A DNA stretch of 64,000 bases. Source: Mycolicibacterium sp. MU0053 (GTDB lineage: Bacteria > Actinomycetota > Actinomycetes > Mycobacteriales > Mycobacteriaceae). The stretch covers positions 1,798,001 through 1,862,000 of the forward strand of contig NZ_OY726397.1 of assembly GCF_963378095.1 (NCBI RefSeq). The letters are read 5' to 3'. The notes beneath the pieces were generated by a model. The model was not told the origin of the DNA. It did no database searches and saw only the letters and a list, made by a program, of their open reading frames with translations. Position 1 is the first letter of the stretch. Each line of letters begins with the position of its first letter. Positions 1 through 64,000 of the stretch are shown here, piece by piece. Both the position numbers and the translations under genes were made by a program.

Positions 1-508
1 CGCGCTCGAGACGACGGTCAGTGCACTCACGTCGATCGTTGTGTATCTGGACCAATTGCCCTCTGTGCGCGCGCAACTCATCACCAACCCGTCCTTGGTC
101 GATCGGGCCGTGCAGGAGGTGCTACGCATGGCACCGCCCGCCCACTGCCGGGCACGAACGGTGCGAAGGAATGTGGAGGTCGGCGGAGTCACCTTCAAAG
201 CCGCTGACCGGGTCCTGTTGTTGTTCGGATCTGCGAACTACGACGGCCGGCGGTTCGCGACCCCGGAGTCCTTTCGCCTGGATCGTAGCGACAATCCGCA
301 TCTCAGCTTCGGTCACGGAATCCACAGCTGTTTGGGGGCGGGGCTGGCCCAACTCGAGATGCGGGTGACGCTTGAGGAAATTCTCAAACGAATGCCGGAC
401 ATTCAAGTGATCAGTGGATCGGGCCCCGTCATCAAGAACGGTGCCATGTGGGACTACGAAACACTGGGCGTCCAGTTCATTGCGCGCCCGGTGGTGCAGA
501 CCAGCTAA
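1..508 (+). CDS. Cytochrome P450, C-terminal part (cut by window start)
   Basis: Haem-thiolate monooxygenase. The frame is open from base 2, so the N-terminal portion lies outside the window. Visible are the end of the I-helix with the acid-alcohol pair (ALETTVS), the K-helix ExxR (EVLR), and the haem loop FGHGIHSCLG, whose cysteine codon is at 329-331. The C-terminal half closely resembles the complete P450 that follows; both share, for example, EEILKRMPDIQV near the end. The two are therefore tandem paralogues. As a bacterial soluble P450 it needs an external reductase, for which the flavin/2Fe-2S protein at 16541 is a local candidate. Substrate not deducible. Confidence 0.93.
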   Translation, partial: ALETTVSALTSIVVYLDQLPSVRAQLITNPSLVDRAVQEVLRMAPPAHCRARTVRRNVEVGGVTFKAADRVLLLFGSANYDGRRFATPESFRLDRSDNPHLSFGHGIHSCLGAGLAQLEMRVTLEEILKRMPDIQVISGSGPVIKNGAMWDYETLGVQFIARPVVQTS

Positions 509-747
509 TCTGGCACCGATTCGGGTTCGCGCAGCGGGCCGCCGCGTCGTCTGTCGGGCACCGCTCAACACGGGCCGCTTGGGCGTGAAAGTTTTTTGCC
601 AGCTGCGAACCTGACGGGGCAGAGCAGCGGTGTCCACCCGTCTGCTCGGCGGCCACAACCGGGGGGATGGGGACGCCAATGTACTCCCGGCTTTCTGGCC
701 ATTTGTAGTCGGAGCCGTGCGAGTTCTGTCTCGGTAGTGGTACTGAG

Positions 748-774
748 TTGCGGGGCATTCGCCACTTGTAATCT
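748..774 (+). promoter_or_regulatory. Candidate promoter of the second P450
   Basis: The 299-bp gap between the two P450 genes holds no gene that I can support. A TAATCT box (769-774) preceded by TTGCGG (748-753) at a 15-bp spacer lies about 35 nt before the start codon. The spacer is shorter than ideal, so this is a weak call made by eye. Confidence 0.3.
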
Positions 775-807
775 CCGTACTGCACCCGACCAGTGCAGAG
801 GAGGACG

Positions 808-2019
808 ATGACCACCGTCGAGTTTGCTGAGTTCCGCGACCACTTCGACCACACGACCGAAGGATTCTCGGAGCGAGCACTAAACGTTTACCGCGAGATG
901 CGCGAGAACTGCCCCATCACGCGCTCGGACCAGCTCGGGGGCTTCTGGGTGGTCAGTAAGTACGACACGATCATCAAGATTCTGCGTCGGCCGGACGTCT
1001 TCACTTCAGGTGAGGGAATCGTACTACCGGCACTGCCGTTTCCCAGCCGCGGCATTCCGTCTGAATCGGATCCACCGCAGCACACCGATTACCGCAGTGT
1101 CTTCATGCCGTTCCTGACCCCCAACGCGGTGGCCGGCTATGAACCGCGGGTCCGCGAACGGGTTGGCGTGCTTATCGATTCCTTCATCGGTGACGGACAG
1201 GCCGACTTCATAGCCCAGTTTGCGAAGCGACTTCCCGGCCAGGTGATAGCGGAGTTCTTCGGGTTCGAACTCGACGATGGGGAGCGCTGCTACGAATGGC
1301 TGTCCACCATGATGGCTCCGCCCGACAAGGATCCTTCGACCGCGGCCGCCGCGGGTCAGAACTTGCTCGAGTTCATTGTGCGAGTGCTTACCGAAGCGCG
1401 CGCAGAGCCGAAGAACGATTTGATCTCGGCGATAGCGACGCATGTCACGAAGGCGGGCACCCAGTTCTCCGATGACGAGTGCATTGGATTGGTGTTCACT
1501 GCGATCGGCGGCGCGTTGGAGACAACGGTCAGCGGCCTCGCGTCCATTGTCGTGTATTTGAACCAATTTCCCGAGGCCCGTGCGCAACTCATAGCCGACC
1601 CAACGCTGGTGCAACCGGCCGTGCAGGAAGTTCTGCGTATGGCGTCACCGGCCCATTGCCCGGCTCGCACAGTGCATAGCGACATCGAAATCGACGGGAT
1701 CAGTTTCAAAGCGGGCGACCGCGTGCTGCTGTTGTTCGGGTCGGCCAACTACGACGAAGAACGATTCACAGATCCCGAACTGTTCCGCTTGGATCGAGGT
1801 AGAAACCCTCACGTCACCTTCGGCCACGGTATCCACAGATGCGTTGGTGCGCCCCTTGCTGAACTCGAGATGCGGGTGACCCTAGAGGAGATTCTCAAAC
1901 GAATGCCGGATATCCAGGTGGTCAGCCAAGATGGTCCGGACATCCGTAATGGCGGCACGTGGGGTTACGAGTCGCTCGGCATCAAGTACACGCCGGGCCG
2001 GCCGCAGGCCGACCGTTGA
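808..2019 (+). CDS. Cytochrome P450
   Basis: Complete 403-residue soluble bacterial P450, a normal length. The I-helix motif is GGALETTVS, the ExxR is EVLR, and the haem loop FGHGIHRCVG places the axial cysteine at residue 345. An in-frame ATG exists 15 bases upstream, but the ATG at 808 follows AGAGGAGG (797-804) at ideal spacing, so it is the likely start. It is the tandem paralogue of the truncated P450 upstream and is followed after 31 bases by a cupin gene on the same strand. Probable role is hydroxylation of the hydrophobic compound degraded by the neighbouring CoA-linked enzymes; the subfamily and substrate cannot be read from sequence. Confidence 0.95.
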   Translation: MTTVEFAEFRDHFDHTTEGFSERALNVYREMRENCPITRSDQLGGFWVVSKYDTIIKILRRPDVFTSGEGIVLPALPFPSRGIPSESDPPQHTDYRSVFMPFLTPNAVAGYEPRVRERVGVLIDSFIGDGQADFIAQFAKRLPGQVIAEFFGFELDDGERCYEWLSTMMAPPDKDPSTAAAAGQNLLEFIVRVLTEARAEPKNDLISAIATHVTKAGTQFSDDECIGLVFTAIGGALETTVSGLASIVVYLNQFPEARAQLIADPTLVQPAVQEVLRMASPAHCPARTVHSDIEIDGISFKAGDRVLLLFGSANYDEERFTDPELFRLDRGRNPHVTFGHGIHRCVGAPLAELEMRVTLEEILKRMPDIQVVSQDGPDIRNGGTWGYESLGIKYTPGRPQADR

Positions 2020-2050
2020 ACCGATATCAAGGTGCACAGAGGAGGCAGCA

Positions 2051-2512
2051 ATGAAAGTGTGGCGGATAGCCGACGACAGCTACTGGCAGGCCGCTCCGGA
2101 AGGGGCGCCGTGGGCCCAAACCGTAGTTGCCGCAGGCGAATTGCAGGGCATGAAGACGGCCATTCATGCACTTGGCGATGCGACTGACGAGGACACCCCC
2201 CTCGTCGTCGTCATCAAGTTCCCTCCTAACTACGTCCTGCCGCGGCATGCGCATCGCAGCGATCGACTCGAGCTGGTCGTCAGCGGTTCGCTGAAAGTCG
2301 ACGGTCAGTGGCTGCACCCGGGTGATATCTGGGCGTCGTCTGCGGGCGAGTTCTATGGACCGCACGTCATGGGCCCCGATGGCTGCACCACGATGGAACT
2401 GGCCACCGTTGCCGGAGGTCACCTGCTCTCCTTCGAGGTCGACGGCGCCGCGGTGGACGTCGACTTCAGCGATCCGGCCTCCCTGGCCGCGGTCGGCAGC
2501 CTTTTGCAGTAG
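2051..2512 (+). CDS. Cupin-domain protein
   Basis: A 153-residue single-domain cupin. The first cupin motif is recognisable around PRHAHRSDRLELVVSG and the second around GEFYGPHVMG, giving histidines and a glutamate that could bind a metal. The ATG follows AGAGGAGG (2038-2045). Short stand-alone cupins of this kind often sit in catabolic clusters as putative isomerases, lyases or small-molecule sensors, and I cannot choose among these. Co-directional with the P450 31 bases upstream, so probably co-transcribed with it, and convergent with the alcohol dehydrogenase gene downstream. Confidence 0.8.
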   Translation: MKVWRIADDSYWQAAPEGAPWAQTVVAAGELQGMKTAIHALGDATDEDTPLVVVIKFPPNYVLPRHAHRSDRLELVVSGSLKVDGQWLHPGDIWASSAGEFYGPHVMGPDGCTTMELATVAGGHLLSFEVDGAAVDVDFSDPASLAAVGSLLQ

Positions 2513-2567
2513 CCGGGCACGCTCCCGCGGCGTCGGTCACGTCCTTTGTCCATCCGCTTGGCAGCTG

Positions 2568-3497
2568 TCACGGCTGCAGGACGACCTTGATCGAGCCCAC
2601 CGCGCGATCGGCGGCGACCCGGAACGCCTCCGCCGCATCCGCGAGCGGGAAGCGATGCGTTATTACGGTGGCGGCGATCTGCGGGTTGGCGGCGATGATG
2701 CCGGCAGCCTGGGTGAAATCTCGGCCGTGGTCGCCGTGGCCATAACAGGTGCACGCGACCACGCTGATTTCCTTCATCATGAAGGCGATGTCTGCTATCG
2801 GCCGCGCCGCTGCGGACACACCGACGACCGCAACGCGGCCGCCCGGGGCAACGCGTTCGACGCAGGTCGCCAACGATGATTCGGTGCCCGCCGATTCCAC
2901 CACCACGTCGTATTCGCCAGCGGGAGTGCCGGCGCCCAGTCGGTGACCGGCCTCCGTTTGGTGCGGGTGTCGTGCCGCAAGGTCGACGTCGAGGCCCAGG
3001 GCGCGCGCCGCGGCGACCGCCAACAGGCCGATACTTCCCCCACCGACCACCAGTACGCGGTCCCCCGGTGAAACCGATACCCTGCGCAAGGCGTGGCAGC
3101 ACACGGCGAGCGGTTCGACGAGTGCGGCGTCTTCGATCGGCAGGCCCTCGGGAAGGGGCACCAGGCACTCGGTTGGGACGCGCACCTGGTCGGCGAGACC
3201 GCCGTCGAAGTTCACCCCGAGCAGTCCGTGCGGTGCCGTCCCACGGCAGCGCTGCGTGGCACCGACGAGGCATTGGTCGCAGACACCGCAACGCACCGTC
3301 GGCTCGACGCAATACCTCTTTCCGTCGAAGGTCCCCGCGATCTCATGGCCAACCGTCACCGGCAGACCCGATGGCAGCAGGGTTAGGTCGCTGCCGCAGA
3401 TGCCGGCCGAGCGGACTTGGAGTAGCGGCCAGTCGCCCGACGGTTCCTCGATATTCATCAGTGCCGGTACGCCGCCGGCCATCCGCACCGCGCGCAT
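2568..3497 (-). CDS. Zinc-type medium-chain alcohol dehydrogenase
   Basis: NAD(P)-dependent alcohol oxidation. The sequence has the catalytic-zinc CGSD, the GHE motif, a four-cysteine structural-zinc loop (CGVCDQC then C), and a Rossmann GGGSIG. From the chosen ATG (MRAVRMAGG) it is 309 residues, somewhat shorter than the usual 340 or so. Earlier in-frame ATGs at 3542 and 3572 exist but would add residues unlike the family N-terminus. Last gene of the leftward catabolic operon, separated from the SDR gene upstream by a 139-base gap that contains a palindromic operator candidate, so it may also have its own promoter. Likely oxidises a hydroxylated intermediate. Confidence 0.88.
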   Translation of the reverse strand: MRAVRMAGGVPALMNIEEPSGDWPLLQVRSAGICGSDLTLLPSGLPVTVGHEIAGTFDGKRYCVEPTVRCGVCDQCLVGATQRCRGTAPHGLLGVNFDGGLADQVRVPTECLVPLPEGLPIEDAALVEPLAVCCHALRRVSVSPGDRVLVVGGGSIGLLAVAAARALGLDVDLAARHPHQTEAGHRLGAGTPAGEYDVVVESAGTESSLATCVERVAPGGRVAVVGVSAAARPIADIAFMMKEISVVACTCYGHGDHGRDFTQAAGIIAANPQIAATVITHRFPLADAAEAFRVAADRAVGSIKVVLQP

Positions 3498-3595
3498 CAG
3501 CAGGGTCCGTCGATGGACAGAGGTGCTGTGGGACGGTGCCATGACCCGGTGGTTCGCATAACGGGGAAACATAGGGGACGGCTGCGCCCGGAGCA

Positions 3596-3610
3596 TCCGT
3601 ACCGGTACCC
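3596..3610. promoter_or_regulatory. Operator candidate upstream of the alcohol dehydrogenase
   Basis: TCCGTACCGGTAC with core palindrome GTACCGGTAC (3599-3608), about 100 bases upstream of the alcohol dehydrogenase start. The same 13 bases form part of the perfect 16-bp palindrome at 12317-12332, again about 100 bases upstream of a leftward gene. Probably the binding site of a dimeric repressor (TetR-like spacing) encoded outside the window. Confidence 0.5.
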
Positions 3611-3636
3611 AAGAGCGCACGTCGGGCTGAGTGCGC

Positions 3637-4470
3637 CTACTTGACGGTGAGACCGCCGTCGACCGGCAAAGTAATTCCGGTGATGTACCGGCCGGATTGC
3701 CCGCACAGGTACACCATCGCCGCGGAGATGTCGGCGGGTTCGAGGAGTTCGACGGGCAGCAGGTTCTCGAATGCGGAGTTGATTTCCGGGTGTTCGGCCA
3801 TGTATTGCGCGACAGCCTCGTTGAGAACCAATGGCGTGGCAACGCCGGTCGGGTGCACCGTGTTGACGCGAATATTCTTTTCGGCCAGAGCGGTGGCGTA
3901 GTAGCGCATCAGGCCGATGACGCCATGTTTGGCGGCGTGATAACCGGCGAAACCGTGGGTGCGGACGCCGAACGTGGGGCACAGGCTGTTCAATCCGGCG
4001 GTCGAACTGGTGATCACGATCGCGCCACCGTCGCCATGGTCGAGCAGCGCCGGCAGTGCCGCCTCGATCGTGAAGTAGACCCCATTCAGCATCACGTCCA
4101 CCGCGTCGACGTAGCAGGCGATATCGTGGCGCTGTTCACCGACCATGGGGCCGATACCCGCGTTGGCGAGCACGAAGTCGACGCGACCCAGTTGGTTCAC
4201 ACCGTGGGTCACGGCGCCCGTCAGCCCGTCGAAGTCCCGGACGTCAACCTGCTCCGCAACGATCCGGCGCCCGGTTTTTTCGACGAGCTTGACGGTCTCG
4301 TCGAGGTCCGCACGGGTGGGCATCGGATAGCCGACACAGTCGATTTGGTCGCAGATGTCGACCGCGAGAATGTCAGCGCCCTCCTCGGCGAACCGAACGG
4401 CATGCGACCGCCCCTGGCCACGCGCAGCCCCGGTGATGAACACGACCTTGCCGTCGAACTAGCCTGCCAT
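3637..4470 (-). pseudogene. Mycofactocin-type SDR dehydrogenase with in-frame amber codon near the start
   Basis: Short-chain dehydrogenase with the cofactor loop TGAARGQGRSHAV and the catalytic YxxxK (YHAAK). The long form of the loop resembles the SDR branch associated with mycofactocin redox chemistry. The natural start is the ATG at 4470: it has AAGGAG five bases upstream, and the frame then reads M-A-G-TAG-F-D-G-K-V-V-F-I-T-G, which matches the family N-terminus except for the amber codon at 4459-4461. The rest of the frame is intact to the stop. Translation could restart at the GTG at 4443 (268 residues, MFITGAARGQG), but that start has no good ribosome site and loses most of the first beta strand. 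Either a recent nonsense mutation, a sequencing error or a shortened but working enzyme. Confidence 0.72.
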
Positions 4471-4554
4471 GACTACTCCTTCTGGTGGGCGTGTTCGGAA
4501 TCAACGATCCAAATCGACCTCAGCTCGGCGAACTCGCCAGGGGAGCGCAGCCGC

Positions 4555-6012
4555 TCAGAGCGGATAGGTCACGGCCTGATACTCCAGATAGTCGTCCAGG
4601 GCCCACTTTCCGATCTCGCGCCCGATCCCGCTCTGCTTGAATCCGCCTCGGGGAGCCCGGATTCCGTCCATGGCACCGTTGATCGCCACGGCTGCGCTGC
4701 GCAGTCGAGGAGCCAGTCGCAGGCCTTCCTGGGTGGTGCGGCAGGTGATGTTCGCCTGCAGACCGAAGATGCTGTCGTTGGCGATGTCCACCGCCTCGTC
4801 GATTGAACCGTACGGGATCACCGTCAGCACTGGACCGAAGATTTCCTCTTGGGCGATCGTCATGCTGTTGTTGGCGTCGGTGAAGATTGTGGGCTCGTAG
4901 TAGTAGCCCCGATTCAGGTGCGCGGGGCGACGTCCGCCGGTTACCAGACGTGCGCCCTGGTCAAGCCCGCTGGCCACGTAGCCTTCGACAGCCGCGCGGC
5001 GCTCCTCGCGGATGAGCGGACCGATAACGGTTTGCGGATCGAGCGGATCGCCGATCTGTTGGCCGGCAACGATCGCGGCCATCCGCTCGACGAGTCCTGC
5101 CGCCAGGGCTTGGGGGACCAGCACCCGCGACAGCATCGAGCACGTTTGTCCTGCTCCGAAACACGCTGGCAGTGCGGCGATCTGAGCCGCCTGGTCGAGG
5201 TCGACGTCATCCAGGATGATGTTGGCGGACTTTCCGCCGAGCTCGAGCACGACCCGTTTAACGGTCTCTGCGGCCTTGGCCTGAATGGTACGCCCCGCGA
5301 ACAGGCCTCCGGTGAAGCTGATCATGTCGACATCGGGGCTGGTCACGAGTTCTTCGGCGGCTTCGATGCCCTCACCGGTGACGACGTTGAAAACCCCTGG
5401 GGGCAGATCGGAGTCAGCGATGATCTCGGCAAGCTTCAGTAGTGACAGCGGGGTTTGCGGCGGCGCTTTCAACACCATGGTGCATCCCGCTGCCAGCGCT
5501 GGTGCGATCTTGCGGATCGCGATCATGATGGGCGCGTTCCAGGTGGGCAGTAGTCCGCATACACCGATTGGCTGGCGCAGTACCTGCGTCTGCAGCAGCC
5601 GACCACCGAACTCCAGTGGCTGTTGCGACTCGGCGAACGGCTGTGACAACACGAGATCGGCGGTATCGTGCATGATCTGGATAGGCCCCGCCTGGCTCGC
5701 GAGGTAGGTCGTGGCACCGGTTTCCTGAACGACGAGCTCGGAAAGTTCATGTTGGTGCTTTTCCATCAGCGTCGCGATCTGGTGGATTATGCGATACCGC
5801 TCTCCGAGCGGCAGCTGCGGCCACGGGCCGCGGTCGAAGGCGGTGCGAGCAGCGGCAATCGCCGCACGCATATCGGCGGCGCCGGCGTGTGGTATCGGAC
5901 CGAGGGGTTCCTCAGTTGCGGGGTTGACGGTGGAGTACTTGGCTCCGCTCGCCGCCTCGATCCACTCACCGCCGACATACATTCGCCAAGCTGAGCGATT
6001 GTCGTGACTCAC
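4555..6012 (-). CDS. Aldehyde dehydrogenase (NAD(P)+)
   Basis: Oxidises an aldehyde to the acid. 485 residues, full length for the family. Catalytic Cys291 (FGAGQTC), general base Glu257 (LELGG), Asn159 (TWNAP) and Lys182 are all present. The GTG start overlaps the TGA of the upstream CoA-transferase gene (GTGA), indicating translational coupling in the leftward operon. With the alcohol dehydrogenase and SDR downstream it completes an alcohol-aldehyde-acid series before CoA activation. Substrate unknown. Confidence 0.93.
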   Translation of the reverse strand: MSHDNRSAWRMYVGGEWIEAASGAKYSTVNPATEEPLGPIPHAGAADMRAAIAAARTAFDRGPWPQLPLGERYRIIHQIATLMEKHQHELSELVVQETGATTYLASQAGPIQIMHDTADLVLSQPFAESQQPLEFGGRLLQTQVLRQPIGVCGLLPTWNAPIMIAIRKIAPALAAGCTMVLKAPPQTPLSLLKLAEIIADSDLPPGVFNVVTGEGIEAAEELVTSPDVDMISFTGGLFAGRTIQAKAAETVKRVVLELGGKSANIILDDVDLDQAAQIAALPACFGAGQTCSMLSRVLVPQALAAGLVERMAAIVAGQQIGDPLDPQTVIGPLIREERRAAVEGYVASGLDQGARLVTGGRRPAHLNRGYYYEPTIFTDANNSMTIAQEEIFGPVLTVIPYGSIDEAVDIANDSIFGLQANITCRTTQEGLRLAPRLRSAAVAINGAMDGIRAPRGGFKQSGIGREIGKWALDDYLEYQAVTYPL

Positions 6013-8372
6013 GTCCGCCGTCCTTCGATGTCGAGCCGAACCGCTTGTCGCGTGTTGAGGTCTTCGATCAGCTCCGCCGTCATTCCAAGTCCGTTCAAGA
6101 TTTCAGCTGTGTGTTCGCCCAGCCGCGGAGCGAGTCGGTGTGGCGGCATCGTCGTTTGCGAGATTCGCAGGTACTGATCGGGTTCTCTGATGGTCCCCTC
6201 CTGCGGATGCGCAACCACCGCGACGCGACGGGTGCGGACATTCTCGGGATCGCGCATGAAAGCACGGTTGTTGAATGGCTTCGGCTCGGCGGCGGGTACC
6301 CCCGCCGTGTCGAACTGAGCGTGCCAGTAGGTGCTCGGTTGACCGACGATGATATCTGCCAGCGCCATACCGAGTTCGTAGTCGATGTCTTGGCAGGACT
6401 GCACAGTCGTTCGTTGGTCGAGCAGTTCACATCCGGTGACCGATTGCAACGCCCTGATCTCCGTGGGCGTCTGCACCGAGATGCATATCCAACCATCGGC
6501 GGTCTCATAGAGGCGGTCCAGTGCACTGATGCCGTACTGGAGGGGATCGAGCTTTCCCGCGCCCAGCACTGTGCCATCGGCCTGTCGCACGACGTGAGCC
6601 ATGTGGGTCATGGTGGCATTGAGCTGTGGGTTCTCGAAGTACACACCGTCGCCGGTGCGCTCCCGGTACAGCAGCGACATCAGCATGGTGATGGCACCGA
6701 TGAGCCCATTGCCCGGATCGGCATTTCCCAGTGGGTACAGGGGACCGTTGAATTGGCCAGCGACCTCGAACTCCGCCCCGACGTAGCCGGACAACATCGG
6801 TTCAAAGCTCTGCCGGCGCGCAAACGGTCCATCCGATCCCCATCCGGCGGCATAGCCGTAGATGACGTCGGGGTTCAACTCGCGGATCTGGCTGTGTCCC
6901 ACGCCCATTCGCTCCGCGGCGCCGGGGCGCATGTTGTGGTGAACGATGTCGGCCCAAGCGGCCAAATGTTCTCTCGTGGTGCTCAGCGCAGGATCCTTCA
7001 GGTCGACCGCTATCGAACGCTTACCGGCCTGACAGTTGCGGAAGAGGCTTGGTAGACCCCGGAAGGGATCACCGCGGACCGGCTCAACCTTGATCACGTC
7101 TGCCCCGAAGTCCGCCATGTGACGAGAAGCGCATGGGCCGGCGTACATCGCGCCCACATCAAGGATTTTCACACCCTGCAGTGGCGCGCGATCGTCGGGC
7201 CGGGCCGAGCCCACCCACGGTCGATCATGGTTCGGATCGGCCCATTCGGCGAGCACCTCGCGGGTGTGCTCACCCGGCTGGGGTGCGGGGCGCAAGGAGA
7301 TCTCCCGCTCGCCGAAGAACCGTGCCGGCGGCCCTACCTGTTCGATGGGGCCGAATACCGGATCGTCGATGGTGACCACCATGCCGTTGTGGCGTGTCTG
7401 CGGCTCGTCGAAAACCTCGGTGGGACGCAGCACCGGGATACCGCACACGTCCGCTTCGGCCATGGCCTCAACCCATTCCGCGCGCGGCTTGCTGGCGAAA
7501 ATGTCGTGGATGCTGCCGTGCAGAATCTCTTGTTCGCGTGCGGTAAGGGGTATACCCATGTCCAGGCCGGTGACATCGGATGGGATCTGAGAGTCCAAAC
7601 CGAGCAGTTTCATCAGCCGGCCGAACGCCCCCACCGCGCCGGTGTGCACACCGATGTACTCGTCGTCGGCGCAGCGGAAGCTGCCAGTGATCAACCGCCC
7701 ACTTCCGGCCGGCATGAACGAGTCCTCGGTGTGAGCCGTGTTCTGCTGCCCGGTGTCAGTCTCACCCCACATCATCGCCAGATAGACCAAGGCGCCGTCG
7801 TACAGGGAGGTTTCGACATGACGCCCCACTCCGTCACGGGCCCGGCCGAAAAGTGCCGCGAGCACACCGAGTGCCCCGAGATAACCGGCCCCGATCGAGG
7901 CAAACGGTAGCCCCTCGTAAATGGGGCCGTCCCGGTGACCGACCTGCTCACCCATGGTGCCGATGAGGGCGTGCACGAGCGACTCGCGTGCCGCGACGTC
8001 GCGGTAAGGACCATCGGCTCCGAATCCGGTGATCGAACACTGTACGAGTGCCGGATGACGCGCGTGCAACGTCTGACGGTCCAGGCCGTGCTTGGCCGCC
8101 TCGGTCGGTGCCCAAGTCTCGATGAGCACGTCTGCGGCTGTAAGCAGTTGTTCCCGTTCGGTACTGGGCGAGAGCACATCGAGTTCGACAGCACGTTTGC
8201 CGCGGTGGAAAACCGCGTAGTCGACGGCTAGTTCGTCGCGACGCGGGGCACCACCGAGCGGCTCAACCACTACGACGTCGGCTCCGTAGTCGGCGAGGAC
8301 CCCCGATGCCCGTGCTCCGGCAAGGTCGGTCGACAGGTCCAGGACTCGCAAACCTTCAAGCGGTTGGAACAT
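6009..8372 (-). CDS. CaiB/BaiF (family III) CoA-transferase, two fused domains
   Basis: 787 residues made of two consecutive family III CoA-transferase units, about 1-390 (LEGLRVLDLSTDLAGARAS) and 398-787 (LQGVKILDVGAMYAGP). Single-domain members have about 400 residues. The catalytic aspartate position of formyl-CoA transferase appears as Asp552 in the second unit (GNADPGNG), while the matching place in the first unit reads FASIGAG with a serine (about residue 159); this alignment is by eye. The enzyme would move CoA between carboxylic acids. It lies 3 bases after the amidohydrolase gene and overlaps the aldehyde dehydrogenase start, so it is inside the operon. ATG start at 8372. Confidence 0.9.
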   Translation of the reverse strand: MFQPLEGLRVLDLSTDLAGARASGVLADYGADVVVVEPLGGAPRRDELAVDYAVFHRGKRAVELDVLSPSTEREQLLTAADVLIETWAPTEAAKHGLDRQTLHARHPALVQCSITGFGADGPYRDVAARESLVHALIGTMGEQVGHRDGPIYEGLPFASIGAGYLGALGVLAALFGRARDGVGRHVETSLYDGALVYLAMMWGETDTGQQNTAHTEDSFMPAGSGRLITGSFRCADDEYIGVHTGAVGAFGRLMKLLGLDSQIPSDVTGLDMGIPLTAREQEILHGSIHDIFASKPRAEWVEAMAEADVCGIPVLRPTEVFDEPQTRHNGMVVTIDDPVFGPIEQVGPPARFFGEREISLRPAPQPGEHTREVLAEWADPNHDRPWVGSARPDDRAPLQGVKILDVGAMYAGPCASRHMADFGADVIKVEPVRGDPFRGLPSLFRNCQAGKRSIAVDLKDPALSTTREHLAAWADIVHHNMRPGAAERMGVGHSQIRELNPDVIYGYAAGWGSDGPFARRQSFEPMLSGYVGAEFEVAGQFNGPLYPLGNADPGNGLIGAITMLMSLLYRERTGDGVYFENPQLNATMTHMAHVVRQADGTVLGAGKLDPLQYGISALDRLYETADGWICISVQTPTEIRALQSVTGCELLDQRTTVQSCQDIDYELGMALADIIVGQPSTYWHAQFDTAGVPAAEPKPFNNRAFMRDPENVRTRRVAVVAHPQEGTIREPDQYLRISQTTMPPHRLAPRLGEHTAEILNGLGMTAELIEDLNTRQAVRLDIEGRRT

Positions 8373-8375
8373 GTC

Positions 8376-9575
8376 TCAGCCCGCGAGCGCGGGGGTACGG
8401 ACCCCGTAGAGTTCTGCGGCGTTCGCCCACAGGATCTTGTGCTTGGCCTCCTCCGAGATCCCCGCCATACCTTCGTTCAGCGCCCACTGGACATCGGCGA
8501 CGTCGAGTGAAGTGGAGTGCGGGTAGTCGGTTTCGAACATGATCTTGTCCTCGCCCACCTTGTCGACATGGAACTGCTCGATTTTTTCGAACCAGTAGGT
8601 GGTGTAGATCTGGCGCTTGAAATAGAAGCTGGGAAGCTCAGTGAAATCCGGGCAGTCGTTGCGGACCCCGTAACGTTCGAAGTGGTAGTCAGCAGACTCC
8701 AGGCAAAAGTTCACCCATCCGAGTCCGGTCTCGACCATGACGAACTTCAGCTTTGGGTACCTCGGCAAGATTCCCGACAGCAGTAGGTCGTTCATCGAGG
8801 ATGCGTTGTCCAGGAACGCCTCCGTGACGGTGCGCGCACCCATGCGGCGGGGCCCCTCGGCGGCCAATCGGTCCGCATTGACGTACTTCTCCAGGATTCC
8901 TTCGTTGGCGCCCACGTGGAAGCCCACTGACATGCCGGTGTCCTCAGCCGCTTTCCACAGCGGTGCCCAGGAATCGTCGGCCAGCGGCGGCTTGCCATGG
9001 AGCTGCGGCATACCGGTCATGACAAGGCCGCGGTGTCCGAGTTCCTTGCAGCGGTGCACTTCCTCAGCGGCGACCTCGGCGTCAAAGTAGGCGACCAGAG
9101 CCACCGGAATCAGTCGGTCCGGGTCCGCAGCCGCCCACTCCTCGACCAGCCAGTCGTTATAGGCACGGATGATCTGAATCTTGTACTCGGGGTCGTCGAC
9201 CTGTTCGTGAAGATCGCTGACGACCAGATTGAGGTTGGGGTACAGCACCGATGCTTGCACGCCCAGTTCGTCCATGACCGCCAACCTGGCGTGCGGGTCA
9301 TAGGACGACGGATGCAGATCGCGGTACGCGGCGTTCGTCAGGAACTGGTTGCTCGGTGGCTGACGCTTGCGCTCACCCGTCTCCGCGTCCAGATGCATGT
9401 AGCTCGACGCGGTCACCGATCCCATCTTCTTGTCGCCGACGACCCAGTACTCGACTCCGTCGACGGACTCCACATGAGGAATGAGGTTGCCCCATTTGGT
9501 TGGCATCCGCTGGGTCCAGATGTTCGCTGTTTCCGTCACATGGCTGTCGACATCGAAAATGAGTTGTGCATTCAT
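8376..9575 (-). CDS. Amidohydrolase-family (amidohydrolase_2) metal-dependent hydrolase/decarboxylase
   Basis: 399 residues of the TIM-barrel amidohydrolase_2 (ACMSD-like) family. The N-terminal metal motif DVDSHVTE, the mid-chain GFHVG histidine and the C-terminal ETDYPHS acid are visible. Start ATG at 9575 has GAGAGGA seven bases before it. Members act on C-C or C-N bonds of carboxylic acids, including decarboxylation and ring-fission product hydrolysis; in actinobacterial CoA-linked clusters they are common but rarely defined. Sits between the thioesterase-like gene and the CoA-transferase gene in the leftward operon. Confidence 0.88.
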   Translation of the reverse strand: MNAQLIFDVDSHVTETANIWTQRMPTKWGNLIPHVESVDGVEYWVVGDKKMGSVTASSYMHLDAETGERKRQPPSNQFLTNAAYRDLHPSSYDPHARLAVMDELGVQASVLYPNLNLVVSDLHEQVDDPEYKIQIIRAYNDWLVEEWAAADPDRLIPVALVAYFDAEVAAEEVHRCKELGHRGLVMTGMPQLHGKPPLADDSWAPLWKAAEDTGMSVGFHVGANEGILEKYVNADRLAAEGPRRMGARTVTEAFLDNASSMNDLLLSGILPRYPKLKFVMVETGLGWVNFCLESADYHFERYGVRNDCPDFTELPSFYFKRQIYTTYWFEKIEQFHVDKVGEDKIMFETDYPHSTSLDVADVQWALNEGMAGISEEAKHKILWANAAELYGVRTPALAG

Positions 9576-9597
9576 GGTGTTCCTCTCCAGTTCGCCG

Positions 9598-10110
9598 CTA
9601 CGCGTGCGGACTTGCGGTATCAGATTTATTGCTGGCTGAAGACTGCGCGGCCGTGCCCAAAGCCGGCCGCAGACGCAAGAGCGCCTCGGTGACGTGTTCG
9701 GGCACGGCAACCGATTTTCGTGATTGCGCGTCGACGACGACGAACGTCGCACCGCCGCGGGCGACGAGCTGACGAGTTTGTGCTATCCAGACACCAGATC
9801 TGAGCTCGAAGGAGCGGCGCGCCAACGATCCCAAGGTGGCACCCACGAAGACCGGTGTGCCTGGCGTGAGGGGGGCTTCGAAAACTGCACTGATTCCCCG
9901 CAGAACTGGTCGGACCGCAAGTTCAGCCAACGACGTGAGATCGGTCGAACCGAACAACTCGACGACGAGATCGGTTGCGGCGTCGTTCAGCATGGCCACC
10001 AGGTCGATACCGGGGACGACACCCCCCTCGCTGGCCGATGGTGCGCTGACTGTGCGCTTCCACGCGAACTCAGTGGCATCCAAGTCGGCGGTATCGGTCT
10101 GCAACGCCAT
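9598..10110 (-). CDS. Acyl-CoA thioesterase-like (hot-dog) protein
   Basis: 170 residues, about the size of a single hot-dog domain. The pattern of a long early helix (IDLVAMLNDAATDLVVELFG) followed by beta strands (FEAPLTPGTPVFVGATLGSLARRSFELRSGVWI) fits thioesterase/dehydratase relatives, with ATFVVVDAQSRKSVAVP as the last strand pair. No catalytic acid can be assigned with certainty. The ATG at 10110 shares one base with the TGA of the upstream gene; a GTG one codon earlier is an equal alternative. Probably releases CoA esters or acts as an accessory enzyme in the pathway. Confidence 0.65.
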   Translation of the reverse strand: MALQTDTADLDATEFAWKRTVSAPSASEGGVVPGIDLVAMLNDAATDLVVELFGSTDLTSLAELAVRPVLRGISAVFEAPLTPGTPVFVGATLGSLARRSFELRSGVWIAQTRQLVARGGATFVVVDAQSRKSVAVPEHVTEALLRLRPALGTAAQSSASNKSDTASPHA

Positions 10111-11057
10111 CACACCCTCGCCATTACGTTGTCGCGGAAACGCAGAGCCCAGTCCCTGAACGAGTCCGGGGTACGGGGACGGTCAGCGCCGATAGCCGGC
10201 ACGGCGACGACGCGGGACACACCCAGGTCGGCCAGCCGCCGATAGTCATCGACCGTGTCGTAGCGAACGGCCGTCGTCGTGATCTCGAACGGCTTGTCGG
10301 CTCGGCCGGCGTCGGCACGCGCCTGGTTCACGACGGCCAGCATCGCGGTGAAGTCCTCGATGCTGCTGGAACCGATCTCGATCCAGCCGTCGCCCAATCG
10401 ACCCGCGCGCTTCAAGGCAGCAGGCGATGATCCACCGACATGGATGGGAATGGCGGTCCGATTGAACGGCTTGGGATTGAACCGGATCGGGCCAAACCGG
10501 TAGTACTCGTCTTCGAAATCAATGACATCTTCGGTCCACAACCGACGGAGGATTTCGATGATGCTGTCGGTGCGTCGGCCGCGGTTGTGGAAAGCAGCGC
10601 CGACCGCATTGAACTCGGCGGCCAGCCAGCCTACCCCCAGCCCGAGATCGATCCGACCACCTGACATCCGGTCAACGGTCGCCAGCGAACGGGCCAACGC
10701 CAGCGGATGGTAGAGCGGAGCTATGCAGACGGCGGTCGTGAGCCGCACAGTCTGCGTAGCTGCGGCAAGAAAGCCGAGTTGAACGAACGGGTCGTAGCAC
10801 GCCAGATTGGGTGAGAGTAGTTCGACCCCGTCGAGACGCAAGATGCCGTCGTCGGAGTACGGGTAGTCCGCCGGCATGCGGTCGGGGTACACGAGGTGGT
10901 CGGGTACATGCAGGCTGGTGAAGCCCGCTTCTTCGGCGATCGCGCCGACTGCTGCGTAATGCCGGGTGCCGACCACCATCTGCAGACCGAACTGAAGGCC
11001 GGCCGATTTGTCGTTGGCGGCTGCGGGGTTTTCCACTGGGTTGCTGACAGTCACCAT
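10110..11057 (-). CDS. LLM-class, probably F420-dependent, oxidoreductase
   Basis: 315-residue luciferase-like TIM-barrel protein. Typical features are GLQMVVGTRHYAAVGAIAEEAGFTSLHVPDHL at the N-terminus, LTTAVCIAPLYHPLALARSLATVD in the middle and RIDLGLGVGWLAAEFNAVG. In mycobacteria most such proteins use coenzyme F420. The ATG at 11057 overlaps the TGA of the acyl-CoA dehydrogenase gene by one base (TGATG). Probable hydride transfer to or from a pathway intermediate; the substrate cannot be read. Confidence 0.88.
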   Translation of the reverse strand: MVTVSNPVENPAAANDKSAGLQFGLQMVVGTRHYAAVGAIAEEAGFTSLHVPDHLVYPDRMPADYPYSDDGILRLDGVELLSPNLACYDPFVQLGFLAAATQTVRLTTAVCIAPLYHPLALARSLATVDRMSGGRIDLGLGVGWLAAEFNAVGAAFHNRGRRTDSIIEILRRLWTEDVIDFEDEYYRFGPIRFNPKPFNRTAIPIHVGGSSPAALKRAGRLGDGWIEIGSSSIEDFTAMLAVVNQARADAGRADKPFEITTTAVRYDTVDDYRRLADLGVSRVVAVPAIGADRPRTPDSFRDWALRFRDNVMARV

Positions 11058-12211
11058 CAAACTCCCAGCACTCGCCGGCCGATGATTTCCTTCATGATTT
11101 CTGTTGTGCCCCCGGCGATCCGGAAGAGGCGGGAGTCCCGCCAGTGCTGCGCTATCGGATACTCCTCCATGTAACCCCAGCCGCCGTGCAGTTGTAGGCA
11201 GGAGTCGATCAATCTGAAGCTCAACTCCGTCGTCCACCATTTGGCCGCGGCAGCATCCTCGCCGCTCAGTTCGCCGGCGACATGGGCGGCGAGTTGACGG
11301 TCAACGTAGACACGGGCGATGTCGACTTCCGTGCGCAGGGATGCGAGCAGGAACCGACTGTTCTGGAACGACGCGATGGGTTGACCGAAAGCGTGACGTT
11401 GTTTTACATAGGCAAGAGTTTCTTCGAGCGCGGCCTCAGACTGCGCGACGGCGCCCAACGCGATGGACAAACGCTCCTGGGCAAGGCCATCCATGAGGTA
11501 GTAGAAACCCCGATTCTCTTCGCCGAGAAGGTTGGCCGCAGGAACGCGAACGTCTTCGAAGAACAACTCGGCGGTGTCCTGGGAGTGCAATCCGATTTTT
11601 TTGAGATTGCGGCCTCGGCCGAACCCCGGGGTATCACGCTCGACAGCGATCAGGCTGAGCCCGTTGACACCGCGTCCTCCCGTGCGACAGACCACGATCA
11701 CGATGTCGCACAGAATGCCGTTCGAGATGAACGTCTTCGTTCCGTTGAGGACGTAGTCATCGCCGTCCCGGACGGCACGAGCCGACAGGCCCGCCAGGTC
11801 TGAGCCGGCGCCGGGTTCGGTCATCGCGACGGCGGCGATGAGTTCGCCGTTGCACAGGCCCGGCAACCACCGCCGCTTCTGGTCGTCGTTGGTGAACTTC
11901 AAGAAATACGGCAGGGCGACATCGGTGTGCATGCCGATGCCCTGACCGGGTGTCAAGACACCAGCGCGGGCGAATTCTTCGATGCGCACCGCGTTGTAGC
12001 GGAAGTCGGGCTCTCCTTCGCCGCCGAACTCAATAGGTGCCGCAGTGCCCAGTAGACCCGACTTCCCCGCCGCCTCGAACAGCGAGCGGTCGACAATCCC
12101 AGCGTCCTCCCAGAGGTCGCGGTTGGGAACCAGCTCGCGCTCGGCAAAGCTGCGCGCGAGCCCTCGGAAGAGCTCGTGCGGCTCTTCGAAGCAGGTTCGA
12201 CTCAATGTCAT
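11057..12211 (-). CDS. Acyl-CoA dehydrogenase
   Basis: 384-residue flavoprotein that introduces an alpha-beta double bond in an acyl-CoA. The first signature AMTEPGAGSDLAGL and the C-terminal HGGWGYMEEYPIAQHWRDSR and GGTTEIMKEIIGRR segments are clear. First gene of the leftward operon, followed by the LLM oxidoreductase with a one-base overlap. The upstream divergent region carries the 16-bp palindrome at 12317-12332. Its presence with acyl-CoA ligases on the opposite strand indicates beta-oxidation-like breakdown. Confidence 0.95.
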   Translation of the reverse strand: MTLSRTCFEEPHELFRGLARSFAERELVPNRDLWEDAGIVDRSLFEAAGKSGLLGTAAPIEFGGEGEPDFRYNAVRIEEFARAGVLTPGQGIGMHTDVALPYFLKFTNDDQKRRWLPGLCNGELIAAVAMTEPGAGSDLAGLSARAVRDGDDYVLNGTKTFISNGILCDIVIVVCRTGGRGVNGLSLIAVERDTPGFGRGRNLKKIGLHSQDTAELFFEDVRVPAANLLGEENRGFYYLMDGLAQERLSIALGAVAQSEAALEETLAYVKQRHAFGQPIASFQNSRFLLASLRTEVDIARVYVDRQLAAHVAGELSGEDAAAAKWWTTELSFRLIDSCLQLHGGWGYMEEYPIAQHWRDSRLFRIAGGTTEIMKEIIGRRVLGV

Positions 12212-12316
12212 AGATTGCGTTCCAATTGTCGTCGGTGGGGCGGTGGTTGACGTTTGGATGCCGCCAACCGGGCCGGATAATAGAGACGACGCTATTGCGA
12301 CACGTGAGCTGAGTCG

Positions 12317-12332
12317 TCCGTACCGGTACGGA
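12317..12332. promoter_or_regulatory. Perfect 16-bp palindrome, operator candidate
   Basis: TCCGTACCGGTACGGA reads the same on both strands. It lies in the 285-base divergent region between the acyl-CoA dehydrogenase operon and the rightward ligase genes, so it could control both. Thirteen of its bases recur upstream of the alcohol dehydrogenase at 3597-3609. A GATAAT-like box is present at 12276-12281. No regulator gene is in the window. Confidence 0.55.
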
Positions 12333-12496
12333 TTCCGTGACGGCACATTCAACGCATTCTTGAGAAGAGCACTCTGGTGAGGAGTGACTGGCCGCGTCGC
12401 AACGACGACTCGTGGCGGCCCGCATTTCAGACGTGCCCGGCCTGTGGGGGCTACCAATGGCACAGGTCTGCAACATGATTGAGGAGAAAGTACAAG

Positions 12497-12805
12497 GTGG
12501 AGCTAAAAGCTGGCACTCGCCTTCACAGCGCGGTGTGTGATACCGGGATCATTATCGTGAAGCCGCCGAACGGGCCGGGCGAGATCCGCTGTGGCGGAGT
12601 CCCGATGCTCGGCCCCAACGAGACCGCCCCGACAGGTGTGGTGCTCAGCGAGGACGCGCAAGACGGCACGTTGTTGGGTAAGCGTTATGTGTGTGACGGC
12701 TCGGGCCTGGAAGTGCTGTGCACCAAGGCAGGCGCGGGATCGCTGGCGTTCGAAGACACACCGCTGGTTCAACAGGGTGCCAAACCGTTGCCACCCTCGG
12801 ACTGA
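12497..12805 (+). CDS. Small four-cysteine protein of unknown function
   Basis: 102 residues from a GTG preceded by GAGGAG (12481-12486); a TTG at 12479 in the same frame is possible but lies on that ribosome site. Four cysteines at residues 14, 32, 66 and 75 occur in short glycine-rich turns (AVCDTG, IRCGG, YVCDGSG, VLCTK), which suggests a small zinc-ribbon or iron-binding fold. It stops 7 bases before the acyl-CoA ligase start, so the two are very likely co-expressed and may cooperate. I do not recognise a characterised family. Confidence 0.7.
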   Translation: MELKAGTRLHSAVCDTGIIIVKPPNGPGEIRCGGVPMLGPNETAPTGVVLSEDAQDGTLLGKRYVCDGSGLEVLCTKAGAGSLAFEDTPLVQQGAKPLPPSD

Positions 12806-12812
12806 GCGGCCC

Positions 12813-14300
12813 ATGAATATCGCAACACTGCTCGAGATGAGCGCCGAGGGATTCGGCGATCGCACCGCATACGGCAGCGCCGTCGATGGTTTGTCATTTC
12901 GTGGTCTGTTGGACCTGGCCACGCAGGCGTCGCGCAAGTTCGCCGCGGAATCGGTGAGCCACGTCGCCCTCGTCGACGAGAACAGCCCCGCGGTGCCGGT
13001 GACCCTCTTCGGCGCCGCGTTGGCCGGCGTTCCATATTCGCCAATCAATTACCGACTCGCCGAGGATGCCATTGCTGCGCTGTTGGCACGGCTCGACCGC
13101 ACCGCGCTGGTCGCTGGAGCCGGCTACGGGCAGCTATCCGCGGGCGCAGGCCCGGTGATCGCCGCGGCGGATCTGCTCGTGACATCCGCCGACCCCGATG
13201 AACTGCTCATCGTGCCGGGTGACTCGGACGACGTCGCTGTGCGCTTGTTCACCAGCGGCACGACAGGGGTGCCGAAGGCCGCCGTGCTCCGGCATCGCAA
13301 TCTGAGCTCCTACGTGTTGGCGACCGTGGAGTTCGGCGGTGCGGGGGAAGACGAGGCGGCGCTGGTGAGCGTCCCGCCCTATCACGTCGCCGGTGTCGCT
13401 TCTGTGCTGTCGGCTGTGTATGCGGGCCGGCGGGTGGTCCAACTTCCCAACTTCACCGCGGAAAGCTGGATTTCGGCGGTCATGAGCGAGCAAATCACCC
13501 ACGCGATGGTGGTACCGACCATGCTCACGCGGATAGTGGACCTGCTCACCCGCGACAAGGTGGCATTACCCAGCCTGCGTCACCTGTCCTACGGCGGTGG
13601 CCGGATGCCGGTGCCGGTGATCGAACAGGCCATGCGCCTGCTTCCGGATGTCTCATTCGTCAACGCCTACGGATTGACCGAGACCAGCTCCACGATCGCC
13701 CTACTGGGACCCGACGATCATCGGGAAGCCTTCGGCTCCACGGACAGCCGTATCCGTCGTCGGCTCGGCTCGGTGGGGCGTCCGATCGGCGACATCGAGA
13801 TCGACATCCGGGACCCCGAGGGCAACTGCGTCGCACCTGAGGTGAGCGGAGAGGTCTGGGTGCGCGGCGCTCAAGTCGCCGGGGAGTATTCGGGGGTCGA
13901 CCCGCGCGTCTCCGACGGTGGCTGGTTTCCCACCAACGATGGGGGATACCTCGATTCGGATGGCTATCTGTTCCTGGAGGGCCGGCTCGACGACGTGATA
14001 GTGCGCGGCGGCGAGAATATGTCGCCTGGGGAAATCGAAGACGTCCTTCTCGAGCACGCGGCAATCTCGGATGCGGCCGTGATCGGTGCCCCCGACGCCG
14101 AGTGGGGCGAGAAAGTCGTCGCCTTCGTGATCTCGAACAGCTCAAGCCTAGGAGCCGACGATGTTCGTCAGTGGGTGAAAAGCCGACTGCGCTCGTCACG
14201 CACGCCACACGATGTGCACTTTGTCGGCGAGTTACCCTACTCCGATACGGGCAAGCTGCTGCGCCGCGAACTACGGCGACGACTGAGCGAATCGACGTAA
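12813..14300 (+). CDS. Acyl-CoA/aryl-CoA ligase (AMP-forming)
   Basis: 495-residue ANL-superfamily ligase that forms an acyl-AMP and then the CoA thioester. The P-loop is FTSGTTGVPKAA, the A5 motif NAYGLTETSS, and the A7/A8 hinge LDDVIVRGGENMSPGEIE. The C-terminal catalytic lysine is in SDTGKLLRREL. It follows the four-cysteine protein by 7 bases and is the first of two ligases here. It would activate the acid made by the alcohol and aldehyde dehydrogenases or a downstream fragment. Confidence 0.93.
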   Translation: MNIATLLEMSAEGFGDRTAYGSAVDGLSFRGLLDLATQASRKFAAESVSHVALVDENSPAVPVTLFGAALAGVPYSPINYRLAEDAIAALLARLDRTALVAGAGYGQLSAGAGPVIAAADLLVTSADPDELLIVPGDSDDVAVRLFTSGTTGVPKAAVLRHRNLSSYVLATVEFGGAGEDEAALVSVPPYHVAGVASVLSAVYAGRRVVQLPNFTAESWISAVMSEQITHAMVVPTMLTRIVDLLTRDKVALPSLRHLSYGGGRMPVPVIEQAMRLLPDVSFVNAYGLTETSSTIALLGPDDHREAFGSTDSRIRRRLGSVGRPIGDIEIDIRDPEGNCVAPEVSGEVWVRGAQVAGEYSGVDPRVSDGGWFPTNDGGYLDSDGYLFLEGRLDDVIVRGGENMSPGEIEDVLLEHAAISDAAVIGAPDAEWGEKVVAFVISNSSSLGADDVRQWVKSRLRSSRTPHDVHFVGELPYSDTGKLLRRELRRRLSEST

Positions 14301-14426
14301 ACCCGACCCCGCATCCCATGGCCGCATCCACTGCGCCGCAACGATAGTCGGTGACGTGGACATTGCACCACACGACCCGGTACGAGACGGCGGGCCGTGC
14401 GCAGCGGCACTGGAGGAGTTCTCAAC

Positions 14427-15968
14427 ATGTACATGACAGCTGCGCTGCATCGCACGCTACAACGTCATCCTGAGCGCCCGCACACCATCTTCGGCACGCG
14501 TATCCGCACCGTTGCCGAGTCCGCCGATCGCATCGCCCGACTCGCCGGTGCGCTGCGGTCGCTGGGCGTCAGCCAGGGCTCGCGCGTTGGGATGTTGGGT
14601 CACAACAGCGACCGCTACCACGAATACCTGCTGGCGGTGCCGTGGGCTGGAGCGGTCGTCAATCCCTGCAACGTCAGATGGAATCCCGACGAGATCAGCT
14701 ATGCGCTGCGGGAATCCGACACCCGGTGGCTGTTCGTCGATGAGGTCTTCTTGGCGATGGTGCCGGCGTTGCGTGCGCGATATGAGGGCTTGACGACGGT
14801 GATCTACTGCGGCGACGGCGCGTGTCCGGCTGGAATGCTCGATTACGAGGAGCTCATCGACAATTCGGTGGGTATCCCAGATTCGGGCAGGCACGGTGAC
14901 GATCTGTTCGGCATTTTCTACACCGGCGGCACGACCGGGCATCCCAAGGGCGTGATGCTCAGCCACCGCAACATGTTGACCTCGGCGACGGGAAGCATTG
15001 CCACCACCGACTTTCTGACACGCAATGGGCGGGTGCTCCATGCTGCTCCGATGTTCCACCTCGGCGCACTGTCGGGCTGGACCGCGGCATTACTGAGCTA
15101 TTGCACCCACGTGATTGTTCCGGCGTTTTCGGCCGACGCGGTGCTGGAGGCGATCGAAACGCACCGTGTCAACGACCTGCGACTGGTGCCCACCATGATG
15201 CACATGCTGCTCGAGCACGAGAACGTGTCCACGGCCAACGTCGATAGCGTGCAGCACATTTCCTATGGGGCTTCGCCGATCTCGCAACCGCTGCTGCACC
15301 GAGTCCGGGAACGATTTCCCAGCGCGAGATTCATACAGGCCTACGGGATGACCGAACTTTCGCCGGTCGCATGCATGCTGTCACCTGAAGACCACGATGA
15401 CCCGGCATTGGAACGATCCTGCGGACTGCCCGCGGCCCACGTCGAAGTCCGAATCATCGACGAGGACGACAAGGAACTTCCGCGTGGAAGCATCGGCGAA
15501 GTCGCGGTGCGCGGAGACAACGTCATGCTCGGCTATCTCAACAGGCCCGCGGACACCGCGGCGGTGCTACGCGACGGGTGGATGCACACCGGTGACGCCG
15601 GGTATATGGATGAGCGCGGCTACGTGTTCATCGTCGATCGAATCAAGGACATGGTCATCACCGGCGGCGAGAACGTCTACTCTGCGGAAGTCGAGAACGT
15701 ACTCGCCCAGCAGGAGTCTGTCGCGCAGTGTGCCGTTATCGGTGTGCCGGATGACAAGTGGGGCGAGCGCTTACACGCCGTCGTCGTCACTCGTGCCGGC
15801 GCAGCGGTCACCGAGGCGCAGCTGCAAGGGTTCTGCCGCGAGCGCATGGCGGGCTACAAGATTCCGCGCAGCGTGGCATTCGTCGATGTACTACCGATGT
15901 CAGCCGCCGGGAAGGTGCTCAAACGGTTACTGCGCGAACAGTATTCGCTGGAGTCCACGCAACGCTAA
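14427..15968 (+). CDS. Acyl-CoA ligase (AMP-forming), FadD-like
   Basis: 513-residue ANL ligase, start ATG at 14427 with TGGAGGAG (14411-14418) eight bases upstream. Motifs seen are YTGGTTGHPKGVMLSH, QAYGMTELSP, IVDRIKDMVITGGENVYSAEVE and the C-terminal lysine in SAAGKVLKRLL. The last three resemble medium/long-chain FadD enzymes more closely than the ligase before it. The two ligases are different in sequence, so they probably activate two different acids, for example the entry substrate and a later fragment. Confidence 0.93.
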   Translation: MYMTAALHRTLQRHPERPHTIFGTRIRTVAESADRIARLAGALRSLGVSQGSRVGMLGHNSDRYHEYLLAVPWAGAVVNPCNVRWNPDEISYALRESDTRWLFVDEVFLAMVPALRARYEGLTTVIYCGDGACPAGMLDYEELIDNSVGIPDSGRHGDDLFGIFYTGGTTGHPKGVMLSHRNMLTSATGSIATTDFLTRNGRVLHAAPMFHLGALSGWTAALLSYCTHVIVPAFSADAVLEAIETHRVNDLRLVPTMMHMLLEHENVSTANVDSVQHISYGASPISQPLLHRVRERFPSARFIQAYGMTELSPVACMLSPEDHDDPALERSCGLPAAHVEVRIIDEDDKELPRGSIGEVAVRGDNVMLGYLNRPADTAAVLRDGWMHTGDAGYMDERGYVFIVDRIKDMVITGGENVYSAEVENVLAQQESVAQCAVIGVPDDKWGERLHAVVVTRAGAAVTEAQLQGFCRERMAGYKIPRSVAFVDVLPMSAAGKVLKRLLREQYSLESTQR

Positions 15969-16015
15969 CCGACCGGGTATCCAGGGCATCCTCGGAGTGG
16001 CCTCAGCGTCAATAA

Positions 16016-16033
16016 ATGCCCAGCACAGGGCAT
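16016..16033. repeat. Inverted repeat after the ligase gene
   Basis: ATGCCC-6 bases-GGGCAT, lying 48 bases after the ligase stop and 20 bases before the next gene. It could be a hairpin in the transcript or an operator. There is no following T run. Confidence 0.4.
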
Positions 16034-16052
16034 GGTGTGAAGGGAGTGGTAG

Positions 16053-16406
16053 TTGATCGAGATCAGAGCCGGGGCGGATTTGGTCCTGCGCACTTGGACG
16101 ACAAATATCGAGCAGATCGCGACCCTGCAGGTCGCTGCCATTCGTCGCTTCCAACGGGGATGCGGCTTCCCTGCGACTTTCGTTGGCTTCGATAACGGCC
16201 TCGACAGACAACCCGCCGGGCATCGCACCGTGTGGTTCCCGCCCTCGGTGTCGATGGTCTTCGATTACGGCACCGACTACGAACCGGTGCAGATCGAGGA
16301 AAGCCGGGTGGTACGCCTCCTGGCGGAAATGGATGCCAGTGAGTTGGGGGTAATCGTCGTCAACGCGCAGGTACCTGCCGCGTTCACCGTCGAGCCGTCG
16401 CGATGA
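16053..16406 (+). CDS. Hypothetical protein
   Basis: 117 residues starting at a TTG with AAGGGAG at 16040-16046. The sequence opens IEIRAGADLVLRTWTTNIEQIATLQ and has mixed alpha/beta character with no signal peptide or membrane segment. A central cysteine (RGCGFP) and the segments TVWFPPSVSMVFDYG and LGVIVVNAQVP stand out, but I recognise no family. It lies between an acyl-CoA ligase and a reductase gene, so it may belong to the same catabolic unit. Confidence 0.5.
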   Translation: MIEIRAGADLVLRTWTTNIEQIATLQVAAIRRFQRGCGFPATFVGFDNGLDRQPAGHRTVWFPPSVSMVFDYGTDYEPVQIEESRVVRLLAEMDASELGVIVVNAQVPAAFTVEPSR

Positions 16407-16540
16407 CGGTTACGGCCCAAGCGCTCTGACGCGCACCACGCCCGCAGCCGAGATGCTGCGGGACGTCAATCCTGCGGAGGCTGAACCGGTTCCCCCGTCG
16501 TGCAGCCGACGATCCGCATCCCCCTACAGAGGTGGTAATG

Positions 16541-17518
16541 ATGTTGGTGAACAGTGAAATCTCCTCGCTGAGGCTCACGCTCGTAGAAAAGACGCAGCTG
16601 ACCGACGATGTCGCCATGCTGGGTCTGGCCGCGGCAGACGGTAGCGAGCTGCCGAACTGGGAGCCGGGTGCCCATATTGAGCTACACCTTCACTCGGGCA
16701 TGCGGCGGCAATACTCGTTGTGTGGGGATCTGCGCTCGCGGGACACCTATACCGTCTGCGTCCTGCGCCAACCGGACGGTCGCGGCGGGTCCGCGGAGAT
16801 TCACGATCGGTTGAGTGTCGGAGACGAGATCGACAGCTCCCGCCCACGAAATCATTTCCCTCTAGTTCCCGCATCCGAATACGTGCTGGTTGCTGGTGGG
16901 ATTGGCATCACCCCGATCAAGGCAATGATTGATCAACTCCAGGCGCGCGGCACCCTGTGGAGGCTGATCTACGGTGGGCGCAGTTTGTCGTCGATGGCAT
17001 TCGCCGCCGAACTCGGTACCTCCTATCCGGAGCAGGTGACCGTCCTGCCGGAGGACGAGCATGGGCTCCCGGACCTGCGCCGCATAGTGGCGACCATGAC
17101 CCCTGACAGTCGGCTGTACTGTTGCGGGCCCGCGCCCATGCTGGCGGCAGTGAGCCAAGAGTGCGTAGCCGCCGGCGTCTCGAACCGGCTTCATCTCGAA
17201 CGGTTTGGTGCGGCATCCGATGCCGAACTGGCAGCTGAAGGCGACGAGGATTCTCCATTCACGGTCGTGCTCGAACGGTCCGGCATCGCGGTGACCGTGC
17301 CGGCGGACCAGAGCATTCTGGAGGCGGTGCGGGCCGCCGGGACGGAAATCGTGTCGTCTTGTGAAGAGGGCTATTGCGGAACCTGCGAAACACGAGTCCT
17401 CCACGGCCAGCCGGATCACCGGGGGTACTTGATGACCCCCAAGGAACACGACCAGGAGGGCACGATGCTCATTTGTGTGGGGCGAGCCCGGACCACAAAG
17501 CTGGTTCTCGATCTGTAG
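16541..17518 (+). CDS. Flavin reductase with C-terminal 2Fe-2S ferredoxin domain (phthalate dioxygenase reductase type)
   Basis: 325 residues in the order flavin-binding barrel (RQYSLCGD), NAD(P)-binding domain (LVAGGIGITPIKAM, CGPAPML) and plant-type ferredoxin. The iron-sulfur ligands are Cys274, Cys279, Cys282 and Cys312, the exact CX4CX2CX29C spacing. Such single-chain reductases feed electrons from NAD(P)H to Rieske oxygenases or P450s. No Rieske oxygenase is in view, so the P450s at the start of the window are plausible partners. ATG at 16538 and 16541 are both possible; the second is better placed after AGAGGTGG. Last gene of the low-GC island. Confidence 0.88.
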   Translation: MLVNSEISSLRLTLVEKTQLTDDVAMLGLAAADGSELPNWEPGAHIELHLHSGMRRQYSLCGDLRSRDTYTVCVLRQPDGRGGSAEIHDRLSVGDEIDSSRPRNHFPLVPASEYVLVAGGIGITPIKAMIDQLQARGTLWRLIYGGRSLSSMAFAAELGTSYPEQVTVLPEDEHGLPDLRRIVATMTPDSRLYCCGPAPMLAAVSQECVAAGVSNRLHLERFGAASDAELAAEGDEDSPFTVVLERSGIAVTVPADQSILEAVRAAGTEIVSSCEEGYCGTCETRVLHGQPDHRGYLMTPKEHDQEGTMLICVGRARTTKLVLDL

Positions 17519-17603
17519 CCCGGCGATTCGACAAGGAGCTGCGCCGCCTCGGACATGTCGGCCCGGATCTGGTTGACGCAATCGAGCGTGAGGTGCCAGA
17601 GGC

Positions 17604-18209
17604 CTAGGTGCGGCGGCCGATCCCGGGGAGGAACCGACTCACGCCGACCAGATAGTCGCGGTAGGACTCGCCGTGTCGGGTAAGCAGATACGGCTCCTCC
17701 ACCAGCCGCACCTGCATCTGGATGGTGATCAGCAACAGCAGGAAGCCGAGGATCGCCACCCCGTTCGGGGTGACCAGGGCGATGCCGGCGCCGAACACCA
17801 GCATGGCCGTGAAAATGGGGTTGCGGACCCAGCCGAACACCCCGGTACGCACCAAAGCGGTTGTCTCGCCGGGATCGACGCCGATCCGCCAGGAGTCGCC
17901 CATTTGCAGTTGGGCGGTCGCGGTACCCCCGATGCCGAGCACCGCCAACGCGATCCCCAGCCACTGGATCGGCGGTAGCTGCAGCGCCGCGATGGGGGCG
18001 ACGACACCCGCCCACTGCAGCGCCGGGGCCGCGACCGCGGCGGCGATGGACACCAGGAACCCGGCACCGGCAAACCACTCCGGTGAACCGGGCCGTCCGC
18101 TGACGCCGTTGAAACCCGTCGAGCCGGTATGACGCCACTGCACCCAACTGCGCCAGCCGAATCCGACCGCGGCGAAGGCGGCGAACAGCGCAAGCGCGAC
18201 GACCGGCAT
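17604..18209 (-). CDS. Isoprenylcysteine carboxyl methyltransferase-family membrane protein
   Basis: 201 residues with several hydrophobic spans (at the N-terminus, and around AGFLVSIAAAVAAPAL, WLGIALAVLGIGGTATAQL, and GVAILGFLLLLITIQMQV). The C-terminal VRNPIFTAMLVFGAGIAL and LVEEPYLLTRHGESYRDYLVGVSRFLPG are characteristic of the bacterial ICMT/phospholipid methyltransferase family, which uses S-adenosylmethionine at the membrane. The natural substrate in mycobacteria is not established. The first gene with the high-GC codon usage that continues to the right; 50 bases upstream is rbsK, on the same strand. Confidence 0.82.
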   Translation of the reverse strand: MPVVALALFAAFAAVGFGWRSWVQWRHTGSTGFNGVSGRPGSPEWFAGAGFLVSIAAAVAAPALQWAGVVAPIAALQLPPIQWLGIALAVLGIGGTATAQLQMGDSWRIGVDPGETTALVRTGVFGWVRNPIFTAMLVFGAGIALVTPNGVAILGFLLLLITIQMQVRLVEEPYLLTRHGESYRDYLVGVSRFLPGIGRRT

Positions 18210-18259
18210 GCGCTGAATCTTAGTGTCTGCGGGTACGGACGGGGCCGACGGCAGCCGGC

Positions 18260-19126
18260 TCAGTTGGGCTCCAGCGCGAGCACATCCTCGATGGCTTCGG
18301 CGGTCGGGGCGCAGTCGCCCGCGCCCTCGGTCAGGGTCGCCAGCGCCCCCGCCGCACAGGCCCGGCGCAGCGCGTGCCGTCGATCCCGCGCCCAGCCGGC
18401 CGCCAGCACGCCGGCGAAAACATCACCGGCGCCGCTGGAGTCGAGCGCCTCGACCGGCGGCGAGCCCACCGTGAACTCGCCGTCGGTGCCGACATAGGTC
18501 GCGCCCCGAGCCCCGCGCGTGGTCACCAGGTGCGGCACCGGCCACCGCCAATCCGTCGCCTCGGTTTCGTTGACCACCACCACGTCCACCTCGCGCGCCA
18601 ACTGGGCCAGCGCCGCCGCATCGGTGCCGCGCGGCGAGGCGTTGAGCATCACGGTCGCCCCGGCCGACTTGGCCTGCCGCGCCGCCGCCAGCGCCGTCGA
18701 CACCGGAATCTCCAACTGGATCAACAGCACGTCACAGTCCGCGACGAGATCGCGCACGCGTTGCGAATCCAGCGTCAGGTGCGCGTTGGCGCCCGGCGCG
18801 ACCACGATCAGGTTCTCGGCGGTGTGCTGATCGACCAGGATGACCGCGGTGCCGCTGGGCACCGGCAGGGTGCTGAGGCCGTCGATGCCCACCCCGTTTG
18901 CCTGCAGATGCGCCCGCAGCTGGTGCGCGGCGGCGTCGTCACCGAGCGCGGCGATCAGCTGGACCTGCGCCCCGGCGCGGGCGGCCGCCACCGCCTGGTT
19001 GCCGCCCTTGCCGCCGGGACCTACCGTCAGCTCCGAGGCCAACAGCGTTTCGCCTGGTCGCGGCAGCGCGCCCAGCGCGTACACGGAGTCGAGGTTGACG
19101 CTGCCCAGCACCGATACCCGCACCAC
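18260..19126 (-). CDS. rbsK: Ribokinase (PfkB family)
   Basis: 288 residues; phosphorylates ribose to ribose 5-phosphate. The two PfkB signatures are present: [19 protein letters not shown] near the N-terminus and the catalytic [11 protein letters not shown] with its aspartate near the C-terminus. The start is one of two adjacent GTG codons (19126 or 19123). Divergent from proA with a 41-base gap. Confidence 0.88.
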
Positions 19127-19155
19127 CCGGCCAGGCTAACCCGCCGAATACCGGA

Positions 19156-19161
19156 TACGCT
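19156..19161 (+). promoter_or_regulatory. Leaderless promoter -10 box of proA
   Basis: TACGCT six bases before the proA ATG, the usual mycobacterial arrangement in which transcription begins at or next to the start codon. No Shine-Dalgarno sequence precedes the ATG, which supports leaderless translation. Confidence 0.55.
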
Positions 19162-19167
19162 GGGCTA

Positions 19168-20427
19168 ATGAATCTGCAAGCTGCGACGCTTTCGGATACC
19201 GCGACCGACCTGCGTACCGAGGTGCACGACGCCGCCCGCCGCGCCCGGGTGGCATCGCGCGCGGTGGCCGCATTGACGACAACGATCAAGGACCGCGCGC
19301 TGCACGCTGCGGCCGATGCCGTGCTGGCCGCGGTCGAGGACATTCTGGCCGGCAACGCCGAGGACCTGCGGACCGCGCGCGACAGCGGGACCCCGGAGGC
19401 CATGCTCGACCGGCTGGCGCTGAACCCGCAGCGGGTCGAGGGCATCGCCGCCGGCCTGCGCCAGGTCGCGGGACTGCCGGACCCGGTCGGCGAGGTACTG
19501 CGCGGCCGCACGCTGCCCAACGGACTGCAACTGCGCCAGCAACGCGTGCCGCTGGGCGTCGTCGGCATCGTCTACGAGGGCCGACCCAACGTCACCGTGG
19601 ACGCGTTCGGGCTGACGCTGAAATCCGGCAACGCCGTGCTGCTGCGCGGCAGTTCCTCGGCGGCGCGGTCCAATGCGGCGCTGGTGACGGTGCTGCGCAA
19701 CGCATTGATCGCCGAAGGTCTGCCCGCCGACGCCGTGCAACTGCTGCCCAGCGCCGACCGCGCCAGCGTCACGCACCTGATCCAGGCCCGCGGACTGGTC
19801 GACGTCGTGATCCCGCGCGGCGGAGCCGGTCTGATCGACGCCGTGGTGCGCGATGCGACCGTGCCCACCATCGAGACCGGCGTGGGTAACTGCCACGTCT
19901 ACATTCACGAGGCCGCCGACATCGATGTCGCCGAACGGATCCTGCTGAATTCCAAGACGCGGCGGCCGAGCGTGTGCAACGCCGCCGAAACCCTGCTGAT
20001 CGACCGGGCGCTGGTCGACACCGCGCTGCCCCGGCTGACCGCGGCGCTGGCCGGAGCCGGGGTCGCCGTGCACGACCATCCGACCGAGGAGCAGCTGCGC
20101 GCCGAGTTCCTGTCGCTGGACCTGGCGGTCGCCGTGGTCGACGGTGTCGACGCGGCGATCGCGCACATCAACGAGTACGGTACCGGCCACACCGAGGCCA
20201 TCGTGACCGCCGACCTTGCTGCGGCCCAACGGTTCACCGAGCAGGTGGACGCCGCGGCGGTGATGGTGAACGCCTCGACGTCGTTCACCGACGGGGAGCA
20301 GTTCGGATTCGGTGCCGAGATCGGTATCTCGACCCAGAAATTGCACGCCCGCGGTCCCATGGGATTGTCGGAACTGACCTCGAGCAAGTGGATCGTTTGG
20401 GGAGACGGTCACACCAGGCCCGCCTGA
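19168..20427 (+). CDS. proA: Gamma-glutamyl phosphate reductase
   Basis: 419 residues, normal for ProA; reduces gamma-glutamyl phosphate to glutamate semialdehyde in proline synthesis in the cytosol. The signature around the catalytic cysteine ([16 protein letters not shown]) and the preceding [14 protein letters not shown] are clear. Start ATG at 19168 sits directly after a leaderless-type -10 box. Followed after 16 bases by the MoxR ATPase gene, as in other mycobacteria. Confidence 0.97.
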
Positions 20428-20443
20428 TAACTAGGAGCTTCCT

Positions 20444-21331
20444 TTGAACACCCCTGCTCTGCCTGCGCCGTTGTTCACCGACATCGACGATGTGGCCCGC
20501 CGACTCACCGAGACCGGCTACCTGCCCGACACCGCCACCGCCACGGCGGTGTTCCTGGCCGATCAGCTGGGCAAGCCGCTGCTGGTCGAGGGGCCCGCCG
20601 GCGTCGGCAAGACCGAACTGGCGCGGGCGGTCGCGCAGTCGACCGGGGCCGGTCTGGTGCGGCTGCAGTGCTACGAGGGCGTCGACGAGGCGCGTGCGCT
20701 CTACGAGTGGAACCACGCCAAGCAGATCCTGCGCATCCAGACCGCCAACGCCGCCGGCGGCGGTGACTGGGACCAGGCCAAGATGGACGTGTTCAGCGAG
20801 GAGTTCCTGCTGCAACGCCCGCTGCTGACCGCCATCCGGCGCACCGAGCCGACCGTGTTGCTGATCGACGAGACGGACAAGGCCGACATCGAGATCGAGG
20901 GCCTGCTGCTGGAGGTGCTGTCCGACTTCGCGGTCACCGTGCCGGAGTTGGGCACCATCACCGCCGAGCGCAAACCGTTCGTGGTGCTCACCTCGAACGC
21001 CACCAGGGAGCTGTCCGAGGCGCTCAAGCGGCGCTGCCTGTTCCTGCACATCGACTTCCCGGACGCCGAACTGGAACGCAAGATCCTGCTGTCCCGGGTG
21101 CCGGAACTGCCCGAGAAGCTGGCCGAGGAGCTGGTGCGGATCATCGGCGTGCTGCGCGGCATGCAGCTCAAGAAGGTGCCGTCGGTGGCCGAGACCATCG
21201 ACTGGGGCCGCACGGTGCTGGCGCTGGGAATGGACACCATCGACGACGCGACCATCGCCGCGACCCTCGGCGTGGTCCTCAAACACCAGTCCGATCAGAC
21301 CAAGGCGACAGCCGAGCTTCGGCTCAACTAG
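20444..21331 (+). CDS. MoxR-family AAA+ ATPase
   Basis: 295 residues. Walker A is EGPAGVGKTELA and Walker B VLLIDETDKAD; the sensor region is VVLTSNATRELSEALKRRC. The start is TTG at 20444 behind TAGGAGCT (20432-20439). MoxR ATPases work as chaperones with von Willebrand A proteins to insert metal or activate enzymes, and the partner VWA gene follows after 13 bases. Corresponds in position to M. tuberculosis Rv2426c. Confidence 0.93.
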   Translation: MNTPALPAPLFTDIDDVARRLTETGYLPDTATATAVFLADQLGKPLLVEGPAGVGKTELARAVAQSTGAGLVRLQCYEGVDEARALYEWNHAKQILRIQTANAAGGGDWDQAKMDVFSEEFLLQRPLLTAIRRTEPTVLLIDETDKADIEIEGLLLEVLSDFAVTVPELGTITAERKPFVVLTSNATRELSEALKRRCLFLHIDFPDAELERKILLSRVPELPEKLAEELVRIIGVLRGMQLKKVPSVAETIDWGRTVLALGMDTIDDATIAATLGVVLKHQSDQTKATAELRLN

Positions 21332-21344
21332 CGGTCTCATACTC

Positions 21345-22787
21345 ATGGAACAGCGCATCCGCCCCGCCCAGCCGTTGGCCCCGCACGGGCTGCCCGGCCA
21401 TCTGGTGGGCTTCGTCGAAGCCTTACGCACCCAAGGCATTTCGGTGGGGCCGTCGGAAACCGTCGACGCCGGCAAGGTGATGGCGACCCTCGGTATGGGC
21501 AACCGTGAGGTGCTGCGCGAGGGCCTGGCGTGTGCGGTGTTGCGCCGCGCCGACCACCGCGAAACCTACGATGCGATGTTCGATCTGTGGTGGCCCGCGG
21601 CCCTCGGTGACCGCACGGCGCTCACCGACGAGTCCGAGCCGGACGCCGAACCGCAGGGGCTGCCGCCCGAGGACGTCGAGGCCATGCGGGCCATGCTGCT
21701 CGACCTGCTGGCGGACAACGAGGACCTGGCGACCATGGACTCGCGGCTGGCCGCGATGATCGCCCAGATCGTGGAGCAGTACGGCAAATACAACTCCAGC
21801 CGGGGCCCGTCGTATTCGAGCTATCAGGCGCTCAAATCGATGGCTCTGGACGAACTCGAGGGCAAGCTGCTGGCCGGCCTGCTCGCGGGCTACGGCGACA
21901 GTCCCACCCCCACGCAGGAGGAGATCGCCAAATCCCTTGCTGCCCAGCGCATTGCGCAGATCCGCAAGATGGTGGAGTCCGAGACCAAGCGACGTACCGC
22001 CGAGCAACTCGGGCGTGACCACGTCCAGATGTACGGCATCCCGCAGCTGGCCGAGAACGTCGAGTTCCTGCGGGCCTCCGGCGAACAGCTCAAGCAGATG
22101 CGCAAGACCGTGGCCCCGTTGGCGCGCACCCTGGCCACCCGGCTGGCCGCCAAGCGTCGCCGGCACCGCCACGGGCAGATCGACCTGCGCAAGACGCTGC
22201 GTAAGTCGATGTCCACCGGCGGGGTGCCCATCGACGTCGTCCTGGCCAAGCCGCGCCCGGCCCGGCCGGAACTCGTCGTGCTCTGCGATGTGTCGGGCTC
22301 GGTGGCCGGGTTCAGCCACTTCACCCTGCTGCTGGTCGACGCGCTGCGCCAGCAGTTCTCCCGGGTTCGGGTCTTCGCGTTCATCGACACCACCGACGAG
22401 GTGACGCATCTGTTCGGCCCCGACGCCGACCTGGCGGTCGCCGTGCAGCGCATCACCCGCGAGTCCGAGGTCTACACCCGCGACGGGCACAGCGACTACG
22501 GGCACGCGTTCGTCTCGTTCCTGGACAAGTTCCCCAATGTGCTCTCGCCGCGCACTTCGCTGCTGATCCTCGGCGACGGCCGCAACAACTACCGCAACCC
22601 GGAGTTGGAGCTGCTCAGCCGCATGGTCAGCGCCAGCCGGCACGCGCACTGGCTCAACCCGGAGCCGCGGCACCTGTGGGGTAGCGGCGACTCGGTGGTG
22701 CCGCGCTACCAGGACGTCATCACCATGCATGAATGCCGCTCGGCCAAGCAGCTGGCCTCGGTGATCGACAATCTGCTGCCGGTCTGA
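21345..22787 (+). CDS. VWA (CoxE-like) protein, partner of MoxR
   Basis: 480 residues. A basic helical region (residues about 200-285, rich in Lys/Arg) precedes a von Willebrand A domain whose metal site is CDVSGSVAGF (DxSGS, about residues 314-320). A second conserved part is LLILGDGRNNYRNPELELL. The gene pair with the MoxR ATPase is a standard module for metal-centre maturation or protein activation, with client unknown here. Corresponds in position to Rv2425c. Confidence 0.9.
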   Translation: MEQRIRPAQPLAPHGLPGHLVGFVEALRTQGISVGPSETVDAGKVMATLGMGNREVLREGLACAVLRRADHRETYDAMFDLWWPAALGDRTALTDESEPDAEPQGLPPEDVEAMRAMLLDLLADNEDLATMDSRLAAMIAQIVEQYGKYNSSRGPSYSSYQALKSMALDELEGKLLAGLLAGYGDSPTPTQEEIAKSLAAQRIAQIRKMVESETKRRTAEQLGRDHVQMYGIPQLAENVEFLRASGEQLKQMRKTVAPLARTLATRLAAKRRRHRHGQIDLRKTLRKSMSTGGVPIDVVLAKPRPARPELVVLCDVSGSVAGFSHFTLLLVDALRQQFSRVRVFAFIDTTDEVTHLFGPDADLAVAVQRITRESEVYTRDGHSDYGHAFVSFLDKFPNVLSPRTSLLILGDGRNNYRNPELELLSRMVSASRHAHWLNPEPRHLWGSGDSVVPRYQDVITMHECRSAKQLASVIDNLLPV

Positions 22788-22899
22788 GCGCGACCGCAGA
22801 CGTCGACCCGGCCATTTCATCCGCGACCCGCCGCTGCGCCGGACCACAACGCAGTCTCGCTCGGCATGTGCGTGGGCGGATCGCCTGCAAACGCTCCAG

Positions 22900-22905
22900 T
22901 AAGCT
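22900..22905 (+). promoter_or_regulatory. Leaderless -10 box of nadD
   Basis: TAAGCT eight bases before a GTG at 22914, in frame with nadD. This decides the start: there is no Shine-Dalgarno sequence for the ATG at 22929. Confidence 0.5.
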
Positions 22906-22913
22906 GGCCTATC

Positions 22914-23576
22914 GTGCAACCGGCCGGGATGAGGCCCAGCAGACGGCTGGGCGTGATGGGTGGGACATTCGACCCCATCCACAACGGACACCTGGTCGCC
23001 GCCAGCGAGGTCGCCGACCTGTTCGGCCTCGACGAAGTCGTGTTCGTCCCGACCGGACAGCCCTGGCAGAAGCAGGGCCGATCCGTCACCCCGGCTGAGG
23101 ACCGCTACCTGATGACGGTGATCGCCACGGCCTCCAACCCGCGCTTCTCGGTCAGCCGCGTCGACATCGACCGGGGCGGACCGACCTACACCAGGGACAC
23201 CCTGAGCGACCTGCAGGCCGCCAATCCCGGCGCCGAGCTGTACTTCATCACCGGCGCCGACGCGCTCGGTTCGATCCTGAGCTGGCAGCACTGGTCGGAG
23301 ATGTTCTCCCTGGCCAAGTTCATCGGCGTCAGTCGGCCCGGTTTCGAACTCGACGGCAAACACATCACCGAGGCCATGGCCGAACTGCCGGCCGAGGCGC
23401 TGACCCTGGTCGAGATCCCGGCGCTGGCGATCTCGTCCACCGACTGCCGCAACCGGGCCGCGCAATCGCGGCCCATCTGGTACCTGGTGCCCGACGGAGT
23501 GGTGCAGTACGTGGCCAAGCGCGGGCTGTACCGCAACCATCCGAACGCCGTTCCGACCCCCGAGGTGAATGCATGA
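22914..23576 (+). CDS. nadD: Nicotinate-nucleotide adenylyltransferase
   Basis: 220 residues from the leaderless-type GTG (215 if the ATG at 22929 is used). Joins ATP and nicotinate mononucleotide in NAD synthesis. The nucleotidyltransferase motif [12 protein letters not shown] is at the N-terminus and the ISSTDCRNR motif near the C-terminus. The stop overlaps the rsfS start (ATGA), and the nadD-rsfS-gpgP-octT order is the mycobacterial one. Confidence 0.95.
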
Positions 23577-23974
23577 CCGCGACCGACGAAGCCCTAGAGA
23601 TGGCCACCGTGGCCGCCCGGGCGGCCGCCGCCAAACTGGCCGAGGATGTGGTGGCGATCGACGTCTCGGGACAGCTGGTGATCACCGACTGCTTCGTCAT
23701 CGCCACCGGGGCCAACGACCGCCAGGTGAACGCCATCGTCGACGAGGTCGAGGAGAAGATGCGGCTGGCCGGCAACAAGCCGGCGCGACGCGAGGGCACC
23801 CGCGAAGGCCGCTGGGTACTGCTCGACTTCATCGACGTGGTGGTGCACGTCCAGCACCGCGACGAACGCGAGTTCTACGCGCTGGACCGGTTGTGGCGGG
23901 ACTGCCCGGTGGTGCCCGTCGACCTCGGCGACACCCCCGAATCCGACGAGGCACCCGACGAGGATCAGCAGTGA
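23573..23974 (+). CDS. rsfS: Ribosomal silencing factor RsfS
   Basis: 133 residues; binds uL14 on the large ribosomal subunit and blocks subunit joining in stationary phase. Conserved [23 protein letters not shown] and [16 protein letters not shown] segments are present, with an acidic mycobacterial tail ([14 protein letters not shown]). ATG start overlaps the nadD stop; its own TGA overlaps the GTG of the next gene, so the three genes are translationally coupled. Confidence 0.95.
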
Positions 23975-24639
23975 GAATCCGCCGCCTGGTGATGCTTCGC
24001 CACGGCCAGACCGAGTACAACGCCGGCAGCCGCATGCAGGGCCAACTCGACACCGAGCTGTCCGAACTCGGCCGGGCCCAGGCGGTCGCGGCCGCTGAAG
24101 TGCTGGGCACGCGGCGGCCGTTGCTGATCGTGTCCTCGGACCTGCGCCGCGCCTACGACACCGCCGTCACCCTGGGGGAGCGCGCCGGGGTTCCCGTCGA
24201 GGTGGACAAACGGCTGCGCGAAACGCATCTGGGCGACTGGCAGGGGTTGACGCATCTCGAGGTCGACCACGCGGCCCCGGGGGCCAGGTTGGCGTGGCGC
24301 GAGGACGCCCGCTGGGCCCCGCACGGTGGCGAGAGCAGGGTCGACGTCGCCGAGCGGGGGGTGCCGCTGGTGGCCGAACTCGTTGCCCGCCAGCAGGACT
24401 GGGGAGCCGACGAGTCCGATCGGCCGGTGGTGCTGGTGGCGCACGGCGGTCTGATCGCCGCGCTGACCGCGGCCCTGCTCGGCATCCCGGTGGACAACTG
24501 GCCGATCCTGGGCGGCATGGGCAACGCCAGCTGGGTGCAGCTGGCCGGACACTCCCCGCCGGACGCCGCCTTCGAGGACATCAAGTGGCGGCTGGACGTC
24601 TGGAACGCCTCGGCGCAGGTGGCCAACGATGTCCTCTGA
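23971..24639 (+). CDS. gpgP: Glucosyl-3-phosphoglycerate phosphatase (histidine phosphatase family)
   Basis: 222 residues of the phosphoglycerate-mutase-like family, with the phospho-histidine motif LRHGQTEYN at the N-terminus and [12 protein letters not shown] later. Position directly after rsfS and before octT matches Rv2419c, the phosphatase that makes glucosylglycerate in methylglucose lipopolysaccharide synthesis. GTG start at 23971 overlaps the rsfS stop; the octT start lies inside the last codons. Specific function is inferred from synteny. Confidence 0.9.
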
Positions 24640-25537
24640 CGCCACCGGGACCCGCCCCACGCTGCTGGTGTTCGCCGACTCCCTGGCCTATTACGGACCC
24701 ACCGGCGGTCTGCCCGCCGACGATCCGCGCATCTGGCCCAATATCGTTGCCCGCGAACTCGGTTGGGATCTCGAGCTGATCGGGCGGATCGGCTGGACCT
24801 GCCGGGACGTGTGGTGGGCCGCCACCCAGGACCCCCGGTCGTGGGCGGCGCTGCCGCGGGCCGGCGCGGTGATCTTCGCAACCTGCGGCATGGATTCGCT
24901 GCCGTCACCGCTGCCGACCGCGCTGCGCGAGTCGATTCGGTACGTCCGCCCATCCCGACTGCGGCGGTGGGTTCGCGATGGTTACGGCTGGCTGCAGCCG
25001 CGGCTCTCGCCGGTGGCCAGACCCGCGCTGCCCCCGCATCTGAGTGCCGAGTACCTCGAGATGACCCGCGGCGCAATCGACTTCAACCGGCCCGGGATCC
25101 CGATGGTGGCGTCGCTGCCGAGTGTGCACCTCGCCGACAGCTACGGAAAATCGCACCGCGGCCGCGCGGGCACCGTCGCGGCGATCACCGCGTGGGCTGC
25201 CGAACACGAGGTGCCGCTGGTGGATCTGAAGGAGGCCGTCGCCGACGAGATCTTCAGCGGCCGCGGCAACCCCGACGGCATCCACTGGAACTTCGAAGCA
25301 CACGAGGCGGTGGCCGAGTTGATGCTCAAGGCATTGGCCGTCGCGCGCGAGAAACCGGACGGTGCCGTTGACGCCCGGCCTCTTCCTCGCGGAACTACAC
25401 CGCTCGTCGAACCGGACGGTGCCGTTGACGCCCGGCCTCTTCCTCGCGGAACTACACCGCTCGTCGAACCGGACGGTGCCGTTGACGCCCGGCCTCTTCC
25501 TCGCGGAACTACACCGCTCGTCGAACCGGACGGTTAA
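24629..25537 (+). CDS. octT: Diglucosylglycerate octanoyltransferase, with tandem-repeat tail
   Basis: 302 residues with an SGNH-hydrolase fold: the serine block is [10 protein letters not shown], the third block [10 protein letters not shown] and the Asp/His pair DGIHWN. Synteny with Rv2418c identifies it as the enzyme that octanoylates diglucosylglycerate for methylglucose lipopolysaccharide. The catalytic part ends at about residue 240. The last 60 residues are three copies of [19 protein letters not shown] plus PDG, an in-frame DNA repeat with no sign of fold, so the tail is probably disordered and may vary among strains. Overlaps gpgP by 11 bases. Confidence 0.88.
25355..25534 (+). repeat. 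57-bp in-frame minisatellite (3.2 copies)
   Basis: Perfect direct repeats at 25355-25411, 25412-25468 and 25469-25525, then a partial copy to 25534, just before the octT stop. Each unit encodes 19 residues, so copy-number change keeps the frame. No spacers, so not CRISPR. Confidence 0.97.
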
Positions 25538-25540
25538 CCG

Positions 25541-26377
25541 GTGCCGGTCATCGTCGTCACCGATTCCGCCGCCCGATTGCCCGCCGAAATGGCTGCCGCG
25601 CATGACATCCGGGTGGTTCCGCTGCACATCCTGTTGGACGGGACGGATCTGCGCGACGGCGTCGACGACGTGCCGGCCGACATCCACGAGCGCCAGGCCA
25701 GCACCGCCGGGGCCAGTCCGGCCGAACTGCGTGCCGCCTATCAGCGGGCCCTGACGGACAGCGCCGGCGCCGGGGTGGTGGCGGTGCACCTGTCGGCGGC
25801 CTTGTCGGGCACCTTCGGAGCCGCCGAACAGGCCGCCGCGGAACTCGGAACCGATGTGACGGTGATCGATTCCCGGTCCACCGCCATGGGCACGGGTTTC
25901 GTCGCCGTCGCCGCGGCCCGCGCGGCCGCCGCCGGGGCGGACCGGGAATCCGTGGCGGCCCAGGCCCGCTCCGCGGTCGGCCGGGGGCACGGCTACATCG
26001 TCGTGCACCGCCTGGACAACCTGCGCCGCAGCGGTCGGATCGGGGGCGCGGCGGCCTGGTTGGGCACCGCGCTGTCGCTCAAACCGCTGCTGCGCATCGA
26101 CGACGGCAAATTGGTGCTGGCCCAACGGGTCCGGACCCCCAGCAAGGCGATCGCGACAATGATCGACCGGGTCAGCGAGGTGGTCGGCACGCGTTCGGCC
26201 GGGCTGGCGGTGCACCACGTGGCCAACCCAGACGGGGCTGCAGAAGTGGCCGCCGCGCTGGCAGAGCGCCTGCCCGCCTGCCCGCCGGCGGTGATCACCG
26301 AGCTCGGTCCGGTGCTGGCGCTGCATGTCGGGGCCGGCGCCGTCGCGGTGGTCGCGGACGTACCCGATACCGAGTAA
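25541..26377 (+). CDS. DegV-family fatty-acid-binding protein
   Basis: 278 residues. The DegV N-terminus VIVVTDSAARLPAEMAA, the STAGASPAEL segment and the lysine-rich LKPLLRIDDGKLVLAQRVRTPSKA are typical. DegV/FakB proteins bind a fatty acid for presentation to a kinase, though no FakA is visible here. GTG start 3 bases after the octT stop. Matches Rv2417c in position. Confidence 0.92.
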   Translation: MPVIVVTDSAARLPAEMAAAHDIRVVPLHILLDGTDLRDGVDDVPADIHERQASTAGASPAELRAAYQRALTDSAGAGVVAVHLSAALSGTFGAAEQAAAELGTDVTVIDSRSTAMGTGFVAVAAARAAAAGADRESVAAQARSAVGRGHGYIVVHRLDNLRRSGRIGGAAAWLGTALSLKPLLRIDDGKLVLAQRVRTPSKAIATMIDRVSEVVGTRSAGLAVHHVANPDGAAEVAAALAERLPACPPAVITELGPVLALHVGAGAVAVVADVPDTE

Positions 26378-26388
26378 CGCGCCGGGGT

Positions 26389-26397
26389 TTGTCCACA
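26389..26397 (+). other. DnaA-box-like sequence
   Basis: TTGTCCACA, an exact match to the mycobacterial DnaA-box consensus, 82 bases before comEA. A weaker relative (TGATCCACA) lies at 26408-26416. Binding is not shown, and this is not an origin. Confidence 0.35.
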
Positions 26398-26465
26398 GCC
26401 CCGCCTTGATCCACAGCCACTCGGTCGCCGCGGGTCGGCGAGCGTCGGACGTCGCCGCGCCGCTC

Positions 26466-26471
26466 TAGCGT
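26466..26471 (+). promoter_or_regulatory. Leaderless -10 box of comEA
   Basis: TAGCGT seven bases before the comEA ATG with no Shine-Dalgarno sequence between; the classic mycobacterial leaderless layout. It gives comEA-comEC a promoter independent of degV. Confidence 0.6.
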
Positions 26472-26478
26472 CGGCGCC

Positions 26479-27339
26479 ATGGCTACCGAGCTTCCCGCGG
26501 ACCGTCTGCAGCGTCGGCTCCGGGCCGAGGGCACCGACACCGATGCGGCCGACGACGCCGACGACGACGCGGACGGCGATCCCCGCGATCTCACCCCGCG
26601 CTGGCTGCCGGACGCCGGGGCGGGTGGGGACAGCACGCTACGCGGGTGGGTCGCCGCCGCCCGGGCCGATCCGGGCCGCGCGGGCGGAATGGCTCTGGCG
26701 GTGGTCGCGGCGCTCGCGGTGCTGGTGACGGTGTTCACCCTGATCCGCAACGAACCCGCGCCGGTGGTCTCGGCCAAGCTGCCGCCCGTGGAAATGGTGG
26801 CGTCCGACAGTGTCCGGCCCAGTACCAGCACGACGGCGCGGCCGGAGCAACCGGTGATCGTCAGTGTCGTCGGCCTGGTGCAGGAGCCCGGACTCGTCAC
26901 GGTCACGCCGGGGGCGCGGGTGGCCGATGCGCTCACCGCCGCGGGGGGCACATTGGCCGGCGCCGACACCGTCGGGCTGAACATGGCTCGGCACCTCAAC
27001 GACGGAGAGCAGGTGGTGGTCGGCATCTCCCCGGTGCCGGGCGCACCGCCGGGGCTGGGCAGTTCGGTCGGGGGCGCGACGGCCCCGGCCGCCAGGACGG
27101 GAGGTGACAAGGCCACCGCCAAGGAGCCCGCCGGCGGTGAGCCGCAGGGGCCGGTGGATCTCAACGCCGCGACCGAGGCGCAACTCGACGAGCTGCCCGG
27201 GATCGGACCGGTGACCGCCGCGGCGATCGTGGCGTGGCGCGAGGAGCACGGCGCGTTCGCCAGTGTGGATCAGCTCGGCGAGGTGGACGGGATCGGACCC
27301 GCGCGGCTGCAACGGCTGCGCGATCTGGTGCGGGTGTGA
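26479..27339 (+). CDS. comEA: ComEA-like DNA-binding membrane protein
   Basis: 286 residues. An acidic cytosolic N-terminus (residues 1-60) is followed by one membrane span (GGMALAVVAALAVLVTVFTLI, about 72-92), a SLBB-like domain (VIVSVVGLVQEPGLVTVTPGARVADALTAAGG) and a C-terminal helix-hairpin-helix pair (VDLNAATEAQLDELPGIGP ... VDGIGPARLQRLRDL). In transformable bacteria ComEA binds incoming DNA; its role in mycobacteria is open. Its stop overlaps the comEC GTG start. Confidence 0.93.
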   Translation: MATELPADRLQRRLRAEGTDTDAADDADDDADGDPRDLTPRWLPDAGAGGDSTLRGWVAAARADPGRAGGMALAVVAALAVLVTVFTLIRNEPAPVVSAKLPPVEMVASDSVRPSTSTTARPEQPVIVSVVGLVQEPGLVTVTPGARVADALTAAGGTLAGADTVGLNMARHLNDGEQVVVGISPVPGAPPGLGSSVGGATAPAARTGGDKATAKEPAGGEPQGPVDLNAATEAQLDELPGIGPVTAAAIVAWREEHGAFASVDQLGEVDGIGPARLQRLRDLVRV

Positions 27340-28841
27340 ATGAACGCCCCGACCTGCGGCTGGTTCCGGCGGCCCTGACCGCATGGGCGGTCACCGCCGC
27401 GGGAATCTGCTGGGATATCGGAGCGGTGCTGACCGGCGTGTGCCTGGCGGTCGGGGCCGGCGCGGGCGCGCTGTGGTGCGCGCTGCCCCGCGAGCGGGAG
27501 ACGGCGCGGGTCGCGGGCGCAGTCGTGGCGGCAGCGGCCGTGGTCGGGATGGGTTTCAGCGTCGCGGTCAACCTGCGCAGCACCAGTGTGCGTCAGCACC
27601 CGGTGGTCGAACGCTTCGGCTCGGCGGCCACCGTCACCGTGGTGCCCTCGGAGTCCCCGCTGACGATCGGCGGGGGTCGGTTGCTGATCAAGGCGGACCT
27701 CCGGCTGGTCGACAACGTCCAAACCCGGGGCCGGGTGGTGGTTTTCGCGCCGGTGTCGCATTACCACGGCATCGGCGTCGGGCAGCCGCTGCGATTCCGG
27801 GCGCGGATCAGCAAGCCCACCCGTCGCGATCTGACCGTCGCGGCGCTCAATGCCAGCGGTGCTCCGACACTCGGTGAGGCTTCGCTTCTGCAACGGGCGG
27901 CCGGCACGGCGCGCGGCCGGCTCGCCGAGCGGGCGCGGGAGGTGCTGCCCGCGGATCAGGCGGCGATGCTGCCCGCGCTGGTGCTCGGTGACACCTCGGC
28001 GGTGCCGCCGACGGCGACCCAGCAGTTCCGGGTTGCGGGGCTCACCCATCTGACGGCAGTCTCGGGCGCCAACGTCACCATCGTGTGCGGCGCGGTGTTG
28101 TTGGTCGCCGGATTCTTCGGGCCCCGCATCGCGGTGGTCCTGGCCGGGCTGGCGCTGATCGCGTTTGTGGTGGTGGTCCAGCCCACCGCCAGCGTGCTGC
28201 GCGCCGCGGTGATGGGGGCCATCGCCCTGCTGGCGTTACTGACGGCGCGACGCAGGCAAGCCATCCCGGCACTGGCCGGCGCGGTGCTGGTGCTGCTGAT
28301 CGTCGCGCCGCAGTTGGCGGTCGACATCGGATTCGCACTCTCGGTGGCGGCCACCGCGGCGCTCATCGTGCTGGCGCCGCGGTGGTCGCTGCGACTGGTC
28401 GGGCGCGGCTGGCCCAAGCCGCTGGCCGACGCGCTGTGCATGGCGGTGGCCGCGCAGTTGGTCACCGCACCCCTGGTCGCCGGGATTTCCGGGACGCTCA
28501 GTCTGGTTGCCGTGCTGGCCAATTTGTTGGTCACGGTGGTGATCGCGCCCATCACGCTGTTCGGCACCGCGGCCGCGGCCCTGAGCCCACTGTGGCCCGC
28601 CGCGGCCCGGCTGCTGATCCGGTTCACCGGTCCGGAACTGTGGTGGCTGCTGCAGGTTGCGCGGTGGACCGCGGCGGTGCCGCACGCCGCGGTGCCGGTG
28701 CCCGCCGGCGCCGTCGGGGTACTCACCCTCGCGGCCGCGGCGGTGGCCGGGGTGCTCTGCAGCGGCCACCGGCGCGGGCGGATTGCGCTGGGCTGCTTGG
28801 CGATGGTGGCCGCGGCGTGGGCGATCGCCGGCCTCGGGTGA
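27336..28841 (+). CDS. comEC: ComEC/Rec2-family membrane protein without metallo-beta-lactamase domain
   Basis: 501 residues, GTG start overlapping the comEA stop. The hallmark [20 protein letters not shown] of the competence domain is at about residues 231-250, followed by many hydrophobic spans to the end. The metallo-beta-lactamase-like domain that follows in longer ComEC proteins is absent. The family forms the DNA uptake channel in competent bacteria. Next to holA, as in M. tuberculosis. Confidence 0.92.
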
Positions 28842-28885
28842 GCGGACTTGGCGGGTCGTCGGCGGCGTGTGACACCATCGTCGGC

Positions 28886-29863
28886 GTGAGCGCACAGGTA
28901 CCCGGACTGCATCTCGTGCTCGGCGATGAGGAACTGCTCATCGATCGCGCCATCGCCGCGGTGACCCGCGACGCGCGCTCGCGCGCCGGCGCCCAGGTCG
29001 GCGCCTCCGACATCCCGGTCAGCCGGCTGCGCGCCGGCGACGTCAGCACCTCCGAGCTCGCCGAACTACTCAGCCCGTCGCTGTTCGCCGATGAGCGCAT
29101 CGTCGTGCTGGAGGCGGCGGGGGAGGCCGGCAAGGATGCCGTCGGGCTGATCGCGACCGCGGCCGCCGATCTGCCGGCGGGCACCGAACTGGTGGTGGTG
29201 CACTCCGGCGGGGGCCGGGCGAAGGCATTGGCCACCCGTTTGCGCGAAGTCGGGGCAAGGGTGTATCCGTGCGCCAAGATCACCAAGGTCAGCGAACGCG
29301 CCGAGTTCATCCGCGGCGAGTTCCGCACCCTCAAGATCAAGGTCAGCGACGAGACGGTGACCGCGCTGCTCGACGCGGTGGGATCCGACATCCGGGAACT
29401 GGCCGCGGCCTGTTCGCAGTTGGTCGCCGACACCGATGGCCGGGTGGACCCCGCCGCGGTGCGCCGCTATCACAGCGGCAAAGCCGAGGTCAAAGGGTTC
29501 GACATCGCGGACAAGGCGATCGTGGGTGATGTGGAGGGTGCGGCCGAGGCGCTGCGCTGGGCGATGCTCGCCGGCGAGCCGCGGGTGGTACTGGCCGACG
29601 CGCTCGCCGAGGCCGTGCACACCATCGCGCGGGTGGCTCCGCTGTCGGGGGATCCCTATCGACTGGCCGGTGAACTCGGCATGCCGCCGTGGCGCATCCA
29701 GAAGGCGCAGAAACAGTCGCGGCGTTGGTCCCGGGACCGGGTCGCCAGCGCGCTGCGCCTGGTTGCGGCGCTCAACGCGGACGTCAAAGGCGCGGCCGCC
29801 GACCCCGATTACGCGCTGGAGTCGACGGTGCGGGCCGTGGCCGAATTGGCCAGGAACAACTGA
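28886..29863 (+). CDS. holA: DNA polymerase III delta subunit
   Basis: 325 residues; clamp-loader subunit that opens the beta clamp. The N-terminal [19 protein letters not shown], the [13 protein letters not shown] region and the C-terminal [19 protein letters not shown] are typical of actinobacterial HolA. GTG start at 28886, 44 bases after comEC, with no clear Shine-Dalgarno sequence. Convergent with rpsT, whose stop abuts. Confidence 0.93.
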
Positions 29864-30124
29864 TCAGAGCTTGTTGAGAGCCAGGGTCAGCGCCGACTTC
29901 TTGTTGGCGGCCTGGTTCTTGTGGATGACACCCTTGCTGGCAGCCTTGTCCAGCTGACGAGTGGTCGCCACCAGCAGCTGGGCTGCGGTGTCCTTATCGC
30001 CGGACTCGAGGGCCTCGCGGAACCCACGGACAGCCGTGCGAAGTGAGGACTTCACCGACTGGTTGCGCAGACGGGCGCGCTCGTTGGTGCGGTTGCGCTT
30101 TTCCTGCGACTTGATGTTGGCCAC
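29864..30124 (-). CDS. rpsT: 30S ribosomal protein S20
   Basis: 86 residues, highly basic, with the family opening [20 protein letters not shown] and closing [22 protein letters not shown]. Binds 16S rRNA early in 30S assembly. GTG start at 30124. Position between holA and the ATP-grasp gene is the mycobacterial one. Confidence 0.97.
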
Positions 30125-30299
30125 GCGTCAGTTCCTTCTAATTCTCAAAAGCTGGGTATGGGCGGGAGCAATCTCCACCTGCCCGGCAGCGGGCAGCGAC
30201 TGTTCAGGTTACCAGTTCGGCCGATAAACCCCCAAAGCGCGCCGCGTCCGTGGTCGCGATTGCTCGGCTGGCCTGCCGATACCGCAGCGGTGGGGCAGC

Positions 30300-31967
30300 A
30301 TGGGGGTGATGAGCGTGCGAACTTTGCCGGGCCAGAGCAAACGACAATCCAAGTCCACGCGCGCTGCCAAGAAGCACGTGCCGATCTTCGACGGCTACAA
30401 CGACCGCGGCTGCTATGCCGACGCATTCGACGAGATGTTTGACGCCCAGGGCGCGGTCCGCGGACCCTACAAGGGGATCTACGCCGAGCTGGCACCGTCG
30501 GATGCCTCGGAGTTGGCGGCCCGTGCCGAGGCGCTGAGTCGCGCGTTCGTCGACCAGGGCATCACGTTCTCGCTGTCCGGCCAGGAGCGGCCCTTCCCGC
30601 TGGATCTGGTGCCGCGGGTGATCTCGGCCGCGGAGTGGACCCGGCTGGAGAAGGGCATCAAGCAGCGGGTCACCGCCCTGGAGATGTATCTCGACGACAT
30701 CTACGGCGAGAAGGAGATTCTGCGCGACGGGGTGATCCCCCGGCGCCTGGTCACCTCCTGCGACCACTTCCACCGGGAGGCGGCGGGCATCGTGCCGCCC
30801 AACGGGGTGCGGATCCACGTCGCGGGCATCGACCTCGTCCGCGACGAGCAGGGCACGTTCCGGGTGCTGGAGGACAACCTGCGGTCCCCGTCGGGGGTCT
30901 CCTACGTGATGGAGAACCGTCGCACCATGGCCCGGGTGTTCCCCAACCTGTTCGCCACCAACCGGGTGCGCGCGGTCGGCGACTATTCGTCGCATTTGCT
31001 CCGCGCGCTGCGCAAAGCGGCCCCCACCAACGCCGCCGACCCGACCGTGGTGGTGCTGACCCCCGGGGTGTACAACTCCGCCTACTTCGAACATTCGCTG
31101 CTGGCCCGGCAGATGGGCGCCGAGCTGGTGGAGGGGCGCGACCTGTTCTGCCGCGACAACACCGTCTACATGCGAACCACCGAGGGTGAGCGCCAGGTGG
31201 ACGTCATCTACCGCCGCATCGACGACGAGTTCCTGGACCCGATGCATTTTCGTCCCGACTCGATGCTGGGGGTGGCGGGCATCGTCAACGCCGCCCGGGC
31301 CGGCAACGTGGTGATCTCGTCGGCGGTGGGCAACGGCGTCGGCGACGACAAGCTGGTCTACACGTACGTCCCGACGATCATCGACTACTACCTGGGTGAG
31401 AAGCCGCTGCTGGCCAACGTCGACACGTTGCGGTGCTGGCTCGACGAGGAGCGCGAAGAGGTGCTCGACCGGATCGAGGAGCTGGTGGTCAAACCGGTGG
31501 AAGGCTCCGGTGGCTACGGCATTGTCTTCGGGCCGGACGCCTCGGCCAAGGAGCTGGCCGCGATCCGGCGCAAGGTCGAGGCGGATCCGCGCGGATGGAT
31601 CGCCCAGCCAGTCGTGCAGCTCTCGACCGTGCCGACCCAGGTCGGCGACCGGTTGGCGCCGCGGCACGTCGACCTGCGACCCTTCGCGGTCAACGACGGC
31701 GACGAGATCTGGGTGCTGCCCGGCGGCCTGACCCGGGTCGCGTTGCCCGAGGGGTCGCTGATGGTCAACTCCAGCCAGGGTGGCGGTTCCAAGGACACCT
31801 GGGTGCTGGCGTCGCGGACGTCGTCGGCGGACCGCGAACTGGCCGCCGCCGAACTGGTGCGCACGCTGCCCGGCGAGGCCAAACCGGCCGACCGGGTCCC
31901 GAAGGCGCCGCGGGCCGGTGGCGAACAGCAACAGCAGCAGCAACAACAGCAGGGGGTGGTCGGCTGA
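30300..31967 (+). CDS. Circularly permuted ATP-grasp type 2 protein
   Basis: 555 residues from the first ATG; an ATG at 30309 is an alternative. The family pattern is clear: YNDRGCYADAFDEMF, AGIDLVRDEQGTFRVLEDNLRSPSGVSYVMENR and VVKPVEGSGGYGIVFGPDAS. It ends in a low-complexity tail with nine consecutive glutamines (31926-31952). First gene of a three-gene module with alpha-E and transglutaminase-like proteins, which has been proposed from comparative genomics to make or ligate a small peptide or amide. Equivalent to Rv2411c. Biochemical role unknown. Confidence 0.9.
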   Translation: MGVMSVRTLPGQSKRQSKSTRAAKKHVPIFDGYNDRGCYADAFDEMFDAQGAVRGPYKGIYAELAPSDASELAARAEALSRAFVDQGITFSLSGQERPFPLDLVPRVISAAEWTRLEKGIKQRVTALEMYLDDIYGEKEILRDGVIPRRLVTSCDHFHREAAGIVPPNGVRIHVAGIDLVRDEQGTFRVLEDNLRSPSGVSYVMENRRTMARVFPNLFATNRVRAVGDYSSHLLRALRKAAPTNAADPTVVVLTPGVYNSAYFEHSLLARQMGAELVEGRDLFCRDNTVYMRTTEGERQVDVIYRRIDDEFLDPMHFRPDSMLGVAGIVNAARAGNVVISSAVGNGVGDDKLVYTYVPTIIDYYLGEKPLLANVDTLRCWLDEEREEVLDRIEELVVKPVEGSGGYGIVFGPDASAKELAAIRRKVEADPRGWIAQPVVQLSTVPTQVGDRLAPRHVDLRPFAVNDGDEIWVLPGGLTRVALPEGSLMVNSSQGGGSKDTWVLASRTSSADRELAAAELVRTLPGEAKPADRVPKAPRAGGEQQQQQQQQQGVVG

Positions 31968-32941
31968 TGTTGGCCCGCAACGCCGAATCGCTGTACTGGA
32001 TCGGCCGTTACGTCGAACGGGCCGATGACACCGCGCGCATCCTCGACGTGGTGATCCACCAGCTGCTCGAGGACTCCAGCGTCGACCCGGACCACACCTC
32101 GCGGGTGTTGCTGCGGGTCCTCGACATCGAGCCCCCCGACGAACCGCTGGATGTCTGGTCGCTGACCGACTTGGTCGCGTTCACCCGCGGTGTCGAGGGC
32201 GGCAGCTCGATTGTCGACGCGATCACGGCGGCCCGGGAAAATGCCCGCGGCGCAAGGGAAGTCACCTCTACCGAGATGTGGGAGTGTCTCAACACCACGT
32301 ACAACGCGTTGCCGGAGCGCGAACGGGCCGCGCGCCGGTTGGGTCCGCACGAGTTCCTCGCCTACGTGGAGGGCCGCGCCGCGATGTTCGCCGGCTTGGC
32401 GGACTCCACCCTGTCCCGCGACGACGGCTACCGGTTCCTGGTGCTCGGTCGGGCCATCGAACGCGTCGACATGACGGTGCGGATGCTGCAGTCCCGGGTC
32501 GGGGACAGCGCCTCGTCGCCGGCCTGGGTCACGGTGCTCAGGTCGGCGGGCGCCCATGACGCCTATCTGCGTACCTACCGCGGGGTGCTCGATGCCGGAC
32601 GGGTGGTCGAATTCATGCTGCTGGACCGGCTTTTCCCGCGCTCGGTGTTCTACTCGCTGCGGATGGCCGAGCACAGCCTCGACGAGTTGCAGCATCGCAA
32701 ACACAATCGGGTCGGGGCCGCCGACGAGGCTCAGCGATTGCTGGGCCGCGCTCGCAGCGAGCTGGAGTTCCTGCGGCCCGGCGTGCTGCTGGAGTCGCTG
32801 GAAACCGGGTTGGACGATCTGCAGACCACCTGCTTCGAGGTCGGAGAAGCGTTGGCGCTGCAGTATTTCCACTCCGCGCCGTGGGTGGCCTGGACCGACG
32901 CCGGACACGACGCGCTGGTCATCGAAGAGGGGGAAATCTAG
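31967..32941 (+). CDS. Alpha-E domain protein
   Basis: 324 mostly helical residues with the family start LARNAESLYWIGRYVERADDTARILD and the later LGRAIERVDMTVRMLQ and RSVFYSLRMAEHSL repeats. ATG overlaps the stop of the ATP-grasp gene (TGATG). Alpha-E proteins always accompany the permuted ATP-grasp enzyme and probably form a complex with it. Equivalent to Rv2410c. Confidence 0.92.
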   Translation: MLARNAESLYWIGRYVERADDTARILDVVIHQLLEDSSVDPDHTSRVLLRVLDIEPPDEPLDVWSLTDLVAFTRGVEGGSSIVDAITAARENARGAREVTSTEMWECLNTTYNALPERERAARRLGPHEFLAYVEGRAAMFAGLADSTLSRDDGYRFLVLGRAIERVDMTVRMLQSRVGDSASSPAWVTVLRSAGAHDAYLRTYRGVLDAGRVVEFMLLDRLFPRSVFYSLRMAEHSLDELQHRKHNRVGAADEAQRLLGRARSELEFLRPGVLLESLETGLDDLQTTCFEVGEALALQYFHSAPWVAWTDAGHDALVIEEGEI

Positions 32942-32943
32942 CC

Positions 32944-33783
32944 ATGTGGCGGATGCGCGTCGTGCACGCGACCGGCTATGCCTACAAGTCCGCGGTGACC
33001 GCGTCGTACAACGAGGCGAGGTTGACGCCGCGGTCGGATCAGCGCCAGAACGTGATCCTCAACCGGGTCGAGACGGTCCCGGCCACCCGGTCCTACCGCT
33101 ACGTCGACTACTGGGGCACCGCCGTCACCGCCTTCGATCTGCACGCACCGCACACCGAACTCGAGGTGACCGCCTCGTCGGTGGTGGAGACCGAGAAGCC
33201 GGAAGCGCCGGAGTTGGAGGTGACGTGGTCGGATCTGGACTCCGAGGCCGCCCTCGACCGATTCGACGAGATGCTCAGCCCCGCCCACTTCACGCCGGCA
33301 AGCAAACGCCTCGAACGGATCGGACGGCGCATCGCCCGCGACCACACTCCGCAGCAGGCTGTCATCGAGGCGTCGCGTTGGGTGGCCGGGGAACTGGAGT
33401 ACGTCGCGGGCACCACCGGCGTGCACTCCTCGGGTCTGGACGCGCTACGGGAGGGCAAAGGGGTGTGTCAGGACTTCGCGCACCTGACGCTGATCCTCTT
33501 GCGGGGGATGGGAATTCCGTCCCGATACGTCTCCGGCTACCTGCACCCGCACGCCGAGGCCGAGATCGGCGATACCGTCGAAGGCCAGAGCCACGCCTGG
33601 ATTCAGGCCTGGACGGGGGAGTGGTGGTACTACGACCCGACCAACGACGCCGAGATCAACGAGCAGTACATCAGCGTCGGTGTGGGCCGCGACTACTCGG
33701 ATGTGACACCGCTGAAGGGCATCTACTCCGGGGAGGGCTCCACGGACCTCGACGTGATGGTGGAGATCACCCGGCTGGCCTGA
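32944..33783 (+). CDS. Transglutaminase-like cysteine protease-fold protein
   Basis: 279 residues. An N-terminal beta domain (RVVHATGYAYKSAVTASYNEARL) is followed by the transglutaminase core with catalytic Cys in GVCQDFAHL, His in GQSHAWIQAW and Asp in YYDPTND. Start ATG 2 bases after the alpha-E gene. Probably hydrolyses or transfers the product of the ATP-grasp partner. Equivalent to Rv2409c. Confidence 0.92.
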   Translation: MWRMRVVHATGYAYKSAVTASYNEARLTPRSDQRQNVILNRVETVPATRSYRYVDYWGTAVTAFDLHAPHTELEVTASSVVETEKPEAPELEVTWSDLDSEAALDRFDEMLSPAHFTPASKRLERIGRRIARDHTPQQAVIEASRWVAGELEYVAGTTGVHSSGLDALREGKGVCQDFAHLTLILLRGMGIPSRYVSGYLHPHAEAEIGDTVEGQSHAWIQAWTGEWWYYDPTNDAEINEQYISVGVGRDYSDVTPLKGIYSGEGSTDLDVMVEITRLA

Positions 33784-33791
33784 CCCGCCGG

Positions 33792-34640
33792 TCAGCCGAC
33801 CTCGACCCGGTGCAGATCGTCGCCCAGTTCGATGCGCCCGTCGAACTCCGCGGCGGCCAGCCGGCGCCACTCGTCTTCCTGGCCGGGCACGAGGGCCGGA
33901 ACGTAATGGGTGAGGATCAGCGTGCCCACCCCGGCGCGCTTCGCCGTGGCCGCCGCCTGTTGCACCGACGAGTGATAGTCGCAGATGTCCTTGAAGCGTT
34001 GCAGGGGCATCAGTTGCACCAGATCCTCGCGAATCACGGTGTGCACCATGGCGTCCGCCCCCGCGCTCAGCGCGTCCAGGCCGGCGCACGGTACGGTGTC
34101 GCCGGCCAACACCACTGCGGTGTCCTCGCATTCCACCCGGAACCCCAGGGTGGGTTCCACCGGTCGGTGGTCGGTGGGTCCGGCGACGATGCGCACCGCG
34201 CCGCGATCCCACACCACGCCCTCGGTGTACTCCTGCACGTCCAGCGGAGGTGGTGCGGTCAGGTCGTCGTGATGGGCAATGCGATAGCCGATGTCGAAGC
34301 CGAACGCCGTGAGCGTCGCCGCCACCACCGCGGCCGTGCCGGGCGGGCCGATGATCGGCAGCGGAGCCGGGGCGGGGTGCGACTCCGAGGGGAATGCGGT
34401 GACCCAGCGGGTGATGATCACGTCGCCGAGATCGGCGATGTGATCGCTGTGCAGATGGGTGAGCAACAGCGCATCGAGGGTGTTGGCGCCGACGCCGATC
34501 GCGGCGGCCCGCTGCAGCACGCCGCGCCCGCAGTCCACCAGCACCGTCTGTCCGCCGGCCCGGACCAGCGTGGCCGGCCCGGCCCGGTTCGGATCGGGGA
34601 TGGGACTACCGGTGCCCAGCAGCGTGATCTCGATCGACAT
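33792..34640 (-). CDS. rnz: Ribonuclease Z (metallo-beta-lactamase fold)
   Basis: 282 residues; tRNA 3'-processing endonuclease. The zinc motif [14 protein letters not shown] and later [10 protein letters not shown] and LILTHYVP supply the metal ligands. Start ATG at 34640. Convergent with the transglutaminase gene, and divergent from the CBS protein. Matches Rv2407 in position. Confidence 0.9.
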
Positions 34641-34727
34641 CCCTCGTGTATCTCACATCCGAGCGCCGGTTAGGGGCGGATCGCGCAAGCCCGGACCGTT
34701 GCCCTTTCGCCGCCGAGGAATCCCGCC

Positions 34728-34733
34728 TAGGCT
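34728..34733 (+). promoter_or_regulatory. -10 box candidate of the CBS-domain gene
   Basis: TAGGCT 33 bases before the ATG at 34767, leaving a short leader that contains GTGGAGG. No convincing -35 was found. Confidence 0.35.
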
Positions 34734-34766
34734 GGTGTGAACTGGATCACAGCTGTGGAGGTTGCG

Positions 34767-35198
34767 ATGCGGATCGCGGATGTCTTGAGGAGCAAAGGGT
34801 CGGATGTCGCCACGGTGCGACCGGAAGCGACGGTGCGCGACCTGCTGACCGGCCTGGCCGAGGCCAACATCGGCGCCATGGTGGTGGTCGGTTCGGCCGG
34901 GGTGATCGCCGGGATGGTCTCCGAGCGGGACGTGGTGCGCCGACTCTACGAGCAGGGCCCGAGCATCCTCGAGTTGCCGGTGGCCAAGATCATGACGCCA
35001 GCGGTGGCCACCTGCGGCCTGGACTCTTCGGTCGACGAGCTCTCGGAGATGATGACCACCAACCGGGTGCGCCACATTCCGGTGCTGGTCGACGGTCGAT
35101 TGGCCGGCATCGTGAGCATCGGCGACGTCGTCAAGAGCCGACTCGAGGAGCTGCAGTCCGAGCACGAACTGTTGCAGGCCTACATCACCCAGGGCTGA
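34767..35198 (+). CDS. Two-CBS-domain protein
   Basis: 143 residues made of two CBS motifs, the first around GAMVVVGSAGVIAGMVSERDVVRRL and the second around RHIPVLVDGRLAGIVSIGDVVKSRL. Such stand-alone pairs bind adenosyl nucleotides and act as regulatory sensors. ATG at 34767 has GTGGAGG (34755-34761); a GTG at 34737 is in frame but less well placed. Equivalent to Rv2406c. Confidence 0.92.
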   Translation: MRIADVLRSKGSDVATVRPEATVRDLLTGLAEANIGAMVVVGSAGVIAGMVSERDVVRRLYEQGPSILELPVAKIMTPAVATCGLDSSVDELSEMMTTNRVRHIPVLVDGRLAGIVSIGDVVKSRLEELQSEHELLQAYITQG

Positions 35199-35229
35199 GC
35201 ACCCGACGTTGCCATGTCAGGCTGAACGG

Positions 35230-35850
35230 GTGGATTCCACCAACCCGGCGCCCGAAGTCGCGGCGGCCCGCAAGGCCGACGTCCGCGAGTTGGCGCACAC
35301 CCTGGCCCGCGCGTTTTTCGACGACCCGGTGATGACCTGGATGCTGCCGCAGCCCGGTCGACGCGCGAAGGCGCTGCCGACGATGTTCGCCGCGATGGCC
35401 CGCCACCACTTTCTCGGCGACGGCGGCGTCGAGGTCGCCACCGCTGGTGGGCACATCGCCGCGGCCGCGCTGTGGTCGCCGCCGGGCCGCTGGAAGACGA
35501 CCACCTGGCAGGAGCTGCGCATGATGCGGGGGTTCGTGCGGGCGTTCGGCATGGACTTCAAGCGCGGTAAGCAGGTCGAGGAGCTGATGGCCAAGCACCA
35601 CCCCGAGCAGCCGCACTGGTATCTCGGGGTGATCGGCAGCGACCCCACCTTCCGCGGCGGCGGGTTCGGCCACGCCTTGATGGCCGCACGCCTGGACCGC
35701 GTCGACGCCGAGTACGCCCCGGCCTATCTGGAGTCCAGCAATCCCGACAACGTGCCCTACTACCAACGCTTCGGCTTCGACATCACCGGCGAGATCCAGC
35801 TGCCCGACGGCGGCCCGGTAATGGCGCAGATGTGGCGCGAGCCGCGCTGA
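35230..35850 (+). CDS. GNAT-family N-acetyltransferase
   Basis: 206 residues from GTG 35230; a TTG at 35209 is in frame. The acetyl-CoA loop is LGVIGSDPTFRGGGFGHALM and the C-terminal YLESSNPDNVPYYQRFGFDITGE is the usual GNAT end. Substrate not predictable. The gene follows the CBS protein by 31 bases and converges on the PemK-like gene across a double hairpin. Confidence 0.85.
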   Translation: MDSTNPAPEVAAARKADVRELAHTLARAFFDDPVMTWMLPQPGRRAKALPTMFAAMARHHFLGDGGVEVATAGGHIAAAALWSPPGRWKTTTWQELRMMRGFVRAFGMDFKRGKQVEELMAKHHPEQPHWYLGVIGSDPTFRGGGFGHALMAARLDRVDAEYAPAYLESSNPDNVPYYQRFGFDITGEIQLPDGGPVMAQMWREPR

Positions 35851-35875
35851 CCGGGGGCGTCGAGGTCGACGAAAT

Positions 35876-35919
35876 GCCGGAAGCTTCTCGCACTTTCCGG
35901 CCCAATTGTCCCGTTGGGC
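35876..35919. terminator. Two adjacent hairpins, bidirectional terminator candidate
   Basis: GCCGGAA/TTCCGGC (35876-35882 with 35895-35901) and, overlapping its last bases, GCCCAA/TTGGGC (35900-35905 with 35914-35919) lie in the 85-base gap between convergent genes. No long T run. Confidence 0.5.
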
Positions 35920-35935
35920 GGAACAGGGGGCCGGC

Positions 35936-36547
35936 TCAGGTCCAGGAGTAGTCGGCGCGCAGCCGGGTCGCGACGATCTCGAACGTGGTGCGCTCCAGGA
36001 TGGCGCCCTCGCGCCGGATGCCCTCCTCGGGCACGTCGAGCACCCGGTCCAGCCGGACCCAGCTGGGCCGTCCCTCGCCGTCCCACGGCCCCGAACCGAT
36101 GCCGACCCAGTGCCGGTCGTCGGCGTGGTGCTGCTGACTGGACAGCATGAGCCCCAACAGGACCTTGCGGTCGCGTCCCACCACCAGAACCGGGCGGTCC
36201 TTGCCGCGGGTGGGGTCGTCCTCGTAGACCACCCAGGTCCAGACGATCTCGCCCGGATCGGCCTGTCCGTCGAGGTCCGGGGCGTACGAGATGCGGCGGG
36301 CTCGGTGCGCGGTCGGCACGCTGGACTTCGTCACCGGCCGGCCCGCGGTGATGGCGGCCGGGGACTCGGTGGCCGCGCCGACGAGCGCGTCGACGCCGAT
36401 CTTGAGGCCCTGCTGAAGCCCCTGTTGGAGGCTGCGCTGCATGGCCTGCGGGTTTTGCAGATTGCGTACCAGCTTGGGCGCCTCGCTGAACACCAGACGC
36501 TCGGTGGCTTTCAAAACCTGCCGCAGCGGTCCCCATTGCGACGCCAT
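35936..36547 (-). CDS. PemK/MazF-fold protein with helical N-terminus
   Basis: 203 residues. A helical N-terminal part (residues 1-70, glutamine-rich QRSLQQGLQQGLKIG) precedes a PemK-like barrel seen in PGEIVWTWVVYEDDPTRGKDRPVLVVGRDRKVLLGLMLSSQ and WVRLDRVLDVPEEGIRREGAIL. No antitoxin gene is adjacent, so this is more likely a house-keeping relative than an active toxin. Start ATG at 36547; a TTG nine bases earlier is possible. Divergent from lepA, like Rv2405. Confidence 0.75.
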   Translation of the reverse strand: MASQWGPLRQVLKATERLVFSEAPKLVRNLQNPQAMQRSLQQGLQQGLKIGVDALVGAATESPAAITAGRPVTKSSVPTAHRARRISYAPDLDGQADPGEIVWTWVVYEDDPTRGKDRPVLVVGRDRKVLLGLMLSSQQHHADDRHWVGIGSGPWDGEGRPSWVRLDRVLDVPEEGIRREGAILERTTFEIVATRLRADYSWT

Positions 36548-36607
36548 AGCCGCCAAGCATAGGCGCTTGTCGGCAAGCTCGATTGTGTGACGAGGACCTG
36601 TGCTAGC

Positions 36608-36613
36608 TAGTCT
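36608..36613 (+). promoter_or_regulatory. -10 box candidate of lepA
   Basis: TAGTCT 48 bases before the presumed lepA start, leaving a short leader with the AGGAG ribosome site. A TAGCTA at 36604 overlaps it. Confidence 0.35.
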
Positions 36614-36660
36614 GGAGACGTCCTTACGCGCCTGACCGGCCGACCTACCAGGAGATTTTC

Positions 36661-38505
36661 ATCAGTAGCTTCGCCGACAAAACGTTTACCGCGCCGGCGC
36701 AGATTCGAAATTTCTGCATCATCGCCCATATCGACCACGGCAAGTCCACCCTGGCCGACCGGATGTTGGGTCTCACCGGCGTCGTTGCGGACCGCGATAT
36801 GCGTGCCCAGTACCTGGACCGGATGGACATCGAGCGCGAGCGCGGCATCACCATCAAGGCGCAGAACGTGCGGCTGCCGTGGAAGTACAACGGCGAAGAA
36901 TTTGTCCTGCACCTGATCGACACCCCGGGCCACGTCGACTTCACCTACGAGGTGTCGCGTGCGCTGGAGGCCTGCGAGGGCGCGGTGCTACTGGTCGACG
37001 CCGCCCAGGGGATCGAGGCGCAGACCCTGGCCAACCTGTACCTGGCACTGGACCGCGACCTCACCGTCATCCCGGTGCTCAACAAGATCGATCTGCCCGC
37101 CGCCGATCCGGACCGCTACGCCGCTGAGATCGCCCACATCATCGGCTGCGAGCCCGAAGACGTGCTGCGGGTCTCCGGCAAGACCGGGGTCGGCGTGACC
37201 GAGCTGATCGACGAGGTGGTCCGTAAGGTGCCGCCGCCGCAGGGCGACGCCGACGCGCCGGCCCGCGCGATGATCTTCGACTCGGTCTACGACATCTACC
37301 GCGGGGTGGTCACCTACGTCCGGGTGGTCGACGGCAAGATCACCCCGCGCGAGCGCATCACGATGATGTCGACGGGCTCGACCCACGAACTGCTGGAAGT
37401 CGGCATCGTCTCACCGGACCCCAAGCCGAGCGTCGGCCTCGGCGTCGGGGAGGTCGGCTACCTGATCACCGGGGTGAAGGACGTCCGACAGTCCAAGGTC
37501 GGCGACACCGTCACCACCGCGCGGCACGGTGCCACCGAGGCGCTGACCGGATACCGCGAACCCAAACCGATGGTCTATTCCGGGCTGTACCCGGTGGACG
37601 GGTCGGATTACCCGAACTTGCGGGAGGCCCTGGAGAAGCTGCAGCTCAACGATGCGGCCCTGACGTGGGAACCGGAAACATCGGTGGCGCTCGGCTTCGG
37701 CTTCCGCTGCGGCTTCCTCGGGCTGCTGCACATGGAGATCACCCGCGAGCGCCTCGAGCGCGAGTTCGACCTCGACCTGATCTCGACGTCACCGAACGTC
37801 GTCTATCGGGTCCAGAAGGACGACGACACCGAGATGACGGTGACGAACCCGGCGGACTGGCCCGAAGGCAAGATCGCCGCGGTCTTCGAGCCGGTGGTCA
37901 AGACCACGATCATCGCGCCGAGCGAATTCATCGGCACCATCATGGAATTGTGCCAGTCCCGGCGCGGTGAACTCGGCGGCATGGACTATCTGTCGCCCGA
38001 ACGCGTGGAGTTGCGCTACACCTTGCCGTTGGGCGAGATCATCTTCGACTTCTTCGATTCGTTGAAGTCGCGCACCCGCGGGTACGCGAGCCTGGACTAC
38101 GAGGAGGCCGGCGAGCAGGAGGCCGACCTGGTCAAGGTCGACGTCCTGTTGCAGGGCGAGGCCGTCGACGCGTTCAGCGCGATCGTGCACAAGGATTCGG
38201 CGTTCGCCTACGGCACCAAGATGACCACCAAGCTCAAGGAGCTGATTCCCCGCCAGCAGTTCGAGGTCCCGGTGCAGGCCGCGATCGGTTCGAGAATCAT
38301 TGCCCGCGAGAACATTCGGGCCATTCGCAAGGACGTGCTGTCCAAGTGCTACGGCGGCGACATCAGCCGTAAGCGCAAGCTGCTGGAGAAGCAGAAGGAA
38401 GGCAAGAAGCGGATGAAGACCATCGGCCGCGTCGAGGTCCCGCAGGAGGCCTTCGTGGCCGCGCTGTCGACCGACGCCGCGAGCGACAAGACCGCCAAGA
38501 AGTAG
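36661..38505 (+). CDS. lepA: Elongation factor 4 (LepA), probable ATC start
   Basis: 614-residue translational GTPase that back-translocates or helps assemble ribosomes. The G1 loop AHIDHGKST is at residues 22-30, followed by [18 protein letters not shown] and NKID, and the LepA C-terminal domain. The first canonical in-frame start after the upstream TAG (36604) is the ATG at 36763, which lies beyond the P-loop and cannot give an active GTPase. AGGAG at 36650-36654 is placed six bases before ATC at 36661, and from there the protein reads [18 protein letters not shown], the usual LepA N-terminus. ATC is therefore the likely initiation codon. Confidence 0.93.
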
Positions 38506-38512
38506 GTCGGCA

Positions 38513-38529
38513 GGCCGCGCTGAGCGGCC
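38513..38529 (+). terminator. Hairpin after lepA
   Basis: GGCCGC-5 bases-GCGGCC starts 8 bases after the lepA stop, between convergent lepA and cysE. There is no T run, as often in mycobacterial terminators. Confidence 0.45.
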
Positions 38530-38589
38530 ACCGGTGTACAAAATTCGGGCGCGTTTGCGTACCAGGATGAGCGGTCGTGGGGACCAGCC

Positions 38590-39174
38590 TCAGATGTACA
38601 TCGCCGGGTCGATGTAGGAGGTCGGGTCGACGGCCGGTTCACGCTGCTTCTCGGTACGGTGCCGCACGACAGCGGGGATACCGGTCGCGATCGATTCCGG
38701 CGGCACGTCCCGGGTGACGACGGCGTTGGCGCCGACCGAGCTGTCATCGCCGATCGTCAACGGGCCCAACACCTTTGCGCCGGCACCGATGGTGACCCGG
38801 TTGCCGACGGTGGGGTGCCGCTTGACCTGTTGCAGGGTGCGCCCTCCGAGCGTGACCCCGTGGTAGAGCATCACGTCGTCGCCGATCTCGGCGGTCTCGC
38901 CGATCACCACGCCCATGCCGTGGTCGATGAAGAAGCGCCGGCCGATGGTGGCGCCGGGGTGGATCTCGATTCCGGTGACCGCCCGCACGATCTGCATGAG
39001 CACCCGGGCCGGGCCGCGCAACGCCGGGCGGGACCACATCCGGTGCGCGATCCGGTGCGCCCAGATCGCGTGCAGTCCGGAATACACCAGCGCGTTCTCG
39101 ATATCTCCGCGCGCGGCCGGATCGTGGGCCCGCGCGTTCCGCAGGTCCTCCCGCAGCGTGGCCAGCAGCGCCAT
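38590..39174 (-). CDS. cysE: Serine O-acetyltransferase
   Basis: 194 residues; makes O-acetylserine, the carbon skeleton for cysteine. The left-handed beta-helix hexapeptide repeats and the [32 protein letters not shown] segment are diagnostic. It is of the short form that lacks most of the N-terminal helical domain of the enterobacterial enzyme. Ends in a C-terminal isoleucine (DPAMYI), the residue type that inserts into CysK in the cysteine synthase complex. ATG is 5 bases after the cysK stop. Confidence 0.96.
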
Positions 39175-39179
39175 GACTC

Positions 39180-40115
39180 TCAGTCCCGGATGTGCTCGAA
39201 CAGCGGTGTGGACACGTAGCGTTCGCCGAAGTCGGGGACGACCACCACGATCACCTTCCCGGCGTTCTCCGGGCGCTTCGCCAATTCGAGTGCGGCCCAG
39301 ACGTTTGCCCCCGCCGAGATGCCACCCAGGATGCCCTCCTCGGTGCCGAGGGCGCGCGCGACGGTGATCGAGTCCTCGAAACTGGCGTCGAGGATCTCGT
39401 CGTAGACGCCGCGGTCGAGTACCTCGGGGATGAAGTTGGCGCCGATGCCCTGAATCTTGTGCGGGCCGGGGTCGCCGCCGTTGAGGATCGGGGAGTCCAG
39501 CGGTTCCACGCCGACGATCTGGACCTCCGGTTTGCGCGCCTTGAGGACCCGTCCGACGCCGGTCAGCGTGCCGCCGGTGCCGATCCCGGCGACGAAGACG
39601 TCGACCGCACCGTCGGTGTCGCTCCAGACCTCCTCGCCGGTGGTGCGCTCGTGAATGTCCGGATTGGCGGGGTTGGCGAATTGGTCCGCCGCAACCGCGT
39701 TCTCGGTTTCGGAGATGATCTGCTTGGCCCGGGCGACCGCACCGGCCATGCCTTCGGATCCCGGCGTCAACACGATTTCGGCACCGAAGGCGCGCAGCAT
39801 CACGCGCCGTTCCGTCGACATGGTGTCCGGCATCGTCAGGATCACCTGGTATCCCCGCGCCGCGCCCACCATCGCCAGGGCGATGCCGGTATTGCCGCTG
39901 GTGGCCTCCACGATGGTGCCGCCCGGTTTGAGCGCGCCGGCGGCCTCGGCCGCGTCGATGATCGCCACCCCGATGCGGTCCTTGACGCTGTTGGCCGGGT
40001 TGTAGAACTCCAACTTGGCCAGCACCTGGGCCGGTAGGCCGTCGGTCAATCGGTTGAGCCGGACCAGCGGGGTCCGTCCGACCAATTCGCTGACGTCGTT
40101 GTAGATGTTGCCCAT
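39180..40115 (-). CDS. cysK: O-acetylserine sulfhydrylase (cysteine synthase A)
   Basis: 311-residue PLP enzyme that makes cysteine from O-acetylserine and sulfide. The PLP lysine is Lys45 ([11 protein letters not shown]), with SGNTG and GTGGTLTG phosphate loops. ATG at 40115 has GAAGAGGGCGG upstream; a longer reading frame continues but adds non-family residues. Forms an operon with cysE. Confidence 0.97.
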
Positions 40116-40231
40116 AGCCGCCCTCTTCGATGAAGCACAGATCGTCAGACCGAGCGTAGCGGGTGGGCGGGCAAGCGTCGGCATGGTAGCCCAGCGCTGC
40201 GGCTCTGAACGCGCTCAGGCAAGCTGGCCTG

Positions 40232-41590
40232 GTGACTGCTGACGAGAATGTTCTGCTCGTACATTGGCACGATCTCGGTCGCTACCTCGGGGCCTACGGG
40301 AACCCAGACGTGCACAGTCCCTGTCTGGACCAACTGGCCGGCGAGGGCCTGTTGTGCACCCGGGCGCATGCGACCGCACCGCTGTGCTCGCCGTCGCGGG
40401 GATCGTTGTTCACCGGCCGCTACCCGCAGAGCAACGGCTTGGTGGGACTGGCCCACCACGGCTGGGAGTATCGGACCGGGGTGCAGACGCTGCCGGCGCT
40501 GCTGTCCGAGGCCGGTTGGCGCACCGCGCTTTTCGGGATGCAGCACGAGACGAGCTTCCCGTCCCGGCTGGGCTTCGACGAGTTCGACGTGTCCAACTCG
40601 TACTGCGAATACGTCGTCGAGCAGTCGATCGCGTGGTTGCGTCGACCACCCACCCAACCGTTCCTGCTGACCGCCGGGTTCTTCGAGACCCACCGCCCGT
40701 ATCCGCACGACCGCTACGAGCCGGCCGATCCCTCGACGGTGCGGGTGCCCGACTATCTGCCAGACACCCCGGCGGTCCGCCAGGATCTCGCGGACTTCTA
40801 CGGTGCCATCACGGTCGCCGACGCGGCGGTGGGCCGGTTGCTCGAAGCCCTGTCCGACACCGGACTCGACGAGAACACCTGGGTGGTCTTCCTCACCGAT
40901 CACGGGCCGGCGCTGCCGCGCGCGAAGTCGACGCTGTATGACGCCGGGACCGGGATTTCGCTGATCGTGCGGCCACCGCGGTCCCGCGCCGTGCCGCCGG
41001 GGACCTACGACGAACTCTTCAGCGGGGTGGACCTGCTACCGACGATCTTGGACCTGCTAGGGGTCGAAACACCGTCCGAGGTGGATGGCCTCTCGCATGC
41101 TGAGAATTTGCTGGCAAATAGCGGTGAGGTGCGGTCGGCGGTCTTCACCACGAAGACCTACCACGATTCTTTTGACCCCATCCGGGCGATACGCACCAAG
41201 CAGTACAGCTACATCGAGAACTATGCGGACCGACCCCTGCTTGACCTGCCCTGGGACATCGAGGAAAGCGCGCCGGGCCAGGCCCTCGCGGGTCGGCTCG
41301 ACGCCCCGCGGCCACGCCGCGAGTTGTACGATCTGCGCACCGATCCGCGCGAGCTGAACAACCTCCTCACCAGCGCTGATGGCGGTGACGGGGAGGCGAT
41401 CGCGCAGGCGTACGCGCTGCTGCTCAACGACTGGCGAGAACGGACCAACGACGTCATCCCCTCGGAGTTCGCCGGCACGCGGATCTCCGATCGCTACACC
41501 CGGACCTATGCGCACATCAAGGGCATCCCGTACCCGAGCAGATCGGCAACGGCGGCCGATCGCGGCATAGTCCAGCCCCCTACTCAATAG
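40232..41590 (+). CDS. Sulfatase (formylglycine-dependent)
   Basis: 452 residues. The sulfatase signature [14 protein letters not shown] places the cysteine to be converted to formylglycine at residue 52. The metal-site segment [18 protein letters not shown] is also typical. GTG start at 40232, with no Shine-Dalgarno sequence. The next gene is a Stf0-type sulfotransferase, so the pair may remove and add sulfate on related carbohydrates, or the sulfatase may simply scavenge sulfate, consistent with the cysteine genes around it. No signal peptide was seen, so a cytosolic enzyme is likely. Confidence 0.9.
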
Positions 41591-41657
41591 TTATGTTCCG
41601 GGTGAACGTAAATCCCACATTTCGCGCGGCATTTGGATTGCTATTAGGCTTTCGCGC

Positions 41658-42461
41658 ATGTCCGATCGGCCCCCGGCGTACCTCGTGCTCGCCTCCCAGC
41701 GCAGTGGCAGCACGCTGCTGGTGGAATCACTGAGGGCCACCGGCGTCGCCGGCGAACCGCAGGAGTTTTTCCAGTACCTGCCGGAAACCAGCATGTCCCC
41801 GCAACCGCGGGAGTGGTTCGCCGACGTCGAGGATCCGTCGATCCTCGGACTGCTCGACCCGCTGGTGGAGGGCACCCCCGATCTGGCTCCCGCCGAGATC
41901 TGGCGCGACTACATCCGCACGGTCGGCCGCACCCCCAACGGGGTGTGGGGCGGCAAGCTGATGTGGAATCAGACCCCGCTGCTGCTGCAGCGGGCACAGG
42001 GCCTGCCGGACCGCTCGGGGGCGGGCCTGCTGGCGGCGATCCGCGACGTGATCGGCACCGACCCGGTGCTCGTGCACGTGTATCGGCCCGACGTCGTCTC
42101 CCAGGCGGTGTCGTTCTGGCGGGCCGTGCAGACCCGGGTCTGGCGCGGGCGCCCGGACCCGGTGCGCGATTCCCGCGCCGAGTACCACGCCGGTGCGATC
42201 GCTCATGTGGTGGCGATGCTGCGCAATCAGGAAGAGGGTTGGCGGAAGTGGTTCGCGGAGGAGGGCATCGAACCCATCGACGTGTCCTATCCGGTGTTGT
42301 GGCGCAACCTGACTCAGATCGTCGGGGATGTGCTGGAGGCCATCGGGGAGGATCGCCGCCTGGCGCCGGACCCGGTGCTGGAGCGGCAAGCCGACCAGCG
42401 CTCCGACGAGTGGGTCGAGCGCTACCGGGCCGATGCGCAGCGACTGGGCCTCCCGCTCTAG
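41658..42461 (+). CDS. Stf0-family sulfotransferase (trehalose 2-sulfotransferase type)
   Basis: 267 residues. The N-terminal phosphosulfate loop [15 protein letters not shown] and the following [15 protein letters not shown] and GGKLMWNQ match Stf0, which moves sulfate from PAPS to trehalose as the first step to sulfated glycolipids in mycobacteria. The adjacent convergent gene is a trehalase, which strengthens the trehalose link. The specific substrate is inferred. ATG at 41658, 67 bases after the sulfatase. Confidence 0.88.
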
Positions 42462-42473
42462 CCACCCAGCGCC

Positions 42474-44468
42474 CTACATCGGCGCGTTCGCGGGCACGAA
42501 CACCCCGGAGCTGTCGGCCTCCTCCTCGGCGCGGATCACATGCACCACGGCGTTGATCAACGCCAGGTGGGTGAACGCCTGCGGGAAGTTGCCCAGGTGC
42601 CGGCCGGTGCGCGGTTCGATCTCCTCGGCGTAGAGGTGCAGCGGGCTGGCGAAGGACAACAGCCGCTCGCACAGATGCTTCGCCCGGTGGATCTCGCCGA
42701 TCTCGACCAGGGCCGACACCAGCCAGAACGAGCAAATGGTGAACGTGCCCTCCTCGCCGGACAGGCCGTCGTCGGTCTCTTCGACCCGGTAACGCAGCAC
42801 CAACCCGTCGTGGGTGAGTTCGTCGGCGATGGCCAGCACGGTCGCCCGGATGCGCGGGTCGTCCGGCGGCAGGAACCGGGTCAACACCGCCAGCAGCAGC
42901 GAGGCGTCCAGGGCCGGATCGCCGTAGCGCTGCGTGAGGACCCCGCGCTCGTCGACGCCGTGCTGGAGCACATCGGCCTTGATCTCCTCGGCGATGGCGC
43001 GCCACTGTTGGGCGTAGCTCTTCTCACCCTGCAGTTCGGCGAGCTTGGAACCGCGATCCAGGGCCACCCAGCACATGATCTTGCTGGAGGTGAAGTGCTG
43101 CGGTTCGCCGCGCACCTCCCAGATGCCGCGGTCGGGCTCGCGCCAATGCTTGACGGCCTCCTCGACCTGCTTCTTGAGCACCGGCCACAACGTCTCGGGA
43201 ATCTGCTCGCGTGACTTGGTGTGCAGATACACCGAATCGAGCATCGTGCCCCAGATGTCGTGCTGCATCTGGTTGTAGGCGCCGTTGCCGATCCGCACCG
43301 GCCGGGCGTTGTCGTAGCCGGACAGGTGGTGCAGTTCCTCTTCCACCAGGCTGCGTTCCCCGCCCACCCCGTACATCACCTGGAGTGGATGCCGCTCGCC
43401 GTTGTTGGCGCCGGACACATCGGCGATGAAGGCGAAGAAGTCGTCGGCTTCCCGATCCAGCCCCAGCGTGTACAGGCCCCACAGCGCGAACGTCGAGTCG
43501 CGCACCCAGGCATAGCGGTAATCCCAATTCCGTTCGCCCTGCGGCGTTTCCGGCAGCGAGGTGGTGCTGGCGGCCAGCAGCGCGCCGGTCGGGGAATAGG
43601 TCAGACCCTTGAGCGTCAGCGCGCTGCGCTGCAGATAGGAGCGCCAGGGATGGTCGGGGAAGTCCCCGATGTTGATCCACTGCCGCCAGGCCTCGCTGGT
43701 CTTCCACATCTTCTCGGCGGCTTCTTCGTAGGTCTGCGGCGCCGGATGCTTGGACCAGCTCAGTGCGACGAAGACGTTGTCGCCCTCGGTCAGCCGGGTG
43801 CGGGCCCGGGCCTGGTGCCCTTCCAGTCCCAACCGCAGATTGGTGGTCAGCCGCAGCGTCGGATGGGCGTCGGGGTCGCGGCTGGCGCGCGCGATCGCCT
43901 CGCCGTAGGCCGCCGCCGAGTACTCCCAGGTCGCGGGGATGCGGTGGTAGTCGAAGGACGGCTCGCAGTTCATCACGAGCTCGACGGTCCCGGACACGCA
44001 GCGCACGGTGCGCAGCAGGATGTGCTCGGCGTCCCAGTCCATCGGGGTCCGACGGTGGGTGCGGGAGCGGGACTCCAGATCGTGCCACGGACCCATCACC
44101 AGCGCCTCGCGCACGATCAGCCAGCCGGTGTGGGTCTGCCAGGTGGTTTCCAGGATCAGGCTGCCCGGCAGGTACCGCCGCGCCGAGGGCACCGACACGC
44201 CGTAGGGACCGAGGCGGAAATGGCCCGCGCCGCGGTCCAGGATCGCCCCGAACACGCTCGGGGAGTCGGGCCGCGGCACGCACAGCCATTCCACCGACCC
44301 GGCCGAGCTGATCAGGCAGGTGTTCTCGCAGTCCGAGAGGAACCCGTAGTCGGCGATCGGCGGAAACGCGTTCCGCAGCGGGCCCGACGGGGCATAGGGC
44401 ACCGGGGCGGTTGCAGCGAACGGCGGAGTGTCGCCGCGCTCAGTGTCGATTGCCATGGGCATCATCAT
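42474..44468 (-). CDS. treH: GH15-family trehalase
   Basis: 664 residues of the glucoamylase-like GH15 family. The N-terminal beta domain starts with PPIADYGFLSDCENTCLIS; the (alpha/alpha)6 barrel has NWDYRYAWVRDSTFALW with a catalytic acid and EEGTFTICSFWLV near the second acid. In mycobacteria this orthologue (Rv2402 position) is a phosphate- and Mg-dependent trehalase, which makes glucose from trehalose. Several ATG codons cluster at the start (44468, 44465, 44462, 44456), and the choice is uncertain by a few residues. Divergent from small membrane-protein genes. Confidence 0.88.
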   Translation of the reverse strand: MMMPMAIDTERGDTPPFAATAPVPYAPSGPLRNAFPPIADYGFLSDCENTCLISSAGSVEWLCVPRPDSPSVFGAILDRGAGHFRLGPYGVSVPSARRYLPGSLILETTWQTHTGWLIVREALVMGPWHDLESRSRTHRRTPMDWDAEHILLRTVRCVSGTVELVMNCEPSFDYHRIPATWEYSAAAYGEAIARASRDPDAHPTLRLTTNLRLGLEGHQARARTRLTEGDNVFVALSWSKHPAPQTYEEAAEKMWKTSEAWRQWINIGDFPDHPWRSYLQRSALTLKGLTYSPTGALLAASTTSLPETPQGERNWDYRYAWVRDSTFALWGLYTLGLDREADDFFAFIADVSGANNGERHPLQVMYGVGGERSLVEEELHHLSGYDNARPVRIGNGAYNQMQHDIWGTMLDSVYLHTKSREQIPETLWPVLKKQVEEAVKHWREPDRGIWEVRGEPQHFTSSKIMCWVALDRGSKLAELQGEKSYAQQWRAIAEEIKADVLQHGVDERGVLTQRYGDPALDASLLLAVLTRFLPPDDPRIRATVLAIADELTHDGLVLRYRVEETDDGLSGEEGTFTICSFWLVSALVEIGEIHRAKHLCERLLSFASPLHLYAEEIEPRTGRHLGNFPQAFTHLALINAVVHVIRAEEEADSSGVFVPANAPM

Positions 44469-44559
44469 CGGCTGTCGATACGCTCGGCGTCCACTTTATG
44501 AACCTCGGCGGTACCGGGCCGAACCGTTGTTGCCGACCACTGCTCGTAGGGTGGAGGCG

Positions 44560-44775
44560 ATGGACGGACTGCTGAGTTGGTGGGACGGCGTGGAGCTGTG
44601 GCTGTCGGGCCTCGACTTCGTGTTGCAGACCATCGTGGTGATGCCGGTGGTGCTCGCGTTGGCCTACGGTGCCGCCCTGCTGCTCGACGCCGTCCTGGGA
44701 AACACGATCCGGGTGTCCAGCCGCATCATGGCCGCGGTTCGCCGCGGCGCAGCGGACAACGGGAATAGGGAGTGA
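44560..44775 (+). CDS. Small membrane protein
   Basis: 71 residues with one long hydrophobic stretch (LDFVLQTIVVMPVVLALAYGAALLLDAVL) and a basic C-terminus (RIMAAVRRG). The ATG has GGAGG two bases upstream and a TAGGGT box 7 bases before it, so leadered and leaderless start are both possible. Small membrane genes occur at this place next to subI in other mycobacteria. Function unknown. Confidence 0.75.
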   Translation: MDGLLSWWDGVELWLSGLDFVLQTIVVMPVVLALAYGAALLLDAVLGNTIRVSSRIMAAVRRGAADNGNRE

Positions 44776-44779
44776 CACG

Positions 44780-44857
44780 ATGCCACGTTCACGAGTGACA
44801 TTGGCCTTGGTATTGCTGGGAGTGCTCGTCATCGTGATGTGGCTGTTGACCCGCTGA
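44780..44857 (+). CDS. Tiny single-span membrane peptide
   Basis: 25 residues: basic start (PRSR), then one hydrophobic span (VTLALVLLGVLVIVMWLLTR). ATG is 4 bases after the preceding stop and has AGGGAG seven bases upstream, which is good evidence of translation. Coupled to the small membrane protein upstream. Function unknown. Confidence 0.55.
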   Translation: MPRSRVTLALVLLGVLVIVMWLLTR

Positions 44858-44895
44858 CCGGGGCCGCCTCGCATGGCGGTGCGGCGTGATTCTGT

Positions 44896-44901
44896 TACGC
44901 T
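44896..44901 (+). promoter_or_regulatory. -10 box of the sulfate transporter operon
   Basis: TACGCT, seven bases before the ATG of the cysteine-rich leader peptide. Gives a leaderless transcript that begins with the leader ORF. Confidence 0.7.
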
Positions 44902-44908
44902 TCCCGCC

Positions 44909-45001
44909 ATGCGCACAGCAGTCGGCAACAAGCAGGGCCACATCCTGGCCCTCATTGCCGTGGGTTTTTCTGCTGTTGCCGATGTCTGCTGTTGTCGCTG
45001 A
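44909..45001 (+). CDS. Cysteine-rich leader peptide of subI-cysTWA (attenuator)
   Basis: 30-residue ORF that ends DVCCCR-stop. It starts exactly seven bases after a TACGCT -10 box, so it is translated from a leaderless mRNA. Short ORFs with a terminal polycysteine run before cysteine-assimilation genes are a known mycobacterial device: ribosome progress through the Cys codons reports cysteinyl-tRNA supply. Downstream, the Shine-Dalgarno of subI is paired in a hairpin (45067-45120), so translation of the leader can govern its opening. Confidence 0.85.
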   Translation: MRTAVGNKQGHILALIAVGFSAVADVCCCR

Positions 45002-45066
45002 CCACCAGCCCGTTCACGGTCTGGCGTCAGTGCGGGCCACGTCGTGGCTCCGGTTACTGATCCATC

Positions 45067-45120
45067 GCCTTTCCGTGCTGGACGGGGTCTGATTCCCTAA
45101 AGTCCGTTCTGAGGAAAGGC
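45067..45120 (+). promoter_or_regulatory. Shine-Dalgarno-sequestering stem upstream of subI
   Basis: GCCTTTCC (45067-45074) is exactly complementary to GGAAAGGC (45113-45120), which contains the subI ribosome site. An inner GGAC/GTCC pair (45080-45083 with 45102-45105) would extend the structure. It begins 65 bases after the leader stop. Confidence 0.7.
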
Positions 45121-45125
45121 CATCA

Positions 45126-46148
45126 ATGCGTAATGTCATCAAGTCCACCAAGCGCTGGAGCGCGTTCACCGCGCTCGCGCTGACCACCACGGTGGTCGCG
45201 GCCTGCGGCGGCGGTGCCAGCGACGTCGCGGGGGAGGGTCCCACCCCGGACGCCGACACCACGCTCACGCTGGTGGCGTTCGCGGTGCCCGAACCGGGCT
45301 GGTCCAAGGTGGGTCCGGCGTTCGCCGCGACCCCGGAGGGCGAAGGCGTCGCCGTCACCGCCTCCTACGGCGCCTCCGGCGACCAGTCCCGCGGTGTCGA
45401 ATCGGGCAAGCCCGCTGACATCGTGAACTTCTCGGTGGAACCCGACATCACCCGGCTCGTGAAAGCCGGTCTGGTCGACGAGAATTGGGACAGCAGTGCC
45501 CATCAAGGTCTGCCGTTCGGGTCGGTGGTGACGTTCGCGGTGCGCGAGGGCAACCCGAAGAACATCCGCGACTGGGACGATCTGCTGCGCCCCGACGTCG
45601 AGGTCATCACACCCAGCCCGCTGAGTTCGGGCGCCGCCAAGTGGAACCTGTTGGCGCCGTACGCGGCCAAGAGCAACGGCGGTCAGGATCACGAGGCCGG
45701 CATCGCCTTCGTCGAGGAACTGGTCACCGAGCACGTCAAGCTGCGTCCGGGCTCGGGCCGCGAAGCCACCGACGTGTTCCGCCAGGGCACCGGCGATGTG
45801 CTGCTGGCCTACGAGAACGAGGCGCTGAACTTCGACCTCGAACACGTCAACCCGCCGCAGACCTTCAAGATCGAGAACCCCGTCGCCGTGGTGAACACCA
45901 GCAAGCACCCGGAGAAGGCGACCCAGTTCGTGAACTTCCAGTTCACCCCGCAGGCCCAGCGACTGTGGGCCGAGGCCGGGTTCCGCCCGGTCGATCCGGC
46001 CGTCACCGAGGAGTTCGCGGCCAAGTTCCCGGCCCCGGAGAAGCTCTGGACCATTCGGGATCTGGGCGGCTGGGCGGAGGTTGACGCCAAGCTGTTCGAC
46101 AAGGACAACGGCACCATCACGCAGATTTACAAGAAGGCCACTGGGTGA
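45126..46148 (+). CDS. subI: Sulfate-binding lipoprotein
   Basis: 340 residues; periplasmic receptor of the sulfate/thiosulfate ABC importer. A lipoprotein signal peptide ends in VVAAC with Cys27 as lipidation site. The mature part has TLTLVAFAVPEPGWSKV, a sulfate-family SYGASGDQSRGVESGKPADIVNFS and LLAYENEALNF. ATG with AGGAAAGG seven bases upstream. Stop overlaps the cysT start. Confidence 0.96.
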   Translation: MRNVIKSTKRWSAFTALALTTTVVAACGGGASDVAGEGPTPDADTTLTLVAFAVPEPGWSKVGPAFAATPEGEGVAVTASYGASGDQSRGVESGKPADIVNFSVEPDITRLVKAGLVDENWDSSAHQGLPFGSVVTFAVREGNPKNIRDWDDLLRPDVEVITPSPLSSGAAKWNLLAPYAAKSNGGQDHEAGIAFVEELVTEHVKLRPGSGREATDVFRQGTGDVLLAYENEALNFDLEHVNPPQTFKIENPVAVVNTSKHPEKATQFVNFQFTPQAQRLWAEAGFRPVDPAVTEEFAAKFPAPEKLWTIRDLGGWAEVDAKLFDKDNGTITQIYKKATG

Positions 46149-47029
46149 CGACCGTCGTCGACCCCGACCCGGCAGCGGGCCGTCCGGAACCCACCCCGGA
46201 CGGCTCGGCGCGCCGGCGTCGAGGCCTGCGATTCCCGTCGCGCCAAGACAGCACCAACGTGCAACTCGGCGTCGCGGTGCTGTGGCTGTCCCTGATCGTG
46301 TTGCTGCCGCTGGCCGCCATCCTGTGGACGTCGGCGCAGGGCGGCTGGGAGGCGTTCTGGTCCGCCGTGACGACGCCCTCGGCGTTGGCGTCGTTCCGGG
46401 TGACGCTCACCATCTCGGTGGTCGTGACGCTGGTCAACGCGGTGTTCGGGCTGCTGATCGCTTGGGTCCTGGTCCGCGATGAATTCCCGTTCAAGCGAGC
46501 CGTCGACGCGATCATCGATCTGCCGTTCGCGTTGCCGACGATCGTGGCGAGCCTGGTGCTGCTGTCGCTCTACGGCCCCGGCAGCCCCGCCGGCATCCAC
46601 ATCCAGCACACCGGCTGGGGCGTGGGGCTGGCCCTGGCGTTCGTCACACTGCCGTTTGTGGTGCGCGCGGTGCAACCGGTGCTGCTCGAAGTGGACCGGG
46701 AGGTCGAAGAGGCGGCCGCCTCGCTGGGCGCCAACAATCTGACGATCTTCATCCGGGTCATCCTGCCGGCGCTCGCCCCGGCCCTGCTTTCCGGCGCGGG
46801 GCTGGCGTTTTCCCGGGCCATCGGCGAGTTCGGTTCGATCGTGTTGATCGGCGGGGCGATTCCCGGCAAGACCGAGGTGTCCTCGCAGTGGATTCGCACG
46901 CTCATCGAGAACGACGATCCCGTGGGCGCCGCCGCGATATCGATAGTGCTGCTGGTGATCTCGTTCGGGGTGCTGTTCGCGCTGCGCTATCTCGGTGCGC
47001 GGGCCGCGCGCCGCGAGGAGGCGCGATGA
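46145..47029 (+). CDS. cysT: Sulfate ABC transporter permease CysT
   Basis: 294 residues, five to six membrane spans after a hydrophilic N-terminal stretch of about 35 residues. The ATPase-coupling EAA loop is EEAAASLGANNLTIFIRVILP. GTG start overlaps the subI stop (GTGA), and its stop overlaps the cysW start (ATGA). Confidence 0.96.
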   Translation: MTTVVDPDPAAGRPEPTPDGSARRRRGLRFPSRQDSTNVQLGVAVLWLSLIVLLPLAAILWTSAQGGWEAFWSAVTTPSALASFRVTLTISVVVTLVNAVFGLLIAWVLVRDEFPFKRAVDAIIDLPFALPTIVASLVLLSLYGPGSPAGIHIQHTGWGVGLALAFVTLPFVVRAVQPVLLEVDREVEEAAASLGANNLTIFIRVILPALAPALLSGAGLAFSRAIGEFGSIVLIGGAIPGKTEVSSQWIRTLIENDDPVGAAAISIVLLVISFGVLFALRYLGARAARREEAR

Positions 47030-47844
47030 TCCTGTCCGGTAGCACGCGGCTCACGCTGCGGCTCATCGCGTCGTTCTACATCTTCGCGCTACTGGTGGTT
47101 CCGCTGGGCGCCATCCTGTGGCGTGCGTTCGCACCGGGCATCGGGGAGTTCTGGGCCTCGATCACCACCCCGGCCGCGCAGTCGGCGTTGCAGCTGTCGC
47201 TGCTGGTGGTGGCCATCGTGGTGCCGCTGAACGTGATCTTCGGCGTACCCACCGCCATCGTGTTGGCCCGCAAGCGCTTCCGGGGCAAGAGTGCCCTGCA
47301 GGCCGTGATCGATCTGCCGTTCGCGGTGTCGCCGGTGGTCATCGGTGTCGCGCTGATCGTGTTGTGGGGCAGTGCGGGGCTGTTCGGATTCGTGGAGAAC
47401 GGCTGGGGACTGAAGATCATCTTCGGCTTCCCCGGCATCGTATTGGCGAGTCTGTTCGTCACCATCCCGTTCGTGATCCGCGAGGTGGAACCGGTGCTGC
47501 ACGAGGTGGGCACCGATCAGGAGGAAGCCTCGGCGATGCTCGGCGCCGGCTGGTGGCAGACCTTCTGGAGGATCACGCTGCCGTCGATCCGGTGGGGTCT
47601 GACCTACGGCGTGGTGCTGACGGTCGCACGCACGCTCGGTGAGTTCGGGGCAGTGCTGATGGTGTCGTCGAACCTGCCCGGCCAGTCGCAGACCCTCACG
47701 CTGCTGGTGCACGACCGCTACGTGCTCGGTAATCCCTATGGCGCCTACACGATCTCGATCGTGCTGATGGCGGTGGCGCTGTCGGTGCTGGTCGCACAGA
47801 TCCTTTTCGATGCCCAGCGCACCCGCGCCAAGACCGAAGAATGA
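47026..47844 (+). CDS. cysW: Sulfate ABC transporter permease CysW
   Basis: 272 residues with six membrane spans. EAA loop [21 protein letters not shown]. Forms the channel with CysT. Start overlaps cysT by four bases; cysA follows after 19 bases. Confidence 0.96.
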
Positions 47845-47863
47845 GCAAGGAGAACCTCAGCCA

Positions 47864-48907
47864 ATGACCGAGAACGCGATTTCGGTAACGGGCGCCAACA
47901 AGCGCTACGGGGACTTCATTGCGCTCGACAACGTCGACTTCGTGGTGCCGGACGGGTCGCTGACCGCGCTGCTGGGCCCCAGCGGTTCGGGGAAGTCGAC
48001 GCTGCTGCGCGCGATCGCCGGCCTCGACCAACCCGACACCGGCTCCATCGTCATCAACGGCCGCGACGTCACCGGGATCCCGCCGCAGAAGCGCGGGATC
48101 GGGTTCGTGTTCCAGCATTACGCGGCGTTCAAGCATCTGTCGGTGCGCGACAACGTCGCCTTCGGTTTGAAGATCCGAAAGAAGCCGAAGGCCGAGATCA
48201 AGGAGCGGGTCGACAACCTGCTCGAGGTCGTCGGGTTGGCCGGATTCCAGAACCGCTACCCGAATCAGCTTTCCGGCGGGCAACGGCAGCGGATGGCGCT
48301 GGCGCGCGCGCTGGCGGTCGACCCGGAGGTGCTGCTGCTCGACGAACCGTTCGGGGCGTTGGACGCCAAGGTGCGCGACGATCTGCGGACCTGGTTGCGG
48401 CGCCTGCACGACGAGGTGCACGTCACCACCGTCCTGGTCACCCACGATCAGGCCGAGGCGCTCGACGTCGCCGACCGGATCGCGGTGCTCAACAAGGGCC
48501 GGATCGAGCAGGTTGGTTCGCCGACCGAGGTCTATGACCAACCCGCCAACGCCTTCGTGATGTCCTTCCTGGGTACCGTCTCGGCGCTGAACGGAATCCT
48601 GGTGCGCCCGCACGACATTCGGGTGGGACGCAATCCGGACATGGCCGTCGCGGTCACCGATGAGGCCGCCGAGGCGGCCGGGGTCACCCGGGCCACCATC
48701 GACCGGGTCGTGGTGCTGGGCTTCGAGGTGCGCGTGGAGTTGACCAGTGCCGTCAACGGCGCGCCGTTCACCGCGCAGATCACCCGCGGCGACGCCGAGG
48801 CGTTGAGCCTCAAGGCCGGTGACACGGTCTACGTCCGCGCGACACGGGTGCCCCCGATCGCGGACGCCTCCCAGATAGCGCCCGTCAACGCCAGCGCGCT
48901 CCGTTAG
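47864..48907 (+). CDS. cysA: Sulfate ABC transporter ATPase CysA
   Basis: 347 residues. Walker [10 protein letters not shown], signature [15 protein letters not shown] and Walker [13 protein letters not shown] are complete, with the switch His in VLVTHDQ. The C-terminal TOBE-like regulatory domain is present ([10 protein letters not shown] to the end). AAGGAG (47847-47852) is about 11 bases upstream of the ATG. Last gene of the operon. Confidence 0.97.
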
Positions 48908-48939
48908 GCTCCGACCCCCTTAGCGACCTCCCCTTTAGC

Positions 48940-48999
48940 GCGAGCGTGCGAGTCCCCGGCCGACACGCCGGCGTTTTCCCGTAGTTTGTGCACGCTCGC
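48940..48999. repeat. Long-loop inverted repeat in the cysA/chelatase gap
   Basis: GCGAGCGTG (48940-48948) and CACGCTCGC (48991-48999) flank 42 bases that include GACACGCCGGCG. This GCGAGCGTG ... CACGCTCGC layout resembles dispersed intergenic elements of mycobacteria. It may act as a terminator for the two convergent operons. The remaining gap to 49297 holds no gene that I can support; it has two short ATTGCACT copies and looks degenerate. Confidence 0.45.
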
Positions 49000-49297
49000 G
49001 AGGTGTTGGGGTGTCGAGTGCCTGGCGTCGAGGGCCGCGCGCAGGCCGCTATCCGCGGAGTCCGATCGCGTCATCGGCGCCGACGGCAGGCCGCGGAGTG
49101 CCTGGTCGAGACCACTGAGATTGCACTGACGGCGCCGACATTGCACTAGTGGCCCTGAGCTTGTCCTGGCGGCGGACATTCGGCCGAAATACCGCCGTGG
49201 ATTCAATGTCAACGCCAAGAATGCAATCTCGAACGAGGAGCCCTCGGGCTGGTGCCGCCATCGCGAGCGGTTGCGGACACCCGCGAGAAGCGGGCGC

Positions 49298-50074
49298 CTA
49301 CGCGCTGATGACGACGCGCTGATCCAGCGCGGCGTCATAACGATCCAGCACGGTCGCGGCCACCAGGTTGTGCGAGCCCAGCGGTTCGGAGACGGTGATC
49401 CCCTGCGCGCCGGCAAAATCCAAGATCCGATCGGTGATCCGGCCGTGCGCCAGGAACCACGGCGCGATCACGATGCGACGGGCCCCGGCGGTCCGCAGCC
49501 GCAGGGCGGTCTCGGCCAGGTCGGGCTGCGGACCGGTCGCGAACGCAATTCGTGCTCCGGCCCAACGGGTTCCGACGCGCAGCAGTTTCGCCACCGTGGC
49601 CGACCGCGCGTTGGACAGCTCGTTGGACGACCCCACCGCCACCACCATGACGCCGATGTCGGTGTCGTCACCGGAGACGCCGGCCTCGCTGAGGCGTTGC
49701 CGCAGCACGGTCAACAGCGCCGAATCCTCACCGAGCACCGGGGCTTGGCGAACCTGGGCGCCGGAGGCCGCGATCATCTCGGGAATGTCCACCCGGGCGT
49801 GGTAGGCGTCGGCCAGCAGCAGTGGCGACACCACCGCCGGGGTCTGCAGCTCGACGAGCACATCCTGCAGATTCGGCGCGTTCTGCTCGCAAAACGCCAC
49901 TCGCACATCGAGTTCGGGGCGCAGCCGACGGATCCGGCCGGCCACCGCGTGCGTCACCGCCGGCGAGCGCGGATCGGCGCTGCCGTGGGCGGTGAGAACC
50001 AGGGTGGGAGCCGCCCCGGCGTGGGACGGCGCCACCGCAAGCGGTGCGTAGTTCACGAAGAGTGCAGCCCGCAT
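49298..50074 (-). CDS. Sirohydrochlorin chelatase (CbiX/SirB-like)
   Basis: 258 residues with two related halves. The first starts VLTAHGSADPRSPAVTHAV, the second has VVAVGSSNELSNARSATVAKLL, both matching the CbiX ferrochelatase-like fold. It inserts metal into sirohydrochlorin; next to sirA the likely product is sirohaem for sulfite reductase. Overlaps the end of cysH by 22 bases from the ATG at 50074; a start nearer the AHGS motif is possible. Equivalent to Rv2393. Confidence 0.85.
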   Translation of the reverse strand: MRAALFVNYAPLAVAPSHAGAAPTLVLTAHGSADPRSPAVTHAVAGRIRRLRPELDVRVAFCEQNAPNLQDVLVELQTPAVVSPLLLADAYHARVDIPEMIAASGAQVRQAPVLGEDSALLTVLRQRLSEAGVSGDDTDIGVMVVAVGSSNELSNARSATVAKLLRVGTRWAGARIAFATGPQPDLAETALRLRTAGARRIVIAPWFLAHGRITDRILDFAGAQGITVSEPLGSHNLVAATVLDRYDAALDQRVVISA

Positions 50075-50760
50075 TCGATCTTGGCCTGCCCGGCCCAGCG
50101 GCCGCTGCGGGGATCGGAGCCGGGCGCCGGCTTGGCGGTGCACGGTGCGCACCCGATGGACGGGTAACCCTCGTCGACCAGGGTGTTCACCAGAATGCCG
50201 TTGGCGGTGATGTAGTCCTGCATCTGCTCGTCGGTCCAGGTGGCGATCGGATTGATCTTCACCAGCCCGAAGGCCTCGTCGAACGAGATCAGCGGGGCAT
50301 TGGCACGCGTCGGGGCCTCCACCCGGCGGATGCCGGTCACCCACGCCGAATAGCCGCTGAGCGCCTTGGACAGCGGCTCCACCTTGCGCATCCGGCAGCA
50401 CGCCGCGGCGTCGCGCGCGAACAGGTCCTTGCCGTGCAGTTCGTCCTGCTCGGCAACGGTCTTCTCGGGCGTGACGTTGACGATGTTGACTTCATAGACC
50501 ATCTCCACCGCGTCGCGGGTGCCGATGGTCTCGGCGAAGTGATAGCCGGTGTCGAGGAACAGGATGTCGACGCCGGGCCGCAGCTTCGCGGCCATCTGCA
50601 CCAGCACGGCATCCTGCATGTTCGAGGCGACCACGTACCGGCCCCCGAAATGCTCGTCGGTCCAGCGCAGCAACTCCTCGGCGCTGGCATCGGCGAGTTC
50701 GGTGGCCCCCCGCTTCGCGAGTTCGCGCAGGTCGGCCTCGGTCATCAAGGTGTTTTTCAT
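50053..50760 (-). CDS. cysH: Adenylylsulfate (APS) reductase
   Basis: 235 residues; reduces APS to sulfite. Four cysteines that bind a 4Fe-4S cluster mark the APS- rather than PAPS-specific class: Cys121-Cys122 (AACCRMRKVEPL) and Cys204-x2-Cys207 (IGCAPC). The catalytic cysteine is Cys230 in the C-terminal ECGLH. ATG at 50760 overlaps the sirA stop (ATGA). Confidence 0.96.
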   Translation of the reverse strand: MKNTLMTEADLRELAKRGATELADASAEELLRWTDEHFGGRYVVASNMQDAVLVQMAAKLRPGVDILFLDTGYHFAETIGTRDAVEMVYEVNIVNVTPEKTVAEQDELHGKDLFARDAAACCRMRKVEPLSKALSGYSAWVTGIRRVEAPTRANAPLISFDEAFGLVKINPIATWTDEQMQDYITANGILVNTLVDEGYPSIGCAPCTAKPAPGSDPRSGRWAGQAKIECGLHSS

Positions 50761-52454
50761 TGCAAATCGCTCTCCTCGGCTCGCACGGCCCACTGAGCGA
50801 AACGCTCACCGTGCTCGCGTTGTTTCACGAAGTTGCGGGCCAACCGTTCGATGTAGTCGCCGAGCTCACTGGCCAGCACCTTGTGTCCCCGCAACTTGCG
50901 GCCGAAACCGCTGTCGAGGCCCAGGGCGCCGCCCAGGTGCACCTGGAATCCCTCTTCGGGTCCGTTGCCCTCGTCGACCATCTGGCCCTTGAAGCCGATG
51001 TCGGCGACCTGGATGCGCGCGCACGAGTTCGGGCAACCGTTGATGTTGATCGTGATCGGCACGTCGAGCTGGGCGTTGATGTCGGCGAGCCGTTCCTCCA
51101 GCTCCGGCACCAGCGACTGAGCTCGGACCCGGGTCTCGGTGAAGGACAGCTTGCAGAACTCGATGCCGGTGCAGGCCATCAGGTTCTTGCGCCAGTGCGT
51201 CGGCCGCGACGGCAGTCCCAGCTTGTCCAAGCCCGCGGTCAGCTCGTCGACCTTGTCATCGGGCACGTCGAGGATGATCAGCTTCTGGTACGGCGTGAAC
51301 CGCGCGCTGCCGGAGCCGGTGCGCTCGATCAGGTCGGCCACCGCGGTCAGGATGGTGCCCGACACCCGGCCGGCGATCGGCGCGACGCCCACCGCGTTGA
51401 GACCGTTCTTGAGTTTCTGGACTCCGACATGGTCGATCGGATGCTTGACCGGCTCGGGTGCCGGTCCGTCGAGCAGGGGACGCTTCAGGTATTCGGTCTC
51501 GAGGACCTCGCGGAACTTCGCCACGCCCCAGTCCTTGATCAGGAACTTCAGCCGGGCCTTGGACCGCAGCCGACGGTAGCCGTAATCCCGGAACACCGCG
51601 GTGACGGCCTCCCAGACGTCGGGGACCTCGTCCAGCGGCACCCAGGCGCCCAGCCGCTGGGCCAGCATCGGGTTGGTGGACAGTCCGCCGCCCACCCACA
51701 GGTCCAGGCCGGGGCCGTGCTCGGGGTGGTGCACGCCGATGAACGAGACGTCGTTGACCTCATGCGCGACGTCCTGCATGCCCGAGATCGCGGTCTTGTA
51801 TTTGCGGGGCAGGTTGGAGAACTCCGGGTTGCCGATGTAGCGCCGCACGATCTCGTCGAGCGCGGGCGTCGGATCCAGCACCTCGTCGAGCGACCGGCCG
51901 GCCAAGGGCGAGCCCAGCATCCCGCGGGGGCAGTCACCGCAGGCCTCGGTGGTCTGCAGGCCGACCTCGTCGAGCCGGCGCCACACCTCCGGGATGTCCT
52001 CGATTCGCAACCAGTGGTACTGCAGGTTCATCCGGTCGGAGATGTCGGCGGTGTCGCGAGCGAACTCGGTGGAGATCTGCCCCAGCGTGCGCAGTGCGGC
52101 CGGCGAGAGCGGCTTGCCGTCGCAACGCACCCGCATCATGAAGTACGGGGCTTCGAGCAGATCCGCGTTCTCGTCCCCGGTCCAGGAGCCGTCGTAGCCC
52201 TCGGTGCGCTGCGTGTAGAGGCCCATCCAGCGGAAGCGGCCGCGCAGGTCGTCCATGTCGATGCTGTCGAAGCCCTGCTTCGAGTAGGTGTCGAGGATGC
52301 GGTCGCGCACGTTCAGCGCGTCGTCTTCCTGCTTGTACTGCTCATTGTGGTTGAGCGGTTCGCGCTCGCCGAGGGCCCACTGGCCTTCGGAACGGGGCTT
52401 CTTGGCCGGCCGGGCGGCCGCAGGTTTGGTGGTCGCGGCAGCGGTATCTGTCAT
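50757..52454 (-). CDS. sirA: Ferredoxin-sulfite reductase
   Basis: 565 residues; six-electron reduction of sulfite to sulfide, using sirohaem and a 4Fe-4S cluster. The cluster-binding segments are ACTGIEFCKLSFTETR and ININGCPNSCARIQVADIGFKG. Sequence and place match Rv2391 (also named nirA). The Shine-Dalgarno AAGGAG lies in a perfect hairpin just upstream, and a cysteine-rich leader ORF precedes it. Heads the sirA-cysH-chelatase operon. Confidence 0.96.
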   Translation of the reverse strand: MTDTAAATTKPAAARPAKKPRSEGQWALGEREPLNHNEQYKQEDDALNVRDRILDTYSKQGFDSIDMDDLRGRFRWMGLYTQRTEGYDGSWTGDENADLLEAPYFMMRVRCDGKPLSPAALRTLGQISTEFARDTADISDRMNLQYHWLRIEDIPEVWRRLDEVGLQTTEACGDCPRGMLGSPLAGRSLDEVLDPTPALDEIVRRYIGNPEFSNLPRKYKTAISGMQDVAHEVNDVSFIGVHHPEHGPGLDLWVGGGLSTNPMLAQRLGAWVPLDEVPDVWEAVTAVFRDYGYRRLRSKARLKFLIKDWGVAKFREVLETEYLKRPLLDGPAPEPVKHPIDHVGVQKLKNGLNAVGVAPIAGRVSGTILTAVADLIERTGSGSARFTPYQKLIILDVPDDKVDELTAGLDKLGLPSRPTHWRKNLMACTGIEFCKLSFTETRVRAQSLVPELEERLADINAQLDVPITININGCPNSCARIQVADIGFKGQMVDEGNGPEEGFQVHLGGALGLDSGFGRKLRGHKVLASELGDYIERLARNFVKQREHGERFAQWAVRAEESDLQ

Positions 52455-52458
52455 TGAT

Positions 52459-52477
52459 GCTCCTTACGTCAAGGAGC
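52459..52477 (-). promoter_or_regulatory. Shine-Dalgarno-sequestering hairpin of sirA
   Basis: GCTCCTT-ACGTC-AAGGAGC is a perfect 7-bp stem with a 5-base loop. On the minus strand the arm nearest sirA is AAGGAGC, its ribosome-binding site, 5 bases from the ATG at 52454. The stem would block initiation unless opened. Confidence 0.7.
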
Positions 52478-52577
52478 CGGCGGTCGGAACGCGCGAACCC
52501 ACCGGTGGCTGTTCCGGCGGCGCAGATCCGGGTGCCAGCTGGTCTTGCAGGGTGGGCAGGGCTCCGAAATCAACGCG

Positions 52578-52682
52578 TCAAGGCAGACAGCAACAGGTGC
52601 ATACGCGCTTGAAATCGACATGCCGACGCGCCACCAGGGACACTCGGTGGGTCAAGCTGCGTACGGCGGTCACGGGGGCCAT
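52578..52682 (-). CDS. Cysteine-rich leader peptide of sirA-cysH (attenuator)
   Basis: 34-residue ORF (ATG at 52682) that ends VCTCCCLP-stop, 123 bases before sirA. The cysteine run, the gene family downstream and the sequestering hairpin at 52459-52477 repeat the design seen before subI. I find no clear -10 box at the leaderless distance, so the exact start is uncertain; the frame is open further upstream. Function inferred from the known mycobacterial polycysteine leaders. Confidence 0.75.
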   Translation of the reverse strand: MAPVTAVRSLTHRVSLVARRHVDFKRVCTCCCLP

Positions 52683-52767
52683 TCTGCCATGAACAGGCGT
52701 GACCTCCCAATCCGGCCAAATTTGTGCTCGCCCTGAGCAAAATTCAGGGTCTGGAACACTGGTCCTC

Positions 52768-53943
52768 ATGACGGTCCGGGCGCCCCAGGTCGCGTCGCTC
52801 GAGTTGGTCCCGACTCGCGGCGGCCCGTTCGGCATCTACGTGCACGTGCCGTTCTGCGCGACCCGCTGCGGATACTGCGACTTCAACACCTACACCCCCG
52901 GGGAACTGGGCGGGGCGACGCCCGCGGGCTGGCTCGAGGCAATGCGGATCGAACTGGCGCTGGCCGCGCGCCAGCTGCCGGCGCTGAGCGTCGACACGGT
53001 GTTCGTGGGGGGCGGCACGCCGTCGCTGCTCGGCGGCGACGGCTTGGCCGCGGTGCTCGACGCGGTCCGCGCCGAGTTCGCCCTCGCCCGCGATGCGGAG
53101 GTCACCACCGAGGCCAACCCGGAGTCGACGTCCCCCGAGTTCTTTGCGACCATCCGCGCCGCCGGCTTCAGTCGGGTCTCGCTCGGCATGCAGTCGGTGG
53201 CGCCGACGGTGCTGCGGGTGCTCGACCGGGTGCATTCGCCGGGCCGGGCGCTCGACGCGGCCCGAGAGGCGTTGGCGGCGGGCTTCGAGCACGTCAACAT
53301 CGACCTCATCTACGGCACACCGGGGGAGACCGACGACGACCTATGCCGGTCGGTGACCGCGGCGCTGGACGCCGGTATCGATCATCTGTCGGCCTATTCG
53401 CTGGTGGTCGAGGACGGCACCGCGCTGGCGCGGCGGGTCCGCCGCGGTGAGTTACCGGCGCCCGACGACGACGTGCTGGCCCGTCGCTACGAATTGCTCG
53501 ATCGATGGCTGGTGGCAGCGGGCCTGGACTGGTACGAGGTGTCCAACTGGAGCCGACCCGGTGCCGAATGCCGGCACAACCTTGGCTACTGGAACGGCGG
53601 CCAATGGTGGGGTGCCGGGCCGGGCGCGCACGGCTTCATCGGCTCGGTGCGGTGGTGGAATGTCAAGCATCCCAACGCCTATGCGCAGGCGCTGACCGAG
53701 TCCACGCTGCCGATCGCGGACTTCGAGACGCTCGACTCCCGCGACCGCCACGTCGAGGACGTGCTGCTGCAACTGCGGCTGCGCTCCGGCCTGCCGACGG
53801 CGCTGCTCGACGCGGCCGAGCGGCACCGCGCCGAGTCCGCGGTCGCCGAGGGGCTGCTGAGCAGAGCAGGTGAGCGACTGGTGCTCACCGACCGCGGCCG
53901 ACTGCTGGCCGACGGCATAGTGCGCGACCTACTGTCGGACTGA
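52768..53943 (+). CDS. hemW: Radical SAM haem chaperone HemW (HemN-like)
   Basis: 391 residues. The radical-SAM cluster motif CATRCGYC is at Cys30, Cys34 and Cys37, followed by FVGGGTPSLL and the HemW-type NIDLIYGTPGET. HemW binds haem and loads it into respiratory enzymes; it was formerly called oxygen-independent coproporphyrinogen oxidase. The ATG at 52768 is chosen because the residues before it are not family-like. In mycobacteria this gene sits between the sulfite reductase and mycobactin loci, as here (Rv2388c). The 313-base gap upstream contains the sirA leader. Confidence 0.92.
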   Translation: MTVRAPQVASLELVPTRGGPFGIYVHVPFCATRCGYCDFNTYTPGELGGATPAGWLEAMRIELALAARQLPALSVDTVFVGGGTPSLLGGDGLAAVLDAVRAEFALARDAEVTTEANPESTSPEFFATIRAAGFSRVSLGMQSVAPTVLRVLDRVHSPGRALDAAREALAAGFEHVNIDLIYGTPGETDDDLCRSVTAALDAGIDHLSAYSLVVEDGTALARRVRRGELPAPDDDVLARRYELLDRWLVAAGLDWYEVSNWSRPGAECRHNLGYWNGGQWWGAGPGAHGFIGSVRWWNVKHPNAYAQALTESTLPIADFETLDSRDRHVEDVLLQLRLRSGLPTALLDAAERHRAESAVAEGLLSRAGERLVLTDRGRLLADGIVRDLLSD

Positions 53944-53951
53944 GCGTCAGC

Positions 53952-56900
53952 TCACGCGACCGTGACGCCCTCTTCCTCGGTGGCCGAAGAGATTTCGGCG
54001 TCGAGCAGTTCGACGATGCGGGCGGTCACCGCGGCCGCGGTCGGATGCTCCCACAGCAGCGTCGGTGGCAGCGCCAGGCCGGTCTGCCGCTCCAGCTGAC
54101 GACGCAACGACACCGTCATGATCGAGTCCACCCCGATCTCGACCAGCGGTAGCCGGGTGTCGACGCTGTCCTCGGACAGCCCGAGTTCGCCTGCCACCGC
54201 GGTGAGTACCTGCTGGGCCACCCACTCGGGGGTGTCCATCTCACCGGGGCCGACCGGGCGCGCGGTGTCGCCGCCGGCATCGGAGTCTGCCGCTGCCGCT
54301 GCCGACACGTCGGACAGCATCGGCACCGACACCGCATCGGGCAGCACCGGCAATACCACCGGGTTCGGCTGTCCGGAGCGCATCGCCACCTCCAGTGCGC
54401 GCATCGCGTCGTCGGCGCCGATGGTGTCCATGCCCAACGCATCGAGTTGAGCGGCAACGAATCCGGAGTCCGATCCCATCCCGAGCCCGCGCCAGGCGGT
54501 CCATGCCACGGCGGTGGTGGCGTCGCCGAGGCCGCGACGATGCCGGGCCAACGCATCCAGGAACGCGTTGCCGCAGGCGTAGGCACCCTGGCCGGGGAAA
54601 CCGGCCAGATAGCCGCACGAGGAGTACAGCAGCATCCAGTCCAGTTGCCCCGGCGGGAACATCTCATGCAGCACCAGCGCGCCGTCGACCTTGGGGCGCA
54701 TGGTCGTGGCGATCTCCTCGATGGTGGTGTTGGCCAGGAAGACACCGGCCTCCACGCCCGCGGCGTGCACGACACCGCGCACCGGCGGCAGGTCCCGCAG
54801 CAGCGCCCGCAGGTCGTCGGCCGCGCCGTCGGCGGCCACGTCGAGCGCGGCCACCTGCACGGACACCCCGCGCTCCTCGAGTGCCGAGACCGCGCGGATC
54901 TGTTCCTGGTTCGCCGCGGTCGCCCACGAGGCCCGCGGCGGAAGACCGGAACGGGACAGCAGTACCAGTCGGCGGGCGCCGAGGTCTGCGAGCCGCTCGG
55001 CGATCCGCAGACCCAGCGCGCCGGTGCCGCCGGTGATCAGATAACTACCGGCCGGCGAGCATTCCATCGGCGTATCGGCCGCGACCGTCAGGTTGCCCAG
55101 CCGCGCGGTCAGCGCGACGCCGTCGCGGACCACCACCACCGCGTGCCCGGGCAGCGAGGCCAGCACCCCGAGCGGCAACCGCTCCTCGGCCACGTCGAGC
55201 ACCCCACCCCACAGGTGGGGGTGTTCGGTGGCGGCGACCCGGGACAGGCCCCACAGCGGGGACCGGGTGAAACCGGAGCCCTCGTGCACACCGTGGGTCA
55301 GCGTCCACAACCGCGCCATCACACCGGAATTCAGCAGGTGTTTCAGCGTCCTCAGGACGGTGTCGACGGCCGCCAGCGGGCTCTCGCCGGCCTCCGGCAG
55401 GACCAGCACCACGGCGTCGGAACCCAGATCGGCGGGAATCCCGGCCGGGTCGGCGTACACGCTGGCACCCACTCGAGCGGCCGCGAGGTCGCGCCGGCAC
55501 CAGGCGACGGTTGCGGCGTCGCCGCCGACGAGCGCCACGTGCGCGGGCCGGGCGTGCTCGGAGAACACCGTCGGATGCCAATCGAGTTGGTGCAGCACGC
55601 GGTTGACGTCGCCGCCGGCGCTGTGCTCGAGTTCCTCGAAGGCCATCCCGGTGATGGCCACCATTGGGGTGCCGGTCAGATCCGCGATGACGACGTCGGT
55701 GCAGGTGCTCTCACCGCGGCGGAGCACATGCAGTAGCACCGAATCCGACGGTGGCGCAAGGATGCTCAGTCGCTCGATGCGGGCGGGCATGCGCAGCCGA
55801 GGGGCGCCGTCGAATACCGTGGAGGCCGCCGAGGTGGCCGCGTCGAGCAGGCCGGCCCAGGTCCGCGGCTGCGATCCGTCGGGTTCGGCGCGCACCTGAG
55901 CGAGGAACTCCCCGTCGCCCTGACGGAGGTCCACGATCTGCCAGCCGAAGCCCATCTCGGCCACGCCGAGGGCGGCGAGCCGGTCCACCACGTAGCTCGC
56001 GGGCAGCTCCGTACCGCAGCGTGCCCGCACGGCGTGTTCGTCGAGGACGGGCACCCCCGGGCGAGCATCCGCGGCAGCGATCGCGGTGCAATGGGTCAGC
56101 CAACCGCCGGCGCTGGGCCCGTCCGCGTCGACCAGCCGGCTCGCGATCGCCAGCGCCCGATCGTGGCGCACCACCTGCACATCCCGGGTGCGGCCGGGTG
56201 CCACCGGGGTGCGCAGGTGCACATCGGTCACGTCACCGCCGGCCGCGGCGTGGAACGTGTTGAGCAATACCGCCGCCGGCACGATCTCGGTGCCCTGCAC
56301 CGGGTGGCTGGCGGGGTAGGGCCGGGTGTCCAGGTCCAGCCGGGTCTCCCACACCCGGGCCGGCACCGCGCCGGCGATCTCCAGCGCGCCGCCGAGCAGC
56401 GTGTGGTCGGTGGCGTCGTGCAGGCCCCGCCCGCCCGGGGGAGCGCTCGGCGTCCGCCAGAATTCGCGGTGCTGCCACTGCGTGCCGGGCAGGTTGTCGG
56501 CCCACGGCATGGTCGCGCGCAGGCCGTGCTCGACGGGGGCGCCGTGGCAGTGCAGGGCGCCGACCGCGGCGGCGACACAGCGGCGCGGGGGTTGCTCGCG
56601 GCGCAGCACCCCGACCGCGGCGTGGTCGTCAATTCCCAAGTGCAGCAACGTCTCCACCACGGAGTGTGACACCACCGGATGCGCCGAGACCTCCAGGAAC
56701 AGCCGATGGCCGTCCTCGGCGGCCGCGGTGACCGCCTCGGCGAAGCGCACCCGGTCCCGCAGGTTGGCCACCCAGTAGTCGGGTCCGCGCGCCGCGGTGG
56801 AGCGCGGGTCGGCCAGCGCCGTGGTGTACAGCGGCACCCGTGCCGGCCGCGAGGGTGGCAGCGCGCCGATCAGCCGGGCCAGCTCCGCGGTCAGCGCGTC

Positions 56901-59135
56901 CATCGCCGGGCTGTGGAAGGCGACATCGGTCTTGACCCGTCGGACCATGACGCCCTCATCGGTCAGTCGGCGGGTCAGCTCCTCGACGGCCGCCTCGGCG
57001 CCCGAGAGCACCGTGGCGGCCGGTGACGCACTGATCGCGGCGATCACGTCGGTGCGCGCGCCGAGGCGGCGCTGCGCCTCGTCGAACGGCAGCTGCACCA
57101 GCGCCATCGCGCCGTGGCCCATGACCTTCCGGAAGCCACGGGCCCGGTAGCACGCCACCGCGGCGCCCTGGGCCAGCTCGAACACCCCGGCGGTCACACA
57201 CGCGGCGACCTCGCCGACCGAGTGCCCGATCACCGCGGCCGGTCGCACACCGCGCTCCCGCAGCACCGCCGCCAGCCCCACCTGCATGGCGAAGGTCAGC
57301 GCCTGCACCTGATCGGTGCCGCCGAGTTCGCCTGTGCGCAGGGCAGTGCGGGCCGAAAACCCCAGTTCGGCGGCGAAGATGGGGTCGATCTCGTCGATCA
57401 CCGCGGCGAAGGCCGGCTCGGCGCCCAGCAGGTCGCGGCCCATCTCCGGCCAGTGCGAGCCGTGTCCGGAAAACACCCACACCGCGCCCTCGTCGGCCCG
57501 CGGCAGCGGGCTGCCGACGACCACGGCCGGGTCGCGGACGTCGTCGGCCAATGAGGTCAGCGCGCGGACGAGGTCGTCGCGGCTCTCGGCGACGACGGCG
57601 GCCCGCACCGGTTCGGGGGACCGGCGGGTCCACAGCGCGGTCGCCACCTCGGGCAACGGCGCAGGGTCCGCATCGAGGTGCTGGGCCAACGCGCGGGCCT
57701 GCGCGCCGAGCCGGGACCGAGAGCGGGCCGATACCGGAAACACGCTGGGCGCCAGGGGTTCTGGGTCGGCCGCGGCGCTGGGCGTCGGGGCCTCTTCGAG
57801 CAACACATGCGCGATCGTGCCGCCGTAGCCGTAGCTGCACACCGCCGCGCGGCGCCGGCGATCCGGCGCTCGGGTCCACGGTTCGGCAGCGGTGGGCACC
57901 CGCAGGCCGGAGTGCTCCCAGTCGACCGCGGTGGTCAGGTTGCGGATCCCCGCGGTGGGCGGGATGACCCCGTGGTGCAACGCCAGTGCCGCCTTGATCA
58001 GGCCGACGGCTCCGGCGCCGCCCTCGAGGTGGCCGGTGTTCGGTTTGACCGAGCCGATGCGCGCCGGGTCGCCGGCCGGGCGGGCGGCGCCGTACACGGC
58101 GGCCAGGGCCTCGACCTCGACGGGATCGCCCGTGGGGGTTCCGGTTCCGTGCGCCTCGATGAAATCCACACTTGCGGGGTCGATGTTCGCCGACTGGCAG
58201 CTGAGCCGGAACAGGTCCGCCTGCGCGGCGCCGTTGGGAGACATGATGCCGACGGTGCGGCCGTCTTGGGCCACGGCACCGCCGCGCACCACGGCCAGCA
58301 CCCGGTCGCCGTCGCGGACCGCATCCGCCAGTCGCTTGAGGACCACCACGGCCGCGCCCTCGCCGCGGCCGTAGCCGTCGGCCGCGGCGTCGAAGGTCTT
58401 GCAGCGGCCGTCGGATGCGGTGGCGCCCGCCCGGTCGAGCACGCGGGTCAGGCCCGGGCCGATCAGCGCGCTGACGCCGCCGGCCAACGCCAGCGCGGTC
58501 TCACCCGAGCGCAGCAGTTGGCAGGCCTGGTGCACGGCCACCAGCGAGGCCGCGCAGGCCGCATCCAGCGCGACGCTGGGTCCGCGCAGATCCAGCAGAT
58601 GCGAGACCCGGTTGGCCACCCCGCACAGCGAGGTGCCGATCCCGGTCCAGGCCTCGATGCCCTGGAGGTCCTCCATCAGCAACTTGCCGTAGTCGTCGGA
58701 GTTGACGCCCATCAGCACCGCGGTGTCGGTGCCGGCCAGCGAGCGTGGCGGCACCCCGGCGTGTTCGAGGGCCTCCCAGCTGACCTCGAGCGCCAGGCGT
58801 TGCTGGGGGTCCATCAGTTCGGCCTCGCGCGGCGAGACCCCGAAGAACTCCGCGTCGAACCCGGCCAGGTCGTCGATGAACGTGCCCAGCGTGGTGGTCT
58901 CGCGCAGCACCGCGGCATTGCGCGGGTCGCGGTGCAGGTAGGGCTCCCAGCGTTCGGCCGGCACCTCGCGCACCGCGCTGCGGCCGGCGAGCAGGAAGTC
59001 CCAGAACTGTTCGGCGGTGCCAATGTCGCCGGCGAGCCGACAACCGACGCCGACGATGGCGATCGGCTCCGGGGATGTGGCGGCGCTCACAGCGTGCGGT
59101 GAAAGCGCGTCGTGGGTATGCCCGTTCGAGTTCAT
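53952..59135 (-). CDS. Iterative type I polyketide synthase, 6-methylsalicylate synthase type
   Basis: 1727 residues in one chain. Ketosynthase about 22-450 with Cys194 (DAACAASL), His329 (HGTGT) and His369; malonyl-type acyltransferase about 552-880 with Ser639 (GHSVGE) and FHSP at 740-743; dehydratase/thioester-hydrolase-like domain about 905-1170 with His944 (HPVQGTEIVP) and Asp1098; ketoreductase about 1364-1560 with TGGTGALG and Tyr1519; acyl carrier with Ser1671 (GVDSI). No enoylreductase or thioesterase. Length, order and signatures such as GVNSDDYGKL and SYGYGGTIAHVLLEE match bacterial 6-methylsalicylate synthases. It replaces the mbtI-mbtJ segment of M. tuberculosis, downstream of mbtA on the same strand (117-base gap). 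Likely makes 6-methylsalicylate as siderophore cap. ATG at 59135 lacks a clear ribosome site. Confidence 0.88.
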   Translation of the reverse strand: MNSNGHTHDALSPHAVSAATSPEPIAIVGVGCRLAGDIGTAEQFWDFLLAGRSAVREVPAERWEPYLHRDPRNAAVLRETTTLGTFIDDLAGFDAEFFGVSPREAELMDPQQRLALEVSWEALEHAGVPPRSLAGTDTAVLMGVNSDDYGKLLMEDLQGIEAWTGIGTSLCGVANRVSHLLDLRGPSVALDAACAASLVAVHQACQLLRSGETALALAGGVSALIGPGLTRVLDRAGATASDGRCKTFDAAADGYGRGEGAAVVVLKRLADAVRDGDRVLAVVRGGAVAQDGRTVGIMSPNGAAQADLFRLSCQSANIDPASVDFIEAHGTGTPTGDPVEVEALAAVYGAARPAGDPARIGSVKPNTGHLEGGAGAVGLIKAALALHHGVIPPTAGIRNLTTAVDWEHSGLRVPTAAEPWTRAPDRRRRAAVCSYGYGGTIAHVLLEEAPTPSAAADPEPLAPSVFPVSARSRSRLGAQARALAQHLDADPAPLPEVATALWTRRSPEPVRAAVVAESRDDLVRALTSLADDVRDPAVVVGSPLPRADEGAVWVFSGHGSHWPEMGRDLLGAEPAFAAVIDEIDPIFAAELGFSARTALRTGELGGTDQVQALTFAMQVGLAAVLRERGVRPAAVIGHSVGEVAACVTAGVFELAQGAAVACYRARGFRKVMGHGAMALVQLPFDEAQRRLGARTDVIAAISASPAATVLSGAEAAVEELTRRLTDEGVMVRRVKTDVAFHSPAMDALTAELARLIGALPPSRPARVPLYTTALADPRSTAARGPDYWVANLRDRVRFAEAVTAAAEDGHRLFLEVSAHPVVSHSVVETLLHLGIDDHAAVGVLRREQPPRRCVAAAVGALHCHGAPVEHGLRATMPWADNLPGTQWQHREFWRTPSAPPGGRGLHDATDHTLLGGALEIAGAVPARVWETRLDLDTRPYPASHPVQGTEIVPAAVLLNTFHAAAGGDVTDVHLRTPVAPGRTRDVQVVRHDRALAIASRLVDADGPSAGGWLTHCTAIAAADARPGVPVLDEHAVRARCGTELPASYVVDRLAALGVAEMGFGWQIVDLRQGDGEFLAQVRAEPDGSQPRTWAGLLDAATSAASTVFDGAPRLRMPARIERLSILAPPSDSVLLHVLRRGESTCTDVVIADLTGTPMVAITGMAFEELEHSAGGDVNRVLHQLDWHPTVFSEHARPAHVALVGGDAATVAWCRRDLAAARVGASVYADPAGIPADLGSDAVVLVLPEAGESPLAAVDTVLRTLKHLLNSGVMARLWTLTHGVHEGSGFTRSPLWGLSRVAATEHPHLWGGVLDVAEERLPLGVLASLPGHAVVVVRDGVALTARLGNLTVAADTPMECSPAGSYLITGGTGALGLRIAERLADLGARRLVLLSRSGLPPRASWATAANQEQIRAVSALEERGVSVQVAALDVAADGAADDLRALLRDLPPVRGVVHAAGVEAGVFLANTTIEEIATTMRPKVDGALVLHEMFPPGQLDWMLLYSSCGYLAGFPGQGAYACGNAFLDALARHRRGLGDATTAVAWTAWRGLGMGSDSGFVAAQLDALGMDTIGADDAMRALEVAMRSGQPNPVVLPVLPDAVSVPMLSDVSAAAAADSDAGGDTARPVGPGEMDTPEWVAQQVLTAVAGELGLSEDSVDTRLPLVEIGVDSIMTVSLRRQLERQTGLALPPTLLWEHPTAAAVTARIVELLDAEISSATEEEGVTVA

Positions 59136-59252
59136 GTCAGTGAGAGTCCAAGTGCGCCAAGGGGTTTCTGAGCAGGCCAATCGGACCTCGCCCGAGGTCG
59201 ATCTTGGCATGCGGGCCCGCAAAAGTGGGGGCTACATATATCGGTGCCGCGG

Positions 59253-60926
59253 TCATGTCGGCACCAGCACGGAGACGATCTGTTTCTTGTCCACCTTGCC
59301 GACGGCGGTCTTGGGTAGCGAGGGCAGCGGGGCCAGCACGTCCGGTTTGGTGTGGGCCGAGACGCCCCGTTGGTCCAGGAATCCGTTCAACTCGGCCAGG
59401 GTGATCGGCGACCCCTTGAAAACCACCGCTGCGCAGATCTTCTCGCCCAGGTACTCATCCGGCAGCGCAACGGCCGCGGCATCGGCAATCGCCGGATGGG
59501 CGTGCAGATGCTCCTCGAGGTCCGAGGCGGACACGGTCTCGCCACCGCGGTGGATGACGTCCTTGATCCGCCCGGTGACCTCGACATAACCCGCCCAGGG
59601 GCCGTCGGTGAAGATCCGGACCCGGTCCCCGCTGCGGTAGAACCCGTCGGGGCTGAACGAACGGGCGTTCGCCTCGTCGGCCCGGTAATAGCCGTTGAGG
59701 GTGTACGGCCCGCGGACCAGCAGTTCGCCCTCCTCGCCCGGTGCCACCTCGTTGCCGTCCTCGTCGACGACCTTCATCTCGTCGTGCGGCGACATGGGAC
59801 GGCCCTGCACGTTGTCCACCACATCGACCGGATCGCCCGGTCGGGTGAAGTTCAGCATGCCCTCGGCCATGCCGAAGATCTGCTGCATGCCGGCCGAGAG
59901 ATTCTCGCGGATGAATCGGGCCTCATCGGGCATCATCCGCGATCCGCCGACCTGCACGACCCGCAGCGACGTCGGCAGCACCGGTTCCCAGTCGCAGGCC
60001 TGCGCCCACAGTTTGGCCAGCGCGTTGACCAGACCGGTGATGGTGACCTGGTACTTGTCGATCAGCGCGAATGCCACCTCGGGGCTGGGATCGCTCGTGA
60101 AAACCGTTGTCGCGCCGACGGTCATCGACCCCAGTAACCCGGGGCAGGCCAGCGGGAAGTTGTGCCCGGCCGGCAGCGCCACCAGACAGACGTCGTCGCC
60201 GGTCATCCCGTAGGCCTGCGCGCAGGCCACCGCGTTGTAGCGGTAGTCGTCGTGGGTGCGGGGGATGAGCTTCGGCAATCCGGTGGTGCCACCGGAGACC
60301 AGGAGCAGCGCCGGGGTGCCGGGGTCGACGGGAGCGCGGGTGGGGATCGGGCCCGCGTAGTCGGTGACGGTGGACCAGGACCGGAAGGGCCCGGGGTCGC
60401 CGTCGACGAGGATGTGGCGCAGGCGCGGATGTTCGGCGGCCAACTGCGCCGCCATCGCACGGAAGTCGAACCCGCCGGCGCGGTCGGTGATCACCATCCC
60501 GACGGCGCCGCTGACCTGCGCAAAGTGCCCCAGCTCGGCGCTGCGGTGCCCCGACAGGCACATCACCGGGACCGCGCCCGCGCGCAACAAACCGAACAGC
60601 GCGACGGCGAACGCGCACGAGTTGGGCAGTTGCAGCAGGATCCGGTCGCCGGCGGCGATGCCCTGGTCGGTCAGGCCGGCCCCGACCCGGTCGGCGAGCG
60701 CGTCGAGTTCGGCAAAGGTGTAGCTGACGTCGGCGTCGGCGACGGCCGGGTGGTGCGGCCGGCGTGCGGCGGCCGCACGCAGCAGCGAATCCAGGGGTTG
60801 TCCCGTCCAATAGCCGGCCTGCCGGTAGGTTTCCCCCCGGTCGGCCGGAAAGGGCACGAATCCCGTTCGGACGTCGTCGATTCCGCTGTCGAGCGCGTGC
60901 TGTGTCTCCGGCAATTCGGTACTCAT
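59253..60926 (-). CDS. mbtA: Aryl-AMP ligase of mycobactin synthesis (salicylate/6-methylsalicylate)
   Basis: 557-residue stand-alone ANL ligase that adenylates an aryl acid and loads it on the aryl carrier domain of MbtB. P-loop is VSGGTTGLPKLIPRTH (about 210-225). The aryl-acid pocket motif HNFPLACPG gives Asn256 and Cys261; a cysteine at the latter place goes with salicylate-type rather than 2,3-dihydroxybenzoate enzymes. C-terminal lysine in PKTAVGKVDKK. ATG at 60926, divergent from mbtB across two IdeR boxes. Confidence 0.93.
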   Translation of the reverse strand: MSTELPETQHALDSGIDDVRTGFVPFPADRGETYRQAGYWTGQPLDSLLRAAAARRPHHPAVADADVSYTFAELDALADRVGAGLTDQGIAAGDRILLQLPNSCAFAVALFGLLRAGAVPVMCLSGHRSAELGHFAQVSGAVGMVITDRAGGFDFRAMAAQLAAEHPRLRHILVDGDPGPFRSWSTVTDYAGPIPTRAPVDPGTPALLLVSGGTTGLPKLIPRTHDDYRYNAVACAQAYGMTGDDVCLVALPAGHNFPLACPGLLGSMTVGATTVFTSDPSPEVAFALIDKYQVTITGLVNALAKLWAQACDWEPVLPTSLRVVQVGGSRMMPDEARFIRENLSAGMQQIFGMAEGMLNFTRPGDPVDVVDNVQGRPMSPHDEMKVVDEDGNEVAPGEEGELLVRGPYTLNGYYRADEANARSFSPDGFYRSGDRVRIFTDGPWAGYVEVTGRIKDVIHRGGETVSASDLEEHLHAHPAIADAAAVALPDEYLGEKICAAVVFKGSPITLAELNGFLDQRGVSAHTKPDVLAPLPSLPKTAVGKVDKKQIVSVLVPT

Positions 60927-60974
60927 CCCGTCCCAAAACCGCCCTTCCGGGTAGGTGTGTCCGGATGATCATAT

Positions 60975-60993
60975 ATAGGGTAGCCTCCTCAAA
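60975..60993. promoter_or_regulatory. IdeR (iron) box 1
   Basis: ATAGGGTAGCCTCCTCAAA matches 13 of 19 positions of the IdeR consensus TTAGGTTAGSCTAACCTAA. Lies between divergent mbtA and mbtB, so iron-loaded IdeR could silence both. Confidence 0.6.
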
Positions 60994-60994
60994 G

Positions 60995-61013
60995 TTAGGG
61001 CAGCCTTTACTAA
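60995..61013. promoter_or_regulatory. IdeR (iron) box 2
   Basis: TTAGGGCAGCCTTTACTAA matches 14 of 19 positions of the IdeR consensus. Its centre is 20 bases from that of box 1, two turns of the helix, which suits the side-by-side dimer binding known for this regulator. Confidence 0.75.
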
Positions 61014-61032
61014 ATCTTCGGGAGGGTCGATA

Positions 61033-64000
61033 GTGGGTCGCGCCGCGACGAGTTCCCAGACCGTGCATGAAGAGGTCGCTGAACTGCTCGGTGTCAGCCC
61101 GGCCGCGCTGGACCCCGACGCCGACCTCATTGCCTCCGGTCTCGACTCCATTCGGATGATGTCGCTGTCGGGCCGCTGGCGTCGACAGGGTATCGACATC
61201 GGTTTCGCCGCCTTGGCCGAGACCCCGACGGTGGCAGCCTGGACCCAACTGGTCGCCGCGCTCACGGCCGACACCGCCGGTGCCGGCCAGGACGCGGCAC
61301 CGGACGCCGAGGCCGCGGCCGAGCCCGACGACAACGAGCCGTTCCCGCTCGCGCCCATCCAGCACGCGCTGTGGCTGGGCCGCAACGAGGAGCAGGCCCT
61401 CGGCGGCGTTGCCCCGCACCTATATGTCGAGTTCGACGGCGCCGGGGTAGACCCCCGGCAGCTGCGGGTGGCCGCGGCCGCGCTGGCCCGCCGGCACCCC
61501 ATGCTGCGGGTGGACATCCTGCCCGACGGCACCCAACGGATCAGCGACCGTACGCTGCCCGTCGCGGTGCACGACCTGCGCGACCTCGACGATGCGGCCG
61601 CGCAGGCCCGGCTGGCCGAGATCCGCGACGCGAAATCGCATCAGATCCTGCACGGCGAGGTTCTCGAGATCTCGCTGACGCTGCTGGCCGGCGGACGCAC
61701 CCGGCTGCATGTCGACATGGACATGTCGGCCGCCGACGCCGTGAGCTACCGCAACTTCATGGCCGACCTCGCGGTCCTCTACCGCGGCGACACCCTGCCG
61801 GAGTTGGGCTACACCTACCGGCGCTACCGGTCCGCGCTGACGGCGTCGACGGCGGTGTCCGAGGCCGACCGGCAGTGGTGGGCCGAGCGGGTGCCGCAAC
61901 TGCCGGAGCCGCCGTCGCCGCCGTTGGTACCGCTGTCGGAGCAGGCCAACCCCCGCCGCAACACCCGCCGCTGGCACTTCTTCGACGCCGACATCCGCGA
62001 GGCCCTGTTCGAGGGCGCCCACAAGCGCGGCGTCACACCCGCGATGGCGATCGCGGCCTCCTACGCCGGGACGCTGGCCCGCTGGTCCACCCACTCCCGG
62101 TTCCTGCTCAACCTGCCGATGTTCGGGCGCGAGCCGTTTCACCCCGACGTCGACAAGCTGGTGGGCGACTTCACCTCGTCGTTGCTGCTCGACGTCGACC
62201 TGACCGGCGCCGACACCGCCACCAAACGCGCCCGGGCCGTGCAGGAATCGCTGCACACCACGGTGCGCCACGCCAGCTACTCGGGGCTGTCGGTGCTGCG
62301 CGACCTGACCCGGCACCGCGGCGTGCCCACCCTGGCGCCGTTCGTGTTCACCAGCGCGCTGGGCCTCGGGGACCTGTTCGACGGCGAGGTCACCGAACAG
62401 TTCGGCAAGTGCGTCTGGCACATCTCGCAGGGGCCGCAGGTGCTGCTCGACGCCCAGGCCACCCCGTTCGACGGCGGTCTGCTGATCAACTGGGACGTGC
62501 GCGAGGAGGCATTCCGGCCGGGGGTCGCGGATGCGATGTTCGCCCATCACGTCGACGAGCTGATCCGCCTGGCCGGTGACGACGCCGCCTGGGACACCCT
62601 TGACACCACCGCGCTACCCCCAGACCAACGTGCGGTGCGGGCCGCGCTCAACGCGGTGAGCGCACCGGTGAGCCCAGATGCGTTGCACGACGGATTCTTC
62701 CGGTCGGCAGCGAGGACCCCGGATGCGCCCGCGGTGCTCAGCAGCCTCGGCGAGTGGAGCTACGCGCACCTGCGCGAGCGGGCGCTCGCCGTCGCCGCCA
62801 CGCTGCGGCACCACGGCGTCAACGCCGGGGACGCGGTGGCCGTGATGGGCCCCAAAAACGCCGAGCAGATCCCGGCGCTGCTCGGCATCCACGCCGCCGG
62901 CGCGGTATACCTGCCGATCGGACTCGACCAGCCCGAGGACCGCGCGGTCCGGATCCTGCAGAGCTCCGATGTGCATTCGGTGCTGTGGTGCGGCGCCCGC
63001 ACCCCGCAGGCCGACGGGCTACCGGTCCCGGCAATCACGGTGGCCGAGGCGATCGCGCACGGCCGGCCCGCAGCCGCGGCCACCGAGCCGGTTTCGGCGC
63101 GCCCCGACGACGTGGCCTACGTGCTGTTCACCTCCGGGTCCACCGGCGAACCCAAGGGTGTCCAGGTCAGTCACGGCGCGTCGATGAACACCGTCGAATT
63201 CATCAACGGGCACTTCGAGATCGGACCGCAGGACCGCTGCCTGGCGCTCTCGACGCTGGAATGCGACATCTCGGTGCTCGACATCTTCGGCATGCTGCGC
63301 GCCGGCGGTTCGATCGTCGTGGTCGACGAGGCGGACCGGCGTAACCCCGACGCGTGGGCGCGCCTGATCGGCACGCATCAGGTCAGCGTGCTGCACTGGC
63401 TGCCGGGCTGGTTGGAGATGCTGGTCGCGGTCAACTCCGGCCGGATCTCCTCGGTGCGGGTGGTGCCCACCGGCGGCGACTGGGTGCGCACCGAGATGGT
63501 TCGCGCGCTGCGTGCGCAAGCCCCCGGGGTGCGCGTCGCCGGTCTCGGCGGCGCCACCGAAACCGCCACCCACAACACCATCTGCGAGCCCGCCGAGCTG
63601 CCCACGCACTGGGCGGCGGTACCACTCGGGAAGCCCTTGCCCAACAACAAGTGTCGCGTGGTCGCGGCCGACGGCTCCGACTGCCCGGATTGGGTGCCCG
63701 GCGAGTTCTGGGTCGGTGGACGCGGCATCGCCCGCGGCTACCGGGGTCGACCCGACCTGACCGCCGAACGGTTCGTCGAGCACGACGGCAGCACCTGGTA
63801 CCGCACCGGGGATCTGGCGCGCTACCTGCCCGATGGCACGTTGGAATTCGTGGGGCGCGCCGATCACCGCGTCAAGATCAGCGGCTATCGTGTCGAACTC
63901 GGCGAGGTCGAAGGCGCCCTGAACCGCCTCGATGCCGTCGACGGCGCGGTGGCCGCGGTGGTGCCGGCCGCCGGCGATCATCGGCGCGAGCAACTCGCGG
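61033..64000 (+). CDS. mbtB: Mycobactin non-ribosomal peptide synthetase MbtB (N-terminal part, cut by window end)
   Basis: At least 989 codons, open to the window edge. GTG start with GGAGG seven bases upstream. Order: aryl carrier domain with Ser39 (SGLDSIRMM), a cyclisation domain (about 95-520) with the diagnostic D230-x4-D235-x2-S238, then an adenylation domain (LFTSGSTGEPKG at about 698-709, GRADHRVKISGYRVELGEVE near the end). It takes the aryl group from MbtA, joins it to serine or threonine and closes the oxazoline ring. The closing carrier domain is outside. Expression is probably iron-repressed through the two IdeR boxes just upstream. Confidence 0.93.
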   Translation, partial: MGRAATSSQTVHEEVAELLGVSPAALDPDADLIASGLDSIRMMSLSGRWRRQGIDIGFAALAETPTVAAWTQLVAALTADTAGAGQDAAPDAEAAAEPDDNEPFPLAPIQHALWLGRNEEQALGGVAPHLYVEFDGAGVDPRQLRVAAAALARRHPMLRVDILPDGTQRISDRTLPVAVHDLRDLDDAAAQARLAEIRDAKSHQILHGEVLEISLTLLAGGRTRLHVDMDMSAADAVSYRNFMADLAVLYRGDTLPELGYTYRRYRSALTASTAVSEADRQWWAERVPQLPEPPSPPLVPLSEQANPRRNTRRWHFFDADIREALFEGAHKRGVTPAMAIAASYAGTLARWSTHSRFLLNLPMFGREPFHPDVDKLVGDFTSSLLLDVDLTGADTATKRARAVQESLHTTVRHASYSGLSVLRDLTRHRGVPTLAPFVFTSALGLGDLFDGEVTEQFGKCVWHISQGPQVLLDAQATPFDGGLLINWDVREEAFRPGVADAMFAHHVDELIRLAGDDAAWDTLDTTALPPDQRAVRAALNAVSAPVSPDALHDGFFRSAARTPDAPAVLSSLGEWSYAHLRERALAVAATLRHHGVNAGDAVAVMGPKNAEQIPALLGIHAAGAVYLPIGLDQPEDRAVRILQSSDVHSVLWCGARTPQADGLPVPAITVAEAIAHGRPAAAATEPVSARPDDVAYVLFTSGSTGEPKGVQVSHGASMNTVEFINGHFEIGPQDRCLALSTLECDISVLDIFGMLRAGGSIVVVDEADRRNPDAWARLIGTHQVSVLHWLPGWLEMLVAVNSGRISSVRVVPTGGDWVRTEMVRALRAQAPGVRVAGLGGATETATHNTICEPAELPTHWAAVPLGKPLPNNKCRVVAADGSDCPDWVPGEFWVGGRGIARGYRGRPDLTAERFVEHDGSTWYRTGDLARYLPDGTLEFVGRADHRVKISGYRVELGEVEGALNRLDAVDGAVAAVVPAAGDHRREQLA

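What the first reader, a model, noticed from the sequence alone, without database searches (positions are those of the whole stretch)
53952..61032. A 6-methylsalicylate synthase occupies the place of mbtI in a mycobactin locus
The segment between hemW and mbtA, which in M. tuberculosis holds mbtI (salicylate from chorismate), mbtJ and Rv2387, is here a single 1727-residue KS-AT-DH-KR-ACP polyketide synthase. Length, single module, lack of enoylreductase and thioesterase, and signatures such as GVNSDDYGKL fit 6-methylsalicylate synthases. It lies just downstream of mbtA on the same strand, with mbtB divergent under shared IdeR boxes. This predicts that the siderophore cap is 6-methylsalicylate made from malonyl-CoA rather than salicylate from chorismate. 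Mycobactins P (M. phlei) and H (M. thermoresistibile) were long ago shown chemically to carry a 6-methylsalicyl group; this locus would be a genetic explanation and a case of replacement of the starter-unit pathway.
Basis: partly seen in the sequence, partly recalled or inferred. Interest (0 to 1): 0.92.

Follow-up and report, generated by a model that had tools for sequence, protein, structure and literature searches.

The report
Polyketide synthase replaces salicylate synthase in mycobactin
In this mycobacterium, and in over a third of the sampled mycobacteria that have the pathway, the gene that normally makes the salicylate end of the iron carrier mycobactin is absent and a polyketide synthase that most likely makes 6-methylsalicylate stands in its place, which would explain a long-known chemical difference between mycobactins.

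Summary
Window 53952-59135(-) encodes an intact 1727-aa KS-AT-DH-KR-ACP synthase between hemW and mbtA, next to a full mbtB-H cluster. The one-contig genome has no salicylate synthase over cut-off; its three chorismate-binding enzymes are TrpE, PabB and isochorismate synthase. The ketosynthase groups with MSAS-like enzymes of other actinobacteria (100/99), apart from the genome's own PKS paralogues. Of 118 Mycobacterium genomes, 104 have MbtA: 61 have only salicylate synthase, 38 only this synthase, 5 both, none neither; the 14 without MbtA have neither. The synthase is within 10 kb of mbtA in 39 of 43. Convergent copies carry an iron-box-like site (18 of 20); same-strand copies, as here, do not (0 of 12). 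MbtA of synthase-type loci is one clade (100/100), but the hemW tree rejects one clade for their carriers (AU p 5e-5): cluster and starter gene move together. A genome of the length I recall for Mycobacterium phlei, source of 6-methylsalicyl mycobactin P, has the synthase and no salicylate synthase. The product remains inferred, and no characterised 6-MSAS was available for the tree. New variant of a known kind; cahuitamycin C is a Streptomyces precedent.

The parts
53952..59135 (-). 6-methylsalicylate-synthase-like iterative type I PKS (1727 aa from ATG; 1756 aa from TTG at 59222)
57945..59069 (-). ketosynthase domain; C194, H329, H369 (1727-aa numbering) invariant in 39 of 39 aligned sequences
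56547..57482 (-). acyltransferase domain, GHSVG and VAFH (malonyl-type reading of the motif is recalled)
55617..56405 (-). DH-fold (dehydratase / thioester hydrolase / product-template-like) domain, H944 and D1098; nearest solved structure by sequence is 7VWK, named only Polyketide synthase in the listing; that it is the AviM product-template domain is recalled and fits PMC9135731
54489..55049 (-). ketoreductase domain with GGTG(A/V)LG, K1482, S1505/S1506, Y1519, N1523
54015..54215 (-). acyl carrier protein domain, Ser1671 as the phosphopantetheine site
59253..60926 (-). mbtA, aryl-acid AMP ligase of the PKS-associated clade (N301, I350, M357)
60995..61013 (.). iron-box-like (IdeR) site TTAGGGCAGCCTTTACTAA in the divergent mbtA-mbtB promoter region
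61033..64000 (+). mbtB (carrier, condensation/cyclisation, adenylation, carrier; 1171 aa, runs past the window end); outside the window follow a separate thioesterase, an mbtC-like KS, mbtD, mbtE- and mbtF-like NRPS, mbtG-like oxygenase, MbtH, HrcA
52699..53943 (+). hemW, left-hand neighbour of the starter-unit gene here and in most loci read

Best explanation
The gene is a bacterial 6-methylsalicylate synthase that supplies the aryl cap of mycobactin in place of MbtI. Proposed path: one acetyl and three malonyl units are joined on the single module; the KR reduces once, the DH-fold domain drives dehydration/cyclisation and release, and free 6-methylsalicylate is adenylated by the adjacent MbtA and loaded on the carrier domain of MbtB, after which the ordinary mbtB-H assembly line proceeds. 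PKS and mbtA are probably one transcript under the shared iron-box promoter. Shown by sequence: domain order, intact active-site residues, absence of a salicylate synthase, linkage, exclusivity, co-segregation with the cluster lineage. Inferred: product, release step, use by MbtA, aryl group of the siderophore.
For: No TIGR03494 match over cut-off in the genome (best 170 against 325 bits); the 3 chorismate-binding enzymes are TrpE, PabB and isochorismate synthase, each over a cut-off of that function; no isochorismate lyase over cut-off (best 25 against 73 bits). KS tree of 53: 39 mycobacterial rows one clade 100/100; with 6 of 6 MSAS-like rows from 5 genomes outside the genus a branch at 100/99 that leaves out 6 of 6 own-genome paralogues and 2 of 2 other mycobacterial weak hits. 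DH-fold region matches 7VWK at 107 bits against 20 for CurH DH. Catalytic residues invariant in 39 of 39; a KR is present, unlike AviM (KS-AT-PT-ACP, PMC9135731 passages). Survey of 118: PKS 43, TIGR03494 66, MbtA 104; both 5; none of the 104 with neither (Fisher p 3e-23, not corrected for relatedness). MbtA of 43 PKS-type loci one clade, 100/100. hemW tree rejects PKS carriers as one clade (p-AU 5e-5), and starter gene and MbtA type switch together in 5 of 5 independent pairs (4 of 4 if the three genomes with an orphan mbtI are left out). Iron box upstream of PKS: 18 of 20 convergent, 0 of 12 same-strand, 2 of 3 unknown; control 0 of 3500. Probable M. phlei genome G133: PKS beside mbtA, no TIGR03494 over cut-off. 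Cahuitamycin C: a cap attributed to a 6-MSAS and to CahJ, with feeding of 6-methylsalicylate raising it (PMC4757757 passages).
Against: No product or siderophore was measured. No characterised 6-MSAS was in the tree, so naphthoate- or orsellinate-type products are not excluded by sequence alone; source names of homologues vary (6-methylsalicylic acid synthase, PpsA, 5-methyl-1-naphthoate synthase). The PKS passes no NCBIfam cut-off. The MbtA pocket differences may be mere lineage marks, since MbtB splits the same way and CahJ lacks them yet was crystallised with 6-methylsalicyl-AMP. Residue 350 lies at ring positions 4/5 in CahJ, not at position 6. Five or four switches cannot reach p 0.05 by sign test (0.0625, 0.125). 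Five genomes hold both genes.
Confidence: 0.9

Rival explanations
1. The PKS is an aromatic iterative synthase of another product (5-methyl-1-naphthoate like AziB/NcsB, or orsellinate), giving a different aryl cap.
For: The same domain order is recalled for naphthoate synthases; one homologue (P0065, M. vanbaalenii) is named 5-methyl-1-naphthoate synthase by its source. The nearest solved relative of the DH-fold domain is 7VWK, recalled as AviM of orsellinate synthesis.
Against: KR residues are intact in 39 of 39, whereas AviM has no KR. Several homologues carry the name 6-methylsalicylic acid synthase, probably automatic. 6-Methylsalicyl caps of mycobactins P and H are recalled chemistry, and proteins labelled M. 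phlei and M. thermoresistibile fall in the same clade. The MbtA pocket keeps the salicylate-type C261 and L358.
Confidence: 0.06
2. The PKS makes a lipid or other metabolite unrelated to mycobactin and sits here by chance; salicylate comes from elsewhere.
For: This genome has several other PKS genes; 5 of 104 MbtA genomes keep a salicylate synthase as well, one of them broken.
Against: Either/or pattern over 104 of 104 MbtA genomes; 39 of 43 within 10 kb of mbtA; own iron box in the convergent layout; KS outside the own-genome paralogues. No salicylate synthase and no isochorismate lyase over cut-off in this genome.
Confidence: 0.02
3. The two starter genes follow two old lineages of whole mbt clusters; the link with the cap is by descent, and MbtA and MbtB are not specialised for 6-methylsalicylate. 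(This is compatible with the main reading and bears only on enzyme tuning.)
For: MbtB separates exactly like MbtA (31 against 12 rows, SH-aLRT 100, quick tree). CahJ has V350, P301 and L357 like the MbtI type and was crystallised with salicyl- and 6-methylsalicyl-AMP (review passages). Only 6 MbtA columns pass the filter used.
Against: None decisive. Of the six columns, 350 is a pocket residue in CahJ and 357 is next to pocket residue 358; the place of 301, the one absolute difference, was not tested, and the remark was made after seeing the columns.
Confidence: 0.45

Closest known systems
M. tuberculosis / M. smegmatis mycobactin locus (mbtI-mbtA-mbtB-H; layout recalled)
   Same: hemW neighbour, mbtA divergent from mbtB, MbtD over the NCBIfam cut-off, iron-box promoter
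   Different: starter acid from a polyketide synthase instead of the chorismate enzyme MbtI; MbtA and MbtB of a separate clade; a thioesterase on its own gene and none found in MbtB by Pfam (the M. tuberculosis arrangement is recalled as fused)
Cahuitamycin C biosynthesis (Streptomyces gandocaensis; CahI, CahJ and an unlinked 6-MSAS)
   Same: 6-MSAS proposed to supply a salicylate-like cap activated by a stand-alone ligase; window MbtA is 52% identical to CahJ
   Different: there the 6-MSAS is unlinked and coexists with a salicylate synthase; here it is built into the locus and stands alone
Bacterial 6-methylsalicylate synthases (ChlB1 and relatives; recalled)
   Same: KS-AT-DH-KR-ACP on one chain of about 1700-1800 aa
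   Different: a mycobacterial clade of its own (100/100); no further gene between hemW and mbtA, so release as free acid by the enzyme itself is assumed
AviM orsellinate synthase (PT domain)
   Same: DH-fold domain with His and Asp at the matching places
   Different: AviM has no KR; this enzyme has an intact one

Membership tests
bacterial 6-methylsalicylate synthase | single KS-AT-DH-KR-ACP module, no ER, no TE | tested here: met
   DH weak (PKS_DH_N 27.6 bits against 27; PS-DH 20.0 against 23.7)
bacterial 6-methylsalicylate synthase | intact catalytic residues of KS, AT, DH-fold, KR, ACP | tested here: met
   39 of 39; G017 left out because its frame is broken
bacterial 6-methylsalicylate synthase | ketosynthase grouping with characterised 6-MSAS | tested here: inconclusive
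   groups with uncharacterised MSAS-like enzymes of other actinobacteria and apart from own paralogues; no characterised reference available
bacterial 6-methylsalicylate synthase | makes 6-methylsalicylate | not testable with these tools
   needs an enzyme assay
mycobactin biosynthetic locus | MbtA, MbtB, MbtC-G, MbtH and iron box | tested here: met
   MbtD over NCBIfam cut-off; MbtH, thioesterase, HrcA, KS and a Lys/Orn oxygenase (mbtG frame, partial) by Pfam; NRPS domains of mbtB, E, F; box. mbtC, E, F, G are named by domains and order
mycobactin biosynthetic locus | salicylate synthase MbtI (TIGR03494) | tested here: not met
lipid-forming mycobacterial Pks (Pks13, Pks2 type) | score over family cut-off; KS within that group | tested here: not met
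   760 against 2100 and 896 against 2400 bits; outside the 6 own-genome paralogues in the KS tree
salicylate-type aryl-AMP ligase | N256, C261, L358 (CahJ numbering) | tested here: met
   with PMC11253843 passages

The most novel reading that the evidence does not exclude
Mycobacteria hold two interchangeable lineages of mycobactin cluster, a chorismate (salicyl) type and a malonyl-CoA (6-methylsalicyl) type; the whole unit of starter synthase, MbtA and MbtB has moved between species several times, replacing or displacing the resident type (in some genomes it sits elsewhere on the chromosome and an orphan mbtI is left beside hemW), and MbtA and its partners are tuned to the cap, so that the aryl methyl acts as a lineage-specific siderophore label.
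Probability: 0.4. Interest if true: 0.85.

Novelty: new variant of a known kind. Interest (0 to 1): 0.74.

Why it matters
It offers a genetic basis for the 6-methylsalicyl mycobactins (P and H, whose structures are recalled from the 1960s), and lets the cap be predicted from a genome. It shows that MbtI is not general: 38 of 104 MbtA-bearing genomes sampled have no salicylate synthase over cut-off, so an MbtI inhibitor should spare them while an MbtA inhibitor need not. It shifts the cap of an iron carrier from the shikimate pathway to malonyl-CoA. The listings and passages that I saw in 10 open-access searches show no report of a 6-MSAS in a mycobacterial mbt locus; most of the listed papers were not opened, and subscription papers are not held, so an earlier report cannot be excluded.

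Tried and rejected
The textbook iron box with at most 4 mismatches missed most sites; a matrix trained on the loci had a control contaminated by real sites, so the untrained box with in-gene control windows was used (27 of 3500 windows reach 12 matches, 0 reach 13). A second box-like stretch in the mbtA-mbtB gap had only 7 of 19 matches on the strand counted and was dropped. M. thermoresistibile (P0037) was sought in 396 genomes and not found (which had no positive control), so its locus context is unknown. Structure prediction and fold search were not used. A strong claim that MbtA residues 301, 350 and 357 set specificity was dropped after MbtB split the same way. The MbtI tree did not settle whether the two-gene loci (G018, G115) are relics or regains.

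Rows dropped before counts: MbtA set, 41 of the 43 PKS genomes (G068 broken; mbtA of G081 not taken) plus G133 and M. triplex, and 20 of 61 mbtI-only genomes plus M. smegmatis 5KEI. PKS set: window, 33 of 34 loci (G017 has no frame of 1500 aa) and 5 proteins. Iron boxes: 35 loci; the misses are G017, G097 and G102, and for G097 and G102 one search shows a site just inside the matched start, beyond the stretch scanned. hemW absent in 4 of 20 mbtI regions. MbtB: 6 of 20 mbtI-type regions had no match and 2 of 20 plus 1 PKS-type row were too short. The AU test left out the three orphan-mbtI genomes.

Full report
What is there. On the minus strand, 53952-59135 encodes one 1727-aa protein (a TTG 87 bases upstream would give 1756 aa). 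Pfam finds ketosynthase, acyltransferase, a weak dehydratase fold, ketoreductase and carrier domains, with no enoylreductase and no thioesterase. It passes no NCBIfam cut-off. Upstream on the same strand is mbtA (59253-60926), 117 bases from the ATG. The mbtB gene starts divergently at 61033 and hemW ends at 53943. Beyond the window the genome continues with the rest of mbtB (1171 aa), a separate thioesterase, an mbtC-like ketosynthase, MbtD over its family cut-off (1295 against 1150 bits), two NRPS in the places of mbtE and mbtF, a Lys/Orn oxygenase in the place of mbtG, MbtH and HrcA. Left of hemW lie a nitrite/sulfite-reductase-like gene and sulfate transport genes.

No salicylate route from chorismate was found. 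The genome is one contig of 5,453,374 bases, rated 100% complete. It has three chorismate-binding enzymes, and each passes a cut-off of another function: anthranilate synthase, aminodeoxychorismate synthase, isochorismate synthase. The best salicylate synthase score is 170 bits against a cut-off of 325. No isochorismate lyase passes its cut-off.

What kind of enzyme. Its one full-length own-genome paralogue is 36% identical, while 38 mycobacterial relatives are 66-84% identical over their length. In a tree of 53 ketosynthases, 39 mycobacterial sequences of this type form one clade (100/100). They join six MSAS-like sequences from five genomes outside the genus at 100/99, one of which is a short (1271 aa) form; all six own-genome paralogues and two weaker mycobacterial relatives lie outside. 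The DH-fold region matches 7VWK (107 bits) far better than the modular dehydratase CurH (20 bits). I recall 7VWK as the AviM product-template domain; passages of PMC9135731 give its catalytic His949 and minor Asp1104, and His944 and Asp1098 here are invariant. The residues listed as catalytic (roles recalled) are invariant in 39 of 39 sequences, including those of the KR that AviM lacks. In a class sample of 344 genomes, 20 had a match at E <= 1e-25, of which 5 lie outside the genus. Some in-genus matches at 31-34% identity in that call belong to other PKS; the two tested fell outside the clade.

Survey. In the same 118 Mycobacterium genomes the middle part of the PKS was found in 43 (E <= 1e-60), salicylate synthase over cut-off in 66 (E <= 1e-70) and MbtA in 104 (E <= 1e-150). 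Put together by handle: 61 salicylate synthase only, 38 PKS only, 5 both, none of the 104 without either; the 14 genomes without MbtA have neither. One of the 5 (G068) has broken copies. Fisher p is 3e-23, which ignores relatedness. In 39 of 43 the PKS is within 10 kb of mbtA (12 same strand, 27 convergent); in G011 it is 14 kb away; in G081, G086 and G102 it lies near a contig end, beside hemW. MbtA identity to the window's is 71-100% in the 43 and 61-68% in the 61.

Layout and control. The PKS takes the place next to hemW in both orientations. A 19-base site matching the textbook iron box (recalled) at 13 or more positions lies within 180 bases upstream of the PKS in 18 of 20 convergent loci, 0 of 12 same-strand loci and 2 of 3 loci of unknown layout; 0 of 3500 windows inside PKS genes reach 13. 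The mbtA-mbtB gap has such a site in 32 of 32. In one of the 18 (G069) one search listed an equal-scoring site further upstream; the usual site is there too. So where the PKS cannot ride on the mbtA promoter it has an iron box of its own. IdeR binding itself was not tested.

Inheritance. MbtA from 43 PKS-type loci is one clade at 100/100 against 21 MbtI-type sequences and two outgroups. On the tree of the neighbour hemW (42 rows), PKS carriers are not one clade (p-AU 5e-5, 23 rows against 16). Starter gene and MbtA type switch together in 5 of 5 independent pairs, sign-test p 0.0625, or 4 of 4, p 0.125, without the three genomes that have an orphan mbtI (MbtA type was coded and, for G133). MbtB splits the same way as MbtA, although the identities nearly meet (64-86% and 61-64%). 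The unit that moves is therefore at least PKS-mbtA-mbtB. In G027 and G100, whose contig lengths equal those listed for M. stomatepiae and Mycobacterium sp. Aquia_213, the PKS-mbtA-mbtB block lies far from hemW, which still has an mbtI nearby. In G018 and G115 mbtI and the PKS stand side by side.

MbtA pocket. Six columns separate the two MbtA groups under the filter used; three are 301 (N in 43 of 43, P in 21 of 21), 350 (I in 42 of 43, V in 21 of 21) and 357 (M in 42 of 43, L in 21 of 21). Numbering equals CahJ. Passages of the review PMC11253843 place N256 at the 2-hydroxyl, C261/L358 at position 3, V350 at positions 4/5 and G327/G328 at position 6; N256, C261 and L358 are kept, so the pocket is of salicylate type. 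CahJ without these changes was crystallised with 6-methylsalicyl-AMP, so they are not needed for acceptance. They may be lineage marks.

Link to chemistry. Mycobactin P (M. phlei) and H (M. thermoresistibile) carry a 6-methylsalicyl group, and labelling work on M. phlei showed a polyketide origin; both statements are from memory. A protein labelled M. phlei (P0107) and one labelled M. thermoresistibile (P0037) are in the clade. Genome G133, contig 5,349,645 bases, equals the length I recall for M. phlei CCUG 21000; its PKS is sister to P0107 (99/92), though 85% identical in the middle part, lies beside mbtA, and the genome has no salicylate synthase over cut-off.

Literature. The closest is cahuitamycin C (PMC4757757, passages): an unlinked 6-MSAS gene in a strain with a salicylate synthase; deleting the latter left only form C, and feeding 6-methylsalicylate raised it. 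PMC9505556 (passages) reports an unusual mycobactin in M. abscessus, with mbtI listed.

Verdict. A mycobactin locus with a polyketide source for the cap is well supported; the product is inferred. It is a new variant of a known kind, and common within the genus.

Noticed in passing
L098 and L099 (genome G068): mbtA, the PKS and mbtI each match in several pieces in different frames, so all three look broken, or the sequence has errors.
   Followed up: partly
L093 3057-9737 and L094 2354-9061 (coordinates turned so that mbtA is on the minus strand): G018 and G115 carry mbtI and PKS frames without stops side by side; they should make both caps.
   Followed up: partly
L095, L096: Orphan mbtI near hemW in two genomes whose PKS-type mbt cluster lies elsewhere on the chromosome.
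   Followed up: partly
L122: G017 PKS has no open frame of 1500 aa (1152): frameshift or error; no salicylate synthase over cut-off was found in this genome.
   Followed up: no
L004 534-4789: MbtB shows no thioesterase domain by Pfam; a separate thioesterase frame follows it, before the mbtC-like gene.
   Followed up: no
   Followed up: no
14 of 118 genomes have no MbtA match at E <= 1e-150 and neither starter gene; they may use other siderophores or depend on others.
   Followed up: no
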